From a virus, in the IMG/VR virus record IMGVR_UViG_3300009506_000039, positions 1 through 56,262 of that record: a DNA stretch of 56,262 nucleotides. One strand, written 5' to 3'. The notes under the pieces were generated by a model. That model did not search any database and was not told the origin of the DNA. It saw nothing but the letters and a program-made list of their open reading frames with translations. Numbering within the stretch: position 1 is the stretch's first letter; every line of letters starts with the position of its first letter. Of the stretch, positions 1 through 56,262 are shown piece after piece. The position numbers and the translations under genes were made by a program.

Positions 1-135
1 GACGCTGCGGCGGGCTCGACCTACTACATATACGCTCCGTCAGGCGCAGACGAGACAATCGACTATGTCGCGGGCGGCACGGCGGCAGACGCGGGGGCGG
101 CGACCGTGTACGTGATCTATACCCGGATTCAGTAA
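1..135 (+). CDS. C-terminal end of an unknown virion-module protein (5' partial)
   Basis: Reading frame 1 is open from the first base to a TAA at 133-135 and gives 44 residues rich in Gly, Ala and Thr with alternating hydrophobic residues (ending VYVIYTRIQ). The start lies outside the window. It stands three bases before the next gene and so belongs to the same rightward late operon. The small, beta-strand-like composition suits a virion or decoration protein, but no family is recognised. Confidence 0.6.
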   Translation, partial: DAAAGSTYYIYAPSGADETIDYVAGGTAADAGAATVYVIYTRIQ

Positions 136-138
136 CCC

Positions 139-753
139 ATGATCTCAGACGTTCGGATTGTCGCGGGCGACTTGATCGCAATCGGGGGCGCGTCTGATCA
201 CACCCTCTTTGAGGCAGACGGCACCATGCGCTTTGTTGGGGGCGCGGCTGTCTGGGACGATCTCGTCATGCCGATCTCGATCACAAAGCTCGGCGCGAGT
301 GCGCCCGCCTGGACGTCGTTCTTTGGAAATCTGTCTCAATACACTTTCGACGTGGACGACTACGTCGAGGGTGCTGTCGAGCTCCTGCACGGTTACAAGC
401 AAGGCACAAACCTTGAGGTCCACGCGCACATTGTAACCCAGGGCGCAGAGGCAAGCAAGGAAGCGCGGTACACGTTTGAGTACTGGGTCGCCAACATGAA
501 CGCAGCGTCGACAAGTACGGAGACACTCGACTCTCAAGACGTCGCGCTCACGAACGCAAACGGACACCATCAGTATGTCGACTTGGGATCAATCGACGGG
601 ACGAGCTTACAGATCGGGGCGATTGTCTGCTTTATGTTCAAGCGTGTGGCGCTTGCAGACGGCGGCGATCCCACGTCTGACCCCTTTGTCGTTTCTGTCG
701 GCATACACATAGAACACGACACGGCGGGAAGTCGATCAGAAACCGCCAAATAG
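139..753 (+). CDS. Putative virion structural protein
   Basis: A 204-residue protein with an ATG three bases after the previous stop. It has the pattern FVGGAAVWDDL followed by a short beta-rich domain (about residues 30-75), which I associate with phage structural proteins of unknown role near the head-tail junction. No signal peptide or membrane segment is present. Its position between the missing head genes and the connector genes supports a capsid- or neck-associated role. The specific function is unknown. Confidence 0.6.
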   Translation: MISDVRIVAGDLIAIGGASDHTLFEADGTMRFVGGAAVWDDLVMPISITKLGASAPAWTSFFGNLSQYTFDVDDYVEGAVELLHGYKQGTNLEVHAHIVTQGAEASKEARYTFEYWVANMNAASTSTETLDSQDVALTNANGHHQYVDLGSIDGTSLQIGAIVCFMFKRVALADGGDPTSDPFVVSVGIHIEHDTAGSRSETAK

Positions 754-764
754 GAGAACAACAC

Positions 765-1139
765 ATGGACGAGCGTATTATCTGCATCCCCCTGCCCGCA
801 GTGTACCCAGGCGCAAGCGCCGCACTCGGGGCGAACTATGCATACTTTACCATGCCGTGCAACGGCACCCTTTTGTACGTCTCGGCTGCGGGGGCGGCTG
901 ATGACACTGGCCTAGCCCTGGACGTGAACGACGACGGGACCGCTATCGTGAGCGCGGTTGACTGCGCCGACGCTAGTGCCCCCGGTACGTGGAAGTCGAG
1001 ACACTATGGCGGCAGCAACGATCCCGTGGAGATTGCGCGCGGCAGCGTCATGAGCCTTACCGCCGCAAACGCCGCAAACGGCAACACCATCGTGGGCTTT
1101 ATGCTCGTCGCCTTGGGCGAGGACAAGGGCCACAGCTAA
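765..1139 (+). CDS. Hypothetical virion-module protein
   Basis: A 124-residue protein with AGGAG at 753-757 before the ATG. The sequence is Gly/Ala-rich with predicted beta strands (FTMPCNGTLLYVSAAG) and ends VGFMLVALGEDKG. The composition resembles small head-decoration or fibre-like proteins, but no family is recognised. Two hairpins follow its stop, so it probably closes a sub-operon. Confidence 0.5.
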   Translation: MDERIICIPLPAVYPGASAALGANYAYFTMPCNGTLLYVSAAGAADDTGLALDVNDDGTAIVSAVDCADASAPGTWKSRHYGGSNDPVEIARGSVMSLTAANAANGNTIVGFMLVALGEDKGHS

Positions 1140-1196
1140 CCCCCGCCCGAGGGGGTTGATCTAGGGGCGCACGTCGCCGAGTCGTGCGCCCTCTTT
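1138..1196 (+). terminator. Tandem hairpins, probable rho-independent terminator
   Basis: Two hairpins lie directly after the stop at 1139. The first has a 7-bp stem (1138-1144 with 1151-1157). The second has a perfect 9-bp stem (GGGCGCACG at 1165-1173 with CGTGCGCCC at 1183-1191) followed by TCTTT. The T tract is short, so termination may be partial. Confidence 0.6.
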
Positions 1197-1211
1197 CACG
1201 AGGAGACGAAC

Positions 1212-1487
1212 ATGGCCGAATCGTTCACGACAAGAGCAAGCGCAGCGCTTGCCCCGACACCTGTTCCCGGCTCAAAGCCTTGGCCCCCAGTCTGGGAGCA
1301 AGACGAGCTCAAGCTCGTCAGAAAGATCGCCAAAGTGCTCGACATTGATCCCGGCCTGATCTGGGGCTACAGAGACGTACCGCTCGACGGGTACTGGGTT
1401 GTAACCCTCAACCTGGGGATCAAAGGTTGCCCCCAGTTCAAGATCGCATATGACGACAAGGGTGAGCCGTCAAGGCTGGTGCCATGA
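1212..1487 (+). CDS. Hypothetical protein
   Basis: A 91-residue protein with a good Shine-Dalgarno (GAGGAGA at 1200-1206). The N-terminal third is Pro/Ala-rich and the rest is compact and mixed, with WPPVWEQDELKLVRKIAKVL near residues 23-45. No family is recognised. Its end overlaps the next start by ATGA, so the two genes are translationally coupled. Confidence 0.5.
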   Translation: MAESFTTRASAALAPTPVPGSKPWPPVWEQDELKLVRKIAKVLDIDPGLIWGYRDVPLDGYWVVTLNLGIKGCPQFKIAYDDKGEPSRLVP

Positions 1488-1759
1488 TGGGAGTCTGGGG
1501 AAACAAGAGCACAACCGCAGCGGTCACGGTCAAGAGCTCACCGGGCGTCTTTTTCGGCGTCTCGATCTGTGGCGGCGCGGATGCTGCGACGTGCACTGTG
1601 TACAACAACACGAGCGCGGCGGGGGAAGTGCTTGCCAAGCTCGGCGTGGGCGCGGGGCTCTCTGGCAGCGTGATCTTGCCGGGTGGCGTGCGTGCAGACA
1701 AGGGCATACATGTCGCCTTGACGGGCACGACGCCACAGATCAACGTATACTTCGGATAG
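1484..1759 (+). CDS. Hypothetical small virion-module protein
   Basis: A 91-residue protein that starts within the ATGA overlap with the preceding gene. It is beta-rich, small and Gly/Ala-heavy (VFFGVSICGGADAATCTVYN), with no charged cluster and no membrane helix. The composition resembles phage decoration or minor virion proteins. The function is not recognised. Confidence 0.5.
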   Translation: MMGVWGNKSTTAAVTVKSSPGVFFGVSICGGADAATCTVYNNTSAAGEVLAKLGVGAGLSGSVILPGGVRADKGIHVALTGTTPQINVYFG

Positions 1760-1769
1760 CGGGCAACCG

Positions 1770-2489
1770 ATGATTGTCAGCCGACCGGGGCAGCGGATTC
1801 TTGCGATTCCGGGAGATGGGGTGCGGGTGGTGCAGCCGCGGGGAGGGGCTGCACCAGCATTCCCGCTCGTCATTCGTCACGAAACTGGTCTAAGCGAGTA
1901 TGACAGCGTGGTGGATGGCGGCGGGGACCTGAGCCAGTCTGCGGACGCGGCATTGGCGGGGACGAGTGGCGGCTTGCTGGTCTTGGTGAATGATACGGCT
2001 TCGATCTATGGGGAGAAGGCGATCTCTCTGTCCGCGGACAAGCTGCGGCTGCGAATCTACTTTGACCCGAATTCGCTGACGATGGCGAATAATGATTCCT
2101 TTGCGTTCCTACAGGTCAAGGGTGCCGTGAGCACGGTGCTCTCGCTGCACTTCTTGTACCAGTCGGGGTACAAGCTACAGGTGTATTTTGTGCAGGACGG
2201 CAACAACTGGAGCAAGACCTTTTCCCCGTCGATCACGGACGCGCCCCACTATGTCGAGATTTACATGGTCCGCGAGAGCGCGGACGGGTGGAACGATGGA
2301 ACGGGTCAGATGTGGATCGACGGGGCTTCGGCGGGAACCTCGTCCGGGATCGGGAACTACAACTGTTTCAACGCGATCAACAGGATTGCGGTGGGCGCGG
2401 TAGGCGGGATCGACGCGGGAACCTCGGGCACATTCTACCTGGACGAGCTTGTCGTTCGGGATGACGACGTGGCTATTGGTCCGGTGTAA
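1770..2489 (+). CDS. LamG/concanavalin-like virion protein, copy 1
   Basis: A 239-residue protein. From about residue 36 it carries the pattern RHETGLSEYDS...GGDLSQ...GTSGGL...IYG, then repeated beta strands, DAPHYVEIYM, MWIDG and GTSGTFYLDELVVRDD. This is the layout of a concanavalin-type jelly roll (LamG-like; WIDG and FYLDE are typical late strands), a fold often used to bind sugars. A clear paralogue lies at 17768-18469, at the other end of the tail module. I infer a surface or adhesion role; the ligand is unknown. Confidence 0.6.
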   Translation: MIVSRPGQRILAIPGDGVRVVQPRGGAAPAFPLVIRHETGLSEYDSVVDGGGDLSQSADAALAGTSGGLLVLVNDTASIYGEKAISLSADKLRLRIYFDPNSLTMANNDSFAFLQVKGAVSTVLSLHFLYQSGYKLQVYFVQDGNNWSKTFSPSITDAPHYVEIYMVRESADGWNDGTGQMWIDGASAGTSSGIGNYNCFNAINRIAVGAVGGIDAGTSGTFYLDELVVRDDDVAIGPV

Positions 2490-2506
2490 AGGAGGATTTT
2501 GTTAAA

Positions 2507-2779
2507 ATGGCATCACAACACATCGAGATTCCGAGCACAGCAAGTCGACTCAGTGCAGACGTTCGGCGGGCGATCGACGATCTGGAATCGCTGCAAGACG
2601 CATTCGCCAACATCAAGGCGATCTTTGATCAAGTGACCTACGGCGGGGATTATGCCTCGCTGGCGACAAAGCTCGGCGTCACAGAAGCCGAGGCCGAGAC
2701 GATATACAATATCTGGGGCAGTGCGACGACTGAGATCGCCGGCACGTTCTTGACTCAGCTACAGTCCCGGCTCGGGTAG
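2507..2779 (+). CDS. Hypothetical helical virion-module protein
   Basis: A 90-residue helical protein with GGAGG at 2491-2495 upstream. It contains VRRAIDDLESLQDAFANIK followed by LATKLGVTEAEAETIYNIWGSA. Small helical proteins of this form sit beside minor structural genes in other phages. It might be an assembly or neck factor, but no specific function can be assigned. Confidence 0.5.
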   Translation: MASQHIEIPSTASRLSADVRRAIDDLESLQDAFANIKAIFDQVTYGGDYASLATKLGVTEAEAETIYNIWGSATTEIAGTFLTQLQSRLG

Positions 2780-2786
2780 GTGAGCG

Positions 2787-3623
2787 ATGACAAGCCAAGT
2801 ACCACCTGTCAAAGGTAGCGCGTACTCGTTCGAGGTGTCTGTGGTGTCACAAGGCGACACAGACACCTTTCAGACGTCGGTGACGCTGGCGGCTGGCGAT
2901 GTGACAGTACACAAAGACGGGGGGTCGGCTGCGAACATCGACGCGCTTCCGACCGAGATCGGGACGACCGGCGTGCTGACGGTGACTCTGACCGGATCGG
3001 AAATGAACGCAGATCGGGTGGTAGTTCGATTCCATGACGTTGCGGGGGACGAGTGGCAAGACGTGCTAGTGATCATACACACGGCAGCGCAAACACTCGA
3101 CACCACAGACGCGGCAGTCGACTCGAACACATCGGCGATCGCGGCGTTGAACGATCTGGACGCGGCGGGCATACGATCGGCGCTAGGGCTTGCCTCCGCA
3201 AACCTTGACGCGCAGCTTGCAGCGTTGCCCACAGCAAGCGAAAACGCCGACGCAGTGCTCGACGAGGCGCTTGCCGATCACGACACAGAGGACACGCTCG
3301 GAAACGTTCTCAACGATCTCGTCGAGGAAGAATCTGACACCTATCGCTTTACGTCGAGTGCGCTTGTTCAAGCTGCGCAAGGCTCTCCGGGCTCGGGCGG
3401 GATCGAGTTCGTGTACACTTTGACGAGCTCGGTGGATGACGCGGCAATTGTCGACGCCGACGTCTGGGCGACGAGTGACGAGGACGGAAATGTCATCTTG
3501 GCAAGCGGGTCGACAGACAGCAACGGGCAAGTCACATTCTACCTTGACGCGGGCACTGTGTACATATGGCGGCAAAAGAATGGTTGGAACTTCACCAACC
3601 CAGACACGGAAACGGTGAGCTAA
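2787..3623 (+). CDS. Putative virion or tail-fibre-associated protein
   Basis: A 278-residue protein. The N-terminal domain (about 35-100) has DVTVHKDGG, LPTEIGTTGVLTVTLTGSEMNAD and HDVAGDEWQDVLV, a pattern I know from phage structural proteins of the baseplate-upper or fibre type. The middle is helical and Ala/Asp-rich. The C-terminus (about 200-278) resembles an Ig-like or carboxypeptidase-regulatory beta domain (ADVWATSDEDGNVI...GQVTFYLDAGTVYI). A related arrangement is seen in the gene at 15300-16271. The exact virion position is unknown. Confidence 0.55.
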   Translation: MTSQVPPVKGSAYSFEVSVVSQGDTDTFQTSVTLAAGDVTVHKDGGSAANIDALPTEIGTTGVLTVTLTGSEMNADRVVVRFHDVAGDEWQDVLVIIHTAAQTLDTTDAAVDSNTSAIAALNDLDAAGIRSALGLASANLDAQLAALPTASENADAVLDEALADHDTEDTLGNVLNDLVEEESDTYRFTSSALVQAAQGSPGSGGIEFVYTLTSSVDDAAIVDADVWATSDEDGNVILASGSTDSNGQVTFYLDAGTVYIWRQKNGWNFTNPDTETVS

Positions 3624-3624
3624 C

Positions 3625-4575
3625 ATGTCAACAGGATCGGGCACGGGCACCCCGTCAACCGCTGGCGGCGCGTCTGGCTACATTTTGCTTTCTGAGATCA
3701 AGGCGCTCTTGGACACACACTTGCCCGACATAAGCACGACTCTCTTTCCGACCCTGATCAGATACCGTCAAGTCAAGGCTGCACACGAGCAGTACTGTCG
3801 AGACTGGCCCGATCTTGGGCTTGCAGAGTCGGCGGGCGATGGCGGGCGCTATTACGCGATCACGTCCCTTATATCTGACTGGGTAGAGGGCTTTTCACAA
3901 GTGCGCTCTGTCGAGTATCCGGCTGCGACGTTCTCAAGTGACGAGTCGCCTGCAATGCTCAAGCGTGCTGACTGGCGGGATGATGCCTGGGCGCTCGTCT
4001 CGACTGTCAGAACGCGGCACTTGTACTTTCCAGCGCACGCCCCCGCGTCGACAGAGACTATGAGGATCACATACACGCGCCCGTGGTTGTTCTCAGAGAG
4101 CTCGACAGTAACGTCCGTCACACAGTCGGCGCATGGGTTCTCAGAGGACGATCTTGTCTTTTATGACGACACACAGAGCACGCCCGTCTGGACGGAGGCA
4201 GCGAGTCAGAGACTTGCCACACACAAGATCGCGACCGTGCCCTCAAGTAGCACTTTCACCGCCAACGTGTTACAGACGAACGCTCCGACGTTCCACTTGT
4301 ACGCGCTCTCGTTTCTTGCGGCGTCGTTCTCTTGTCAGGCTCTCGCAGTGCAAATGAGTCAGGCGGGCATGACGCTCGTCGACGTCGACAGTGCGTCGCA
4401 CGACCACAAGGCTATGGAGTTCCGTGCAAGCGCCAAAGAGTTCATGGCTCTGTACCGCTCCGCTCTCGGGCTCGATCACGGGCCGCGCGCGGGCTCTGAC
4501 TTTGCAGACCTGGGCTATACGCCGCATCTTATGCGCCCGTTCTTGCTGCGCCCGACTCTGGGGAGGGGCACGTGA
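3625..4575 (+). CDS. Putative head-tail connector or neck protein
   Basis: A 316-residue protein that begins one base after the preceding stop. The N-terminus is Gly/Ser-rich, followed by a helical segment (IKALLDTHLPDI, YRQVKAAHEQYCRDW) and a beta-rich middle. The C-terminal helices (about 225-275) include FLAASFSCQALAVQMSQ and HDHKAMEFRASAKEFMALY. Helix-rich termini around a beta insert and a place before the tail-completion slot suggest an adaptor. No defining motif was found, so this is inferred from position. Confidence 0.4.
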   Translation: MSTGSGTGTPSTAGGASGYILLSEIKALLDTHLPDISTTLFPTLIRYRQVKAAHEQYCRDWPDLGLAESAGDGGRYYAITSLISDWVEGFSQVRSVEYPAATFSSDESPAMLKRADWRDDAWALVSTVRTRHLYFPAHAPASTETMRITYTRPWLFSESSTVTSVTQSAHGFSEDDLVFYDDTQSTPVWTEAASQRLATHKIATVPSSSTFTANVLQTNAPTFHLYALSFLAASFSCQALAVQMSQAGMTLVDVDSASHDHKAMEFRASAKEFMALYRSALGLDHGPRAGSDFADLGYTPHLMRPFLLRPTLGRGT

Positions 4576-5078
4576 GTCTTGAGACCCTGATCACTCAAGT
4601 GGTCACAGAGATCAACAAAGTGACTGACGTCGGCAACGTGTACAATTATGAGCGCTGGGCGGCGTTTCTCTCAAAGGCGCTCGACATTGCAAAGTACACG
4701 ACGTCAGACGGTGACAGCGTGATCCGCTTCTGGACCGTCACATGCGCAAAGACGCCGCAAGACTGGGCGCCCACAAAGCACAATCCGGGCGGCATACGGG
4801 GGCGACTGCGAGAGTATGAGCTCGTGATCCGGGGTGTCTTTGGACACTCGGACGCGTCACAGTCAGAGCTCGACGCGCGGCCGCTCGTCTTTTCTGTAAT
4901 GGACATAATCGACGCAAGCACGACGATCCACAGCGCGCAAGCGTTCGGCGCAGACAGCACAAAAATCCTTTTCGCAGAGCCGGTGCAGCTTTTCATGTTT
5001 GACACCGTGCTCGTTCAAGGTGCGGGCATGCTCTGTCATTATGCAGAGCTCCACCTCAAGGCACAGGAGACAGTATAA
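4572..5078 (+). CDS. Putative tail terminator or neck protein
   Basis: A 168-residue protein with a GTG start inside a GTGA overlap with the previous gene. It opens with a helix (LETLITQVVTEINKV) and then alternates strands and helices, ending FMFDTVLVQGAGMLCHYAELHLKAQE. Size, alpha/beta architecture and position before the tail tube fit tail-completion proteins such as HK97 gp10-like or lambda gpU-like. The sequence shows no diagnostic motif. Confidence 0.4.
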   Translation: MSLETLITQVVTEINKVTDVGNVYNYERWAAFLSKALDIAKYTTSDGDSVIRFWTVTCAKTPQDWAPTKHNPGGIRGRLREYELVIRGVFGHSDASQSELDARPLVFSVMDIIDASTTIHSAQAFGADSTKILFAEPVQLFMFDTVLVQGAGMLCHYAELHLKAQETV

Positions 5079-5080
5079 GC

Positions 5081-5308
5081 ATGAGTGACAAAGGCGAACG
5101 GACAGACGCCCCAACAGAGCCTACGCCCCCGCGCGTGCGCAAGCACGAGCACGAGGGCAAGCTCGTCGGCGTCAGGGGCAAGCGCGCGATCTATCGCGTC
5201 ACAGACGGCAAGCGCGCGCTCTTGACGAGCACGCTCGGCATCCTGGGCGAGCCAATTGTCGCCCTGGCTCAAGACGAGCTCGACGCGATCCCGATGGCGG
5301 CGAACTGA
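5081..5308 (+). CDS. Small hypothetical protein
   Basis: A 75-residue, charged protein (N-terminus rich in Pro, Lys and His) with a compact C-terminal half (KLVGVRGKRAIYRVTDGKRALL) that could be a small beta domain. It sits two bases after the upstream stop and one base before the methyltransferase start, so it is firmly within the operon. Function unknown. Confidence 0.45.
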   Translation: MSDKGERTDAPTEPTPPRVRKHEHEGKLVGVRGKRAIYRVTDGKRALLTSTLGILGEPIVALAQDELDAIPMAAN

Positions 5309-5309
5309 C

Positions 5310-5891
5310 ATGAACTATACGGGAGAGAGAATTATCCCCTGGAATCCTGTCGGCGCGAACGTCCTTGGCGCGCATGTCGCGCGCTATGCATGGGCTGTGC
5401 GTCTTGCGTATGGTCGTCGAGTCGTCGACTTTGGCTGTGGGTCTGGGTATGGCTCCTTTATGCTCTCTTGGGGCGCAAAGCACGTGATCGGGCTCGACGT
5501 CGATCCCGAGGCTGTGCAGTACGCGCGCGATCATTTTGTCGCCGACAATCTCGTCTTTTTCGAGGGCGATGCAACCGCGCCAAGTGAGCAAGTGCGAGAC
5601 GCGTGCAAGGGTGCAGAGCTCATGATCGCGTTCGAGGTCGTCGAGCACCTTGATCGGCCCGCCGACTTGATCGGGTTCGCGCAAGCGCTGCCCCTTGCGC
5701 TTATGTACTCTGTACCCATCGGCGACGGATCGACGTTTCACAGAACTGTGTACAGTCTGCAAGACGCGCTTGCGATCGGGGGCTTGCGCTATGCGCAGAG
5801 TCGAGAGGGCACGATCTACCCGATAGATCGCGATCTCTCGTGCTTTCTCGCCCCCGAACAGATCGCGCACGTGATCGGGGTGCTCTCATGA
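5310..5891 (+). CDS. Class I SAM-dependent methyltransferase
   Basis: A 193-residue protein. ATG 5310 follows the preceding stop (5306-5308) by one base; an upstream in-frame start at 5256 would overlap that gene. Motif I (VDFGCGSGYG, residues 39-48) binds SAM and motif II is GLDVDPEAVQYAR. The N-terminal YTGERIIPW matches the TGER-x-x-P signature of small methyltransferases in polysaccharide and glycan clusters. Together with the glycosyltransferase that overlaps it by ATGA, it probably methylates a sugar or a glycosylated virion target. It lies unusually in the middle of tail genes. The substrate is unknown; a DNA target is less likely because there is no NPPY or PC motif. Confidence 0.8.
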   Translation: MNYTGERIIPWNPVGANVLGAHVARYAWAVRLAYGRRVVDFGCGSGYGSFMLSWGAKHVIGLDVDPEAVQYARDHFVADNLVFFEGDATAPSEQVRDACKGAELMIAFEVVEHLDRPADLIGFAQALPLALMYSVPIGDGSTFHRTVYSLQDALAIGGLRYAQSREGTIYPIDRDLSCFLAPEQIAHVIGVLS

Positions 5892-6958
5892 AAGTACAAG
5901 TGATCTATCCCGGCGCGACGTGGGCGGTATACGAGGTCGCGATCGGCTATGTCGAGGCGCTGCAAGAGCTCGGGCATACTGTTCGAGTGTTCAACTTTCA
6001 TGACACCTATGCCGTCTGGACTGACTTTTTCAACTTTCTCCACACGCGCAAGGGGGGCACGTTTCCCCCAGACGCCGCAACCATGTGGGCAAGCAAAATG
6101 TCGATTATAGACATGATCGAGTTCTTGCCAGACGTCGTGCTCGTGATCACGGGGCTTGCGTGGCACAAGCGCGCATACATGCTGGCGCACTGTCTCGACG
6201 TGCCGGTCGCTGTCTTGTTCACAGAGAGCCCGTACATGGACGATCAGCAAGCTCTCATTGCCAGCAAGGGCTTTGTGCGTCTTGCTTTCGTGAACGAAAA
6301 GACGAGCGTGGCGACGTTCGCAGAGAAAGCCCCAGACGTGCCGACTGTGTACTTGCCGCACTCTTTCAGCACAAAGCGGCACCGAGTCTTTGACGTCGAG
6401 CAAGAGTACAGATCGGACTTGTTCTTTCACGGCACCCGATGGGACGAGCGCGGCGCACTGCTCGACGCAATCGACTTGCCGGGACGAGACGTGCACATTT
6501 CCACGGCGCGCTTTGTGACGAGAGTCGATCTTGAGACGGGGCTCGAACGACAGACGGTCGAGGGGGAGGTCATCCCGAATGACGAGCTCGTCAAGTGGTA
6601 CAATGGCACAAAGATCGCGCTCAATCATCACAGACGCGACGTCTGGGGCGGGGGACTTGTCGCAGCGCATGCGGCATACTCTCTTGGCCCGCGTGCGTTT
6701 GAGATTGCGGCGACGAGGACTTGCCAACTATGCGACGATCAACGGCAAGAGCTCGTCGACGTCTTTGGCGACTCTGTCGCCACTTATGCGAATGCTCAAG
6801 AGCTTAACCGCAAAGCCGAGTACCTCTTGAGCCACGACGACGAGAGAACAGACATGGCCAGTGCTGCACTTGAGAGAGTGCGGGCGTGCTCATTCTTGAA
6901 CCGGGCGCGGGAGATCATGATCCCCGCAATCGAGCAACACATTATGAGAGGAGCATAG
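5888..6958 (+). CDS. GT-B glycosyltransferase, group 1 C-terminal type
   Basis: A 356-residue protein starting at the ATGA overlap with the methyltransferase. The N-terminal Rossmann half has YPGATWAVYEVAIGYVEALQELGHTV, like GT-B enzymes, and DVVLVITGLAWHK. The C-terminal half has HHRRDVWGGG, then GPRAFEIAATRTCQLCDD (from about residue 266) and a trailing helix DMASAALERVRA. This fits the Glyco_trans_1_2/CgeB-type domain, in which the Glu of FEIAA contacts the nucleotide sugar. It probably glycosylates a virion protein or modifies a surface sugar. Its place between connector and tail tube suggests co-expression with the virion. Confidence 0.75.
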   Translation: MKVQVIYPGATWAVYEVAIGYVEALQELGHTVRVFNFHDTYAVWTDFFNFLHTRKGGTFPPDAATMWASKMSIIDMIEFLPDVVLVITGLAWHKRAYMLAHCLDVPVAVLFTESPYMDDQQALIASKGFVRLAFVNEKTSVATFAEKAPDVPTVYLPHSFSTKRHRVFDVEQEYRSDLFFHGTRWDERGALLDAIDLPGRDVHISTARFVTRVDLETGLERQTVEGEVIPNDELVKWYNGTKIALNHHRRDVWGGGLVAAHAAYSLGPRAFEIAATRTCQLCDDQRQELVDVFGDSVATYANAQELNRKAEYLLSHDDERTDMASAALERVRACSFLNRAREIMIPAIEQHIMRGA

Positions 6959-6960
6959 TC

Positions 6961-7362
6961 ATGCCGAACATTACGGCAAAGCACGGCAAGAACAGTCTTG
7001 TGTATATCAATGGCTCACAGCTTACAGGAGCCAACTCTTGGAGTCTGGAAATTCAGCACGAGTTCGCAGAGTATGCCGGGTTCGGGGACACGTGGAAGTC
7101 AATTCTCTCCGGGCTGCAAAGCTGGTCGGGCGGCTTTGAGGCGTACTCTGATCACGACGCGCAGATTTTACAGACTGCGGTTCTGTATGATGGCACCCTC
7201 CCGATCCTGATCTATGACGATCAGTCAGATGGCTCGACGTACTATTCGGGCAGCGCCGGCTTTTCGTCGTTCGGGGCCGAGGGGGCAATGGACGCAGTGC
7301 AGACGCAAAGCGCCGAGTTCACCGGCGACGGCGCGCTTGCGGTCAACGGATTCTCAGCCTAG
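6961..7362 (+). CDS. Major tail tube protein
   Basis: A 133-residue protein; ATG 6961 follows GAGAGGAG at 6947-6954. The sequence has the tail-tube layout of small siphophages: beta strands with LVYINGSQLTGANSWSLE, a central FGDTWKSILSGLQSWSGGFEAY strand-turn-strand, and a C-terminal FTGDGALAVN strand. Length and location directly before the frameshifted chaperone pair and tape measure support the call. It would polymerise around the tape measure. Confidence 0.75.
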   Translation: MPNITAKHGKNSLVYINGSQLTGANSWSLEIQHEFAEYAGFGDTWKSILSGLQSWSGGFEAYSDHDAQILQTAVLYDGTLPILIYDDQSDGSTYYSGSAGFSSFGAEGAMDAVQTQSAEFTGDGALAVNGFSA

Positions 7363-7414
7363 CCTTGGGACAAGACGCAGCACTCACATAACCCTATAAA
7401 GGAGTCAAAGCAGA

Positions 7415-7867
7415 ATGGCAGACAAGAAACGCAAAAGGACCAAGTTCGTGCCAAAGATCGTCGTGAGCTCGGACGATCTAGTCGTGATCGACGAGGACGC
7501 CCCAGAGGACGCGCCGCAAGAGGAGCGCGAATACTACCCGCACTATGGCGAGACAGTCACTTTTCGCAAGAGCGTGCCGCTCAAGGTCATGCGCACGCTC
7601 TCGACTGTCGCGCACGTGCAGAGTCTCGATCCTACTCAAGACCCGGAGGCGTTCGGGGATGCAGCGGAGGCGCTTGTGAGCGTCTTGGCTACCCAGATCA
7701 TAGACTGGACGTGGACAGATCACGACGGCGAGCCCATGCCCAGACCACGCCAAAAGACAGACTTTGTCGAGGCGCTTTGGACACTTGAGACTTATGAGCT
7801 CGTCTGGCTACAGCAACACATGGCAGACGGCGCGAAAGTCCCAAACCGACCAAGTACGCCGTCATAA
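7415..7867 (+). CDS. Tail assembly chaperone, short (G-like) product
   Basis: A 150-residue acidic protein with AAAGGAG at 7399-7405. It has a charged N-terminus (KKRKRTKF, then DEDAPEDAPQEE), a short beta segment (YGETVTFRKSVPLKVMRTLS) and helices containing WTWTDHDGEPMPRP. It lies between the tail tube and tape measure, the position of tail-assembly chaperones that coat the tape measure during assembly. A slip site near its 3' end gives a longer product described separately. Confidence 0.8.
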   Translation: MADKKRKRTKFVPKIVVSSDDLVVIDEDAPEDAPQEEREYYPHYGETVTFRKSVPLKVMRTLSTVAHVQSLDPTQDPEAFGDAAEALVSVLATQIIDWTWTDHDGEPMPRPRQKTDFVEALWTLETYELVWLQQHMADGAKVPNRPSTPS

Positions 7868-8139
7868 AGTACGTTGACTCTCACGGGCGGGTCGGCCCGC
7901 CCTGGGAGCTCGTCGAGGCTTTGTTGTGTGAGCAGTACACACTGGCCCCCGATCCCGGTTCTCTTGCGGAGCAAGACGTCGGCAAGCTCTTGCGACTGTC
8001 AGAGCTCAAGACGATCTACACCGTAATGACCCGGTATAGGGATGACGGCATGAGGTACATGGCCCCCGGCGAAAAGCGCCTTTGCCGAGAGCTTATACAA
8101 TTGGAGTGGACCATGACGCGCGGCGGGGCGGTAGACTGA
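7415..8139 (+). CDS. Tail assembly chaperone, frameshifted (GT-like) product
   Basis: Ribosomes slipping -1 on CCCAAAC at 7840-7846 leave the frame of the short product and continue from 7846 in an open frame to the TGA at 8137-8139. The product has 144 residues of the short form plus 97 more, 241 in all. The extension begins PTKYAVIKYVDSHGRVGPPWELVEALL. No ribosome binding site or ATG serves the extension alone, and its frame is open right through the slip site, as expected for a G/GT pair. The long form normally recruits tape measure to tube subunits. Confidence 0.85.
7840..7902 (+). promoter_or_regulatory. Programmed -1 ribosomal frameshift signal
   Basis: The heptamer C CCA AAC (7840-7846) is in zero frame as X XXY YYZ, so both tRNAs can re-pair on CCC AAA. 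A 7-bp all-GC hairpin (GGGCGGG 7885-7891 with CCCGCCC 7896-7902, loop TCGG) lies 38 bases downstream. That is farther than the usual 5-9 bases, so its role as stimulator is uncertain. Confidence 0.85.
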
Positions 8140-8200
8140 AAGTCGCCCCGCCGCGGTTCTGACTTGGGCATGGGCGCACTCTCTGAGAGAGGTGCGTGCA

Positions 8201-11200
8201 ATGGCTGGAAACTTTGACGCCGCGATCCGCTTGCTTATGCAAGCGCGCGACGAGAGCATGTCAAGTACCCTCAAGACTGTCGGGGGTGCTTTCTCTGGCC
8301 TTGGCGGTATCGTCCAGGGCGCTTTATCATACCTCACGGGCACGCTCATGCGCGACGCCGTCGACATGGTGCGCGACTTGGGCAAGGAAGTCGTCGGCAT
8401 GGCGGGCGAGTTCCAGTCCAGCATGTCGACGCTCTCGATTGCTGCGTCCTCGACGGGCTTGTCTTTTGACGATCTTCAAGCGGCCGCAATGGCAGTCGGT
8501 GGGGACACTCGTCTCGTCGGCGTGAGCGCGTCGGGTGCCGCTGACTCTCTGACTGGCTTGTTCAAGGCGGGTCTGACTGCCACCGAAGTCTTTGGCGACT
8601 TGAACGGCTACATGGACGGCACCGCAGAGCTCGGCGGCGCACTGCGCGCAGCAATTGATCTCGCCGCAGCAACAGAGCTCGACATGGTGCAAGCCTCGGA
8701 CCTTGCAGCCGTCGCGCTTGCGTCTTTCGGCGGCGAGCTTGAGACTGAGGAGGAGCGCGCAGCGTTCGTCACAGCGGCCATGAACAACATGGTCCAGGCG
8801 GCGGACGCCTCAGTCGCCGAGGTCTCTGATCTAGCCGCGGCTATGGCGAATCTTGCGCCGACTGCGGCGTCTCTGGGCATCTCCATCGAGGACACAAATA
8901 ACGCACTTGCTCTGCTTTCGACGCGTGGAATCGCGGGCGCAGAGGCGGGCACCGCCCTCAAGTCAATGCTCACAAACATGATGCGGCAGACCCCCGCCGT
9001 TACAGACGCCTTGCAGCAATTGGGCATCCAGCTTTATGACAATGAGGGGGTCATGCGCTCTCTGCCCGACATAATCGGGCAGTTCGAGAGCGCTTTGAGC
9101 GGTAGCCTCACGACATATCAGCGCGCTAACCAGCTTACGGCAGAGCAGTCGGAAGCGCTCAAGCTTGCGCAAGCGCAGTACGACAAAGCGGCAAAGGCGA
9201 TCCAGCAACACCAGCTTGGCTTACAAGAGCTTGATCAGACAAAGCTTGAGTCGTATCAATGGGAGATGGAACGCGCAAAGATCGTGATCGACGACTTGAA
9301 CGCAGCGCAAGGCGACTTGATCCCGGTCACTCAACAGCTTACAGACGAGCAGAGAGCATACTACATACAAACCATAGCGGGCACGTATGGCATGAACGCC
9401 ATGAACGTGCTTCTGGGCGAGGGCGTCGAGGGCTGGAATGCCATGGCGACGGCGACAGCGGGCGCCGCGACAATACAAGAGCAAGCGGCTGCAAAAGCTG
9501 CGACGTTCGAGGGGCAAATGGAAGCCCTAGAGGGGACGATAGAAACCCTCAAGATCGGGATCGGCACTGCGCTCTTGCCCGTGCTCACAGAGCTTGCAGC
9601 GTGGGCGTCTGGGATGATCGAGCAATACGGCCCGCAATTGCAAGCCGCGTTTGACGTGATCGCGGCTGCCATAACCCGAGTCGTCGACGTGCTCATGGGA
9701 TTCATGAACGGCGAGACGAACCTTGCCGATATACTGCCCCCCGAGGTCGTGCCGCTCTTTCAGGCCTTTCAGGCGACTCTTGATCGACTCGGGGAATGGT
9801 GGGCAGAGTACGGCCCCCTGATCACAGAGATCGCGGGCAATCTGTTCGCAAAGCTGCAAGAGACAATTCAGACTCTCGTCTCAGAGCACTTACCATGGGT
9901 GCAAGAAAAGCTCGAACTGTTCGGCACGTGGTTTGAGGAAAACGGCCCCTTGATCGTGAGCTTTGCGCAGACGATCGGCGACGTGCTCGGCTGGATGCTC
10001 GATCAGGTCGGCGGCTATATGGAGCTCGTTCGTGCAGAGTTCGATCTCTTTTTGAACGTGTTTCTGGGGCTCGTAACCCTGATTATGCAAGTCGCAACCG
10101 GCGACTGGGCGGGCGCGTGGGCGACAATACAACAGGTCGCGATCGACGTCGTCGAGGGAATCAAGAACGTCCTGATCGCGTGGATCGACTGGGTCGCGGG
10201 CTGGTTCGGCTCTGACTGGGCGGGCGTCGTCGAGCTCTGGAATAACATATGGACTGCAATCGCTGACTTTTTCGTCGGTATCTGGGAATGGATCGCGACG
10301 ACTGCTCAAAGCGTGTGGACGTCGATCTCTGACTTTTTCACGAGCATATTTACCGCGATCTCTGACTTTTTCGTCGGGCTGTGGACTGACATAGTCGCCT
10401 TCTTTGTCGGTATCTGGGAGTCTCTGACCACGACGGCGACAGAAAGCACAAACGCAGTACAGACGACGATCACAGACGTCTTTACAGCGATCTCGACCTT
10501 TTTCTCGGAAATATGGGCGACGATCCAGGGCGTCTTTGACACAGTACTTGCGTACATCGACGAGCTCGTCGGCGATCAGTTCCGCTCAATACTCGCCTCG
10601 ATCACGGAGATACTGACCGAGGTTTGGGACTTTGTGCGCGACGTCTGGGAGCAATTGATCCAGCCCAAGATCGAGGAAGTGCTCTCTGCGATCTCTGCCT
10701 TTATCACCGAGACGATGACAGCGATCTCGACGTTCTGGTCAGAGACGTGGACAGCGATCTCGACGTTCCTTTCTGAGACGTGGGCGGCGATCTGGGCGAC
10801 GATCACAGAGGTTGCGTCCGCAATATGGTCAACGATCACGACGATCTTTTCTGCTGTGGCTGCGTGGTGGGCCGAGACGTGGAACGCGATCAGCACGAAA
10901 GCGTCAGAAATTTGGATCGCGATCTCGACGATGATCACGGCGATCACGACAGCGATCCGCTCGACGCTTGAGCGCTGGCTCTTGCCCCTCAAGATGTGGT
11001 GGGATCGCACGTGGACAGAGATCAAGGCTCGACTCTTGCAGCTCTGGGATCAAATGAAAGCGGCGATCCAGGAGCGTCTTGAGGCACTGCGCGCAAAGAT
11101 CAGCGAAAAGATACAAGCGGCAAAGAACGCGATCACGTCGATCGACTGGGCGGGCATCGGGCGGGCCATGATCAACGGGATCGCACGCGGCGTCATGGAC

Positions 11201-13006
11201 AAGGCAAAGCATCTTGCCGACAAGGCTGCAAGCGCTGTGCGTAACGCAATCGCGCGCGCACGCGCGGCAATGGGCATACACTCGCCAAGCTCTGTTGCTG
11301 CGGACGAACTGGGCGCACCGCTTGCGGAGGGCATACAAGTCGGCTTTGAGCGAATCGCTCCCCGCATGCAGGAGGCTATGGCGTCGGGCGTCAAGATGGC
11401 GACGGATAGCCTCATACACTTTGTCGCAGAAACCGGCCCAGAGGTCGGCAAAGAGCTCGGTCAGAAGATCGCCGATGGGTTCACAAAGCAAGCGCCGACG
11501 ATGGAAGCCGAAGTCGACAATAGCTGGATGCTTGCTTTGCTCAAGACTCAAGAGAGCGTCATGAAGTACGCTCCCGAGATCGGCAAGTCGGCGGCACAAG
11601 AGATCGCCACGGGCTTTGAGAAAGAAACGCCTGCAATGTATAGCCGCGTCGACTATGCAGCGCTCGACTCGTTCTGGCAGATCGGCGAGGCTATACAGAT
11701 CGTCGCGCAAGACGTCGGACAGAGCGCAGCGAAAGAGATCGGCAGCGGGTTCCAGTCTGCAAGCTCAGACACAGAGCAAGTGCAGATCAATAGCATGGAG
11801 GACTGGTACAAGCATCTTGCAGAGCAAGCGGGCGAGACATTCCCCGAGGTCGGCGAGACTGCGGCGCGGGAAATCTCTGTGGGGTTCATGCCAGCGTTCG
11901 AGCGCACGAGCGCTGACATGTCAAGTGCAGCTTTCGACACAATGGAGCGCGTTCGAGACACTGTCGCCCCTATGGCGCTTGACGTAGGATTTAACATCGT
12001 CGACGGGATCGAGGGCGGCTTTCAGGATCGCATGCCCATCATGGGCAGCGCTTTCAGAGAGGGAACCCAAGACACTCTAGACAGCTTGCGCGCGGTCACA
12101 ATCGAGGAAGCGCCCGATATCGGGCTCGGGCTTGTCAACGGCATCACCGGCGCTTTTCAAGACGGGTTGAACGTCCAAGAGTCGGGCATGTCAAGACAGA
12201 TCGAGGATGCTGTCTCGTCTGTCGGCGAGGCTGTGCGAGACGAGATTGCAAGTCTTGCAAGCTGGATGCAGACAGAGACAGACGACATGTGGAAAGACGT
12301 CGTTGCCCGAACACAGCAAGGGCGCTTTGACGTACAGACAGAGCTTCACAGCTTTATCACGTGGGTGTGGTCGACGTGGGGCAGCGCTTACAACAATTGG
12401 ATGCTTGAGATCACCACGGGCATGTGGGCGCACGTGCTCACACGCACAGAGGCGGGTACAAGCGCGCTGCGCGACGAGATCGCGGGCACTGTCGAGTGGA
12501 TGCGCATGAACTGGCAACGCTTGCTCTCGTGGCTCGTCGAGGAAGTCGCAAAGACTCTGCGAGAGATCGCAAGCGCTGGATGGTTTGGTACGGGGCAATC
12601 AATAGTCGACGGAATCGGACGCGGCCTTATGTCGAGACGGAACTACCTGAACTGGGTTATGAGACGTCTTATGCTTGACGCGGTCGACGCTGCGCAGACG
12701 GCGATCCAGGCGGGCTCACCGTCGAGGCTTGCAAGCCGAGAGCTCGGGCAGCCCCTTGCGCAAGGCGTCGGGCAGGGGCTTATGACTGCTATGGGCGACG
12801 TCGAGTCGAACTTTGAGCGCATGCTCACGGGGCTCGTCGGCTCGGGTGCCGGGCTTGTGCGGGGAGCGCCTTATCGGGCTGCACTCCCGGCAAGCGCAGT
12901 GCTTGAGCAAGCGCCATCGCAGCAAGTGAACATAGAAAACCTGTACTTGCCGAACGTACAAGAACCGCATGACTTTCTGCGGGAGCTCCAGGGGCTTATG
13001 AGGTAA
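8201..13006 (+). CDS. Tail tape measure protein
   Basis: A 1601-residue protein. ATG 8201 lies 8-9 bases after GAGAGAGG, so I prefer it over the in-frame GTG at 8192. The N-terminal part (about 1-400) resembles TP901-type tape measures: a Gly/Ala-rich helical start, LGKEVVGMAGEFQSSMSTL, and NNALALLSTRGIAGAEAGTALKSML. A middle region (about residues 650-950) is a run of amphipathic Trp/Phe-rich repeats such as ISDFFVGIWEW. Two Gly-rich segments with HSPSS (near 1028) and GSPSRLASRELGQPL (near 1507) are typical tape-measure C-terminal motifs. At about 1.5 angstrom per residue, a tail near 240 nm is expected. Membrane-active segments probably help DNA entry. Confidence 0.95.
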   Translation: MAGNFDAAIRLLMQARDESMSSTLKTVGGAFSGLGGIVQGALSYLTGTLMRDAVDMVRDLGKEVVGMAGEFQSSMSTLSIAASSTGLSFDDLQAAAMAVGGDTRLVGVSASGAADSLTGLFKAGLTATEVFGDLNGYMDGTAELGGALRAAIDLAAATELDMVQASDLAAVALASFGGELETEEERAAFVTAAMNNMVQAADASVAEVSDLAAAMANLAPTAASLGISIEDTNNALALLSTRGIAGAEAGTALKSMLTNMMRQTPAVTDALQQLGIQLYDNEGVMRSLPDIIGQFESALSGSLTTYQRANQLTAEQSEALKLAQAQYDKAAKAIQQHQLGLQELDQTKLESYQWEMERAKIVIDDLNAAQGDLIPVTQQLTDEQRAYYIQTIAGTYGMNAMNVLLGEGVEGWNAMATATAGAATIQEQAAAKAATFEGQMEALEGTIETLKIGIGTALLPVLTELAAWASGMIEQYGPQLQAAFDVIAAAITRVVDVLMGFMNGETNLADILPPEVVPLFQAFQATLDRLGEWWAEYGPLITEIAGNLFAKLQETIQTLVSEHLPWVQEKLELFGTWFEENGPLIVSFAQTIGDVLGWMLDQVGGYMELVRAEFDLFLNVFLGLVTLIMQVATGDWAGAWATIQQVAIDVVEGIKNVLIAWIDWVAGWFGSDWAGVVELWNNIWTAIADFFVGIWEWIATTAQSVWTSISDFFTSIFTAISDFFVGLWTDIVAFFVGIWESLTTTATESTNAVQTTITDVFTAISTFFSEIWATIQGVFDTVLAYIDELVGDQFRSILASITEILTEVWDFVRDVWEQLIQPKIEEVLSAISAFITETMTAISTFWSETWTAISTFLSETWAAIWATITEVASAIWSTITTIFSAVAAWWAETWNAISTKASEIWIAISTMITAITTAIRSTLERWLLPLKMWWDRTWTEIKARLLQLWDQMKAAIQERLEALRAKISEKIQAAKNAITSIDWAGIGRAMINGIARGVMDKAKHLADKAASAVRNAIARARAAMGIHSPSSVAADELGAPLAEGIQVGFERIAPRMQEAMASGVKMATDSLIHFVAETGPEVGKELGQKIADGFTKQAPTMEAEVDNSWMLALLKTQESVMKYAPEIGKSAAQEIATGFEKETPAMYSRVDYAALDSFWQIGEAIQIVAQDVGQSAAKEIGSGFQSASSDTEQVQINSMEDWYKHLAEQAGETFPEVGETAAREISVGFMPAFERTSADMSSAAFDTMERVRDTVAPMALDVGFNIVDGIEGGFQDRMPIMGSAFREGTQDTLDSLRAVTIEEAPDIGLGLVNGITGAFQDGLNVQESGMSRQIEDAVSSVGEAVRDEIASLASWMQTETDDMWKDVVARTQQGRFDVQTELHSFITWVWSTWGSAYNNWMLEITTGMWAHVLTRTEAGTSALRDEIAGTVEWMRMNWQRLLSWLVEEVAKTLREIASAGWFGTGQSIVDGIGRGLMSRRNYLNWVMRRLMLDAVDAAQTAIQAGSPSRLASRELGQPLAQGVGQGLMTAMGDVESNFERMLTGLVGSGAGLVRGAPYRAALPASAVLEQAPSQQVNIENLYLPNVQEPHDFLRELQGLMR

Positions 13007-13010
13007 GACT

Positions 13011-14942
13011 ATGGCAGACTATGACTTGATCCCGCACTCGTTCGACGGGACACAGATCAATGACGGGACGAACTTTTCGGCGGCTTTTTCGCCGGGGCTC
13101 TCTTGGGGCTTGCCGAGTGTGCAAGCGGTGATGGTTCCCAGACATAGCGCATGGCCGGTGACGTCCGGGCTTGAGAGAAACGACGGGCGCGTCATGACTT
13201 TGATCGTGCGGATCAAGGGCGCAGACAAGCGCGCACTGCGCGACGAGCTCTTGAGACTCTTTGATCCAGAGAGACAGGACACGTCGAACTTTGTGGTCAA
13301 AGATCAAGACGGCACAAATACGCGCTATGTGATCGCGCTGTGCGAGTCGTGCTTACCTCTTGTCGGCGTGCGTGCGTTCCGCGACGCGTTCGAGATCAAG
13401 CTCCGTGTCCACGACGACGTTCGCTGGCGCTCGACGAGCTTAACCCAGCCGGCGACGTGGTCGATCACAGCCACGGCGCAACAGACGACGATCACGAACC
13501 CAGGCACAGACGACGCCTATCCCGAGATCACGATCATGCCGACGAGCGCAAAGAGCGGCACGTCTGACTATACGTACAAAGCTTTCCAGATCGTGCGCTG
13601 GCGCGCGTCGACTGGGGCAAGCTTGTATCCGGTCGACATAGTCAATAATGGGCTTGACACTGCGACGCTCGTCTCTGGCGGCAAGATGCAATCGGACGGC
13701 GACGACTTGCGGGTCAAAGTCGACGGCTCAGAGGTCGATCGCTGGCTGCAAGACATGAATAATGCCACCACCCAGGTGTGGGTCAATCTCGACTTTGAGC
13801 CCGCGTGGTCGAGTACGATCACGGCGGCAATCGACTCGGGCGACTCGCCCACGTCGATCACGTTCGACGACGACACCTCGGCGCTCCCGTCTGAGGGGCT
13901 GATCGAGATCGGGGGCGAGGTCTTTACCTACACAAGCAAGAACGACTCGACAAAGACGATCACGCTCGGCGCTCGTGCGGCCAAGGGATCAAGTGCAGCG
14001 TCTCACAGCCTGGGGGCTACCGCGTACTGGCTACAGCATGAGATATACTTGCTATACGGCAATCCCAGTGCCACAGCGCCCACGGTCGACGATGACTATA
14101 AGCCCGCCTTTGAGCTCGACAGCACAAACACGTCATGGGACTATGACGTCTTTGGCTCAGACGACGGCAAGCGCACCGCGCCTTGGGTCTACGCAGAGGA
14201 AATGAGTGTCAACTCCTACGGTAGCGCTCTGCACAAGTACACTGGGGACAGAGATGGCGGGGATACTGATCCCTGGCAGTACATGGGCATACACTTTTAT
14301 CAATGGGGACAGAGAGCGTATTGGAAGGCAACGAACCCATGCGGCATCACAGCCGCCAACTTTGTCGACGGTGAGGCATGGGCAGAGGACTTGACACACT
14401 TTTACGTGTGGCTGTACTCGGGCTCACCAGAGACTCAAGAGGACGTCGTCGCAAGCCCCGGCGAGGGCTTCCCGACAAGTGCGTCGACCTGGGAGGCGTG
14501 GTCAGACAATGAGACTCTGACAAGTGGCATGACGTCTGTGTGGCTGTACGCAACCCCAGCCGGTGGCTATCAGCCGGAGGGGCTTGTACAGGTCGGGGAT
14601 GTGACGCTTACACTCAATAGCACATACACCCCGACAGTGCAAGCGATCGCAGAGGAGACAAGCTATGCTCTCACGTGCACGATCACGAACACAGAGACGG
14701 GCGACGCTTTCAGTATAGACTATAGCGGCGTACAGGCAAACGAGTCGATCACGGTCGACACAGACGAGCGCACAGTCACCGACGATCAAGACGGCTCGTC
14801 GCAGTTCCAAGCTTTGACTCTCGTCGGCGGCGCGCGCAAGCACTGGCTGCGACTCGTGCCCGGAGACAATGTGATCCAGTATGACGACGAGGCGACGGCG
14901 GGCGTCGACGTCGACTTTTCTTTCCGCGCTCGATTCTACTAG
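13011..14942 (+). CDS. Distal tail-like protein with extra domains
   Basis: A 643-residue protein immediately after the tape measure. The N-terminal 150 residues resemble Dit/tail-tip hub proteins: SFDGTQINDGTNFSA, GLERNDGRVMTLIVRIKG, LRLFDPE, and FRDAFEIKLRVHDDVRW. The remainder is beta-rich, with repeated Thr/Ser-heavy strands and SLIEIGGEVFTYTSKN-like segments, and is longer than a classical Dit (about 250 residues), so it likely carries carbohydrate-binding or decoration domains. It should form the ring joining tail tube and tip. Confidence 0.65.
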   Translation: MADYDLIPHSFDGTQINDGTNFSAAFSPGLSWGLPSVQAVMVPRHSAWPVTSGLERNDGRVMTLIVRIKGADKRALRDELLRLFDPERQDTSNFVVKDQDGTNTRYVIALCESCLPLVGVRAFRDAFEIKLRVHDDVRWRSTSLTQPATWSITATAQQTTITNPGTDDAYPEITIMPTSAKSGTSDYTYKAFQIVRWRASTGASLYPVDIVNNGLDTATLVSGGKMQSDGDDLRVKVDGSEVDRWLQDMNNATTQVWVNLDFEPAWSSTITAAIDSGDSPTSITFDDDTSALPSEGLIEIGGEVFTYTSKNDSTKTITLGARAAKGSSAASHSLGATAYWLQHEIYLLYGNPSATAPTVDDDYKPAFELDSTNTSWDYDVFGSDDGKRTAPWVYAEEMSVNSYGSALHKYTGDRDGGDTDPWQYMGIHFYQWGQRAYWKATNPCGITAANFVDGEAWAEDLTHFYVWLYSGSPETQEDVVASPGEGFPTSASTWEAWSDNETLTSGMTSVWLYATPAGGYQPEGLVQVGDVTLTLNSTYTPTVQAIAEETSYALTCTITNTETGDAFSIDYSGVQANESITVDTDERTVTDDQDGSSQFQALTLVGGARKHWLRLVPGDNVIQYDDEATAGVDVDFSFRARFY

Positions 14943-14951
14943 GAGGCAAGC

Positions 14952-15290
14952 ATGCTTTTCGAGATCACGATCACGGCGGTGCAAATACAGATCGCGGGAT
15001 ACGTCGACTTTATGTGCACTCTGCAAAAAGAGACGACGGAAGGCTCGGGGATGTTCGAGGACTTTTCGGGCCAGCCCGATCGGGTGCGTTTGCCGATCTC
15101 AACGATCTATGAGATCGCAACGGACGACATAGCATATCCCGACAGGGCAGCAAAGCTTGTGGAGCTCCGCAGCCGCGTACTTTCTGCGGCGCGCGCTCTC
15201 CCGGTCGTGCAAGCCGTGGCTCGACAAGATCAACTTGTCAGCGCGTTGCCCGACCTGCCATTCTCAACCACTTTTGACTTTCCCGAGTAG
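14952..15290 (+). CDS. Hypothetical tail-tip-associated protein
   Basis: A 112-residue protein with AGGAGG at 14940-14945. It begins with strands (MLFEITITAVQIQIAGYV) and ends with a helical half (RAAKLVELRSRVLSAARALPVVQAVARQ). Its place between the distal tail and receptor-binding candidates suggests a tip accessory. No family is recognised. Confidence 0.45.
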   Translation: MLFEITITAVQIQIAGYVDFMCTLQKETTEGSGMFEDFSGQPDRVRLPISTIYEIATDDIAYPDRAAKLVELRSRVLSAARALPVVQAVARQDQLVSALPDLPFSTTFDFPE

Positions 15291-15299
15291 GAGGGCGGC

Positions 15300-16271
15300 A
15301 TGCCGAACTGGTTGAAACAAAGCACGACGGTGACTTTGCAGCTTGGTCCGTTCGTCGACGAGGATGACGGCAAGACAGCGGAAACGGGGCTCACGATCGA
15401 GGACACAGACGTGTACTTGAGCAAGAACGGGGCGGCGTTTGCGAATCCGAACGACACAAATAACGCCACGCATGATGCGTCTGGGTGGTACAGAAAACAG
15501 CTTGACGGGACAGACACGGGCACACTCGGGCGCCTGATCGTTATGGTGCACGAGGCGGGCGCTCTCCCCGTGTGGCGTGAGTTCATGATCGTCCCGGCAA
15601 ACGTGTATGACTCTCTCGTCTCGGGCTCTGATTATGTGCAAGTCGACGCAGTACAGATCGAGGGCGGCGATGCCACAGACGCGATCAACGCCGAGGCAGA
15701 CACAGCGCTCTCAGACTATGATCCCCCGACAAAAGCAGAGCTCGACAGCGGGCTTGCGGCCTTGAACGATCCAACGGCGGCCGTGGTTGCCGCCGCCGTT
15801 TGGGACCTGGCTGTCTCTGGGCACACGACGGGCGGCACGTTCGGAAGCTATATCAATGCTATACTTTCGGATACCGGCGAACTGCAAACGGCGTGGACGA
15901 TCGGCGGGCGACTCGATCTCATACTCGCCGCTATAGTCGACGACACAGGCACGAGCGGCGTTGTGATCGCAGACAGTGCGATCACCGCAGCAAAGATCGC
16001 GGCTGATGCCATCGGCGCGTCTGAGCTTGCAGCCGATGCCGCGACAGAGATCGCCGACGCGCTCTTGAAAAGAGACTGGACGTCTGTCTCTGGGGAGGCC
16101 GCGCGCTCTGTCTTGAACGCGCTCCGATTCTTGCGTAATAGGGTTGTGATCGATTCGGACGCGGGCACGATCTCGATCAAGAAAGAGGACGACAGCACGG
16201 AGGCCTGGGCGGGCGATATTACCTCCGATGCGAGTACGAGCCCGATTGTAGAGATCGATCCGACGACGTAA
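15300..16271 (+). CDS. Putative tail-tip or fibre protein
   Basis: A 323-residue protein with GAGGGCGG at 15291-15298 before ATG. The N-terminal domain (about 1-105) has VTLQLGPFVDEDDGKTAETGLTI, VYLSKNGAAFA and HDASGWYRKQL, a beta fold common in phage fibre or baseplate-upper proteins. It is followed by a long helical, Ala/Asp-rich stretch with DSAITAAKIAADAIGASELA, typical of trimeric fibre stalks. The C-terminus (VVIDSDAGTISIKKEDDSTE) is another strand repeat. Probably a trimeric tip fibre; the receptor is unknown. Confidence 0.55.
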   Translation: MPNWLKQSTTVTLQLGPFVDEDDGKTAETGLTIEDTDVYLSKNGAAFANPNDTNNATHDASGWYRKQLDGTDTGTLGRLIVMVHEAGALPVWREFMIVPANVYDSLVSGSDYVQVDAVQIEGGDATDAINAEADTALSDYDPPTKAELDSGLAALNDPTAAVVAAAVWDLAVSGHTTGGTFGSYINAILSDTGELQTAWTIGGRLDLILAAIVDDTGTSGVVIADSAITAAKIAADAIGASELAADAATEIADALLKRDWTSVSGEAARSVLNALRFLRNRVVIDSDAGTISIKKEDDSTEAWAGDITSDASTSPIVEIDPTT

Positions 16272-16280
16272 GGGGGACAT

Positions 16281-17375
16281 ATGCCTCTAGTCGGCTGGTA
16301 TGGCATCTTGCGATGGGGCATCGGCTTGCCTGATGCCCCGACAACCGAGACGCATGCGCGCGTGACTGTCGCCGATCAGTTCGGCGCAATACTGACAGAG
16401 CTCGATCGCGCGCTCGTGCGCGTGTGCTCGTGGCGCTTGAACGACTACGGAAAAGCAGAGATCGAGATCGCGGCGACAGACGACAAGGCGACGCTCGACA
16501 ATCTCGCCTTTGGCAATCTGATCTTGCTTGAGTTCGAGAACGGGCTCCCGAACTGGGCCGGCGTGATCGACGCGCCGCGCTCATGGCCAAAAGGCTCGAT
16601 CACGGTGAACGCTTACGGGGCAGCGTACTTGCTCACGTCGAGACGAACAGGCAAGGACCAAGCATATGCAGCGCAGTCTCCGGGCGCGATCTTTCAAGAC
16701 TTGATCGCGCGCGCAAACACAACCCACCACATGGGAATAGAGATCGGCACTGTCTGGGAGGGCTCGGGCACACACTCGATCTCTTTCAACTTTGCCGATC
16801 TCTATACTGTGATCAAAGAGCAGTGCTGCGAACGTCTCGCGGACGCAGACTTTGACATAACCGGCGCGATCTCGAACGGGCGGATCGTGCTGACTGCGAA
16901 CTATTATCAAAGCAAGGGCGCGACTCGTTCGGGGGTCGCGCTCGTCGAGTCGCGCAACGTCTCGGGCGATCCGGTGCTTGAGGAGCAAGGCCCGATCTAT
17001 AACGTTTGGCGCGCAATCGGGCCGGGCTCTCTCTGGGACGACACCCGCCTCATTGGATATGCGTTCGATCAAGACAGTGTCGACAAGTACGGCTACCGCG
17101 AGATTGTCGAGTCTCACACTGAGGTAGACAGCCAGACGAGTCTCGACGAGATCGCGGCTAACCGGCTCGGCGTCACAAAAGACCCCCGCAATCGGGTTGC
17201 ACTCTCTGTCGCAGACTTGCGCCCTGGCCTGTTCTCTGCTTATGACGTGGGCGACACTGTAACCATCGTATTGCACAGCAAGGGCTTTGGCGGCTACATT
17301 GCACAAGCGCGCGTGATCACGAGAGAGTACAGTCCGGCAAGCGGTACGTGCGCGCTTGTCGTCGAGGAGCGGTGA
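16281..17375 (+). CDS. Tail protein, ReqiPepy6 Gp37-like (tail-associated hub candidate)
   Basis: A 364-residue protein with AAGGGGGA at 16270-16277. The organisation matches the siphovirus ReqiPepy6 Gp37-like family: early strands VRVCSWRLNDYGKAEIEI, then GNLILLEFENGLPNWAGVIDAPRSW, a central IFQDLIARANTTHHMGIEIG, and a late GPIYNVWRAIG. The C-terminus has YDVGDTVTIVL and a closing ITREYSPASGTCALVVEE strand. Such proteins form the baseplate hub, comparable to the N-terminal part of Tal. No peptidase or lysozyme domain is attached. Confidence 0.7.
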   Translation: MPLVGWYGILRWGIGLPDAPTTETHARVTVADQFGAILTELDRALVRVCSWRLNDYGKAEIEIAATDDKATLDNLAFGNLILLEFENGLPNWAGVIDAPRSWPKGSITVNAYGAAYLLTSRRTGKDQAYAAQSPGAIFQDLIARANTTHHMGIEIGTVWEGSGTHSISFNFADLYTVIKEQCCERLADADFDITGAISNGRIVLTANYYQSKGATRSGVALVESRNVSGDPVLEEQGPIYNVWRAIGPGSLWDDTRLIGYAFDQDSVDKYGYREIVESHTEVDSQTSLDEIAANRLGVTKDPRNRVALSVADLRPGLFSAYDVGDTVTIVLHSKGFGGYIAQARVITREYSPASGTCALVVEER

Positions 17376-17376
17376 T

Positions 17377-17754
17377 ATGTCGTCAAATTCTGTGATCGTT
17401 CGAGACTTGCTTGTCTCTGACCCCGTGAGTGCGATCAAGGCGATCTTGCGTCGACTTGAAACACTAGAGCAGACACACCCAGGACGCCCCGGCGTGCAGC
17501 CCGGCAATCTCGTCTTTATCACAGAGCAAGGGATTGCTGACGTGAGCGCTGGCGGCGTGCGGTGCTTTGTCTCTGCGGATAACGTCTCGAACCCGCCCAC
17601 GGCTGCACAAGCCGACTCTGCGCTCGGGCTCACAGCGGAGGACGTCGGTTCGGGGTTCTCGTTCTGTATACACGACAATGGAAATGGGACCATGTGGGCG
17701 ATCTGGTCAGACGGCGCAGACTGGCACGCAGAGGCGCTTACAAAGCTGGTATAA
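17377..17754 (+). CDS. Hypothetical tail-tip protein
   Basis: A 125-residue protein. ATG 17377 stands one base after the hub stop, so I prefer it to the longer frame from 17356. It has an N-terminal helix (VIVRDLLVSDPVSAIKAILRRLETLEQ), then a beta-rich part that ends with NGNGTMWAIWSDGADWHAEAL, reminiscent of small carbohydrate-binding or fibre-head modules. Function is inferred only from location. Confidence 0.45.
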   Translation: MSSNSVIVRDLLVSDPVSAIKAILRRLETLEQTHPGRPGVQPGNLVFITEQGIADVSAGGVRCFVSADNVSNPPTAAQADSALGLTAEDVGSGFSFCIHDNGNGTMWAIWSDGADWHAEALTKLV

Positions 17755-17767
17755 AGGGGGCGCGCAA

Positions 17768-18469
17768 TTGGGCGAGGTATTTAACATCAGGCACGAGACC
17801 GATCTCTCTGAATACGATAGCACTGTCGTTGACGGCGGCGATCTGAGTCAAGATGCTGCCGCTGCGCTGGGTGGCACTAGCGGGGGCCTAAAATGTGTTT
17901 TGGACGACACCAATGTCATATACGGTCACAAGGACTTTGTTCAACTTGCTGGCACGGCCTATCGCTATCGCTTTTACGTTGATCCCAACGGCTTGACGAT
18001 GGCGAACTGGGACAACTTCATGTTGTGCGCTCTGCGGGACGGGGGCAGCACTCGATCAGACGTGTTTCTCCAACGCGACAATGCGTCACATTACGAGATC
18101 GCCGCGTTCGTGCTAGATGATACCTCTACCTGGCAATCGACGTCATATTACGACGTCACCGACGCGGAACATTACGTCGAGATTCTTGTACAATATGCGT
18201 CAAGTGACATAGCAAGCGATGGCTCTCTGACGCTGTGGATCGACGGCGCGCAGCAAGAGCAAGTGGGTAGCCTTGATATTTATGACGTGAGCCAGCCGCA
18301 AGACGCGGACCTGGGTGCAGTCTTTGGAATCGACGCGGGGACGAGTGGAACGTTCTATCTTGACGAGCTCGTGCTTCGCGATGACAACACAGAGATCGGG
18401 CCGTACAGTGCGGGCGGCGGCGCGATCGCGCCACAGGCCATGATCTTGCGCAGACAGCTTACATCGTAG
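17768..18469 (+). CDS. LamG/concanavalin-like virion protein, copy 2
   Basis: A 233-residue protein. I chose TTG 17768 because AAAGGGGG stands upstream (17754-17761) and homology with the paralogue at 1770-2489 starts right after it; the frame is open upstream but that part overlaps the previous gene. Shared signatures are RHETDLSEYDS, GGDLSQDAAAALGGTSGGL, VDPNGLTMAN, WIDG and GIDAGTSGTFYLDELVLRDD. It is a jelly-roll, LamG-like fold expected at the virion surface, possibly as a glycan-binding receptor protein. Last gene of the tail module before a new promoter. Confidence 0.6.
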   Translation: MGEVFNIRHETDLSEYDSTVVDGGDLSQDAAAALGGTSGGLKCVLDDTNVIYGHKDFVQLAGTAYRYRFYVDPNGLTMANWDNFMLCALRDGGSTRSDVFLQRDNASHYEIAAFVLDDTSTWQSTSYYDVTDAEHYVEILVQYASSDIASDGSLTLWIDGAQQEQVGSLDIYDVSQPQDADLGAVFGIDAGTSGTFYLDELVLRDDNTEIGPYSAGGGAIAPQAMILRRQLTS

Positions 18470-18488
18470 GCAACGATCTGATCGGGGA

Positions 18489-18517
18489 TTGACTTGCTCT
18501 CTGACTTGCGGTATAAT
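18489..18517 (+). promoter_or_regulatory. Strong sigma-70 promoter
   Basis: TTGACT at 18489-18494, a 17-base spacer and a perfect TATAAT at 18512-18517, in the gap between the tail module and the two membrane protein genes. The transcript would have a leader of about 88 bases before ATG 18612. Confidence 0.85.
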
Positions 18518-18611
18518 CAGAGAGAGGACAGTCTCACAGAACGTTCCCACCATAAACAACACGCCAAAGGGGCTCATTGGAACGCTCTTGAGCTCGACAT
18601 AGGAGACAAAC

Positions 18612-19094
18612 ATGGGCGGCGACGCTGTGGGACTGTTCGACTTTTCGCAATTGATCAGGGAGGGCGGCGTGATCGCGGGCGTCGTCGTCGCGTTCCTGTT
18701 TGCCAGTAAGCTCTTGACAGTGTTCACCCCGATCATACAAGACAAAATGACTGGGGGCAAGGCGACAAAGAGCGCAGCGCCGAGCGAGACGCCAAAGGCG
18801 CAGATCGCCTCAGACGAGACGATCCGCGCGCACTTGACCCGGACGCGATGCGTGCCCGAGGACGTCGACTTGAGGAGGCTGGCTGCGCAAGTCGACGACT
18901 TGTATCAATGGCACAAGACGACAGACCCCACGGGCGCTTTTCCGTGGAAGATATCGCCGGTCTTGCACTCGGCAATAGAGAGTCTTGCACAGAGCAACCG
19001 ACAGATTGCCAGCTTGCTCGAACGTGTGATCGCGGGGCAAGGCGACGTCGCCGAACGACTCGACAGGCTCGAACGTCGCATGCACAAGGAATAG
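18612..19094 (+). CDS. Membrane-anchored protein in the lysis slot (holin-like candidate)
   Basis: A 160-residue protein with AGGAGAC at 18600-18606. One hydrophobic helix near the N-terminus (about 18-38, VIAGVVVAFLFASKLLTVF) is followed by a polar region and a C-terminal amphipathic or coiled-coil segment (QSNRQIASLLERVIAGQGDVAERLDRLERR). It sits after the tail genes, behind its own promoter, where lysis genes usually lie. A holin or a spanin-like anchor is possible, but one helix is not diagnostic. Confidence 0.45.
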   Translation: MGGDAVGLFDFSQLIREGGVIAGVVVAFLFASKLLTVFTPIIQDKMTGGKATKSAAPSETPKAQIASDETIRAHLTRTRCVPEDVDLRRLAAQVDDLYQWHKTTDPTGAFPWKISPVLHSAIESLAQSNRQIASLLERVIAGQGDVAERLDRLERRMHKE

Positions 19095-19100
19095 GCAGAA

Positions 19101-19121
19101 ACGTCGACAGTGGGTCGACGT
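19101..19121 (+). other. Intergenic hairpin 5' of a ribosome binding site
   Basis: ACGTCGAC (19101-19108) pairs perfectly with GTCGACGT (19114-19121) across a 5-base loop. No T tract follows. It lies before AAAGGAGTC of the gene at 19167. Confidence 0.6.
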
Positions 19122-19166
19122 ATGGAAAGCACATAGAGAACCCACACACACAAAGGAGTCAGAGTC

Positions 19167-19598
19167 ATGAACGTTCAAGCGGTGACCACAGCGGTAGCGA
19201 TCACGCTCGGCGCGATCGTCGCCATCATGGGTGTCGACTGGATCGTCGACTACCTGCGGAAAAAGGGCATCTTGCCGCCCCTGGCCGAGTCGTCTGTCGT
19301 CGTGCAGTTCCTCGACAAGTTCGTCGATGCGCTGCGCAAAGTGTACAATGAGACGCCGCTCTCAGAGGTAGGACGTGAGGCTGTAGAGGCTATGGCTCGT
19401 GCGTTCTGGACGAGCGTGATCGAACCCACCCCGATCAAGTCGATCTTGACGCTTGAGCGCTGGCTCTCGTTCGTCGCCAAAGCATACGACGAGATCGCGC
19501 GTGAGGAAGTCGCGCAAGCGCGCATGGCCCAGGTCGCCACAGCACGCGCCATGAAAGTCGGGGGACAGCGCGCCGACGAGCGTTCCCGCCGAGGGTAG
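19167..19598 (+). CDS. Membrane-anchored protein in the lysis slot
   Basis: A 143-residue protein with AAAGGAGTC upstream. An N-terminal hydrophobic helix (about 8-26, VAITLGAIVAIMGVDWIV) is followed by a long soluble helical domain (VVQFLDKFVDALRKVYNE, AVEAMARAFWTSVIE). It is the last gene of the rightward late unit, ended by the bidirectional terminator at 19627. It may work with the protein at 18612, for example in lysis, but no motif shows this. Confidence 0.45.
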   Translation: MNVQAVTTAVAITLGAIVAIMGVDWIVDYLRKKGILPPLAESSVVVQFLDKFVDALRKVYNETPLSEVGREAVEAMARAFWTSVIEPTPIKSILTLERWLSFVAKAYDEIAREEVAQARMAQVATARAMKVGGQRADERSRRG

Positions 19599-19626
19599 CA
19601 CACACATCCCGACACTTTCCCCACAA

Positions 19627-19665
19627 AAGAGACGAGCTTGAGAGATCAAGCTCGTCTCTTGTTTT
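19627..19665. terminator. Bidirectional rho-independent terminator
   Basis: A perfect 15-bp stem (AAGAGACGAGCTTGA 19627-19641 with its complement 19646-19660) and a GAGA tetraloop. TTTT at 19662-19665 follows on + and AAAA at 19625-19628 gives a U run on -. It separates the convergent late (+) and early (-) units. Confidence 0.95.
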
Positions 19666-19666
19666 G

Positions 19667-20437
19667 CTACCGACGCGCCCACGCGTCCGGGTCTGTCGTG
19701 CAGTGCTTGTGCGACGCAAGCGCGCGGATATAGCGCTCTGCGCGCGTCTTGCCCACGTCTGGGGTTGCGGCGGGCGCTCTGCGATAGATCGCGCACATCG
19801 TCGCCGTGAGCTCGTCCCACCAGGGCGACAAGACGAGCGCATGCGCGCCTTGCCTTTTCGTGTGCTCGACGTACTCGACGCGCTCTCGACTCTTGAACAC
19901 ACCCCCGAACCCCTCAAACAAGACCTCGGGATCGTGATCAAAGAGCTCTTGCACCCCCGGCGCACACGGCGCAACGTGCGAGAGCCCTTGTATAATCATG
20001 ACTGCAAGCTCGGCGGGCGTCGGGCGATCAGGGTCGAACCCCGCCGCGATCTGCCTCAAGTATTGCTTGCAGTGCACAGAGAAAAGGGAGCTCGGCACGT
20101 TCGTCGAGAGCACGGGCGACAAGAGCACGCTGCACGCCTCAAAGAGTCGAAAGCTCATGTCGTGCTTGCTCGTCGATGCTTGCAGCGCGTGCCACGGTCG
20201 GCGCTTGACGAGCTCGTCGATCGTCTTGTCTGCGCAGCCCATGGCCACGAGCGCCTGACGTCTCGTCTTGTACGTTCTGATCGCGTGCTTTGTCAAGCGC
20301 TCTGCCTCGTCGACTTTCCACCAAAACCCGCCGATCCCGTCGTCGCGCAAGAGCGCAGCGAGTCCCATGTCAAAGACGCCCGCGTCTTGTCCCGCCTGGA
20401 TAATAGTCTCTGTACTTGTCGGCGCTTGTGCGCTCAT
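19667..20437 (-). CDS. Hypothetical early protein
   Basis: A 256-residue, mostly helical protein starting at ATG 20437 in an ATGA overlap with the upstream gene. It has LTKHAIRTYKTRRQALVAMGCADKTIDELVKRR near residues 48-80 and ERVEYVEHTKRQ near 190-200. It is the last gene of the leftward unit that starts with the helicase. No family is recognised; a DNA-associated role is only suggested by the neighbour. Confidence 0.55.
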   Translation of the reverse strand: MSAQAPTSTETIIQAGQDAGVFDMGLAALLRDDGIGGFWWKVDEAERLTKHAIRTYKTRRQALVAMGCADKTIDELVKRRPWHALQASTSKHDMSFRLFEACSVLLSPVLSTNVPSSLFSVHCKQYLRQIAAGFDPDRPTPAELAVMIIQGLSHVAPCAPGVQELFDHDPEVLFEGFGGVFKSRERVEYVEHTKRQGAHALVLSPWWDELTATMCAIYRRAPAATPDVGKTRAERYIRALASHKHCTTDPDAWARR

Positions 20438-20883
20438 TTGTCCGCCCCGGCGCGTTCGAGTGCAGCTTTGCCCCGTGTGAGCAAGTCGATCAAGTCGTCG
20501 ACTTTGTCGATCGGCACGCGCAGCTTTGCGCTTGTCTGCGCCCAGACGTCGTTCTCAGTGCTCAAGTACAAGCTCACAGTCCGGGGGTTGATCTCGACTG
20601 CGACGGGCGATCCCACGTTCGAGAGCATGAACGCGCGCGCGCCGGCGTAAAGCTCTGGGTAGTTCGCTCTGTGTTCGAGCTCTGTCTCACGTGCGCGCTC
20701 GGCAACTTGCATGCTATCCTCTGCGCTGCGCACTTGATCGAGTACGTCGGGATCGTTTGCGCTCGGCCCAGACAGCCAGCGCATGTGCACCCATTGCCCG
20801 GCTGCGGTCAAGAGCTCAAGCGCAGTGCCGACGCCTCTATAATAGACTGTGCGACTCACGGGGGTTTCCTCTGGGATTCTCAT
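20434..20883 (-). CDS. Hypothetical early protein
   Basis: A 149-residue protein, ATG 20883, with AAAGGAGC upstream. It starts MRIPEETPVSRTVYYRGVGTAL and ends in a helix LIDLLTRGKAALERAG; VAVEINPRTVSLYLS may form a strand pair. It is coupled by ATGA to the gene at 19667. Function unknown. Confidence 0.55.
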   Translation of the reverse strand: MRIPEETPVSRTVYYRGVGTALELLTAAGQWVHMRWLSGPSANDPDVLDQVRSAEDSMQVAERARETELEHRANYPELYAGARAFMLSNVGSPVAVEINPRTVSLYLSTENDVWAQTSAKLRVPIDKVDDLIDLLTRGKAALERAGADK

Positions 20884-20909
20884 TGTGTGTGCTCCTTTGT
20901 GTGCACTTG

Positions 20910-20938
20910 GGGGCGCTCACGTCGAGCTTTTGCGCCCC
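20910..20938 (-). other. Intergenic hairpin
   Basis: GGGGCGC and GCGCCCC (20910-20916 and 20932-20938) form a 7-bp stem with a 15-base loop between the helicase stop and the ribosome binding site of the gene at 20883. There is no T tract, so a processing or translation-control element is more likely than a terminator. Confidence 0.5.
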
Positions 20939-20960
20939 TGGCTTATACTCTGTATACGTT

Positions 20961-23108
20961 CTATGCAGCAAGCTTGAGCTCGTCGCGCTCTTGTGCACGT
21001 CGAGCAAAGATCGACTCGACGTCATGCGCGCTCTCAAGTGCCCACTGCGCCTTGTCTGTCTTGCTTGAGCGCAGAAAGACGATCGTGTTTTTGCTGCGCG
21101 TCCACGCGACGTAAAGCAAGTTCCGCTCTTGCGCGCGCTCCCAGTCTTGCTCGGCTCTCGGGTGGGGCATGAGCTCTGGGGCTAGAATGTACACATACTC
21201 TGCCTCTAGTCCCTTGGCTCTGTGCACTGTCGAGAACGTCACAGCGGTGCGCTTGTCGTCGAACACTTGATCGACTTTCGCCTCAAAGTCTGCGACTGTC
21301 GTGCAGTCCTCAGAGAGAGCATAGATCGTCTCGACGCGATCCTCAAGCAATTGTGCCGAGTTCCCCTGATCTCTGCTTTCGAGTCGTTCGATCTCTGCGC
21401 GTGCGTACTCTGCAAGCTCGACGAGAATGCCGCTCAAGTCGTGATCGAGGAGCTTTGCGCTTTTCTGTACTTTCTTGAGGAGCTTGACGAGCCCCTCCCC
21501 CAAGTCTTTGCCCATGATTGCGGCTTTCACGCCCTGACGTATGAGAGCATACACGGGCTCGATCATCGGCGCGTTGCAACGGCACAGCACGAGGCTCGGT
21601 TGCTGCACTGTCGCATAGAACGTGCGCATGCTCTCGACTCTGATCTCGCCCTCTATTGCGTTTGGAGCGGCTGTGATCTCGGGCACGAGCTTTTGAGCAA
21701 GCGCAACGTGAGACCTCGGGCAACGCCACGTGACAGAGAGCGTCATAATCTGCGCGTCGAGCATATCCCGCAAGTGCGGCATCGCTTGAGCGTCGGCTCC
21801 CCGGAACCCATAGATCGACTGGTTCGGGTCGCCACAAGCAAAGACGCGCGTCTTTGAGTCTGCGAACTTGAGAACGGCGACGATCTGAGTGTGGTTGAGG
21901 TCTTGCGCCTCGTCGATCATAATGTGCGTGTATGTCGTGTGCGCTGGCGCGATCCCCTGGGCGACGACTCGAATCATGTCGTCAAAGTCTATCTTCCACT
22001 CGACTTGTGCGTCTGACTCTGCAAGCACTCTGCGCGCTTGCTCAAAGATAAAGTCGCGATCCCCGTTCGTGGGTATCCCGTAATAGTTCGACAGACTGTC
22101 GAGCTTGTCGTCTGTCATCTTGTCGGCACTCTCGACGCGCACGGCTTTCCAAACACTCACGAGATCGAGCACGTGCTTAGCTACCTCATACAAGTGATCG
22201 AGCTCGTCTTGTGCGTGCTCGATCTTGCGCTCGTCGCGCTCTTGCTTTGCGCGCTTGACGGCGTCTTTGTACGGATCAGTCAAGAGGAAATAGCACTTTG
22301 AGCCGACAATCGCCTTGCGATTGCGCAGTCTAGGAAAGCGCTCTTTGGCTGCGGTGTAGCACAGACTGTGGATCGTCGACGCAGTCACGCCCTCTGGAAC
22401 GCGATCTTTCATTGCATCGGCTATCGGCTTGTTGAACGCAAAGATCGCAGCGTGCGCAGTCTCGGGCAAGTACTCAAGTGCCCATTCTATCGTGGTTGAC
22501 TTGCCGCTCCCGGCGACGGCGCGCAATTGCACGTTTCCCGTCCCGTGTGCGACGTTCTCGAAAAAGGCGACTTGTTCGGGGGTGGGGTTGGGGCGCGCTT
22601 TCTTGGCGGCGGGTTGTGGACGAACTGAAAGCCCGAGCTTTGCGCGCGCGGCGTCGTGTGCAGCTTGCGACGCTGACGTCGACGCGTTCTGCGCAAGTGC
22701 ACTGCGCGCACTCACGGGGCGCCTGTGCTTGAGGCTGTCGTCAAGTGCGAGTCTGTACAAGTCGCGCAGCTTTGGAATCAAGCGCTCTGGCCAGCCGGGC
22801 TCTCTCGTCGTGTGCGGGGCTTGCGCGCCCGACATTGAGTACCACTGAGAGCGCTTTGTGTAATAGTACTCGACCCACGCGCGGATCGAGTCTTGCCCCG
22901 TGGCGTCTGCAATCTCAGTGCGGGGGTTGATCGACGAACGAACGACGATCCGCTTGTTCGTGCTCTCGCCGTCTGCGAATCTGACGGGGATCACATACAC
23001 GAGCTCTGAGTCTTGCGTCAAGAGCTCGAACAGCGGCGCGCCCGTGCGCTTGTCGTGCGGAAGCGCTTGCTCAAATTGTGCTCTCGTGTAACGTTCGACT
23101 TGTGTCAT
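20961..23108 (-). CDS. UvrD/Rep-type SF1A DNA helicase
   Basis: A 715-residue protein. About 190 N-terminal residues of unknown fold precede the helicase core. Motif I is AVAGSGKST (about 199-207), motif Ia IFAFNKPIADAMK, motif II IDEAQD (about 398), motif III GDPNQSIYGFRGAD, motif IV TWRCPRSH, and motifs V-VI are TVHRAKGLEAEYVYIL and NLLYVAWTRSKN. All are intact. The enzyme should unwind DNA 3'-5' in repair, recombination or replication restart. It is the first gene behind promoter 23158-23186. The N-terminal extension could be a phage-specific targeting domain. Confidence 0.92.
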   Translation of the reverse strand: MTQVERYTRAQFEQALPHDKRTGAPLFELLTQDSELVYVIPVRFADGESTNKRIVVRSSINPRTEIADATGQDSIRAWVEYYYTKRSQWYSMSGAQAPHTTREPGWPERLIPKLRDLYRLALDDSLKHRRPVSARSALAQNASTSASQAAHDAARAKLGLSVRPQPAAKKARPNPTPEQVAFFENVAHGTGNVQLRAVAGSGKSTTIEWALEYLPETAHAAIFAFNKPIADAMKDRVPEGVTASTIHSLCYTAAKERFPRLRNRKAIVGSKCYFLLTDPYKDAVKRAKQERDERKIEHAQDELDHLYEVAKHVLDLVSVWKAVRVESADKMTDDKLDSLSNYYGIPTNGDRDFIFEQARRVLAESDAQVEWKIDFDDMIRVVAQGIAPAHTTYTHIMIDEAQDLNHTQIVAVLKFADSKTRVFACGDPNQSIYGFRGADAQAMPHLRDMLDAQIMTLSVTWRCPRSHVALAQKLVPEITAAPNAIEGEIRVESMRTFYATVQQPSLVLCRCNAPMIEPVYALIRQGVKAAIMGKDLGEGLVKLLKKVQKSAKLLDHDLSGILVELAEYARAEIERLESRDQGNSAQLLEDRVETIYALSEDCTTVADFEAKVDQVFDDKRTAVTFSTVHRAKGLEAEYVYILAPELMPHPRAEQDWERAQERNLLYVAWTRSKNTIVFLRSSKTDKAQWALESAHDVESIFARRAQERDELKLAA

Positions 23109-23157
23109 CGTCTGTGCTCTCTTTCTCGTGTGCTCTGTGTGCTCAAGTTACGACTAG

Positions 23158-23186
23158 ATTATATCATACTCAAAATACTTTGTCAA
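23158..23186 (-). promoter_or_regulatory. Early promoter P1 (leftward)
   Basis: On the - strand TTGACA (23181-23186), a 17-base spacer and TATAAT (23158-23163) within TGATATAATCTAGTC. It is nearly identical to the promoters at 37311, 46845 and 48872 and drives the UvrD-type helicase gene. Confidence 0.92.
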
Positions 23187-23239
23187 GCATGACTTTTCGC
23201 AGCATGCAGAGACGATGTACAGAGCGGCGGCGTGTGGCA

Positions 23240-23285
23240 ATAGAAAAGAGCCGTCAGCTTGCGCAAGCGTCAGGCTCTTTTCTAT
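23240..23285 (-). terminator. Rho-independent terminator
   Basis: A 13-bp outer stem (ATAGAAAAGAGCC 23240-23252 with 23273-23285) around the inner palindrome GCTTGCGCAAGC. Read on the - strand, the descending arm ends GGCTCTTTTCTATT. It closes the operon ending at 23327 and insulates promoter P1. Confidence 0.85.
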
Positions 23286-23326
23286 CGGTTCAAGGAAATG
23301 GAAATATAAAGACGACGTGCAGCGCT

Positions 23327-23692
23327 CTAGCACTGCCACGCGTGATAGAACACATACCGTCCCGGCTCGATCAGGTTCTCGACGACAAGGAGCTCAAGCA
23401 AGTCGACGATCTTGGGCACGGGTGCGCGCTCGTGCATGATCTCGTCGCGCGCTCTCAGTGCAGCGCTTGCCGAACCCTTGAGCTCGACGCCCCAGAGACA
23501 GAGCGTGGACCCGCCGCGCATGACTCTGCACTTTGTTCCCGCGTCTCTCGTCGTATACGTGAGCTCGTCGAGATCAAAGACAGTGCGGAGGATCGTGAGC
23601 GCGCGCTCGCCATCGATCACTTTCTGATCGTCGACTAGCCCCCGACATGCCTGATCTCTTTTTTCGCTGTCTGTCTGTTGCCTGTCTGACAT
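23327..23692 (-). CDS. Hypothetical early protein
   Basis: A 121-residue protein from ATG 23692; the frame is open farther upstream (to 23890) but that part is Arg-rich and overlaps two other genes, so I trimmed it. It has VIDGERALTILRTVFDLDELTY, then strands KCRVMRGGSTLCLWGVELKG and a C-terminal helix. It overlaps the small membrane protein by 58 bases. Function unknown. Confidence 0.5.
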   Translation of the reverse strand: MSDRQQTDSEKRDQACRGLVDDQKVIDGERALTILRTVFDLDELTYTTRDAGTKCRVMRGGSTLCLWGVELKGSASAALRARDEIMHERAPVPKIVDLLELLVVENLIEPGRYVFYHAWQC

Positions 23693-23838
23693 TGATCTCG
23701 CTCTTTCCTTTCTGCTTTCTGTCGCAAGCTTGCGAACGTCTTGATCGCTATGCGCGTGGCGATCGCGCCCCCGGCGAGCCCGCCCAAGAGCACGAGCTCG
23801 ACCAGGAGCGCGATCAGTATGTCCCCCCAAGTGATCAC
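23635..23838 (-). CDS. Small single-pass membrane protein
   Basis: A 67-residue protein with a GTG start in a GTGA overlap with the gene upstream. It has a hydrophobic helix (about 4-28, WGDILIALLVELVLLGGLAGGAI) and a basic, charged tail (RQKAERKERDQ). The topology is inside-positive. It could be a small holin-like or host-takeover protein, but no family signature is visible. Confidence 0.5.
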   Translation of the reverse strand: MITWGDILIALLVELVLLGGLAGGAIATRIAIKTFASLRQKAERKERDQCQTGNRQTAKKEIRHVGG

Positions 23839-24173
23839 GAGTCGTCACCGACGCCCGACAGATCGAACGTCTCTCGCAGTATGCTTTCAAGTTCTGTCTC
23901 GTCGAGCGCGTCGAGCTCAGCCCCGAATGCTTGCACGTCGAGCGCTTGCTCTCCGCTGTCTTGCTCGATCTGGATCATAACGTCGAGCACGTCTTGAGTC
24001 GACGGAGCCATGAGCGTGTGCGTCTGCCCTTGCAGCGGTCCCCAGACCACGGCGACGTACACGCCGCGCCCCTTGCAGAGAAAACACAAGATCGAACGCA
24101 TGCTTACGGGGCTCGACAAAGAGAACCAGAGACGAGCGTCGGCGGGAACTGGAAAAACAGATTCGCCGCTCAT
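23835..24173 (-). CDS. Hypothetical early protein with acidic C-terminus
   Basis: A 112-residue protein; ATG 24173 overlaps the upstream stop by ATGA, which favours it over the longer frame from 24227. It has strands around RLWFSLSSPVSMRSILCFLC, GVYVAVVWGPLQG, then an acidic helical tail (LDALDETELESILRETFDL). No family is recognised. Confidence 0.5.
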   Translation of the reverse strand: MSGESVFPVPADARLWFSLSSPVSMRSILCFLCKGRGVYVAVVWGPLQGQTHTLMAPSTQDVLDVMIQIEQDSGEQALDVQAFGAELDALDETELESILRETFDLSGVGDDS

Positions 24174-24799
24174 ACTTGACAGATTATGCCGGTGATCATG
24201 TGCGCGTCGATCTCGGCGTTCATGCACTCGTTACAAACCTCTTGCCCGTCGTCCACTGCGTCGCCGCACAGACGGCATGAGCCGTCGAGAAAGACCCCCA
24301 TGATCGCCCACATGTCATCGTCTGTGAGCACGACGCTGCCCACGCGCACGGCGGGCGCGTTTCCGTCAAGCGTCCAAGTCGCGCCCAGAACCTCGAACTT
24401 TGCGCGCGACTTGCTCTCAGTGCTCACGGGCACAAAGACGAGAGCAGAGATCGTCGTCGTTTCCCCTGCGGCGTTTTCGATCTCGATCTCTTGTTTCTCG
24501 CCCGCAAAGCTCAAAGACGTCGACAAGTCGAGCTTGAGCTCTGACAAGACAGATGCCATGCTCACGGCTGCACCGCTTGCGCGCTCTGTACACTTGCGCG
24601 CGTCGGGATCGTCGGACGATCCTCTTGCCAGGGCAAAGCTTACGCCCTCCCCGACATAGAATCGCACGTACTCGGGCGCGCCCAGTGCAGAGAACGCGCG
24701 GGCGCTCAAGTACGCTGCGCCTGTCGGGTACAGCGTGAGCTTGACGTCGCCGATGGGCGCTCTGCGAGTGCGATCTCCACTTATGCTTTTCCAAGTCAT
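24170..24799 (-). CDS. Hypothetical protein with C-terminal zinc ribbon
   Basis: A 209-residue protein. The beta-rich body has GDVKLTLYPTGAAYLSARAF and the C-terminus carries CRLC-x9-CNEC (about residues 180-196), a four-cysteine zinc site. It lies between the RecA-like ATPase gene (ATGA overlap at 24796-24799) and small early genes. Binding of single-stranded DNA or a partner is plausible from context but not shown. Confidence 0.55.
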   Translation of the reverse strand: MTWKSISGDRTRRAPIGDVKLTLYPTGAAYLSARAFSALGAPEYVRFYVGEGVSFALARGSSDDPDARKCTERASGAAVSMASVLSELKLDLSTSLSFAGEKQEIEIENAAGETTTISALVFVPVSTESKSRAKFEVLGATWTLDGNAPAVRVGSVVLTDDDMWAIMGVFLDGSCRLCGDAVDDGQEVCNECMNAEIDAHMITGIICQV

Positions 24800-26019
24800 G
24801 ACTCACCCCCGTCGTCGCCTTGCTCTTGCTCTCTGACAATCGAGACGGCGCGCAAGATAAAGGGCAGCGGCGCGATCTTGTCTGCTTTGAGCTTGTCGCC
24901 CGCCTCTGCGACTGTCATGCCGTCGTTCTCTGACAAGAGCACTCTGATCTTGTCGACGCACTCAACGACTTGTGGGGGCAGTGCGGGCACTTGCTGCGCA
25001 GCGGCCATCATGCCCCCGACAGAGCCCGCGCTCACGCCCGAGCCGCCCGGACTGCGCGACTCCTCAAGCTGCGCTTGCAGTGCAAGGGTCACAAAGGCGA
25101 TTTGTTGCTTGTCCATAGTCGACGAGTACGGCCCGATCTCTTGCGCTGTGGCTTGCTCTGACTCTGTGAGCTCGTCATAGTTCGGCGGGTTCGTCAAGTA
25201 CGCACGTATTCTCTGCCACGTCGCCGGGTACAGTCTCGGCGGCAACTTGGGCGCAAGCTTGTGCCCAGTCTCGCCGTTCATGAACGCCGTATACTCGTCG
25301 TCGGTCATCGTAAGCGGATCGACGTCGATCTCGATCGTCCCGAACTGTTGCTTGAGCACGAGCGCGGCGGGCGGGGGCCATGTGCCCTCCGACTCTCTCG
25401 GGGGCGCAAGCATGATGCTCAAGATCGAGAGCTCGTCAAAGCGATCGGCCCCCGGCAGACGCCACTTGCCGGGCAATTGCACGCCCCCTGACCACTGCGC
25501 TTTTCTGTGCGTGATCACGATGACTGCGCGCACGCCCTTTGAGTGCGCCTTTGCACAGAATGTGCCGATCAAGCCGTTCACCGCTGCGCCGCGTTGCCCG
25601 AACTGGTTCTTGACGATCTTGCCCGCGTCATAGCCGTATTGCTTTGCAGCCCATGCAGCGTGCTCGATGATCCACGACGTCATGCCTTGCTGCAAGATCG
25701 CGCTATTGTCGAGCACGAGCACTGTATAGGCGTCTTGCTCGAACGACTCGACGATCTGATCTGCGAGTGTGAACACAGCCGACGCGGGCTTGCCTTCACA
25801 CTCCTCATTGATCGCACGGTACAAGCCGAAAGACTTGCCGCCGCGCTCGATTGCTTGTTCGATTCCCTTGCCCTTGCTCTCAAAGTCAAAGAATGCGATC
25901 AGGCCGGGCCAGTCTGCGGTTGCTGCAAAGGTCGACTTGCCCGAGCCGCGCGGTCCCGAGACTCTGATCAAGCCCGATGCCTCACGGGGCAAGATCGATC
26001 TGTCTCTCAATGTGGTCAT
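24796..26019 (-). CDS. RecA-like P-loop ATPase (AAA_24 type)
   Basis: A 407-residue protein. Walker A is GPRGSGKST (22-30), followed by LIAFFDFESKGKGIEQAI as in phage AAA_24/Sak4-like ATPases, and Walker B is VLVLDNS (about 98-104). VIVITHRK (about 190) resembles the sensor strand. The C-terminal 170 residues are helical and unassigned, so it is longer than a typical Sak4 (about 230). It probably acts in phage recombination or annealing together with the nuclease encoded just upstream (ATGA overlap). Confidence 0.75.
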   Translation of the reverse strand: MTTLRDRSILPREASGLIRVSGPRGSGKSTFAATADWPGLIAFFDFESKGKGIEQAIERGGKSFGLYRAINEECEGKPASAVFTLADQIVESFEQDAYTVLVLDNSAILQQGMTSWIIEHAAWAAKQYGYDAGKIVKNQFGQRGAAVNGLIGTFCAKAHSKGVRAVIVITHRKAQWSGGVQLPGKWRLPGADRFDELSILSIMLAPPRESEGTWPPPAALVLKQQFGTIEIDVDPLTMTDDEYTAFMNGETGHKLAPKLPPRLYPATWQRIRAYLTNPPNYDELTESEQATAQEIGPYSSTMDKQQIAFVTLALQAQLEESRSPGGSGVSAGSVGGMMAAAQQVPALPPQVVECVDKIRVLLSENDGMTVAEAGDKLKADKIAPLPFILRAVSIVREQEQGDDGGES

Positions 26020-27176
26020 GTGCTCTCCTTGTTTGTAACGATCACGTCTCTTGCGCCCAAGAGCGCGCGCAAGTGATCAAGTGCACGATCGCGCTCGTCG
26101 TCGTCTGCGCTGTCTTTCTGTGACTCAAGCGCTTTGAGACGTGCGTCTCGTTCTCTGCTATACAGTGCGAGATTGTACACGAGCGAGTATCCAGGGCACG
26201 GGGGTTCTTGCGTGTCACCCCTCTTGTGTCTCAACCAAATTTGCCCGCACCAAGGACACAGAGGCGGCGGGCGCTGCGACAAGAGACTTGCAAGCGTATC
26301 ACACACGCCGCGCGCGGCTGCAAAGATCGGCTCTGTCGGCTCGATCGCAGAGAACCGGGGCAAGTACGTCTCGCCCGCCCACGCGCGCAAGCTCTCTGTC
26401 AGTGTGGGGCCGATCCCCCTGATCTTGACTTGCCCGCCGAGTACTCTTGTCAGAGCGTGCATGAGTGTGGGCTCAATCCCGTCTGCGCGCAAGCTCTCTG
26501 CGACTGCCTCACGCGCTTTGCGTCCCCAGCCTTTCGGAAACGCGGCGCCCGTCCATGCCCAGTCGTCGGGCGCGTCTCTCAGAGCTTGCAAAGGCCTGTC
26601 AGTGTACGCGCTCAAGTCGCGCGTCTCTTTGACTCTCTCAAGACTTGCGGGCACAATGTACTTGTCAAGAACAGAACGAACCCAGAGCGCGATCTCGTCG
26701 TCGTCGTCGAGCACAACCCAGTGCCCGCCCCTGACCTCCCACCAGCCAAGCGCGCCCTCAAAGCTCTCGACGGTCCAGTCTGTCTTGAACCCACCCCCGA
26801 TCATGCGCCCGTCTGTCGAGACTCGCACGTCTGTGATCAAGAGGCGGCAAGCTGTGCTCGACTCGACCCAGGTCCGCATGCGCTTTTGTATACTCGCAAG
26901 ACGGGGGATCGACTGTAAAGCGTCGCCGCCGCTCTTTCTCTGCACGAGCCACGCGCCCGCGTTAAAGTGAGCGCGCATGAGTCGCGCTTGCTCGTCTGTG
27001 ATCGGGATTCTGTGAACGTCTGGCCATGGGTGCTCTTTCACGCTCAAGGGAGTCAAGACAAAGTCGCCGCCTGTCGCAGCCTCAAGCCCCGATCGAGAGT
27101 ACGCAACGTCGATCACAGTCTCGGGCAAGTTCGTGCCCTTTCTCGTCTCTGTGTTATCTGCGATTATGTCAGGCAT
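26016..27176 (-). CDS. ERCC4-type nuclease candidate with HhH motif and zinc site
   Basis: A 386-residue protein. The N-terminal third looks like an XPF/Mus81 ERCC4 fold: SGLEAATGGDFVLT (Gly37-Asp38), then WLVQRKSGGDALQSI (residues 77-90), a helix SIQKRMRTW and the strand RLLITDV. The usual ERK-x3-D is QRK-x3-D here (Gln79), so catalysis may be altered. A helix-hairpin-helix (KIRGIGPTLTESLRAW, about 250-266) and a Cys site starting CPWC (about 314) follow. It is coupled with the RecA-like ATPase, which suits recombination or repair. It may alternatively be a DNA-binding relative without nuclease activity. Confidence 0.5.
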   Translation of the reverse strand: MPDIIADNTETRKGTNLPETVIDVAYSRSGLEAATGGDFVLTPLSVKEHPWPDVHRIPITDEQARLMRAHFNAGAWLVQRKSGGDALQSIPRLASIQKRMRTWVESSTACRLLITDVRVSTDGRMIGGGFKTDWTVESFEGALGWWEVRGGHWVVLDDDDEIALWVRSVLDKYIVPASLERVKETRDLSAYTDRPLQALRDAPDDWAWTGAAFPKGWGRKAREAVAESLRADGIEPTLMHALTRVLGGQVKIRGIGPTLTESLRAWAGETYLPRFSAIEPTEPIFAAARGVCDTLASLLSQRPPPLCPWCGQIWLRHKRGDTQEPPCPGYSLVYNLALYSRERDARLKALESQKDSADDDERDRALDHLRALLGARDVIVTNKEST

Positions 27177-27190
27177 GCTTTCCTCTTGTG

Positions 27191-27222
27191 AAAAGAGCGC
27201 GCAGCTTGACGACTGCGCGCTC
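27191..27222 (-). terminator. Intra-operon hairpin with T tract
   Basis: GAGCGCGCAG (27195-27204) pairs with CTGCGCGCTC (27213-27222). On the - strand four Ts follow. It stands between the gene at 27249 and the start at 27176, with no room for another promoter, so it probably gives partial termination or mRNA processing. Confidence 0.65.
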
Positions 27223-27248
27223 TCTCTGTGTGTGCAGCGCAGATGCTA

Positions 27249-28496
27249 CTACAGCGCGCGCCACATATTGACAATCTCGGGGGTCAAGCCCAAGTCCGCG
27301 GCGACCTCGTCGTCTGACATGTTGGCGTAGGCGTCGCCCGTGATCAGGGCGTGAAACGTCGCGCCGTCATATGACGCTTGCGCGTAAGCCAGCGGCACGA
27401 CGGGATACTCGAACCCCGGAACGCTCGTCGGCGCGATCACGCTCTGCTCTTGCAGCTTGCTTGCAGCGCTGCCTTTGTCGCGATCGTACTCAAGCCCGAA
27501 CTCGACAGCCTCGGCGTCGGCTGCGGCATATGCGTCCTCAGCCGACAGCCAAAAGTCCTCGATCACGGGCAAGCGCTGTCTGCGCGTTTCCTCGGTCTGT
27601 TCGCCCTGATCGTTCGTGCTCGTGCGCGTGTATGTCGCGTCGACGCGGGGATCAAAGACGTACTGAAAGCGCACCCAGATCGGACGCGGCCAGGGCGTAT
27701 ACAACATGTCGAGCGCAGCGCCCAAGGCGGGGCTCAAAGTCATGCTGTCTTTCTGCTCCTCGGCGGGCAAGACGTTGCCTTGATCGTCGACTGCGGCAGG
27801 CTTGCGCTTGAGGGGGTCAGACTCGCCGAACGCTGCCCAGATTTCCGCGCGCTGTCTCATGAGCTCGCCCTCAAGCAAGCCCCCCGGCTCGTCCGGGTTC
27901 ACGTCGGGATCGCCCAAGAGCTTGGCAAAGTACGCGTCCGTGTATGAGCGATTGCGATCGAGCAAGCCCGACAAGTCGAACACCTGATCGGGCACATCGT
28001 CGAACAAGCGCGACGCTGCGGCAACCCATGCGGTCTGCACGAGCATGAACTCGTGGCGGTACTTGCGAGAGCCCCATGCCGTGATAAAGCACTCGCCCCC
28101 GATGCTCGCCCCGAACGATTGCACGAGAGACTTGAGATCGCGACTGTTGATCACGTCGACCGTGTTAAAATCGATCCTCCATACGTACTGAGAGAACCGA
28201 CGCCGCCCCTGATCGTCCTCGGGCAAGCTCTTGGCGAACTCATTGGCCTCTTTCTGAGTGTCAAAATAGTACCCGTATCCCCAGTGCCCCATAGGGATGC
28301 GCGTGATAAAACCGGGTCCGGGTTCGCTCACGTCGAACGGCGCAGAGACGCGCCACGCGGGGCGGGCCATAGCGGGGGCGATCCACCCCCGACTTGAAAA
28401 CTCCCCATCGGGGACTTGCGCGCTGGCGTCGTTCTGCGCCGTGCGCTTTTCGAGCCCAAATTGCTTGCGAAAGTCAGAACTTGAGAACCCTGGCAT
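27249..28496 (-). CDS. Hypothetical early protein
   Basis: A 415-residue protein; ATG 28496 has AAAGGAGAGG upstream and is preferred over the longer frame. It has an N-terminal polar part (SSSDFRKQFGLEKRTA), a central segment with MGHWGYGYYFDTQKEANEFAKSL and VWRIDFNTVDVINSRDLKSLV, and a short C-terminal helical motif MSDDEVAADLGLTPEIVNMW that resembles a small HTH. It is the first gene behind promoter 28655-28683 and well expressed by its signals. Family not recognised. Confidence 0.6.
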   Translation of the reverse strand: MPGFSSSDFRKQFGLEKRTAQNDASAQVPDGEFSSRGWIAPAMARPAWRVSAPFDVSEPGPGFITRIPMGHWGYGYYFDTQKEANEFAKSLPEDDQGRRRFSQYVWRIDFNTVDVINSRDLKSLVQSFGASIGGECFITAWGSRKYRHEFMLVQTAWVAAASRLFDDVPDQVFDLSGLLDRNRSYTDAYFAKLLGDPDVNPDEPGGLLEGELMRQRAEIWAAFGESDPLKRKPAAVDDQGNVLPAEEQKDSMTLSPALGAALDMLYTPWPRPIWVRFQYVFDPRVDATYTRTSTNDQGEQTEETRRQRLPVIEDFWLSAEDAYAAADAEAVEFGLEYDRDKGSAASKLQEQSVIAPTSVPGFEYPVVPLAYAQASYDGATFHALITGDAYANMSDDEVAADLGLTPEIVNMWRAL

Positions 28497-28654
28497 TATA
28501 GCCTCTCCTTTTGTTTGAGCGCGCGCTCTGCACGCTCTGTGATGGGAATAGAAAGACGAGTCGACGCTCTGACAGCTTGCGGGGCTGTCCGTACAGTGTG
28601 CGCTTGTGTGTGCTCTCCTTCCGCGCGCTCGTTCACATGAGCGCTTACGATGAC

Positions 28655-28683
28655 AGTATAGCACACTCACAATATAATTGCAA
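28655..28683 (-). promoter_or_regulatory. Early promoter P5 (leftward)
   Basis: On the - strand TTGCAA (28678-28683), a 17-base spacer and TATACT (28655-28660). It is a weaker relative of P1-P4. The 158-base leader (28497-28654) holds GC-rich inverted repeats, including GACAGC/GCTGTC, and no gene. Confidence 0.75.
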
Positions 28684-28703
28684 GGGGAGTGTGCACGTCT
28701 TTT

Positions 28704-30419
28704 TTACAGTTCGACAATCGCCTCTTGAACGTCTTGAGGCAAGTACTTACGAACGCGCTTCCAATTGCCGTCTGCAATACAGACGAGCCCGGCGACTGTC
28801 TCGTCTGTGTCATAGTCGCCTGGGTTGCCACGACGAGTGCGCCCGAGAGCTTGCGCAAGCTTGTTACCAGTGCGCGCAAGATACATGCGCCCAGAGTAGG
28901 CCATGCGCGCTTTCTCATACGGATCGCCTAGAGGGGGATAGGGCACTTTGGCGGCAATGCATATGCGCTCGTCTCGGCCGTCGAACCCCTCCCACCAGCC
29001 CCATGCGATTATGATAGAATTGGGCACAAGCTCTTTGCGGCGCTCCCACGCGGCAAATTGCTCATTGGTTCCGAGAGACATGCCGCGCTCGTCTGTCTCT
29101 GGGCAAGGCCACACGCGATCGCGCAGCCCGAGCCCCCAGAGTCGACGTGCAAGATACTGTGCCTCAGTCTTGCGTGTGACGTGTATGATCCCGCTCCACG
29201 ACTCGGGCACGCTCTTGATCGCATCGGCGATCACTTGCGCTTGCTGTGCGTAGTCGGCGGGCGTGCTCTTGTATCCCATCTTGGGCGCGTTGAGCGCGTA
29301 CACTGGGCGACTCTTTGCGGGCCAAGGCGACGGGATCGCGTGCGTGATCGTATCATCGGGGAGCCCGAGCTCTTGCTTGAACGTCTCAAAGTCCCCGATT
29401 GTCGCAGACATGAGCACAAGGCGCGGGCGCTCTGAGTCTGTCGGGAAATAGCGTGAAAAGTGATGCCGCGCAGTCAGGGGGCGCACGACGATCCCCGGCG
29501 CTCTGCCTCCGTTTGGCAGTTCGATTGCAGAGAGCCCAGAGTCAATGTACCAGTCCGCCTCAACCTCGTCAAGTGCGTCTTTGACAGCCGCGAGACGCGC
29601 GATCAGGTTCGCGCAAGCACGAGCGCGATCAACCGCGCCGCGCTCGACGAGCTCCGCATGCGTGCTTGTCAAAGTCGAGCTTGCGAGATCGATCCACGAG
29701 ATCACACGCTCTTGTGCACTCGTCGTCGGCAATTGCTTTTCAGCTTGCGCAGTGTTCATGAGCCCCTGCGGTCCCTTTGCAGCTTGCCCGTGAGTCTGCG
29801 CAATCGGGAACGGGGGCAAGTGCCACGTGCGCCTTGCGGCATCGTTGAAACGAAAGCCCGCAAAGTCGAGCACGACGTCTGACAGTTCATGCGCCTCGTC
29901 GCAGAACAGATACCCCGGCTTTTTCTCGTTTCTCAAGCCGATGCTGCGCAGCCAGTACGCATAATTCACGACGCCCCAGTCGGACGCATAAAGCGCGACT
30001 TTCGCCTGATGATAGGGGCACTCAGAGAGAAAAGGGCAATCATACATGCCGCGCTCTGACTCTGCGCACAAGCACTCAGCCGCAGTGTAGCCGGGTTCGG
30101 CGTCGTCGTGCACGCATGCATAGTTCGAGCGCCCGTACAAGGGATCGGCCCCATAGGAGCGATCGTAATTGTCTTGCTGCAAGACTTTTGTCCGGGTCAT
30201 TGCAAGAGCGCCCCGAACACTTGCAAGCGCCGCAGCATACGACGTCTTACCTAGCCCGGTGGGTGCCTCAAGGATGATCGGGGCCGTGCCCTCTTGTTCT
30301 AGTAGCCAGCGGATCGTCTCAAGTTGCCCAGTGCGCCATGCTGTGTGCGACTCAGGCAAGCCAAAGTCTTGAGGGGTTGGGTCCGCGCCCTCAAGTCGCG
30401 GTTGGTCGTGTGTGCTCAC
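28704..30419 (-). CDS. DinG/XPD-type SF2 DNA helicase
   Basis: A 571-residue protein with a GTG start 6 bases after AAGGAG; the longer frame to 30599 overlaps the next gene. Motif I is EAPTGLGKTS (about 49-58), motif II DEAH (about 174), motif III SATIG. Four cysteines in the order YACVHD, ECLCAE, YDCPFLSECPYH occupy the place of the XPD/DinG iron-sulfur cluster. The C-terminal half has HVTRKTEAQYLARRL and KLAQALGRTRRG (motif VI). A 5'-3' DNA helicase in replication, repair or R-loop removal is expected. Confidence 0.88.
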   Translation of the reverse strand: MSTHDQPRLEGADPTPQDFGLPESHTAWRTGQLETIRWLLEQEGTAPIILEAPTGLGKTSYAAALASVRGALAMTRTKVLQQDNYDRSYGADPLYGRSNYACVHDDAEPGYTAAECLCAESERGMYDCPFLSECPYHQAKVALYASDWGVVNYAYWLRSIGLRNEKKPGYLFCDEAHELSDVVLDFAGFRFNDAARRTWHLPPFPIAQTHGQAAKGPQGLMNTAQAEKQLPTTSAQERVISWIDLASSTLTSTHAELVERGAVDRARACANLIARLAAVKDALDEVEADWYIDSGLSAIELPNGGRAPGIVVRPLTARHHFSRYFPTDSERPRLVLMSATIGDFETFKQELGLPDDTITHAIPSPWPAKSRPVYALNAPKMGYKSTPADYAQQAQVIADAIKSVPESWSGIIHVTRKTEAQYLARRLWGLGLRDRVWPCPETDERGMSLGTNEQFAAWERRKELVPNSIIIAWGWWEGFDGRDERICIAAKVPYPPLGDPYEKARMAYSGRMYLARTGNKLAQALGRTRRGNPGDYDTDETVAGLVCIADGNWKRVRKYLPQDVQEAIVEL

Positions 30420-30460
30420 GTCTGACTCCTTATAGGGTTGTGGTGGATAGAAAAGAACGA

Positions 30461-31552
30461 TCAAGCGCCCATCGGCGGGGGCGCAAAACCTCTGCAATGT
30501 GGGGTTACACTGACATCGCGCGCGACGAGATCGCGACTCGCAGCGTGTGCGACGTCGAGCGCGTCGAGCCCCTGTCGGATAAATTGTATATCTTTCCAAC
30601 CAGTATACATGTTAACCGACAGCTTGACAGAGACGAGCGTCCACGAGTGCACGCGCCCACCCGATGCGATCACGCGTCGAGAGAACGCAAGCATGCGCTT
30701 TTCCATAGCGCGCTCAAGCTCGTCGACGTCGAACGCGGGATCGAGATCGGCTGTTTCAACGATCGCGGCGTCTGCGCACTGCGAGAGCGTCATGCTCGTG
30801 CCCGCCTCAACGTATACCTTTGGCGTCTTGACTGTGATCTCTGCGCTCTCGTCGTCTGTGCTTGCTGCACTGTCAAGAGCTTTGCCCAGAGAGCCCGAGA
30901 CTCGACGAGAGCCCGGCGTCTCCGCGGCGCGCTCCCAGAAAGACACGCCCATGACTTGCTCGTCCTCAAGGTGCTCTGTCTCGATCACGCGCACAGACTC
31001 GGGCGGGTCGAGCTCGTCGAGCCCGTACACCGTCGAGTCAAAGACGATCACGTCGCCAAGGTCTGGGTGGGGAATGCGCAAGTATGCCGCCTTGTGATCG
31101 CGCAGCTTGCGTGCGATCTTTGTCGCCTCTTGCTCTGTCATCACAAGAGCAAGCGGGGATGCTGTCTGCGCGCGTATTCTGTCCCACCGAGCAATAAAGT
31201 CTGCTTTTCTCTCTGCGAGACAGTGCGGGCAACCTTCACGCCACAGACCGCACTTGTACTTGATCGGGCGGAACCCGCCGCTTGCGGGGTTCATGATCAC
31301 GCCGAACGTGCCGCACATGCTCAAGCGCTTTGCGATCTTTGCCTTGCTCTTTGTTGGGCCGTACAAGTCGGGGCTCAGTTCTGACAAGTGGCGCAAGTCG
31401 GGGAGACTGTCGAGGTACGCGTCCTCGTGCATGATTGTGTCAAAGTCGACGGTAACTTGAGGACGTCGACTGTCCATGAGTCTGTCAAACTTGTCAAAGT
31501 CGACGAACGACTCGGGACGCATGTCGGCGGCGGGTTGTGGTGTTGTGTTCAT
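30461..31552 (-). CDS. Hypothetical protein with CX6CX2C motif
   Basis: A 363-residue protein; ATG 31552 stands 6 bases after AAGGAG, and the ORF start at 31591 lacks a site. Around residues 88-125 it has SMCGTFGVIMNPASGG and YKCGLWREGCPHCLAERKADFIARWDRI, a cysteine arrangement like some replication-initiator or zinc-binding proteins. The C-terminal third is helical. It follows the structured non-coding region 31553-32048. A replication initiator is possible, but no HUH or other catalytic motif is seen. Confidence 0.5.
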   Translation of the reverse strand: MNTTPQPAADMRPESFVDFDKFDRLMDSRRPQVTVDFDTIMHEDAYLDSLPDLRHLSELSPDLYGPTKSKAKIAKRLSMCGTFGVIMNPASGGFRPIKYKCGLWREGCPHCLAERKADFIARWDRIRAQTASPLALVMTEQEATKIARKLRDHKAAYLRIPHPDLGDVIVFDSTVYGLDELDPPESVRVIETEHLEDEQVMGVSFWERAAETPGSRRVSGSLGKALDSAASTDDESAEITVKTPKVYVEAGTSMTLSQCADAAIVETADLDPAFDVDELERAMEKRMLAFSRRVIASGGRVHSWTLVSVKLSVNMYTGWKDIQFIRQGLDALDVAHAASRDLVARDVSVTPHCRGFAPPPMGA

Positions 31553-31579
31553 GCCTGGCTCCTTGGCGGTAGAAAGTTC

Positions 31580-32004
31580 GAGACTGATCAAGAGTCGTCA
31601 TCCTGATCAGTCTCTCGTGAGCTTGGGTGGTCCCCGACAAGCTCTGCTAGATTGTCGCGCACACCCCCCGGACGACAGTATTGGAGGTGCTTGCGCTTGC
31701 CCGCGCGGCTTACGGGTTACTCTCCCCCTTTGTCGAGAGTCAAGTCTAGGCGCTTTCGCGCGCTCTTTTGCCTGTGGCTATAGTCCGCCGAGAAAAGGAA
31801 CGGGTAGAACCTCGTGATACTCTCTCGCCAAAGCCCGCGCCGCATCTTGCGGACAGCAAGGGGAGTGCGATCTTGTCGTGCGCCCTTGGGAGGTTTTTGC
31901 TGCGCACACAGCAGAGAGCACACACGACAGGAAGCGGCACGACCGGGGGATCGCACGCCCCTTGCTAACCACAAGACTCTGGGCTATGAGGATGGGAATG
32001 TGCT
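31580..32004 (-). ncRNA. Candidate structured non-coding RNA
   Basis: No credible gene occupies 31553-32048. A promoter (32011-32040) would start a leftward transcript near 32004. The segment can form an interrupted hairpin of about 25 bp (31855-31872 with 31949-31966, 17 of 18 paired, and 31875-31881 with 31937-31943). It can also form a GAAA-capped stem (31750-31761) and 6-bp (31719-31740), 7-bp (31619-31644) and perfect 11-bp (31580-31590 with 31604-31614) hairpins. The last could be the 3' end. It does not match RNase P, tmRNA or 6S features that I know. A long structured 5' leader for the gene at 31552 is the alternative. Confidence 0.5.
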
Positions 32005-32010
32005 ATGCTC

Positions 32011-32040
32011 ATTATAGCACACCCCACCCTTTTTTTGCAA
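32011..32040 (-). promoter_or_regulatory. Leftward promoter P6
   Basis: On the - strand TTGCAA (32035-32040), an 18-base spacer and a perfect TATAAT (32011-32016). It sits directly after the stop of the gene at 32049 and faces the candidate structured RNA. Confidence 0.8.
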
Positions 32041-32048
32041 GTGCCAAA

Positions 32049-32339
32049 TTACGCGCTCTCGACGTCAAAGAGTGCAGCTTGATCAAAGTGCTTGCGGTAG
32101 TACTTGAAAGACGGGGGATCGGGCGGGGGCCAGTCAGAGCGTCCCCACCCGTGCGCCTCTGCAATCTGTCGCAGTGCTTGCAGCAAGAGATCGCTGTCCT
32201 CGTCCTCTGACAGTTCCTCGATCACGCAGTCGACGTCGCCGCCGTCCCCATTCCAGTACCGATCAAGAGTCTCGTGCATGCTCTCTCTGTCGATCCACAA
32301 GAGTCTCAAGAGCTCGATCACGTTCGCGTTTTCTGTCAT
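32049..32339 (-). CDS. Hypothetical acidic protein
   Basis: A 96-residue, strongly acidic, helical protein (VIELLRLLWIDRESMHETLDRYW, then IEELSEDEDSDLLLQALRQIAEAH). ATG 32339 overlaps the upstream stop by ATGA. It is the final gene of the unit that begins at 37266. Acidic small early proteins sometimes mimic DNA, but nothing here proves that. Confidence 0.55.
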   Translation of the reverse strand: MTENANVIELLRLLWIDRESMHETLDRYWNGDGGDVDCVIEELSEDEDSDLLLQALRQIAEAHGWGRSDWPPPDPPSFKYYRKHFDQAALFDVESA

Positions 32340-32968
32340 GCTGTATACCCCGCCTCTCTGATCGCCTCGTCGAGCATAGCTTTCGCGCCCGGATCGTCTG
32401 GGTCGGGCATGTGACTCAAGAGCTCGTCTCTGATCGCTCTGATCAGCGCGTCGCGCGTCAAGCGCTTGACGTCGACGCGTCGCACGTGCAAGACCCGCTT
32501 GTCGAGCACGCCTGTGCCTTGCTGCGGAAAGTCGCGCGCCGTCGCCTCTCGTCGAGACGTCAAGACATACGGGAAGTCGGGCTCGTTCTTGCGCCTGTTC
32601 AAGATCGCAGCTTGCAAGCGTTCGAGCTCTTTCTTTGAGGCTGTGACAAAGACAGCCACCTCCCCATGCTTGAGCGCGCGCACTTGCTCAAGCTGCGCAG
32701 CCCATCGGCTCGTTCCCCGAACCCGCCCGCGCGACTGCACAAGCCGCGCAGCTTTGCGCACTCTCAGAGTGTACGTGTCCTCTGCGGCGTCTGCCGGCTC
32801 TTTGTTCGTCTTGATCGGAAACTCGTCTTTGCGTGCTTGAGCCAAAAAGTACTTGCGCCAGGTCTCGACGTCTGATCTGTCAAAAACGCGAGTCCACTCG
32901 ACGCACTCTGAGAGAGTCGTCTTGATCTGTTCCCATGCCGCAAGCTGCGGCGTCGTGTTCGTGCTCAC
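32336..32968 (-). CDS. Hypothetical basic protein
   Basis: A 210-residue protein with a GTG start that overlaps the methyltransferase stop by one base (TAGTG). It is rich in Arg/Lys (TLRVRKAARLVQSRGRVRG, LNRRKNEPDFPYVLTSRREA), which suits nucleic-acid binding. VAVFVTASKKELERLQAAI may be a strand-helix unit. The family is not recognised. It lies between the MT-A70 methyltransferase and a small acidic protein. Confidence 0.55.
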   Translation of the reverse strand: MSTNTTPQLAAWEQIKTTLSECVEWTRVFDRSDVETWRKYFLAQARKDEFPIKTNKEPADAAEDTYTLRVRKAARLVQSRGRVRGTSRWAAQLEQVRALKHGEVAVFVTASKKELERLQAAILNRRKNEPDFPYVLTSRREATARDFPQQGTGVLDKRVLHVRRVDVKRLTRDALIRAIRDELLSHMPDPDDPGAKAMLDEAIREAGYTA

Positions 32969-33930
32969 TAGAAAAGCCTCCCTTGTTCGACCATTTCCGA
33001 CTCTGTGTCGTACTCAAGATCGAGATCATTGTACTCGTCGCCAACGTCGAGATCGAAAGGATCGTCGACGAGCGGGCGCACTTGATCGGTGCCCGCGTCC
33101 GTGAGTGCAGTACAGCCGATCCGCTGCGTGCCCTCAAGCGTCAAGACAGAGTCGCCCAAGAGCGCGCCCTGATCGAGCTCTGACTTGTCGACTCGCGCAA
33201 GCGCGGGGATCGACTCTCGCAAGTCGAGCCCGTCGAGCTCGTTCCCCAGACAGTACCAACCGGGCAAGTGACGACGTGCGAACAGTTCGACGTACACATG
33301 CCCGCTCTCAGGGGGATACATGCGCTCTGTTCGTTTCTGCGCCTCGTCAGGCTTGACGCTGTGCTTTTTGTCAGAGCCGGGCAGATATCGGCGCGGCGCA
33401 AAGATCACTTGTCGTCGCGCTTTCGTGCGCTCGAACGTCTTGCCATTGAACACTAGCCCGCTTTCTGTCTCGTGAGCTCGACGAGCAAGCAAGACGATCT
33501 CGACGTTACTCGCAGTATACGCGCCCGGACCAAAGACAGTCAACTTGTCGAGAAACGGCTGCAAGCGCCCCGTCTCTGTGATCTCGTCGACAAGTGATCG
33601 CACTTTGCGCAGTGTGAGCACAGGCATGCGCCAAAAGCTTGCATTGATCTTGATCCACACAAAAGCGCACGTGCAGTACTTGAACCCCCAGGCGCTCATG
33701 AGCTCGAACGCGTCGGGCAGAAAAGGGAACGTCACCCACATGAACAAGTACGCGCGCTCGTCGGCGATCTCGCCGACTGGGATCGTGCTCATGTCGCGCG
33801 TGCTCTCTGTCAAGTACCGCTCACTTGCGCCGATGCCGAAACGAGTCAAGCGCTCTGGGTTGTCTCGACGAGTCGCGCGTCGATTATTGTATCGCCACGC
33901 GGGATCGCAAAAGATCATGCTTGCTTTCAC
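32968..33930 (-). CDS. MT-A70 family adenine methyltransferase
   Basis: A 320-residue protein. I chose GTG 33930, which makes a GTGA overlap with the upstream stop; ATG 33918 is the alternative. The catalytic motif is DPAWRY (DPPW class, near residue 9). It is followed by FMWVTFPFLPDAFELMSAWGFKY, ASNVEIVLLARR, KPDEAQKRTERMYPP and ELFARRHLPGWYCLGNEL, the full MT-A70 order. The C-terminal 90 residues are acidic and extra. It should make N6-methyladenine in phage DNA, probably against restriction. No restriction partner is nearby. Confidence 0.88.
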   Translation of the reverse strand: MKASMIFCDPAWRYNNRRATRRDNPERLTRFGIGASERYLTESTRDMSTIPVGEIADERAYLFMWVTFPFLPDAFELMSAWGFKYCTCAFVWIKINASFWRMPVLTLRKVRSLVDEITETGRLQPFLDKLTVFGPGAYTASNVEIVLLARRAHETESGLVFNGKTFERTKARRQVIFAPRRYLPGSDKKHSVKPDEAQKRTERMYPPESGHVYVELFARRHLPGWYCLGNELDGLDLRESIPALARVDKSELDQGALLGDSVLTLEGTQRIGCTALTDAGTDQVRPLVDDPFDLDVGDEYNDLDLEYDTESEMVEQGRLF

Positions 33931-34352
33931 GAGAAACGCTTTGCCAAGTGACGAGCGGCGCGCGCCCGTCCGAGGCACGTATCACAGACGACGTGATCTT
34001 TGTCTGCGATCGGCTCCCCACAGTTCGAGCAAGCTGCATACTCAAGATCGAGCTCGCCGCCTGCCGTCTCACGAGCCAACCCGTCGAATACGATACCGTG
34101 ACCGGCCGCGCCGATCTTGAGTCGCACACTGTCTGCCTCGTGCTCTGCGCAGAACACAATAAAGCACGGCGGGGAGTCTCGGCGTCTTGAGACTTGCGAT
34201 ATACACACGAACATGTGACCCCGGCGCGGCTGCAGTTCTATACCCAGCCCGCCGAGTCCGTCAGCGATTATGAGCTTTACATGCTCACCTTGACGATCTC
34301 TCTGGGGCGCGATTGTCGATACGCCCACATGCGTGCACTCGTCGATCCTCAT
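33927..34352 (-). CDS. Hypothetical protein with C-terminal zinc ribbon
   Basis: A 141-residue protein starting in an ATGA overlap with the gene at 34349. The body is beta-rich (HVKLIIADGLGGLGIELQP, PCFIVFCAEHEAD). The C-terminus has CSNCGEPIADKDHVVCDTCLGRARAA in two parts, a four-cysteine zinc ribbon similar to DksA/TraR-type ribbons. One of four small zinc proteins in this cluster. Function unknown. Confidence 0.55.
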   Translation of the reverse strand: MRIDECTHVGVSTIAPQRDRQGEHVKLIIADGLGGLGIELQPRRGHMFVCISQVSRRRDSPPCFIVFCAEHEADSVRLKIGAAGHGIVFDGLARETAGGELDLEYAACSNCGEPIADKDHVVCDTCLGRARAARHLAKRFS

Positions 34353-34702
34353 TGAGACACCTCCAAGACGAGAGCGGGCGCGATCTCTGCCTCGTCGGGG
34401 CTGACTTGCTTCCAGCCTTGTGCAATCATACTGCGCAGCAAGTGCCCGCCCATCGCCTCAAGCTCGTCTTTGTCGAGCACTTTGATCGCCCAACCCTTGC
34501 GGGCGCCGTGCCTTGCAAAGACGATATTGCCCTCATAACGTCGCCACGCTTGGCGAACTTTCCAGCGGGCGTTACTCGACGTGACCTCGTCGATCTTGAT
34601 CGCGTGCTCTCTGTCTTTGCACTCTGGGCACGCCGTTCGCCCGTCGTCCATAAGTCTGGGCGTCAAGGTGCGCCCATAGCAGACCTCACATACTGCAAAC
34701 AT
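34349..34702 (-). CDS. Small protein with N-terminal zinc ribbon
   Basis: A 117-residue protein; ATG 34702 has AAAGAGG upstream, so I trimmed the longer frame. The N-terminus has CEVC and CPEC (residues 5-28), a zinc ribbon, followed by a basic segment SNARWKVRQAWRRYEG and a short alpha/beta domain with WAIKVLDKDELEAMG. Probably binds nucleic acid or a host protein. No family recognised. Confidence 0.55.
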   Translation of the reverse strand: MFAVCEVCYGRTLTPRLMDDGRTACPECKDREHAIKIDEVTSSNARWKVRQAWRRYEGNIVFARHGARKGWAIKVLDKDELEAMGGHLLRSMIAQGWKQVSPDEAEIAPALVLEVSQ

Positions 34703-34703
34703 G

Positions 34704-35159
34704 TCAACCTCTTTTCTTGAACTCTGTATACTGTGCGCGCTTGTACGCGCGTTTGCCGCTGCACACGGGGCAGAACGGTCGAGCACCGCCCCATGCTTTG
34801 AGCCTGAACTCGACAGAGAGATCGTACCCTTCCCAGGGGCGCGCAACCTCAAGCCTGACCTCTTTGATCTTGTCGGGCAGTCTGCGGCGCGGGCGCTCTG
34901 GGTCGGGCTCTGTGTTGAACAGTGCGCGCAAGAACGCGCACGAGTCGCCCCTCAAGTGCTCCTCAAAGCGCTCGTCGATCTCTCTCTGTGTCGAGCCGAT
35001 ATAATGGATCACGAGCTCTTGATCGTCGTCGCCGTGCGTGATCGTGATATGCAGCAAGTATATATTGCCGACCCGCTTTTTGTTGTCTCGTGTGACGAGT
35101 CTGATCTCGTCGTCTGACAGTCGAGACTTGACTCGCCCAGTGCGCCAGGGGGAGCTCAT
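34704..35159 (-). CDS. GIY-YIG-type nuclease domain protein
   Basis: A 151-residue protein; ATG 35159 overlaps the upstream stop by ATGA. NIYLLHI (32-38) and HYIGST (52-57) correspond to the GIY and YIG strands, followed by DERFEEHL with the conserved Arg and a later Glu-bearing helix. The C-terminus has CPVCSGKRAYKRAQ, a partial zinc site. It is stand-alone and not inside an intron, so a small repair or host-DNA nuclease fits better than a homing enzyme. Catalytic competence is not certain. Confidence 0.65.
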   Translation of the reverse strand: MSSPWRTGRVKSRLSDDEIRLVTRDNKKRVGNIYLLHITITHGDDDQELVIHYIGSTQREIDERFEEHLRGDSCAFLRALFNTEPDPERPRRRLPDKIKEVRLEVARPWEGYDLSVEFRLKAWGGARPFCPVCSGKRAYKRAQYTEFKKRG

Positions 35160-35374
35160 GAGTACCACTTGTCCATGTCGTCGAACGTCTCGATCAGAGT
35201 CTCGACGCGCGCAGCAAGGGGCGTGCCCCTTGCGAACTCTCGCAAGACGTCGCAGAGAATACGATCCGCCTGTTCGTGCTCGTCGTCCCCCGGTGCCCAC
35301 TGCGAGAGCAAGCGCATGCGTATGAGCTTTGCCTCAAGTACTTGTTCGACTTGGTTCTCTTTCTGTGCGTCCAT
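35156..35374 (-). CDS. Small helical protein
   Basis: A 72-residue protein from ATG 35374, which has AGGAG ten bases upstream; the frame to 35650 overlaps the next gene. It is nearly all helical and acidic (VEQVLEAKLIRMRLLSQW, ADRILCDVLREFA). Function unknown. Confidence 0.5.
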   Translation of the reverse strand: MDAQKENQVEQVLEAKLIRMRLLSQWAPGDDEHEQADRILCDVLREFARGTPLAARVETLIETFDDMDKWYS

Positions 35375-35375
35375 G

Positions 35376-35837
35376 CTAGTCGTTCTCCTGTCCTGATTGC
35401 TCATAATCTGCACGACAAGACGCGCAGACAGCGCGGGGCGCGTCGACTGGGTTTTTGCCGCAAGCTGCGCACGGGATACGCGCCCAGCCGGTGACGTCGT
35501 GTACGTGCTCACAGTGCGCGTTATGCACATCTTGCACGAGATCGCGCGCGACTCGCCCAAGTCTGACATGCCACATAGTTTGAGCCCAGACGACTCGGGC
35601 GGAGTCGTCGCCGTCGAGCGGCTGCACGAGCCCCCGAACAAAGAGCTCAAGCTCGTCGGCTTGTCTGTTCAAGAGCTCGATCAAGTCGGTGCACTCGCGC
35701 TGCAGAGTCGGGGACGCTTTCACGTGATCGCAGAGCTCCCCCGCGTCTTTTGCTTGCTCTCTCAGTTCAAGATACATCATGGCCAAGTGCGCGATCACGT
35801 GAGTCTCTTGTCTCTTGCTCCACTGTCGTGTGTTCAC
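35376..35837 (-). CDS. Hypothetical protein with C-terminal zinc ribbon
   Basis: A 153-residue protein with a GTG start after GGGAGG. The long helical body (MMYLELREQAKDAGELCDHV, LIELLNRQADELELFVRGL) ends with CAACG-x9-CASC, a zinc ribbon, near residues 120-140. It is coupled to its neighbours (GTGA overlap at 35834-35837). It may be a small regulator or DNA-binding protein. Confidence 0.55.
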   Translation of the reverse strand: MNTRQWSKRQETHVIAHLAMMYLELREQAKDAGELCDHVKASPTLQRECTDLIELLNRQADELELFVRGLVQPLDGDDSARVVWAQTMWHVRLGRVARDLVQDVHNAHCEHVHDVTGWARIPCAACGKNPVDAPRAVCASCRADYEQSGQEND

Positions 35838-36172
35838 AGTTCTACCTCCCTGCCTTCTGCTAGAATGGTTCCGAGCTTGTGATAATTGGGCAAGACGTCG
35901 GCCGCGTACGCGATCCTGTCGAGATCGTCGAGCCCCATGTCGATCAAGAATTGTGCCGCGTCGAGTCGCATGCTTGCTGTGATCTCTGCGCTCGTGCTCA
36001 CGACGTCTTGTGCAGCTTGTGCGACTATAAGCACGAGCACGCGCATGTCATCGTAGCCCGGCACTTGCCAATGGTCGTCGATCTCTCTCAGTGTAGCAAG
36101 CAAGTGCTCGACGTCTGGGGGCAAGCTCTCTTTTGCTTTGTTCTTTGCGCCCTTTGGTCTACCGCGTGGCAT
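35834..36172 (-). CDS. Small protein with N-terminal AT-hook-like motif
   Basis: A 112-residue protein; ATG 36172 overlaps the upstream gene by 14 bases and has GAGG upstream, better than the TTG at 36187. The N-terminus PRGRPKGAKNKAK matches an AT-hook, binding DNA in the minor groove. The rest is helical and acidic (VLVLIVAQAAQDVVSTSAEITASM). A DNA-associated regulator is plausible. Confidence 0.55.
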   Translation of the reverse strand: MPRGRPKGAKNKAKESLPPDVEHLLATLREIDDHWQVPGYDDMRVLVLIVAQAAQDVVSTSAEITASMRLDAAQFLIDMGLDDLDRIAYAADVLPNYHKLGTILAEGREVEL

Positions 36173-36527
36173 AGTCGTCGTCCTCAAAGATCAAGCGCCC
36201 GTCGTCAAAGTCGACGACGGCGAGCCAGACCCAGTGCTCAGGCTCGTCGAGAACGTCGACCCCAGAGATCGGGTCATACGCGCCCGAGTCGAACAAGTCA
36301 GAGAACCAGACGCACGACTCGACGAGCGCGGTGAGGTTGAGCTCGTCAGTCATCGGGTCGACGTGCTCGTCTGCGTCTGTCTCGAAAAAGTGGATCGTGT
36401 GCGCGTACAGAGTCGCAGCGCGCGTCTTGATCTCTTTCGTCAAGTCTGCGCGATCGGCGCGCGCGGAGTACGTGCTCAAGACATAGTCGGGCAAGTTGGC
36501 GATCTGTCGTTTCATGTGTGCGTTCAT
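36159..36527 (-). CDS. Hypothetical protein
   Basis: A 122-residue protein from ATG 36527. It has helices KRQIANLPDYVLSTYSARADRADL and an acidic C-terminal strand part (HWVWLAVVDFDDGRLIFEDDD). Function unknown. Confidence 0.5.
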   Translation of the reverse strand: MNAHMKRQIANLPDYVLSTYSARADRADLTKEIKTRAATLYAHTIHFFETDADEHVDPMTDELNLTALVESCVWFSDLFDSGAYDPISGVDVLDEPEHWVWLAVVDFDDGRLIFEDDDYATR

Positions 36528-36547
36528 GAGTGTGCGCTCTCTTTCTA

Positions 36548-36946
36548 CTAGGCGACGAGCTCAAGCTCGTCTGGGCGGGGTGCAAACGCTCGACGCTGCG
36601 CGCGCATGTCTGCATAGTCTGACAAGACGGAGCGTGCTTTGCTCGTGGCGTTCTCAAGTGCGATCAGTGCGTCGGTCAAAACCTCTGCGTACTGTGTGCG
36701 CTCTGTCTCGGGCTCGACGTAAAGATCAAAGTCGCGCTCGACGTCGCGCAGTGCTTGGCGAGTCTCTGAGAGCAAGCACTCACAGTGCGGAAGCTCCGTT
36801 TTTAAGTGCTCGACATACGCGCGCTCGACGTGCGCCGACTCTCTCGTCTCAAAGAGTGCGTCGACTTTGTGACGTGCGGCCCAGAGTCTCCCGACGTATA
36901 CGCGCGCTGTGCGATCTTGGCCTGCTAGTGTCCAGAGCTTGTGCAT
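36548..36946 (-). CDS. Hypothetical helical protein
   Basis: A 132-residue protein whose ATG 36946 overlaps the upstream stop by one base (TAATG). It is a long amphipathic helical protein with heptad-like charge (ERAYVEHLKTELPHCECLLS, ALIALENATSKARSVLSDYA), probably coiled-coil. Function unknown. Confidence 0.5.
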   Translation of the reverse strand: MHKLWTLAGQDRTARVYVGRLWAARHKVDALFETRESAHVERAYVEHLKTELPHCECLLSETRQALRDVERDFDLYVEPETERTQYAEVLTDALIALENATSKARSVLSDYADMRAQRRAFAPRPDELELVA

Positions 36947-37266
36947 TATAGCGTCTCACTTTCGATCTCTGACTCTGCGCGCAAGATTGCGAGAGTATAG
37001 CGGATCACGATCTGATGGAACGGGGTAGCATGGCGATCAAGCTGTGCGCGCATCTTGAGCGCTATGAGCTCGTGGCGACTCTGAGGAATTGCGAGTCTGA
37101 AAGACTCGCCCCAGGTCGTGCAGTATAGCGCTTGCTTTTCCTCGCCGGGCACGCGCTCAAAGTCGTACACGTAGCCATTGACGGTGCGCATGCGCTTGCT
37201 GCGCAAAAGTCTTGTCGTCGTCTTTGCTATTGCGATCTCAAGTGCGGACTGTGCTTGTGTGCTCAT
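36946..37266 (-). CDS. Hypothetical first gene of the early unit
   Basis: A 106-residue basic protein from ATG 37266 with GAAAGAGAGATCA upstream. RKLLRSKR-type basic residues (RLLRSKRMRTVNGYVYDFER) near the N-terminus suggest nucleic-acid or membrane contact. It is the promoter-proximal gene of the longest early unit (promoter 37311-37339), a typical place for a host-takeover protein. Function unknown. Confidence 0.5.
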   Translation of the reverse strand: MSTQAQSALEIAIAKTTTRLLRSKRMRTVNGYVYDFERVPGEEKQALYCTTWGESFRLAIPQSRHELIALKMRAQLDRHATPFHQIVIRYTLAILRAESEIESETL

Positions 37267-37310
37267 TGATCTCTCTTTCGTCTGTCTCTGTGCGTTCAAC
37301 TTACGACTAG

Positions 37311-37339
37311 ATTATATCATACTCGGAACCACTTGTCAA
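37311..37339 (-). promoter_or_regulatory. Early promoter P2 (leftward)
   Basis: On the - strand TTGACA (37334-37339), a 17-base spacer and TATAAT (37311-37316) inside TGATATAATCTAGTCGTAAG. Same element as P1, P3 and P4. Confidence 0.92.
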
Positions 37340-37368
37340 GCATGACTTTCCCCTTTTTCGCAAAGTGC

Positions 37369-37397
37369 TTGCCTTTTTATTCCTCACGTGGTATAAT
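37369..37397 (+). promoter_or_regulatory. Rightward promoter flanked by inverted repeats
   Basis: TTGCCT (37369-37374), 17-base spacer and TATAAT (37392-37397) drive the ParM-like unit. TTTTCGCAAAGT (37355-37366), just upstream of -35, is exactly inverted at 37427-37438 in the leader. This looks like an operator or centromere-type element. Confidence 0.8.
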
Positions 37398-37460
37398 GCC
37401 TACATAGAAAAGCCGCTTTTCTGCGAACTTTGCGAAAAGCTCACACGACAAGGAGCGAAC

Positions 37461-37754
37461 ATGACAAAAGGCTTGTCGACGAAAGACGCAATCAAAGCAC
37501 GTGCAGCGCTTACGGGCGCTGTGTCTGAGCCGGGCATGGCCGACGACGTCGAGCACGTTCTCGCCTGGATCAGGGCAAGCGCGCCGGTCGTCGCCCCGTA
37601 CAAGCTCACGGGGGCACACGTGCTAACAGCCGCTTTGCAGCGCGTTCCGATTGCTCTTGGCGACGACGATCAGATCGTCGCCATCGTTCTACCCGCCGAC
37701 GAGCATGGCCTCATGGCCGCGCTCGGATACGTCGCCTCGACTACCCAACCGTAA
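37461..37754 (+). CDS. Small protein upstream of the ParM-like gene
   Basis: A 97-residue protein from ATG 37461 with AAGGAGCG upstream; the frame open from 37365 covers the promoter and leader. It has an N-terminal basic part (TKGLSTKDAIKARAAL) and a C-terminal alpha/beta part (DDDQIVAIVLPADEHGLM). Position next to an actin-like ATPase and inverted repeats suggests an adaptor such as ParR, but ParR signatures are not visible. Confidence 0.5.
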   Translation: MTKGLSTKDAIKARAALTGAVSEPGMADDVEHVLAWIRASAPVVAPYKLTGAHVLTAALQRVPIALGDDDQIVAIVLPADEHGLMAALGYVASTTQP

Positions 37755-37787
37755 GATCGAGCGGCAGGAACCCGAAAGGAGTCCAAC

Positions 37788-38867
37788 ATGCCCAACAATA
37801 TACTGCACCCCGTAGGCGTCGATCTCGGGTACTGGGACGTGAAAGCGCGCAGCATGCGCCGTTTCTACTCTGGCCCGTCTTGCATCGGCACCCCAGATCA
37901 CGCGCGCTTTGCTGCAAGCTCTGCGCTCGACTATGGCGCGATCCGCTATGACGGACAAGAGTACTTTTGCGGAGACGTCGCGCTGACTCATAGTCGCAGC
38001 GTCACCCGATCGGAGGGACGCGATCGAGTCGGGCGCGACGAGTACCGCGTCTTGTTCTTGCACGCTCTGCATCAAATCATGCGACACATGCCCTCTGGCA
38101 GAAAGAACCCGACCGGGCAGCCTGGCCTATACAACCCGAACGGTCAGACGTCGATCTTGCTCGTGACCGGCTTGCCTGTGGCGTTCTATGAGGACGCTGA
38201 TCTCGACGCCGTCGAGACTGCGCTCTTTGGACAGCACATCATAACCGCAGCGAACGGGCGCGCGGGCGAGTCGAGAGAGCACACGATCAACGTCGTACCC
38301 GAGTCGCGGATCGTGCCGCAGCCGTTCGGCACGCTGTTCTCTCTGACACTCACGGACAAGGGTGAGTATTCTGATCAAGCGCACTTGCTCGACGAGCGCG
38401 TCGGCATCCTCGACATTGGCGGCAAGACGACGAACGTCCAGCTTGTCGAGAACGCCGCCGCTATGGAGGCGACGAGCACGTCGATCAATGCTGGCGCGTG
38501 GTCTGTCGTGCGCGCACTGTCGCCGCTCTTGACTCGGCGCTTTCCCAAGCTCGAACAGTCCGATCGCGTCTTGCGCGCCGCTTTGCGAGATCGACAAGTC
38601 AAGTACATGGGGACAATGTACAGCATTGCCGACGAGGTCTTGCAAGTCTCTGAGCCTCTGGCCGATCAGATCGCAGCTAAGGCCGACGAGTACTGGTCAG
38701 GCGGTGCAAGCTGCGATCACATCTTGATCACGGGCGGCGGCGCTCTGTTGATCGGGGAACTCGTCGCGCGCACGTTCGCTGACCACGGAAGCGTGCGGGT
38801 GGTCGAGGACGCGCAGAACGCCAACGCGGTCGGGTTCTATCGGTTCGCCCGCATGATCGCGGGCTGA
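37788..38867 (+). CDS. ParM/actin-like ATPase
   Basis: A 359-residue protein with AAAGGAG upstream. Phosphate 1 is VGVDLGYWDVKA (9-20), phosphate 2 VGILDIGGKTTNV (about 205-217), and the adenosine loop ILITGGGALLIGEL (about 311-324). This is the actin-superfamily order of ParM/StbA and Alp proteins that build filaments to move plasmid or phage DNA. Upstream lie a small gene and an inverted repeat; downstream a FtsK-like translocase. It suggests segregation of an extrachromosomal genome or intracellular positioning of phage DNA. Confidence 0.85.
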   Translation: MPNNILHPVGVDLGYWDVKARSMRRFYSGPSCIGTPDHARFAASSALDYGAIRYDGQEYFCGDVALTHSRSVTRSEGRDRVGRDEYRVLFLHALHQIMRHMPSGRKNPTGQPGLYNPNGQTSILLVTGLPVAFYEDADLDAVETALFGQHIITAANGRAGESREHTINVVPESRIVPQPFGTLFSLTLTDKGEYSDQAHLLDERVGILDIGGKTTNVQLVENAAAMEATSTSINAGAWSVVRALSPLLTRRFPKLEQSDRVLRAALRDRQVKYMGTMYSIADEVLQVSEPLADQIAAKADEYWSGGASCDHILITGGGALLIGELVARTFADHGSVRVVEDAQNANAVGFYRFARMIAG

Positions 38868-38911
38868 TTCCCATAGCTCATTATTGAGCCTCAACAAAGG
38901 AGACTTTTTCT

Positions 38912-39301
38912 ATGTTCGATCCACAAGACAGCATGGGCAGTACTCTCGAACGTCTCGCACGACTGCTCCAAAAGCAAAAAGAAAGAGAGACAGAGCTCTT
39001 GCAAGGCTCGATCGATATGCTCTCTGGCGTCGTTCGATCTGCGGCGACCACGGGCGCGATCGCGACAATCGCCGCCACGATCACGCGCGCACTTGCAGCG
39101 CTCTTGTCGTTCGGCCTGTTCGTGCTCTCTCTCTGGGGGCTGATCGTGCGCGACTTTGAGCGCGTGCCCTTTCGATGGCCGGGGATTGCTGCGCTCGTCG
39201 TGCTTGCGCTCTGCGCTCTGTTCTCGGGCTCCCTCTTTCTTGCGGGCGGCAAGCGCAAAGTCGACGAGGACGACGACGAGTCGAACGACGACGAGGCATA
39301 A
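38912..39301 (+). CDS. Two-helix membrane protein
   Basis: A 129-residue protein with AAAGGAG at 38896-38902. A polar helical N-terminus (LERLARLLQKQKERETELLQ) precedes hydrophobic helices at about 63-82 (LAALLSFGLFVLSLWGLIV) and 91-110 (GIAALVVLALCALFSGSLFL). The acidic tail (DEDDDESNDDEA) is cytoplasmic or periplasmic. It may anchor the ParM or FtsK-like proteins to the membrane. No family. Confidence 0.55.
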   Translation: MFDPQDSMGSTLERLARLLQKQKERETELLQGSIDMLSGVVRSAATTGAIATIAATITRALAALLSFGLFVLSLWGLIVRDFERVPFRWPGIAALVVLALCALFSGSLFLAGGKRKVDEDDDESNDDEA

Positions 39302-39304
39302 TCC

Positions 39305-39655
39305 ATGGCCTCGGTGTCTGTGACGTTCTCATACAACCCCGATCACTATCCCGAACTGCACGCTTGGCTTGAGGCAATGAGGGGTGACAAGTCGGCGCAG
39401 TGGCGACAGTTCATGACGGCGCATCTGACCGGCAAGGGTTGCTTGCAGTCAGAGGCGACGCTCGACTCAGAGCTTGAGACGTCGCCCGACTCGCACACAC
39501 TGCGAGACGTGCTTGAGACGGTGCAGCGCATAGAGGCAGAGCTCAAAGCAAGCAAGGGTGCATGGGTCGTGCGCGACGAGCAAGACGAACAAGTCGAGCC
39601 CGTCGTCTCAAAGGCGACGCGCGCCAACTTGTTATCACTTGGGAGACGATCATGA
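39305..39655 (+). CDS. Hypothetical protein preceding the translocase
   Basis: A 116-residue protein beginning three bases after the previous stop. It has a start YNPDHYPELHAWLEAMRGDKSAQW, then an acidic helical part LRDVLETVQRIEAELKASK. Its stop overlaps the FtsK-like start by ATGA, so the two may act together. Resembles small plasmid regulators only in size. Confidence 0.5.
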   Translation: MASVSVTFSYNPDHYPELHAWLEAMRGDKSAQWRQFMTAHLTGKGCLQSEATLDSELETSPDSHTLRDVLETVQRIEAELKASKGAWVVRDEQDEQVEPVVSKATRANLLSLGRRS

Positions 39656-41076
39656 AACAGACAACCAAAGCGGCAATGAAAGCAGAGGCGCGCGCAAAGC
39701 ACTTGCACAAGCTCGCCGAGAACCTGACGCTTGCTGCGTACTCTGAAAGGCTGGGCAAGGGCGCGGCGATCTCTGACTTTTACGCGATCAATGGTCCGCG
39801 CTCTGGGGCGCTAGAGATCAGGGCTGGCTTTTCTGTGGGCGACATACGTGCTGCACTCGTCAAGAACGACGCCGCGATCTTGCGCAATCTGATCCCCTGG
39901 CAGTTCGGGGGCGATCCGTCTGTGTTCATGAACGGCGCGCTTTTGCGCGTCGAGGCTGCATGGCCCGCCGACTTGCAGGACACAGAGGTCTTGCTCTCTC
40001 GTCTCGGGTGGGGACCGCTTGGCAATGCCCGAACTGGTCAGCCGCGCGCGCCCCAGTACAGAGACGCCGAGACGTTCGCACATGATCACCAGTGGATCAC
40101 GGGGATCAATGAGAACGGCGGCACCTTGCTTGCAGCGCTCGACGACGTAACCCCGAACTGGCTACTTGCTGGACTGCCCGGCTCGGGTAAGTCGACTGCT
40201 CTGCAAGCTGCGGTGGTCGGGCTCACACGTCCGGGGACGAACGAACTGATCATGCTTGACGGCAAGTATGGTGCGAGCCTGCGCACTGTCGAGCACTTGA
40301 GCCCATGGGCGCTTGCGACAGAGATCGAGACTATGCGCGACGCGCTCGGCTATGCGTTCGAGGAAATGCAGCGCAGATACCGCAGCGGTCAGACTGTCGA
40401 CTCGACAGACGTGCCCCCGCGTCTCGTGATCGTCTTTGACGAGTTTCAAGACTACATGGCCGACGCTGTGATCTCTGCGCTCATGTCTCGTCTTGCGCGC
40501 ATGGGGCGGCAAGTGAACGTACACTTGATCATAGCCACGCAGCACCCAAGTCTTGAGGCGTTCGGGGGCGACACAGTCGCGCGCCGCTGCATATCAGGAC
40601 GCATGGCCTTGCGAGTCGCAGACCCGAAAGCCTCGGAGGTCGCGCTCGGCGTCACGCAGCCGCAAGCTCACAAGCTGCAAGGCAAGGGAGACATGATTGT
40701 CTTGACCCCGAACGCTTGCCACAGAGCTCAAGGCGTACTCTTGTTGCCGCGCGACGTCGAACTTGTCGGCGCGCCCTACGCCGATCGGATCGCGTTTCCC
40801 CAGTTCGACCCCGCAAGCCTTGAGGGGGACGAGACGAAAGAGACGCGCAGCGCATCGCGACGCCCGATCTGGAAACAAGAGGAAATCACAAGCGCGCTCT
40901 TGTCTGCGATCGCAGAGGAGGGGCGTGATAAACTGCGCGTGAGAGTAAAGGACGCGCTGGGCATGAGTCGCATGATCGGGGCGACTCGTGCACGCGCTTT
41001 GCTTGAACTTGGGCGTCAAGCCTGGGACGAGATCGCGGATAGTGACGAGCTCGCCCAGTACGTACAGTCACTATAA
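39652..41076 (+). CDS. FtsK/SpoIIIE-like DNA translocase
   Basis: A 474-residue protein; ATG 39652 overlaps the upstream stop by ATGA. Walker A is GLPGSGKST (about 175-183), Walker B VIVFDEF (about 259-265), followed by HLIIATQHPS and a late GKGDMIVL strand, the FtsK sequence order. N-terminal 150 residues are without membrane helices, unlike cellular FtsK. The C-terminus (about 420-474) could be a winged-helix gamma-type DNA-binding domain. Relatives occur on conjugative plasmids and plasmid-like elements. Probably pumps double-stranded DNA in segregation or transfer. Confidence 0.85.
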   Translation: MKQTTKAAMKAEARAKHLHKLAENLTLAAYSERLGKGAAISDFYAINGPRSGALEIRAGFSVGDIRAALVKNDAAILRNLIPWQFGGDPSVFMNGALLRVEAAWPADLQDTEVLLSRLGWGPLGNARTGQPRAPQYRDAETFAHDHQWITGINENGGTLLAALDDVTPNWLLAGLPGSGKSTALQAAVVGLTRPGTNELIMLDGKYGASLRTVEHLSPWALATEIETMRDALGYAFEEMQRRYRSGQTVDSTDVPPRLVIVFDEFQDYMADAVISALMSRLARMGRQVNVHLIIATQHPSLEAFGGDTVARRCISGRMALRVADPKASEVALGVTQPQAHKLQGKGDMIVLTPNACHRAQGVLLLPRDVELVGAPYADRIAFPQFDPASLEGDETKETRSASRRPIWKQEEITSALLSAIAEEGRDKLRVRVKDALGMSRMIGATRARALLELGRQAWDEIADSDELAQYVQSL

Positions 41077-41083
41077 AAGCCGA

Positions 41084-41100
41084 AGTGTGCCGCGCACACT
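41084..41100 (+). other. Intergenic hairpin
   Basis: AGTGTGC (41084-41090) pairs with GCACACT (41094-41100) around a CGC loop, right after the translocase stop and before AAAGGAG of the gene at 41122. No T tract. Confidence 0.5.
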
Positions 41101-41121
41101 CGCAGCAAAGGAGAACCCAAG

Positions 41122-41484
41122 ATGGAGTACATTATGATCGGGGGCGTAAAGACGCCCATAAGCCGCGGCGATCCCGAGATCGTCAAGCAAGGGATCAAAA
41201 CAAAGGGCCAGTCAAAGTACGCAGAATTGATCGCGGCCGTCTGCGCTCTGTCGCCGGGCGACAAAAGCCTCGACGTGAGACAGCCCACCAAGCGCAAGGG
41301 CATCTTGATCAGGAACACAGTCAACGGGTTGTCGAGCTTGCCCAAGGCCTCGACGTGCAAAGACAAGCGCAAGCTGGCATGGCCGCTTGTCGTCGTGACC
41401 TCCTGGGTGTCAGACGATCCCGACAACACCCCGGACGGGCCGGGTGTCTTGCGCATCTGGATGGACGAGCGCGACGACGACTAG
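41122..41484 (+). CDS. Hypothetical basic protein
   Basis: A 120-residue protein with AAAGGAG upstream. Basic residues dominate (VRQPTKRKGILIRN, CKDKRKLAWPLVVV), and the C-terminal strand is GVLRIWMDE. Possibly nucleic-acid binding. No family recognised. It is separated from the next gene by a GACTGC/GCAGTC hairpin. Confidence 0.5.
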   Translation: MEYIMIGGVKTPISRGDPEIVKQGIKTKGQSKYAELIAAVCALSPGDKSLDVRQPTKRKGILIRNTVNGLSSLPKASTCKDKRKLAWPLVVVTSWVSDDPDNTPDGPGVLRIWMDERDDD

Positions 41485-41543
41485 TCGGGCGCCTGACTGC
41501 CTAGCAGTCGGCGTGCACTGCACACGTAAAAGGGGAGCAGAGC

Positions 41544-42077
41544 ATGATCAAGAGACGTGAACAAGACAGTCAGACAGACAAAGCGAAAGAGGCGAAAGCG
41601 CCAACTTCACCCCCGCACATGCACGACGGGGAGAGAGTGCGCGCGCTCCGAGAATGGATCGTGATCGTCGCGACTGGGATCGGCATCGTGCTCTTGATCA
41701 TGCTCGTCGTCTTGATCGGGCTGATCGTCTGGGATTATCTGTCAGACTTGCCCCGTCCAAAAGTTCAATGGTGGGCGCTCGGCTCGATCTTTCTCTTGCC
41801 GATCGCCTTTGGGTTCGGCGTCTTTCTGGGGACGCGTCTCGCAGACTATAGGCTCCGGTGGTTCACGTCTGACATGGATCGACTGTTCGGCACACTCGCC
41901 GCCGCTCTGTGGAAAGCGGGGACAGAAGCCTCAGACGTGCGCATATACGGGGCAGAGCGTATGCTCACGGGTTGGGAACAAAGGGGATCGCAAGAGATCG
42001 ACCTGGGCGACAAAGTGCACGGCATGCCGCGCTTTCACTCGGCGACAGACAGTCAAGAGCCGCCCACACAAGCATAG
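41544..42077 (+). CDS. Two-helix membrane protein
   Basis: A 177-residue protein with AAAGGGGAGC upstream. Polar N-terminus, then two hydrophobic helices (about 40-66, WIVIVATGIGIVLLIMLVVL and 75-96, WWALGSIFLLPIAFGFGVFL), and a soluble C-terminal domain (about 80 residues). Part of a series of membrane proteins after the translocase. It may form a membrane platform for the segregation or transfer machinery. Not recognised. Confidence 0.55.
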   Translation: MIKRREQDSQTDKAKEAKAPTSPPHMHDGERVRALREWIVIVATGIGIVLLIMLVVLIGLIVWDYLSDLPRPKVQWWALGSIFLLPIAFGFGVFLGTRLADYRLRWFTSDMDRLFGTLAAALWKAGTEASDVRIYGAERMLTGWEQRGSQEIDLGDKVHGMPRFHSATDSQEPPTQA

Positions 42078-42087
42078 GGAGGAAAAC

Positions 42088-42690
42088 ATGAACAAAGCAA
42101 AAAGTGTGCTCTTTGTAATATGTGCACTCGTCGTCGTCACAGCCGGGATCGTGCTCTCGTCGACTGGCTGTCAAGTCGCAATCGAGAAAGAGCGCACAGC
42201 ACAAGAGCGCGCACAAGCTGCACAGCTTGAGGCGCTTGCTCGACAGACTGAGGCGATCGTCGAGCCCCAGATCATACGCTCTGAGGCCGATGCAGAGATC
42301 GATCTCTTTCTTGCTCGTGCGGGGGAGGCGCGCGATCAAGCTGTGCTCGACGCGTTTCTTGAGCTCACGCTTGAGCCTGTACGCCGCCGACAGTCTTGGC
42401 GCTTTCTCTTTCAAGTGATCTTGCCCGTCTCTCTGTTCGTTATCGGCATGATCGGCTTGCAAGCACTCGGGAGCGATGCGATCAAGACTCTCAGAGAGTA
42501 CGTGGGCGCATGCGCCCGTCAGGAAGGCACTAGAGCTTTTGAGTGCAAGACGACGTCACAAGATCGGGGGATTCGGCGCTCTGCGGGCGTTTCTGTCACG
42601 TTTCACACGTCGAGCGGCCCCGAGCTCTGGGGCGTCGAGACAGACGACGACACGCAAGAGCTCCACATACCGGGGCTTGAGCGCATTTGA
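42088..42690 (+). CDS. Membrane protein with signal-anchor and second helix
   Basis: A 200-residue protein from ATG 42088 with GGGAGGAAA upstream; the longer frame from 41809 overlaps the previous gene. N-terminal hydrophobic stretch (VLFVICALVVVTAGIVLSST) ends GCQVA, like a weak lipobox. A long acidic helix (AQERAQAAQLEALARQTEAI) and a second hydrophobic helix (about 109-128, FLFQVILPVSLFVIGMIGLQ) follow. Last gene before the bidirectional terminator at 42694. Confidence 0.55.
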   Translation: MNKAKSVLFVICALVVVTAGIVLSSTGCQVAIEKERTAQERAQAAQLEALARQTEAIVEPQIIRSEADAEIDLFLARAGEARDQAVLDAFLELTLEPVRRRQSWRFLFQVILPVSLFVIGMIGLQALGSDAIKTLREYVGACARQEGTRAFECKTTSQDRGIRRSAGVSVTFHTSSGPELWGVETDDDTQELHIPGLERI

Positions 42691-42693
42691 CAC

Positions 42694-42737
42694 AAAGAGA
42701 GCGCACAGAGTATACAAACCTCTGGCGCTCTCTTTTT
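42694..42737. terminator. Bidirectional rho-independent terminator
   Basis: An 11-bp stem (AAAGAGAGCGC 42694-42704 with 42725-42735) extended by CAGAG/CTCTG, with five Ts at 42733-42737 on + and AAA at the other side. It separates the + unit (end 42690) from the - unit (end 42765). Confidence 0.92.
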
Positions 42738-42764
42738 CTATGGAACCTGAAAGAATGAAAAACG

Positions 42765-43073
42765 TTACTCGTCGAGCTTGTCGTCGTCGATCACGCGCTC
42801 GTCAAAGTGTGACGAGAGCTCGAACTCAAGATCGGGGCTGCGCTTTGTCGAGCAGTGCAAGAGCACTGCGAACTTGACCCATGTCTCAGTGTTCATGCAC
42901 AAGCGCCCACACATGCCCCCGTCCTGATATACAGTCACATGAGTGTGAGTCGTGTTTTGCTCTGTGATGTAAAAGACGAGCTTGGGACGACTGCGCCCAG
43001 ACAAGAGCGGATCAACGCTTGAGTCGAGAGCCCCGATCATCGTTGCTATGTCAGTGTACAATCGCCAAGTCAT
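42765..43073 (-). CDS. Hypothetical protein
   Basis: A 102-residue protein from ATG 43073, in ATGA overlap with the gene upstream. The start extended to 43160 is Arg-rich and overlapping, so trimmed. It has PKLVFYITEQNTTHTHVTVYQDGG strands and an acidic tail. Function unknown. Confidence 0.5.
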   Translation of the reverse strand: MTWRLYTDIATMIGALDSSVDPLLSGRSRPKLVFYITEQNTTHTHVTVYQDGGMCGRLCMNTETWVKFAVLLHCSTKRSPDLEFELSSHFDERVIDDDKLDE

Positions 43074-43693
43074 TTGTCCCTCCCGATCTCGATCTCGAAC
43101 TCGACGGGCATGCGCTCTTGATCGCCCGCGTCCTCGGGTACGCGCAAGTACAAGCTGCACGTCATGCCGAGAGCGTCAAAGACGCCCGTCCCGTCGTCTC
43201 TGAGGATTGCGAACTCTGCGCGATCACGCGGGCCGCACTTGTCGTGCAAGTCTGCACGCCCGGCGACTTGCACCTCTCGCAAGTCTGCGAACTTGAGACG
43301 CCCAACCGCGTGCACTGCGCTTGCATACACTCGCATGAACTCTTGCAGCAAGAGCGCGCGCTCGTCTGTCGTCTCTGTCGTGCGCACGTCCAGGCGTGTG
43401 TACGTCTGCCCGAGTGCGCCTAACCCCCTGCGGCTCACAAAGTCGCCCGTCTCATTCTTGCTCACGAGCCAGAACGCATGTAAGCTGTCGTCGATCTCGT
43501 GACGACTCACGGGTCGCCCAGACAGAGCGGCCATGCTCGTGCGCCCAGTACTCGGCAAGTCGATCTCGCCCGAGATCGTGATCTCGCGGTAGCCGACTCT
43601 GATCGAGAGCGTCATGCGCTTGTACTCCGTGACGTACTCGTGCAGTGTGTACGTGCGCTCATAAAAAGACGTCTGCCTCTGTGTGTGTTTCAC
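43070..43693 (-). CDS. Hypothetical protein
   Basis: A 207-residue protein with a GTG start in GTGA overlap. It has alternating strands (MTLSIRVGYREITISGEIDLP, CSLYLRVPED) and a helical insert (LLLQEFMRVYASAVHAVGRL). The pattern could be a jelly-roll or beta-sandwich. No family recognised. Confidence 0.5.
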   Translation of the reverse strand: MKHTQRQTSFYERTYTLHEYVTEYKRMTLSIRVGYREITISGEIDLPSTGRTSMAALSGRPVSRHEIDDSLHAFWLVSKNETGDFVSRRGLGALGQTYTRLDVRTTETTDERALLLQEFMRVYASAVHAVGRLKFADLREVQVAGRADLHDKCGPRDRAEFAILRDDGTGVFDALGMTCSLYLRVPEDAGDQERMPVEFEIEIGRDK

Positions 43694-44178
43694 TCTTTCG
43701 CCTCCTTACTGCTCAAGTCGACTCTTTGCTCGACGAACTCAAGAAACCCGATCACGTCTTGCTTGCTTGTGTATCCCGATCGGGGCATTGCAAGTGCCCA
43801 CGCTAGATCGTCGAGCTCGATCAGCTTGATCTCGCAAAAGTCGCGCAGCCCGTATGCTATGCTCTCATACCAGCTTCCGTGCTGTGGGGGCGTCTCAAGC
43901 TGTGCTTTCGCTCTCATGTACGCGCTCACGAACTCGGGCGACGGCGTGATCTTGCTGCGCTCGACCCATCCCTTGCCATCGCACTCATTGCACTTGCCGA
44001 GATTGTCTGCGCAAAAGTCGCACACGCCCGAGCCCCCGCACTCGTCGCAGTCTGCGCCCATCTTGTCTTGCCCGATCCCGTTGCACTCTTGACAATCGCC
44101 CGTCCCTGCGCACTCGGGGCACTTGCCATCACCGTCGCAATTGTCACATCGCTTTTGCCACTTGCGATCGTTGCTCAT
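43690..44178 (-). CDS. DnaJ-type zinc-finger protein without a J domain
   Basis: A 162-residue protein. Residues 11-68 carry CxxC repeats in DnaJ style: CDNCDGDG, CPECAGTG, CQECNGIG, CDECGGSG, CDFC and CNECDGKG. This is the cysteine-rich zinc domain of Hsp40 proteins, which binds unfolded protein. No HPD-containing J domain is present and the C-terminal 90 residues are unrelated. It may bind a protein client or a host chaperone. AGAGGAG upstream. Confidence 0.75.
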   Translation of the reverse strand: MSNDRKWQKRCDNCDGDGKCPECAGTGDCQECNGIGQDKMGADCDECGGSGVCDFCADNLGKCNECDGKGWVERSKITPSPEFVSAYMRAKAQLETPPQHGSWYESIAYGLRDFCEIKLIELDDLAWALAMPRSGYTSKQDVIGFLEFVEQRVDLSSKEAKE

Positions 44179-44193
44179 TCTGATCTCCTCTCA

Positions 44194-44227
44194 GAGAGCG
44201 CGCGCTCTCTGTGCTGCGCGCGCTCTC
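44194..44227 (-). other. GC-rich hairpin 5' of a ribosome binding site
   Basis: GAGAGCGCGCGC (44194-44205) pairs with GCGCGCGCTCTC (44216-44227), 12 bp, loop 10. No T tract follows on -. It is directly before the AGAGGAG of the gene at 44178. The arms are the same 12 bases as in the hairpin at 46243. Confidence 0.7.
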
Positions 44228-44238
44228 GTTCTCGACTT

Positions 44239-45828
44239 TTAGTTCCAATTGATCTTTTGCTCTTTGAGCTCGGCAAGTTCGTCGGCAAGTTCGTCGCGCA
44301 AGTCGTCGACGAGCTCGTCAGTGCGAACGTCGACAGAGAACGGACGCCACGGACCCGCCCAACCCTGCGCGCTCTGCACGTGCGCGATAAAGTCGTCTTT
44401 CTCTGGATCGTCCTCAAGCTCTCTGTACTTGTCGTCGTCTCTGTGCGACTCTGCGATCCTCAGGATCGCAGTTCTGACGTCTGCCTCAAATTGCTCCTTG
44501 AGCTCTTGCAAGCGCTCGAACTCTGCCTTTAGTGCAGCATAGTCGTCATTCTCGTCGAGTACGTCGTCGACAAGCTCGTCGGCTGCGCGTCCACTGTCTG
44601 GCTTGCACTCGTCGCGCAGAGCAGAGACAATCGTCTCGAACGGCAGTGCGCGGAGCACTGCCTCTGCGATCAATTTGTAGTACCAGCGGGTGGGCAAGCT
44701 CTCAACCTCAAACCCCTTGGGCATGCTGTCAGAGAGATCGAGCTCGTCGTGCACGTGCCCGCACGCTTTGCACGTGTGCTGCCCGGCCAGAGCAAAGGGA
44801 GCGGTGGCGAACTCATAACGCGGGCCGGACCCTATCACGATCCACGACTCCCCGCACTGCTCACAAGTCGCAGTGTATAGCGCGTGCTCGTCTGCCCAAG
44901 TCTGATATCCCTTGTTCGAGACTTTGACAGAGTACGCGGCGCGCGCCCACTTGGGGGCAGCGGTCGCAAGCATCTTGCTCCCGTCGTCTCTCGTCTCGGC
45001 AAAGCTCTCGGGCTCGACGCCGACGCGCACGTCGATCACGTGCGGGGTGTAACGTCTGATCTGTTCTGCGAACGTCGGCGCGATCACGCTCTCGCCGTCG
45101 CAGTCATAATCAGAGATCGTCAAGCACAAGATCGGGCGCTCTCTAGTCACATACGGCATGCGCCCGTTCTCTGTCAAAGTGAACGCAGAGCGGAGCGCTT
45201 TCTCTGTCGCAGCGCGCCCCATCTTGCCTTTGCCCGAGACGAGCAGAGCGGCCCCGGTTGCTTGCGCGGCAGTGCGAAAGTCTTGGAACAGGCTGTCTTT
45301 TTCGACGCACAAGACGAGGTTGAGCCCCTGAAAGAGTCGATCATAGAATCGCTCGATCATTCTTGACGCGTCCTCGACCCACAAGTCTTTGTATGTGAGC
45401 CCCTGATCGACGAGCCCCCCGTAAGCGTCCGACTGTCGCCCGTTCCACAGACGATCATTGTACTCTCGCACGCCCTGACTGTTGATCTCATAATCGCCGA
45501 GCAAGTCTGCAAGGGGCTGTGCAATCTCTGCCTTAAAGTACGCGTACCAGTGGCGGCGGAGCGCTTTGAGCTCGTGATCGCCCTCTGGCCCGCCCTGCTC
45601 GTCAAAGATCGCCATTTGACAGACGACGGCGGCGCGACAGACGGCGGCACGAGAAAAGCCGGGCAACGTCTCAAGCGCTGCGCTCAAGTCGGGGTCGCGC
45701 AAGACCTCAGCCACGGGGTTTGCGTCTCGCGGCAGTCTTTTCGTGCTGTAGCCCGCATGGTGCACGAGCGCTGCGCCGAACTCGTCAAGATAATCCGTCC
45801 ATCGGGTTCCACTCTGCGTGTGTCTCAT
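44239..45828 (-). CDS. Topoisomerase VI-A/Spo11-like TOPRIM protein
   Basis: A 529-residue protein; ATG 45828 has GAAAGAGAGATCA upstream. The TOPRIM domain has VEKDSLFQDF (Glu176), LLVSGKGKMGRAATEKAL (from about 196), and CLTISDYDCDGESVI with D240-x-D242-x2-G245, as in Topo VI-A and Spo11. The N-terminal CAP-like part has LRRHWYAYFK (90-99), where Tyr95 or Tyr97 could be the cleaving tyrosine. A zinc site (TCEQCGESW, HTCKACGHVH) follows, which is unusual. No B subunit (GHKL ATPase) is recognised in the window. It probably cuts or nicks DNA or acts alone like Mini-A proteins. Confidence 0.65.
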   Translation of the reverse strand: MRHTQSGTRWTDYLDEFGAALVHHAGYSTKRLPRDANPVAEVLRDPDLSAALETLPGFSRAAVCRAAVVCQMAIFDEQGGPEGDHELKALRRHWYAYFKAEIAQPLADLLGDYEINSQGVREYNDRLWNGRQSDAYGGLVDQGLTYKDLWVEDASRMIERFYDRLFQGLNLVLCVEKDSLFQDFRTAAQATGAALLVSGKGKMGRAATEKALRSAFTLTENGRMPYVTRERPILCLTISDYDCDGESVIAPTFAEQIRRYTPHVIDVRVGVEPESFAETRDDGSKMLATAAPKWARAAYSVKVSNKGYQTWADEHALYTATCEQCGESWIVIGSGPRYEFATAPFALAGQHTCKACGHVHDELDLSDSMPKGFEVESLPTRWYYKLIAEAVLRALPFETIVSALRDECKPDSGRAADELVDDVLDENDDYAALKAEFERLQELKEQFEADVRTAILRIAESHRDDDKYRELEDDPEKDDFIAHVQSAQGWAGPWRPFSVDVRTDELVDDLRDELADELAELKEQKINWN

Positions 45829-45846
45829 TGATCTCTCTTTCTGCGC

Positions 45847-45906
45847 CCGTGCTCTGCACGGCTGCGAGTGTGAGCGCGCGCACTTTGAGACGTCGTGCGC
45901 GCGCTC
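45847..45906 (-). other. Double hairpin 5' of a ribosome binding site
   Basis: GAGCGCGCGCAC (45872-45883) pairs with GTGCGCGCGCTC (45895-45906), 12 bp. A second hairpin, CCGTGC/GCACGG (45847-45861), stands between it and the ribosome binding site of the gene at 45828. No T tract. Confidence 0.7.
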
Positions 45907-45913
45907 GTGTTTG

Positions 45914-46225
45914 CTAGTCGATCTTGACGTATACTTGACGAGCAAGGATCGTGTGCTCGTGCGCGATCTCGCGGTTTGGCTGGCGCGAGTCGAGATCAAG
46001 GGTAAAGACTTTGAGCTCATACGCTTGCAGAGCGATCAAGTCCCAGAGCGCGCCCAGACTCAAGTACTCGTCGATCAAGTCTGCGAGTCGTGCGGCTGCG
46101 GCGTCGAGCACGTCGTCTGTACTCTCGACGCGCTCGTCAAAAGAGACGGTCCACTCGATCTTGATCTCTTGCACTCTGGGGGCGCTCTCTCTGCATACTG
46201 TGTGCTCGGCTCGAACTGTCAACAT
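45914..46225 (-). CDS. Hypothetical protein
   Basis: A 103-residue protein from ATG 46225 with GAAAGAGAGC upstream. It has IKIEWTVSFDERVESTDDV and a helix AAARLADLIDEYLSLGALWDL, then a C-terminal strand ARQVYVKID. Function unknown. Confidence 0.5.
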   Translation of the reverse strand: MLTVRAEHTVCRESAPRVQEIKIEWTVSFDERVESTDDVLDAAAARLADLIDEYLSLGALWDLIALQAYELKVFTLDLDSRQPNREIAHEHTILARQVYVKID

Positions 46226-46242
46226 GTGCTTGCTCTCTTTCT

Positions 46243-46277
46243 GAGAGCGCGCGCTCGTGTAAGCTGCGCGCGCTCTC
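46243..46277 (-). other. GC-rich hairpin 5' of a ribosome binding site
   Basis: GAGAGCGCGCGC (46243-46254) pairs with GCGCGCGCTCTC (46266-46277), 12 bp, loop 11. Same arms as the hairpin at 44194. It precedes the ribosome binding site of the gene at 46225. Confidence 0.7.
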
Positions 46278-46290
46278 GATTGCGTCGACT

Positions 46291-46791
46291 TTACAGAAAG
46301 GCGACGGGCTCGTCGTTCTCAAAGTTCAGATCAAAGAGCGCGATCTCGTTCGTCAAGCGCTCGACGTGCGCTTTGTGCTCTTGTATCTTGCGCAGAGCTT
46401 GAGGGCTCAAGCGCACGACTGCGGCGTCTGTCGAGTTCAAGTACTGGTGGGTGCGGCTCGTGCGTGCTAGTCTCAAGCGCTCGATTGCGGCGCTGTGCAG
46501 CTTGCGCGCAGCGTGCAGCCCTTCCCATGTCGACTCGTCGAGCTCTGACTCAAAAGTGACGCTCACGTCGAGCGTGTACGTGGTCGGTCCCCCGTATGAG
46601 TTCTCACGGTGGCGGCTGATCTCGACAATCTCGGCGCTCTGCGAGAGCTCGAACGCGCGCGCGGCGATCTCGACGTCGTCGTCGAGTGCAAGCGCAAGCT
46701 CGACGTCGATCTCAAAGTACATGCGGTGCTCGTCGGAAAACGCGGCTTCTGGGACTGTGCTCGTGACTGTGAGACTTGCTTGCTTTTGCAT
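46291..46791 (-). CDS. Hypothetical protein
   Basis: A 166-residue protein, ATG 46791, with GAAAGAGAGC upstream, first gene behind promoter 46845. The N-terminal half alternates strands (ASLTVTSTVPEAAF, YFEIDVELALALDDD), and the C-terminal half is helical (RKLHSAAIERLRLARTS, RKIQEHKAHVERLTNEI). Function unknown. Confidence 0.5.
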   Translation of the reverse strand: MQKQASLTVTSTVPEAAFSDEHRMYFEIDVELALALDDDVEIAARAFELSQSAEIVEISRHRENSYGGPTTYTLDVSVTFESELDESTWEGLHAARKLHSAAIERLRLARTSRTHQYLNSTDAAVVRLSPQALRKIQEHKAHVERLTNEIALFDLNFENDEPVAFL

Positions 46792-46844
46792 CTTGTGTGC
46801 TCTCTTTCTGTGTGTGTGTGCGCTCTCTCATATGGTACGACTAG

Positions 46845-46873
46845 ATTATATCACGCCGCAGAAAGTGTGTCAA
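46845..46873 (-). promoter_or_regulatory. Early promoter P3 (leftward)
   Basis: On the - strand TTGACA (46868-46873), a 17-base spacer and TATAAT (46845-46850) in TGATATAATCTAGTCGTACC. The upstream 118 bases to the terminator hold no gene; a lone TATAAT at 46917 on + lacks a good -35. Confidence 0.92.
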
Positions 46874-46991
46874 GAGGCACTTTTCTGCAATGATACAGAA
46901 CGATGCACGAACGATGTATAATGATACATACCGAACGCACGACTTTTGCGTCTTTTTCGAGCTCGGCACAATTGACTTTTGCTCGACGCAC

Positions 46992-47039
46992 AAAAAAAGC
47001 GCAGACTTTGACGAAAAGCTCACAAAGTCTGCGCTTTTT
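46992..47039. terminator. Rho-independent terminator, bidirectional
   Basis: A 17-bp stem (46994-47010 with 47023-47039; core GCGCAGACTTTG). On - it is followed by seven Us (As at 46992-46998 on +). It ends the unit at 47054 and isolates promoter P3. Confidence 0.93.
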
Positions 47040-47053
47040 GCGCTATGCGCTCA

Positions 47054-48001
47054 TCATTCTCTCAATTGCTCTGCGCTCGGTTGCTCGTCGTTCGGTCCCC
47101 CGCACAGTTCCTCAAGCTGCACGGACAGTCTTTCGAGTCGCACCTCAAGCAAGTCGGCCTCATACTGCGGCTCTGTCTTGAGAGTGTGATCGTCGTTGCG
47201 CTTGCTCTCGTCTGTCATAATCGCGCGCAGACGGCGGGCGCCATCGTCGATTGCAGCTTGTACAGTCTCAGCCGTCGCGCTGCGGCTGTGTGCAAACTCA
47301 TACACGCGCATGCCGTCGATGTACTCTTGACCCATAGCGATCAAGTACGCTGTCTCTCGTGCGAACAGCGCAGCGCCCTTGATCTGGGCTTGCTCGACTG
47401 CGCGTCGAGTGTTCGATCCGCCCTGGCTCGACGTCGCGCGATCGAGAACGAACTCTTGAGCGCGATCGTACTCTTTGCAGACTTGATCGAGCAAGCACAC
47501 GCACGCGTGCGCCATGTCTCTCTCGACGAGCACTTGACGAGCAATCGACAAGCACTTGCCCGCGCGCTCTGCCTGCGCCTCGGCCGTGAGCGCTTCCTCT
47601 GCATTGTACGCCATAGCGTCGGCAAGGCTCTGGCTCCCGAGTCGACGCTCAAAGCGCTTGAGCGCTTCCGCGTGCTTACGTATCATACTCTCAAGATCGC
47701 GTCTGAGAGAGCGCCACGCATAGAGCGTGGGCAAGGGGCCCATCGGCAAGCTCTTGCGCTCGTCTGATATGCGCTCACGTTCGCGCTTGAGCACATCATA
47801 GTGCCTCTGTACTGCGGCGCGGAGCGCGCCGTTTTTCGTTCTGATCTCGTCTGACTTGTCGTCGTCGATTGCTTTGATCTGGACGTCGAGCGCGTGGGCT
47901 GCGCTGTGCAGTGCCCATGCTCTGTTCATTGTAATGGCATTGATCTCGTGGGCGGGACGCGTGCGGCTATCGGCTGATCTCAGTTCGCTTGCGCTTGTCA
48001 T
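47054..48001 (-). CDS. Hypothetical coiled-coil protein
   Basis: A 315-residue protein from ATG 48001 with AGAGAGAGAGC upstream. It is almost all helical, with heptad-like segments (VLKRERERISDERKSL, LRRDLESMIRKHAEALKRFERRL, LLEVRLERLSVQLEEL). It follows the metallopeptidase in one unit. A scaffold or DNA-associated role is possible. Not recognised. Confidence 0.55.
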   Translation of the reverse strand: MTSASELRSADSRTRPAHEINAITMNRAWALHSAAHALDVQIKAIDDDKSDEIRTKNGALRAAVQRHYDVLKRERERISDERKSLPMGPLPTLYAWRSLRRDLESMIRKHAEALKRFERRLGSQSLADAMAYNAEEALTAEAQAERAGKCLSIARQVLVERDMAHACVCLLDQVCKEYDRAQEFVLDRATSSQGGSNTRRAVEQAQIKGAALFARETAYLIAMGQEYIDGMRVYEFAHSRSATAETVQAAIDDGARRLRAIMTDESKRNDDHTLKTEPQYEADLLEVRLERLSVQLEELCGGPNDEQPSAEQLRE

Positions 48002-48019
48002 TTTGTGTGCTCTCTCTCT

Positions 48020-48049
48020 GCGCTCGTGAGCTCTCACGCTCACGAGCGC
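48020..48049 (-). other. Hairpin 5' of a ribosome binding site
   Basis: GCGCTCGTGAGC (48020-48031) pairs with GCTCACGAGCGC (48038-48049), 12 bp with a 6-base loop, before AGAGAGAGAGC of the gene at 48001. No T tract. Confidence 0.7.
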
Positions 48050-48069
48050 GCTATAGTGCGAATCGACAC

Positions 48070-48822
48070 TTACAGATCGACAAAGTACTCGTCGACGAGC
48101 GCTTGCAGAGTCTCGACAAAGAGCTCGTCGTGTTTTGCGTCTTGATCGCGATTCTTGAGCATGTACGTCTCATAATCGGAGCGCATCGCGCGGGCGATCA
48201 CGTGCGCGCACTCGTGCAGTACGATTGCGACGCGCGCGCGATTGTCGCGGATCGTCGGGTACACTGCGGAGAGCTCGTGCGTCTTGACGTTCTCTGTAAG
48301 CTCATACTCGTCGCCCCAGACGTTCGACTCTGCGACGATTGTGTACTCTGCAAGCCCCTCTTGCTCGGCGCACTCAAGCTCGTGCTGCATAAAGCACAAA
48401 GTCTGCACAGTGCGGGGCGGTTCGCTATAGTACTTGCGAACAAAAAAGCCCGTTCGCCCTTGCCCCTGATCGACTTTGATCTCGACGCCCTTGACCCCGT
48501 ACTCGATCAAGATTGTGCGTGCGAGACGTTCGACTTGCTGCGCGCGCTTGTGGCGCTTGCTTACGCTGCGCTTGCGCGTCTCAAGCTCGTCGTCAAGCTC
48601 TGCGATCTCTGCTCTCTGCGCGCGCACGTCTGCAAGCATCTTGGCAAGCGCGTCTTGCGCGCTCGTGCTCTTGACTGTGTACGCTGTCTTGTTCGTTGCG
48701 TCGAGTGCGATCTTGTCGAGTGCGTCTTGCTCTCGCATCCCGCAGACTGGACAGGCAATGATTGTGCGGAATGTCTCAGAAATGTCGATCATCGTCTTGT
48801 GGCAGGTCGGGCACTTTGTCAT
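48070..48822 (-). CDS. Zinc-ribbon HExxH metallopeptidase, SprT/minigluzincin-like
   Basis: A 250-residue protein; ATG 48822 precedes MTKCPTC and has GAAAGAGAGC upstream. N-terminal zinc ribbon CPTC-x16-CPVC (4-27), a coiled-coil linker (about 60-100), and a C-terminal peptidase with VLHECAHVIA (His203, Glu204, His207) and KHDELFVETL (His231 as possible third ligand). The core fits SprT/Wss1-like enzymes, which in cells cut protein-DNA crosslinks. It is the first gene behind promoter P4, so an early role such as removing host DNA-bound proteins is plausible. Substrate unknown. Confidence 0.7.
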   Translation of the reverse strand: MTKCPTCHKTMIDISETFRTIIACPVCGMREQDALDKIALDATNKTAYTVKSTSAQDALAKMLADVRAQRAEIAELDDELETRKRSVSKRHKRAQQVERLARTILIEYGVKGVEIKVDQGQGRTGFFVRKYYSEPPRTVQTLCFMQHELECAEQEGLAEYTIVAESNVWGDEYELTENVKTHELSAVYPTIRDNRARVAIVLHECAHVIARAMRSDYETYMLKNRDQDAKHDELFVETLQALVDEYFVDL

Positions 48823-48871
48823 TTTAAGCTCTCTTTCTGTGTGCGCTCTCAAACTCTCAAACACTGACTAG

Positions 48872-48900
48872 ATTATATCAGATTGCAAGAGCTCTGTCAA
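48872..48900 (-). promoter_or_regulatory. Early promoter P4 (leftward)
   Basis: On the - strand TTGACA (48895-48900), a 17-base spacer and TATAAT (48872-48877) in TGATATAATCTAGT. It drives the metallopeptidase unit and is divergent from the promoter at 49032. Confidence 0.92.
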
Positions 48901-49031
48901 GCAAGTGCCTCCGAATTGCGTAATTACCCCAATTTGGCGATATTCGGCGATATTTACCAAAACGGGCAATTTTACGCGCCCGGAAATTGACTTTTTATTG
49001 AGATCAACGTCGTCGACGCTCAAGATCGAGC
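48901..49031. other. AT-rich intergenic region with short tandem repeats
   Basis: A 131-base AT-rich stretch between divergent promoters. It contains GGCGATATT twice, spaced exactly 10 bases (48936-48944 and 48946-48954), plus imperfect palindromes (AATTGCGTAATT, CCAATTTGG). No gene. Operator, iteron or origin are candidates. Confidence 0.5.
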
Positions 49032-49061
49032 TTGACAAAAAAGAGCGCTCTGTGGTACAAT
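49032..49061 (+). promoter_or_regulatory. Rightward promoter of the ParB/PanD/terminase unit
   Basis: TTGACA (49032-49037), an 18-base spacer and TACAAT (49056-49061). The transcript begins about 115 bases before ATG 49184 and carries the attenuator at 49120-49159. Confidence 0.85.
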
Positions 49062-49119
49062 GTAGGCGTGGTGGGAGTGTTGGCGCATGACTCGACGTCA
49101 TGCAGCGTCTCTCCTTGGG

Positions 49120-49159
49120 GCGGGCGGGCGTGCTGGCGGGCAAGCCCGTCCGCTTTTTT
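49120..49159 (+). terminator. Leader terminator or attenuator
   Basis: GCGGGCGGGC (49120-49129) pairs with GCCCGTCCGC (49144-49153, one G-U), followed by six Ts (49154-49159). The inner GGCGGGC (49135-49141) can pair with the same 3' arm, giving a competing fold. A 7-bp hairpin, GCATGAC/GTCATGC (49085-49103), lies before it. It stands between promoter and first gene, so conditional termination is likely. Confidence 0.75.
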
Positions 49160-49183
49160 GTCCCTACACAGAAAGGCATGCCG

Positions 49184-49771
49184 ATGACAGACAAGAGCGT
49201 CGAGCAAGACGCGCTCGAACCTCTCACATGGACGAACGCGCAGCGCAGACTTGGCGATCTCGTTCCTCAAGACGACAACCCGAAAGAGATCGACAAAGCA
49301 AGCGCTGCACGTCTCAAGCAATCGCGCCTCAAGTTCGGACAAGTACAGACTCTCGCAATCTCCCCAGATGGGCACCTGCTCGACGGGCACCAGCGGCAAG
49401 CGGTGTGGGCCGCAGCAAAAGAGCTCGGCCCCGATCTGCTCGTCGACGTGCGCGTCGCCTCCCGTGAGCTCACCCCGCACGAGCGCCACGAGCTCACGGT
49501 TCTCTTGCAGCAAGGGACGACGGGCTCATGGGTGGGCGACAAGCTCCTCGGGTGGGGTGAGGCAGACGAGCATTTGATCGCCTGGGGACTCGACAAGTCG
49601 CAATTGCTCGACTGGCGCAGACCCGACATGCCCCCGGCTGGCGACGCAGACACAGACGTCCCCGACAGTGCATGGGGCGTCGTGATCGAGTGCGTCGACG
49701 AGGACGAGCAAGTCGAGCTCATACAAAAGCTCACAGCGGAGGGGCTGCAATGCCGAGCGCTCATATCATAA
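49184..49771 (+). CDS. ParB-like N-terminal (ParB/Srx) domain protein
   Basis: A 195-residue protein. I chose ATG 49184, seven bases after GAAAGG; the ORF from 49100 would cover the attenuator. The ParB/Srx core has VPQDDNPKEIDKASAARLKQS, VQTLAISPDGHLLDGHQRQAVW (DGHQR at 67-71), and a VDVRVASRELTPHERHEL tail. Members bind nucleotide (CTP in ParB) or act as nucleases. It leads the unit that includes an ABC ATPase, GNAT, PanD and a CoA-transferase-like gene. Likely the DNA-recognition component of that set; partition role is also possible. Confidence 0.8.
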   Translation: MTDKSVEQDALEPLTWTNAQRRLGDLVPQDDNPKEIDKASAARLKQSRLKFGQVQTLAISPDGHLLDGHQRQAVWAAAKELGPDLLVDVRVASRELTPHERHELTVLLQQGTTGSWVGDKLLGWGEADEHLIAWGLDKSQLLDWRRPDMPPAGDADTDVPDSAWGVVIECVDEDEQVELIQKLTAEGLQCRALIS

Positions 49772-50448
49772 GGCAGATCGAGATCGCGCGCACGCCACGA
49801 GTCGTGCAAGTCGAGGCGCTTTTCGACGTGCCGCCGTCGCCTGTAAGTCGTGAGTCGTGGGACGTCGACATGCCGCTCGACGATCGAGACTGGAATGTCG
49901 GCTTGATCGTGGGCGCATCGGGGACCGGCAAGTCGACGATCGCCCGTGAGCTCTTTGGCGCTCAAAAGCTCGACGAGCTCAAGTGGCATGATGACTTGCC
50001 CGTCGTCGACGAGTTCCCCGAGGACATGGCGATCAAAGACGTCGTCAAGCTCATGACGTCTGTCGGGTTCGGCTCGCCCCCGAACTGGCTCCGCCCCTAT
50101 CATGTTCTCTCGACGGGAGAACAGTTCCGCGCCTCTGTCGCGCGCGCAATCGCAGAGAGCGCGCAGCAAGAGATCGTCGTGATCGACGAGTTCACCAGTG
50201 TGGTAGATCGACAAGTCGCACAAGTCGCAAGTCACGCAGTACAAAAGACGATCCGCCGACAAAAGCGCAAGCTGATCGCTGTGACCTGTCATTATGACGT
50301 GCTCGACTGGCTACAACCCGACTGGGTGTATGAGCCGGCGACGTCGCAATTTGCCTGGCGGGAGGTCGGGCAGCACCCCCCTTTTGTCTTGAGGTCTATA
50401 AAGTCTCACGGGACACATGGCCCATGTTTAGGCGCTTTCACTATATGA
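49750..50448 (+). CDS. ABC-type ATPase (short product)
   Basis: A 232-residue protein; ATG 49750 has GGAGGGG upstream and overlaps the previous gene by 22 bases. Walker A is GASGTGKST (55-63), signature LSTGEQ (120-125), Walker B VVIDEF (143-148) and the switch His181 in TCHYD. It has no membrane part, like SMC/Rad50-type or COG2401-type ATPases. In the COG2401 family the same ATPase is fused to an acetyltransferase domain, and here the GNAT follows in the -1 frame. Last 18 residues after the slip site look non-homologous. Confidence 0.85.
   Translation: MPSAHIIRQIEIARTPRVVQVEALFDVPPSPVSRESWDVDMPLDDRDWNVGLIVGASGTGKSTIARELFGAQKLDELKWHDDLPVVDEFPEDMAIKDVVKLMTSVGFGSPPNWLRPYHVLSTGEQFRASVARAIAESAQQEIVVIDEFTSVVDRQVAQVASHAVQKTIRRQKRKLIAVTCHYDVLDWLQPDWVYEPATSQFAWREVGQHPPFVLRSIKSHGTHGPCLGAFTI
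50376..50385 (+). promoter_or_regulatory. Candidate -1 frameshift site joining ABC ATPase and GNAT
   Basis: C CCT TTT (50379-50385) is in the ATPase frame as X XXY YYZ, within a run of six C and four T. Slipping -1 leads to an open frame beginning CLEVYKVSRDTW and running into the GNAT without a stop, which would give a 377-residue ATPase-GNAT fusion. A single-base sequencing error in the homopolymers would give the same picture. Confidence 0.55.
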
Positions 50449-50882
50449 GCGGCAAGCTGCACCAGGGCGCGCAGTGTTACGGGGGATACGTCGACGGGCG
50501 ACTCGTCGCCTTCTCTGCTTTCGTTCACTTTCCACACCCCAAGATCAAGAACCTCAAGATGGGGCATCGGCTCGTGGTGCTCCCTGACTGGCAGGGGTTG
50601 GGCATCGGGGGCAAGTTCGACGACTGGCTCGGCGAGTACCTTTGGCATCAGGGCATGCGATATCATAACGTCGTGGCGCATCCTGCAATGATCGCGCACT
50701 ATAGCGCGTCCCCAAGATGGGCGCACTTAGGGACGCAGCGGCACAAGCTCGTCGGTCGCACGTCAAGCGTCGCCCCCTTGAGAAAGCACCACGCCGACGT
50801 GAGTCTCAAGAGGATCGTCTCGTCTTTCGAGTACAGATCACCGAAAGGAGGGTTAGCCGGTGAGGACTTTCGTTTCTGCTAA
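50424..50882 (+). CDS. GNAT-family acyltransferase
   Basis: A 152-residue protein as drawn from ATG 50424, though homology seems to start upstream (DTWPMFRRFHYMSG). Motif A is LPDWQGLGIG (53-62; acyl-CoA pyrophosphate loop Gln57-Gly62), preceded by a strand HRLVVLP and followed by helix KFDDWLGEYL. FHYMSGKLHQGAQCY near the N-terminus resembles GNATs fused to ABC ATPases (COG2401). It should transfer an acyl group from CoA. Mu Mom, which modifies adenine in DNA, is also GNAT-like. Here the acceptor is unknown; a PanZ-type activator of PanD is a second possibility. Confidence 0.75.
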   Translation: MFRRFHYMSGKLHQGAQCYGGYVDGRLVAFSAFVHFPHPKIKNLKMGHRLVVLPDWQGLGIGGKFDDWLGEYLWHQGMRYHNVVAHPAMIAHYSASPRWAHLGTQRHKLVGRTSSVAPLRKHHADVSLKRIVSSFEYRSPKGGLAGEDFRFC

Positions 50883-51237
50883 AATCCACGGCATACGCTG
50901 CACTGACAAGAGCGTCGAGTACCACGGCTCGGTGAGCATATGTCAAGAGCTCATGGCCGCAGCCGGGATCGCGCCGTTCGAGCAAGTGCACGTGATCAAT
51001 CTGACGAACGGGCAGCGCTGGATCACATACGCGATCCGCGCAGAGCGCGGCGTCTTTTCCTTGAACGGCGGGGGCGCTCGACTGGGTGAGCCCGGCGACA
51101 AGTTCGTCTTGCTTACCTACGATCAGTGGCGCGCTCAAGACTACCCCGGCGCAACCGTCGTGCACTGCGACGACGAGAACAAGATCGCAAGCCTGGGACA
51201 CTATACGCCCACGGGCCAGTATAAGGAGGCGTCATGA
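50860..51237 (+). CDS. panD: Aspartate 1-decarboxylase (PanD-like)
   Basis: A 125-residue protein with a GTG start after GAAAGGAGGG; E. coli PanD has 126. The self-cleaving Gly-Ser pair is YHGS (Gly23-Ser24), which forms the pyruvoyl group on Ser. Also conserved are Lys8, Tyr21, TNGQRWITYAI with Arg53, Thr56 and Tyr57, AERG, and SLNGGGA with Asn69, matching the family catalytic set. It should convert L-aspartate to beta-alanine, the precursor of pantothenate and CoA. Neighbours are a GNAT and a CoA-transferase-like protein, so it probably feeds CoA-linked chemistry. I know of no characterised phage PanD. Substrate could have changed. Confidence 0.88.
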   Translation: MRTFVSAKIHGIRCTDKSVEYHGSVSICQELMAAAGIAPFEQVHVINLTNGQRWITYAIRAERGVFSLNGGGARLGEPGDKFVLLTYDQWRAQDYPGATVVHCDDENKIASLGHYTPTGQYKEAS

Positions 51238-51980
51238 GCCGAGGCGTCTTTTGCAATCCCCGCGTGCGCGTGCTTGAGCTTGGCAACTATGTCGTGCCCG
51301 CCTATGCGGGTATGATACTTGCAGAGCAAGGCAACTATGTCGAAAAGTGGACGCGCCCCGGCGCGCTCGATCCTATACAAGAGCTTGATCGGGGCGACGA
51401 GCTCTGGCAGTGGATCAACAAAGACAAGAACGTCATTCCGTGCGAACTGACAAGAGACGAGCTTGAGCACGCTTTGAGTCAGAGCTTTATAACCCGAGTC
51501 GTCGACAATTTTAGGCCGTCGACGCTCGACAAGCTCAAGATCGATCCGCTAGAGATCGCACTCAGGCATGGGATCGTCTGGGTGAGTGTGCGCTCTGAGG
51601 TCGGGGAACGCTCTTTCGACGTGATCGCCCAGACTCGTGCATGGGGCGACTTTGCGGGCGCCTTGCCGTTCTACCTGGGGGACACGGCGGCGGGGCTCTG
51701 GGCCGCGTTCAAGCTTGCGATCACGAGCACGCCCGGCCATTACGTGATCGGCCATGCGTCTTGTCTTGCAAAGCTCGTGGAGGGTGAGCTTGTCGTCGAC
51801 GCTGACTCGCAGCGCTTGCGCTATGGCGTCTCGCCATGGGATCGCGATGTGTACGGATACGACAGCGAGATCGGCGCGACTGTCGAGTACAAGGGCGAGC
51901 GTCTCACAGAGCCAAACCGCGATCGGGCGTGGCGTCTTGACAATCTCTGGCATGACGACGACGGGCGGATCATAATCTGA
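51234..51980 (+). CDS. Class III CoA-transferase-like protein (CaiB/BaiF), truncated
   Basis: A 248-residue protein, ATGA overlap with panD. VRVLELGNYVVPAYAGMILAEQG and VEKWTRPG (11-43) match the CaiB/BaiF N-terminus. RVVDNFRPSTLDKL (88-101) matches the ENFRPG segment. FYLGDTAAGLWAAF (146-159) holds Asp150 at the place of the catalytic Asp. Usual members have about 400 residues; this one keeps the large-domain core and lacks much of the remainder. It may transfer CoA between carboxylic acids or bind an acyl-CoA for the GNAT. The C-terminus is unique. Confidence 0.72.
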   Translation: MSRGVFCNPRVRVLELGNYVVPAYAGMILAEQGNYVEKWTRPGALDPIQELDRGDELWQWINKDKNVIPCELTRDELEHALSQSFITRVVDNFRPSTLDKLKIDPLEIALRHGIVWVSVRSEVGERSFDVIAQTRAWGDFAGALPFYLGDTAAGLWAAFKLAITSTPGHYVIGHASCLAKLVEGELVVDADSQRLRYGVSPWDRDVYGYDSEIGATVEYKGERLTEPNRDRAWRLDNLWHDDDGRIII

Positions 51981-52003
51981 TCGCAGTGCAAGCACGCTGC
52001 GAT
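51980..52003 (+). other. Intergenic hairpin before the terminase genes
   Basis: ATCGCAG (51980-51986) pairs with CTGCGAT (51997-52003), with an inner GTGC/GCAC. It lies at the stop of the CoA-transferase-like gene. A strong T tract is missing, so read-through into the terminase genes is likely. Confidence 0.5.
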
Positions 52004-52023
52004 TATTGACATGGGGGTAACAC

Positions 52024-52704
52024 ATGGCCGACAAAAAGACAAAGTACACAGCGGAGCAGTTTATCGCCGCGATTCCTGGCACTGGGGGCGTGATCTCTCT
52101 GATCGCCGACGTCGTCGGGTGCTCGTGGCATACTGCTAGAAAGTACATCCACGAGCACGCCACGGTGCTTGAGGCGTTCGAGGCCGAGCGTATGTCGATC
52201 ACAGACAGGGCGCGGCACAATATCCTCAAGGCAATTGAGGCGGGCGATCTCGCGATGAGCAAGTGGTGGTTGCAGTGTCAAGACCCCGAGTTCTCGACAA
52301 AGTCAGAGACGACGATCAAGGGCGACGAGAACGCGCCGCTTGCCATCGGGGGCGACTTGACGATCCGCCGATGGGTTGCGCCGCGCACAGAGCAACAGAC
52401 TCAAGACCTCGACAGAGAGCTTGCGCGTCTTGCGGCCGGTGAGCCCGAACTGGGCAGCGATCCCGATCTCGTGCTTCCTGCGCCTGACGCGCCGCTCGTG
52501 CACGCCCCAGTACAGGGCGACGATGCGGTCCCGGCGTCGTGGACGCGCCCAGATCGAGACATGTCTCTTGACGCCGTTCGTGCTCTGTCAGACGAGCAAG
52601 AGCGAGACGACGACGACGACAGATCGGAAGCCAAAAAGAATGCAGCGCTTGCCCGTGATCTCGTGCGGGAGATGCTTGCTAAGATGGAAGGGAAAAGCGC
52701 ATGA
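52024..52704 (+). CDS. Terminase small subunit
   Basis: A 226-residue protein. The N-terminal HTH has TAEQFIAAIPGTGGVISLIADVVGCSWHTARKYI, then FEAERMSITDRARHNILKAIEAGD, the usual small-terminase order. It should bind the packaging site and load the large subunit. The C-terminal half is acidic and Pro-rich, with a DDDDD tract. Position before a 62-residue gene and the large terminase confirms it. Confidence 0.8.
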   Translation: MADKKTKYTAEQFIAAIPGTGGVISLIADVVGCSWHTARKYIHEHATVLEAFEAERMSITDRARHNILKAIEAGDLAMSKWWLQCQDPEFSTKSETTIKGDENAPLAIGGDLTIRRWVAPRTEQQTQDLDRELARLAAGEPELGSDPDLVLPAPDAPLVHAPVQGDDAVPASWTRPDRDMSLDAVRALSDEQERDDDDDRSEAKKNAALARDLVREMLAKMEGKSA

Positions 52705-52889
52705 AGATCGTTATAGAGTCTGCACAGATCAAGCTCGTCGACGATCAGGGAAACGAGAGAGTATTAGCGCTCTCAGATCGGGGTGTAACGTTCGAGACAG
52801 ACACCCTTACAATCGAGACGCACGTGAGCACGATCAGCGTGACCGTTCCCTTTGTGCCGTCAGAACCCCCGGCCCCGGTAGGGGGGTAG
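52701..52889 (+). CDS. Small hypothetical protein between terminase genes
   Basis: A 62-residue protein in ATGA overlap with the small terminase. It is beta-rich (IVIESAQIKLVDDQGNERVLAL, TLTIETHVSTISVTVPF) and ends PSEPPAPVGG. It may be a packaging accessory. No family recognised. Confidence 0.5.
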   Translation: MKIVIESAQIKLVDDQGNERVLALSDRGVTFETDTLTIETHVSTISVTVPFVPSEPPAPVGG

Positions 52890-52890
52890 G

Positions 52891-54426
52891 GTGTCTCAAG
52901 CTGTGCCCTGGACGCCCACGGGCGATCTAGTGTACGATCCCCTGGCTCAGACGTTCGTGATCGACGGCTTGGCGCTTGTCGACGAGTCGATCGGTACGGG
53001 CGCTCTTGAGTGTGACTTTTCCTTCCCCCTCAGAACTGAGGCAGAGCTCCGACGCTTTCTTGCTCTGTCGTTCGACGTGTATATCCCAGACGTGCACGTC
53101 TGCCCGAACCATAGCACGCCCTGGCGTGCTTTTGCCGACGCGTACTTTGCACGCTCTCCTGTCTCGATCTGGAAAGCGTCGCGCGGGCTCGGCGGCAAGT
53201 CATACTTGCTTGCCTTGCTCGGCCTGACAGAGGCGATCACACTGGGGGCAGACGTGAACGTCCTGGGCGGCTCTGGCGAACAGTCGGAGCGCGTGCATGA
53301 GTACATGGCCGACTTTTGGTCGTCGCCCTACGCGCCCCGACAGTTCTTGTCGACGGACCCCGGACGGCGTGAGACTCGCATGCTCTCGGGCGCAAAGATC
53401 AAAGCACTCATGGCGTCGTCGCGCTCTGTTCGTGGGCCGCACCCGCAGCGCCTGAGACTCGACGAGATCGACGAGATCGATCTAGCGATCTTTGACGCTG
53501 CAATGGGACAACCCATGAACGCGTACAAGGGGGAGGGCGCAAAGCGGCACCTCATACGTGCACAGACTGTCGGCTCGTCGACGCACCAGTACGCCGATGG
53601 GACCATGACTAAAATCCTCTTGCGCGCAGCCGACAAAGGCTGGCCCGTACATGAATGGTGCTATCGTGAGAGTCATGCGCTCGGGTTCGGCTGGCTCTCT
53701 GCTATGCAGATTGCGCAGAAACGATCAGAGGTGACGCAAGTCATGTGGGACGTCGAGTACGACTTGCAAGAGCCCGCCCCCGGCACGCGTGCGATCTCAA
53801 CCCCTGCGGTCAAGCGCTCGTTCTTGCGCTCTCTGCGAGTCGTCGACGGCACCCCTGGGGAATTGTACATGTTCGAGCCCCCAGAGCGTGGCGCGCAGTA
53901 CGCCACGGGCGCAGACTGGGCGCGTAAAACTGACTGGACCGTGATCGTGACCTTTCGCACTGACTGCCGCCCCATGCGCTGCGTGGCGTGGGAACGCATG
54001 CAGCGCTTGCCGTGGCCCCAGATCATCCAGCGGTACAATGCTCGTCTTGCGATGTACGGACGCCGCAGCGCCCATGACGCAACAGGCCTGGGCGACGTCG
54101 TTGCCTCATACTTGACGGGCGGGGCTTTACAAGAGGATGTACTCATGACCGGGCGCACTCGTTCTGATATGCTCACCGAGTACATAGCGGGCATGGAGAA
54201 CGGCGAGATCGCCTATCCCATGATCAAGTTCGCAGAGGCAGAGCACAGACTTGCCAGCGTCGACGACGTGTACAAGTCGGGGACGACAACACACTTGCCC
54301 GACTCTATAGCGGCGGGCGCTCTCGCATACCGCGCGGGCAAGGTGCCCGTGGCGGCAAGCGGCGAGTCGAAAGTCAACCCGCAAGCTGTGCGCGCACAAA
54401 GGAGATCGAGACTATGGAACCAATGA
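52891..54426 (+). CDS. Terminase large subunit
   Basis: A 511-residue protein with a GTG start after GGGGGGTAGG. The ATPase has a Walker A-like SRGLGGKS (97-104), and LRLDEIDEID as Walker B (about 190-199). The nuclease part has TGADWARKTDWTVIV (about 335-349, first catalytic Asp), then HDATGLGDVV (about 393), a typical second Asp region. It pumps DNA into the prohead and cuts it. ATP-binding and RNase H-fold residues appear intact. Confidence 0.9.
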   Translation: MSQAVPWTPTGDLVYDPLAQTFVIDGLALVDESIGTGALECDFSFPLRTEAELRRFLALSFDVYIPDVHVCPNHSTPWRAFADAYFARSPVSIWKASRGLGGKSYLLALLGLTEAITLGADVNVLGGSGEQSERVHEYMADFWSSPYAPRQFLSTDPGRRETRMLSGAKIKALMASSRSVRGPHPQRLRLDEIDEIDLAIFDAAMGQPMNAYKGEGAKRHLIRAQTVGSSTHQYADGTMTKILLRAADKGWPVHEWCYRESHALGFGWLSAMQIAQKRSEVTQVMWDVEYDLQEPAPGTRAISTPAVKRSFLRSLRVVDGTPGELYMFEPPERGAQYATGADWARKTDWTVIVTFRTDCRPMRCVAWERMQRLPWPQIIQRYNARLAMYGRRSAHDATGLGDVVASYLTGGALQEDVLMTGRTRSDMLTEYIAGMENGEIAYPMIKFAEAEHRLASVDDVYKSGTTTHLPDSIAAGALAYRAGKVPVAASGESKVNPQAVRAQRRSRLWNQ

Positions 54427-56262
54427 ACGAAAGACGCGGCCCAGTGCGACTTGTGCCCGAGACTCTTGTCGACGCTGCGCGACGTCAAGCACATGCGGCG
54501 GGATATCTTGAGGCGATGGGCGACTACCGCGATCCGAACGACGATCCACAAGAGGGAACGATCATGCGCCAGGGTTATCGCCCTCTCGCAGAGTCGGGCG
54601 CTGTGCGCGGCTATGGCGACATAAACCAGAGCAAGATTCTTGCTCTCGTCTGGGACGCGTGGCTGCGCGACGCTATGGCTGCGCGCATGATCGAGCTCAA
54701 GAAAGATCATATCATCGGGGCGGGTGTGCGCCCCGAGTGCGAGTATGATGACTTGCGCGATCTCTTGTTCGAGTTCTGGGACGACAACAGTCTCGACGAG
54801 CGCGCGCCCAAGTTCGTCACACAGCTTTACCTTTTCGGCGATCAGTGTTTCTCTTGTCACACCCGAAAGTCAGACGGGCGCGTCCGCCTGGGCTATATTG
54901 ACCCCGATCAGATCGAGCGCGTGATCTCGCATCCTCAAAATGGGCTCGAAAAGTATGCCGTGGTCGTCAAAGAGCAGAGCGTCGACTCTGTCGACTCTTG
55001 GGCGTATCACGGCGAGGGCAAGCGCGTGTACCGCATAGCGCGTAAGGGTGACGCTGTACTTTATGACGACGGCGACGATCCCGAGGTCAAGCAAGCGCCC
55101 CCAGAGTTCGAGGGTAAGCTCTTGACAGCCGAGCAAGCTGCAAGTGCAGACTTGATCGAGCCCTGGGAGCTCGACATGCTTGCCAAGTTCGAGCGCGACG
55201 AGTACGACGGGACTGTTCTCTTGACGCAAGTCGGCAACCTTGCGAACATGGAGCGAGGCGTTCCTGATCTCGTGCGCTTTGTCGATCCGCTCTGGTCAAT
55301 CGAGCTCGTCGACGCTGCGCTTGTCGGACGCGAGGAGCTTGCCGCCCTGTTCTCATACGACGTGCTCATGAAAGGCGCGTCAGACGACGAGTGCAAAGCG
55401 CGCAGCGCAGAGATCGCGCTCAACCCGCCCGCGCGCGGGCGGGCGTTCGTGCATAATGAGAACGAGGAATGGGACCTCAAGACGCCCGATCTCAAGCAAT
55501 CGGGCAGCGTGCAGACGTCGGAGCACTTTATCACCAAAGTCATCGGCGAGGCGGGCTTTCCCCGCACGTGGTTTGGCCGAGGCGAGGGGGCGAACAGAGC
55601 CACAGCGCGGGAGATGCAGCGCCCGACATGGAAGTCTCTTGAGTCTGATCAGACAGACGTTGAGAACATGCTCCTGGCTATGTGCGCCTTTGTGCGCGAT
55701 CAGGCCGTGATCGCGGGCAAGCTCACGCTGCCCGAAAAGAACGAGGACTATGTCGTCACATTCCCCATGCCGGAAATGGCGACGCTCGACATGCAAGGCT
55801 TGAGTGCGGCGGCTTCACAGCTTGCCGACGCGCTGGGCAAAGCAGTCAAGGCGGGCTGGCTCACAGACTTGCGCGCGGCGTCTCTCTGGGCGCGACTCAT
55901 GGCCGAACTGGGCGAACAGTATGACGCCGATCAAGAGTTCGACGAGGCGCAGAAAGAGAAAGAAAAGCGCGCAGAGAAAGCGCAAGCGATCTTTGATCAA
56001 CAGAAGCAAGGCGACGACGACGAGAACAAGTCGCCCTTTGATCAGAACGGCGATCAGGTCGATCAGGACAACCCGCAAGATGGGCCACCCGGACAAGACG
56101 CCCCAGACGAGCAAGAGGCGATCTTAGCGCTCTCTCGTGATCCCCGATATAAGGACTTGATCAGGGTGCGCCCGACAAGCCGAGAGACGTGGCTCGATCG
56201 TGCCTGGGACGGCTGGACCGAGCTCGACTGGCGCAGACGGTACGAGGCGTCATGGGACTTGA
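54414..56262 (+). CDS. Portal protein (3' partial)
   Basis: At least 616 residues; the frame remains open at the window end. ATG 54414 has AAAGGAG nine bases upstream and overlaps the terminase by 13 bases. NQSKILALVWDAWLRDAMAARMIELKKDHIIGAGV (in parts) is a typical portal start with the wing helices. LYLFGDQCF and YIDPDQIERVISHP follow, then SEHFITKVIGEAGFP and a gene-terminal acidic tail (EFDEAQKEKEKRAEKAQ). It should form the dodecameric ring for DNA entry. Confidence 0.82.
   Translation, partial: MEPMNERRGPVRLVPETLVDAARRQAHAAGYLEAMGDYRDPNDDPQEGTIMRQGYRPLAESGAVRGYGDINQSKILALVWDAWLRDAMAARMIELKKDHIIGAGVRPECEYDDLRDLLFEFWDDNSLDERAPKFVTQLYLFGDQCFSCHTRKSDGRVRLGYIDPDQIERVISHPQNGLEKYAVVVKEQSVDSVDSWAYHGEGKRVYRIARKGDAVLYDDGDDPEVKQAPPEFEGKLLTAEQAASADLIEPWELDMLAKFERDEYDGTVLLTQVGNLANMERGVPDLVRFVDPLWSIELVDAALVGREELAALFSYDVLMKGASDDECKARSAEIALNPPARGRAFVHNENEEWDLKTPDLKQSGSVQTSEHFITKVIGEAGFPRTWFGRGEGANRATAREMQRPTWKSLESDQTDVENMLLAMCAFVRDQAVIAGKLTLPEKNEDYVVTFPMPEMATLDMQGLSAAASQLADALGKAVKAGWLTDLRAASLWARLMAELGEQYDADQEFDEAQKEKEKRAEKAQAIFDQQKQGDDDENKSPFDQNGDQVDQDNPQDGPPGQDAPDEQEAILALSRDPRYKDLIRVRPTSRETWLDRAWDGWTELDWRRRYEASWDL

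Follow-up and report, generated by a model that had tools for sequence, protein, structure and literature searches.

The window, a 56,262-nt stretch of viral DNA (IMG/VR record IMGVR_UViG_3300009506_000039), encodes a cassette of overlapping frames for a ParB-fold protein, an ABC ATPase, a GNAT acyltransferase, PanD and a compact CoA-transferase. Our leading interpretation, which we hold tentatively and place slightly short of an even chance, is that the cassette acylates phage DNA with a group whose supply it encodes itself, operating through PanD, CoA-transferase, GNAT and ParB/ABC steps. The first-pass annotation had described five overlapping frames upstream of the terminase, and all were found with the overlaps it gave: 22 nt for ParB/ABC, 25 nt for ABC/GNAT, 23 nt for GNAT/PanD and 4 nt for PanD/CoA-transferase. 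The cassette and its flanking genes are laid out as follows:

49178/49184 to 49771, plus strand: ParB/Srx-fold protein (GHxR motif within a ParB N-terminal domain; small conserved C-terminal domain)
49750 to 50448, plus strand: ABC-type ATPase portion of ABC-GNAT (PF00005, phrog_11143, fused relatives)
50376 to 50385, plus strand: candidate -1 frameshift site or homopolymer error, CCCCCCTTTT run (two overlapping in-frame heptamers)
50334 to 50882, plus strand: GNAT acyltransferase frame, -1 to ABC (first ATG at 50424; homology from ~50376)
50860 to 51237, plus strand: predicted PanD, pyruvoyl aspartate 1-decarboxylase (PF02261; M. tuberculosis PanD match; alignment)
51234 to 51980, plus strand: predicted compact family III (CaiB/Frc-type) CoA-transferase, 248 aa (PF02515, AF2, Foldseek, hhalign)
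52024 to 52704, plus strand: terminase small subunit, TerS, flanking gene given as positional context (phrog_309, E 0.0018)
52891 to 54426, plus strand: terminase large subunit, TerL, flanking gene given as positional context (phrog_9, E 1.8e-6)

The TerS and TerL identities are weakly supported by these PHROGs matches. The ParB-fold protein returned no match in the Pfam search; it matches ParB-type PHROGs (E 1e-6 to 1e-9). The ABC ATPase matches ABC_tran (PF00005, E 3.7e-6) and phrog_11143 (E 2e-70), and it keeps the Walker A (GASGTGKST), signature (LSTGEQ) and Walker B (VVIDEFTS) motifs. The GNAT matches PF13508 (E 8e-5) as well as positions 217-350 of phrog_11143, a family that covers both domains, and in our alignment it keeps the QGLGIG acyl-CoA loop and an HHYL-type motif. 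A fused ABC-GNAT relative (L007) gave an AF2 model with a pLDDT of 89.4.

The frames had been read as five separate genes. While all of them are there, a single gene encodes both ABC and GNAT in 89 of the 92 relatives left after dereplication, and the window is frame-split. The last ~24 ABC codons (after ~50376) are out of frame relative to the fused relatives, and the conserved GNAT start, at ~50376, sits in the -1 frame, 5' of the first GNAT ATG. Because of the position of this start, the 25-base ABC/GNAT "overlap" is, judging from the sequence, a frameshift footprint rather than the junction of two ordinary genes. The C-run at the junction is either a -1 frameshift signal or a homopolymer error. 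It holds two overlapping, in-frame heptamers of the form X XXY YYZ (CCCCCCT at 50376 and CCCTTTT at 50379), and -1 ABC/GNAT arrangements from seven Lactococcus, Oenococcus and Streptococcus phages served for comparison. Our IMG/VR search found no second copy of the window frameshift site, so a sequencing error at this junction is possible.

Iyer et al. (2013, NAR 41:7635) reportedly predicted that an ABC ATPase-coupled GNAT acylates a DNA base. A passage in Viruses 2021 (PMC7824862) restates this prediction for phages and does not mention PanD or the CoA-transferase alongside ABC-GNAT. The window module belongs to this predicted kind, in which an ABC ATPase is coupled to a GNAT, usually as one polypeptide, and it adds a fixed donor cassette of PanD and the compact CoA-transferase. 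Our literature searches, which did not reach Iyer 2013, found no description of a DNA-modification cassette with PanD and a CoA-transferase.

The first-pass annotation also brought up Mom of phage Mu as a GNAT-like enzyme that modifies adenine, but a close relationship of the window GNAT to Mom is not supported. The window GNAT and Mom align with an hhalign probability of 29% (P = 6e-4) over only 53 columns, and we rejected Mom family membership since whole-domain profile similarity is not clear. Shared with Mom and Mom-like proteins are the GNAT fold, phage encoding and an HY motif at the domain start, whereas the QxxGxG acyl-CoA loop is intact in the window GNAT and not seen in the Mu Mom sequence. 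There is a connection through the ParB-fold protein: in Microbacterium phage Antuna, the Mom-like gp49 adjoins a ParB, gp48, that is homologous to the window ParB (99.7%, E 3e-25, profile-profile). In another system, Dpd 7-deazaguanine DNA modification, DpdB is a ParB-like ATPase (PMC12839542). Dpd thus resembles the window cassette in having a ParB-fold ATPase that aids DNA base modification, but it uses a transglycosylase rather than acyl transfer.

The pairing in Antuna bears on the acceptor. Like phage Rac, the GNAT may instead acylate protein, with the terminase, the capsid or the host RNA polymerase as substrate and with ParB/ABC recruiting it to DNA-bound targets. According to PMC7824862, some phage GNATs do modify RNA polymerase, and the module lies directly 5' of the terminase in most relatives. 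However, the adjoining terminases belong to unrelated clusters, which makes a conserved terminase target unlikely, and the homologous ParB is paired with Mom. ASCH (PUA-like) neighbours also suggest nucleic-acid ligands. Of 101 loci, 31 have ASCH genes, which in 23 cases lie no more than 1 kb from the end of the module, and the domain was recognized in a neighbour protein outside the window (PF04266, E 1.5e-6). Altogether, we consider a protein target rather unlikely. Of the YqfB catalytic residues Lys21-Thr24-Glu74, the Thr is missing from the phage ASCH proteins, whose GxKxxExR motif has Glu at the Thr24 position. We rejected YqfB-type hydrolysis because the Thr nucleophile is missing, and the ASCH neighbours are therefore not evidence for N4-acylcytosine hydrolysis.

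The predicted PanD is above the Pfam cut-off (PF02261, E 2.8e-31) and matches M. tuberculosis PanD in the PDB (E 1.9e-28, family profile), while its NCBIfam panD score of 79 is below the equivalog cut-off of 106. The Gly23-Ser24 processing site is kept (Ser codon 50929-50931), as are K8, H10, Y21, R53, T56, Y57 and N69 (K9/H11/Y22/R54/T57/Y58/N72 in E. coli numbering), and most of the site residues are invariant in an alignment of 10 phage sequences. Records labelled "phage" from Listeria, Enterococcus, Staphylococcus, Salmonella and E. coli also gave PanD matches, which were left out as probable host DNA. In Achromobacter phage 2-1, PanD adjoins a DNA polymerase and the cassette is absent.

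PanD could also serve metabolism, boosting beta-alanine and hence pantothenate and CoA during infection, with its position in the cassette being incidental. CoA synthesis is limited by PanD in some bacteria, and the sole PanD match of a 5.1-Mb Alsobacter genome is one near the cassette. We nevertheless find this improbable, as the partners with which PanD overlaps and co-occurs are ABC-GNAT and the compact CoA-transferase, not other pantothenate genes. The E. coli protein PanZ/PanM is a GNAT-fold activator of PanD, which raises the possibility that the phage GNAT triggers PanD self-processing and is not a DNA-modifying enzyme. This is the least probable of the readings we considered, and we rejected it because about 70 dereplicated loci have the ABC-fused GNAT but no PanD.

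The first-pass annotation called the last gene a CaiB/BaiF-like CoA-transferase. Its N-terminal third matches CoA_transf_3 (PF02515, E 6.5e-7). Its AF2 model (pLDDT 87.8) retrieved Rv3272, formyl-CoA transferase and SUGCT with Foldseek (best E 1.5e-10, TMq 0.59-0.67), and the Rossmann-type N-terminal domain fold of family III CoA-transferases is present. Asp150 (codon 51681-51683), in a GDTxAGL motif, is invariant in 28 sequences, and hhalign pairs it with the Asp in the GDSxAGL motif of a full-length relative (catalytic Asp169 in Frc/CaiB). Fold and catalytic Asp both agree with family III, but at 248 aa the protein is about 150 residues short of the ~400-aa family. The C-terminal/small-domain region, part of the full-length two-domain interlocked dimer of family III, is absent in all compact members. 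From sequence and model, the window CoA-transferase is a predicted divergent, compact branch of family III, and with so much of the usual fold missing its activity is not assured.

IMG/VR scans with the window CoA-transferase or PanD as single proteins gave no relatives; these were found through two-sequence alignments of the window and Rhodococcus phage Jace. The order ParB, ABC-GNAT, PanD, compact CoA-transferase is shared by Jace, where the last three are gp86, gp87 and gp88, and many IMG/VR contigs. ABC-GNAT precedes the compact CoA-transferase in 23/23 phage loci with enough upstream sequence, with PanD between them in 19 of the 23. Independent phages repeat this order, which puts the cassette far beyond chance. 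We checked whether the genes occur apart in relatives, as the first-pass annotation had asked, and found that they do not: the compact CoA-transferase and PanD nearly always lie downstream of ParB-ABC-GNAT. The distances for GNAT correlate with those for the CoA-transferase (r 0.62, 0/1000 shuffles), and the PanD tree fits less well (r 0.20-0.27 against ABC, GNAT and CoA-transferase). There are also close ABC-GNAT relatives that lack both PanD and the CoA-transferase (8-91 kb contigs, fragments among them), so the ABC-GNAT core does not always rely on this donor. In related phages, the slot after ABC-GNAT holds a class I CoA-transferase (L080), a SpeD-like pyruvoyl decarboxylase (L096) or a formyltransferase (AnClar, Komp_PAO1_1 and a Porphyromonas phage).

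Beyond phages, three actinobacterial chromosomes carry a triplet of PLP decarboxylase, compact CoA-transferase and aldehyde dehydrogenase without ABC-GNAT. The decarboxylase there is of an amino-acid type unrelated to PanD, and these pairings suggest that the compact CoA-transferase tracks amino-acid decarboxylases as such. The same platform and DNA target might handle another group, with GABA or a malonate-semialdehyde-level acid loaded, or PanD might decarboxylate DNA-attached aspartate. The chromosomal homologues fit GABA or beta-alanine, three loci (L047, L055, L059) have the CoA-transferase without PanD on the contig, and some phage thymidine hypermodifications decarboxylate a base-attached amino acid. 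On the other hand, the window PanD has all catalytic residues of the free-aspartate enzyme, including those common to M. tuberculosis PanD, and carries no added DNA-binding part. We consider another group unlikely, if somewhat less so than a protein target.

Returning to the beta-alanyl reading, PanD, with its active site intact, would convert L-aspartate to beta-alanine, and the compact CoA-transferase would move CoA onto it from a cellular acyl-CoA, for instance succinyl- or acetyl-CoA, to give beta-alanyl-CoA. This parallels an established route in which a decarboxylase makes beta-alanine from aspartate and a beta-alanine CoA-transferase turns it into beta-alanyl-CoA (Clostridium propionicum Act, engineered yeast; PMC13067684), but the phage CoA-transferase belongs to family III in a compact form, and its product would feed a GNAT and not an ammonia lyase. 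From beta-alanyl-CoA onward, we infer that the GNAT domain would transfer the beta-alanyl group to an exocyclic amino group on a DNA base, with adenine N6 and cytosine N4 as the likeliest sites. The ParB-fold protein and ABC ATPase may serve to load the enzyme on DNA, select its sites or move it along, driven by ATP/NTP. As the genes head a rightward packaging/structural block adjoining the terminase, modification may be timed late, before packaging, and could shield the DNA from host nucleases at the next infection. For the acylation of phage DNA with a beta-alanine- or CoA-derived group, as first proposed, the gene linkage is kept, the checked motifs are intact, and the core was predicted earlier to acylate a DNA base (PMC7824862); DNA rather than protein as the target, the base modified and beta-alanyl-CoA as the donor all stay predictions. 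The window also encodes an MT-A70 N6-adenine methyltransferase, so N6-methyladenine may be present in the phage DNA as well.

ABC-GNAT may thus be a platform whose donor module varies by phage, with PanD and the CoA-transferase here and a formyltransferase or others elsewhere. More broadly, and with less confidence than for our leading interpretation, we suggest a general DNA-acylation platform with exchangeable donors, which in this branch would yield virion DNA with positively charged beta-alanyl bases and in which some members would express the acyltransferase from the ATPase gene by -1 ribosomal frameshifting. The cassette is present in a cultured, sequenced pair, Jace on Rhodococcus erythropolis, where a direct check is possible, and the donor genes suggest a mass to seek, +71.037 Da; acyl amides are labile to base and to heat. 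If true, the 2013 prediction that ABC-GNAT acylates DNA would become testable, and the cassette would represent a new DNA base chemistry, an amine-bearing acyl group with a donor-supply pathway that is wholly phage-encoded.

The cassette comprises genes for a ParB protein, an ABC-type ATPase, a GNAT acyltransferase, an aspartate decarboxylase (PanD), and a compact CoA-transferase. The first-pass annotation had described five overlapping frames ahead of the terminase (49184-51980). All five frames were found there, in a 56,262-base IMG/VR virus contig, with overlaps of 22, 25, 23, and 4 bases, and they head a rightward block running into TerS and TerL, while the genes to their left are on the minus strand.

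50334-50882 (+): GNAT frame, -1 to the ATPase gene, conserved start without a start codon
52024-52704 (+): TerS, in the rightward block downstream of the cassette
52891-54426 (+): TerL, in the same block, after TerS

The PanD family call is solid (E 2.8e-31), those for the ABC and GNAT domains are good, and ParB is backed by PHROGs and profile comparison; the CoA_transf_3 call is modest yet above the cut-off (6.5e-7, residues 11-119). Elsewhere, the window encodes an actin-like ParM-type protein (37788-38867) and an FtsK/SpoIIIE ATPase (39562-41076), which suggests plasmid-like maintenance of this phage.

Profile searches gathered 145 loci (101 after dereplication), and the gene order recurs among phages. 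Enough upstream sequence is available for 23 dereplicated phage-type loci with the compact CoA-transferase; in every one it follows ABC-GNAT, with PanD between the two in 19. PanD is 3 kb off in an Alsobacter prophage and absent from the contigs of L047, L055, and L059, the last of which carries an extra stand-alone GNAT ahead of ABC-GNAT (L059:7407-8989). Distances for the CoA-transferase correlate with those for GNAT (r 0.62; 0/1000 shuffles), and PanD distances correlate more weakly with those of ABC, GNAT, and CoA-transferase (0.20-0.27). The cassette is clustered on the ABC-GNAT tree (8 changes vs 20 with shuffled labels), where it was gained or lost several times; near relatives without it have none elsewhere on their own contigs, some of which are fragments. 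Variants include a duplicated module with two ABC-GNAT genes flanking PanD-CoA-transferase (L056:7557-10799) and a PanD/compact CoA-transferase pair present three times in one Gemmataceae genome bin (L023, L024, L030), one copy being frame-broken. Achromobacter phage 2-1 has a stand-alone PanD in a different context, beside DNA polymerase (L006:5989-6384).

The five frames do not correspond to five separate genes; the unit is better counted as four, since ABC and GNAT are fused in relatives. They form a single protein in the cultured Rhodococcus phage Jace (gp86) and in 89 of 92 dereplicated loci having both domains. The other three are the window, Streptococcus phage Javan523, and a planctomycete contig whose assembly has a gap at the junction. 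In the window, the conserved GNAT beginning PPFCLEVYKVSRDTWPMFRRFHYMS precedes the first ATG and sits in the -1 frame; two overlapping slippery heptamers, both in frame, occur within CACCCCCCTTTTG, where the two frames join. A homopolymer sequencing error is a possible cause of this split; an IMG/VR search found no second copy of the site. The -1 arrangement also occurs in seven Lactococcus, Oenococcus, and Streptococcus phages (L003, L146, L147, L148, L165, L166, L167), where the ATPase gene and the GNAT frame share 103-106 bases and the conserved GNAT start has no ATG, GTG, or TTG ahead of its HYL motif. For these phages, a programmed -1 frameshift overlooked by annotators looks like the simplest reading. 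One of them, Javan420, has an additional stop within GNAT.

The enzymes retain features of their families. Alignments show that PanD (1.9e-28 against M. tuberculosis PanD) still has its Gly-Ser processing site and the known catalytic residues, and that GNAT keeps the acyl-CoA loop DYQGLGIG. The compact CoA-transferase (227-248 residues) lacks the C-terminal part of the usual family III fold, but its AF2 model (pLDDT 87.8) resembles the family III enzymes Rv3272, formyl-CoA transferase, CaiB, and human SUGCT (TMq 0.59-0.67). Its Asp150 is invariant (28/28 sequences); in an alignment to a full-length relative it falls on the GDSxAGL aspartate, the Asp169 position in Frc and CaiB.

An established way to make beta-alanyl-CoA pairs PanD with a beta-alanine CoA-transferase (PMC13067684). 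On Actinopolyspora, Promicromonospora, and strain OK074 chromosomes (L026, L028, L029), a PLP amino-acid decarboxylase, compact CoA-transferase, and aldehyde dehydrogenase form a triplet with no ABC-GNAT beside it; because this decarboxylase is unrelated to PanD, its position next to the compact CoA-transferase argues that the substrate is a decarboxylated amino acid. In other phages, functional analogues occupy the slot after ABC-GNAT.

L080:4708-5274: class I CoA-transferase subunit, directly after ABC-GNAT, single contig
L096:4840-5214: SpeD-like pyruvoyl decarboxylase, directly after ABC-GNAT, single contig
L004:2312-2962, L151:4068-4685, L153:3583-4056: formyltransferase genes overlapping the ABC-GNAT end (Gordonia AnClar, Pseudomonas Komp_PAO1_1, and one Porphyromonas phage)

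Phage SpeD homologues can decarboxylate ornithine or arginine (PMC10407285, PMC9992855). The formyltransferase-bearing phages form their own ABC-GNAT clade (support 100/100), possibly with a formyl-donor version of the system.

The ABC-GNAT platform is an already known prediction: a passage of PMC7824862, citing Iyer 2013, gives acylation of a DNA base as its predicted role. The papers covered by the search, the key prior paper Iyer 2013 not among them, describe neither the PanD/miniature CoA-transferase donor cassette nor its analogues nor the -1 GNAT arrangement, so novelty of the cassette is provisional.

The first-pass annotation had left the acylation target as DNA or a packaging component. 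The module lies ahead of terminases belonging to unrelated clusters, which disfavors a conserved terminase target, and on indirect evidence DNA is the probable substrate of GNAT. In Microbacterium phage Antuna, the gene for a homologous ParB overlaps that for a Mom homologue; GNAT itself was rejected as a Mom (29% probability in profile comparison). Genes for ASCH-domain proteins, which have a PUA-like fold, were found in 31 of 101 loci, in 23 of them at most 1 kb from the module end; they are mostly on the opposite strand, e.g., L001:8677-9135 (-). Their products possibly read or remove the modification, though they lack the YqfB nucleophile, its catalytic Thr (PMC6972931). DNA of the window phage may also bear N6-methyladenine because an MT-A70 methyltransferase gene is present (32968-33978 (-); PF05063, 3.9e-16).

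From co-occurrence, folds, and active-site motifs, we infer each reaction of a tentative pathway from aspartate to beta-alanyl-DNA, for which we put the chances at slightly below even. PanD would convert aspartate to beta-alanine, the compact CoA-transferase would convert this to beta-alanyl-CoA, and GNAT, positioned on DNA by ParB and the ABC ATPase, would transfer the beta-alanyl group to an exocyclic amine of DNA as an amide.
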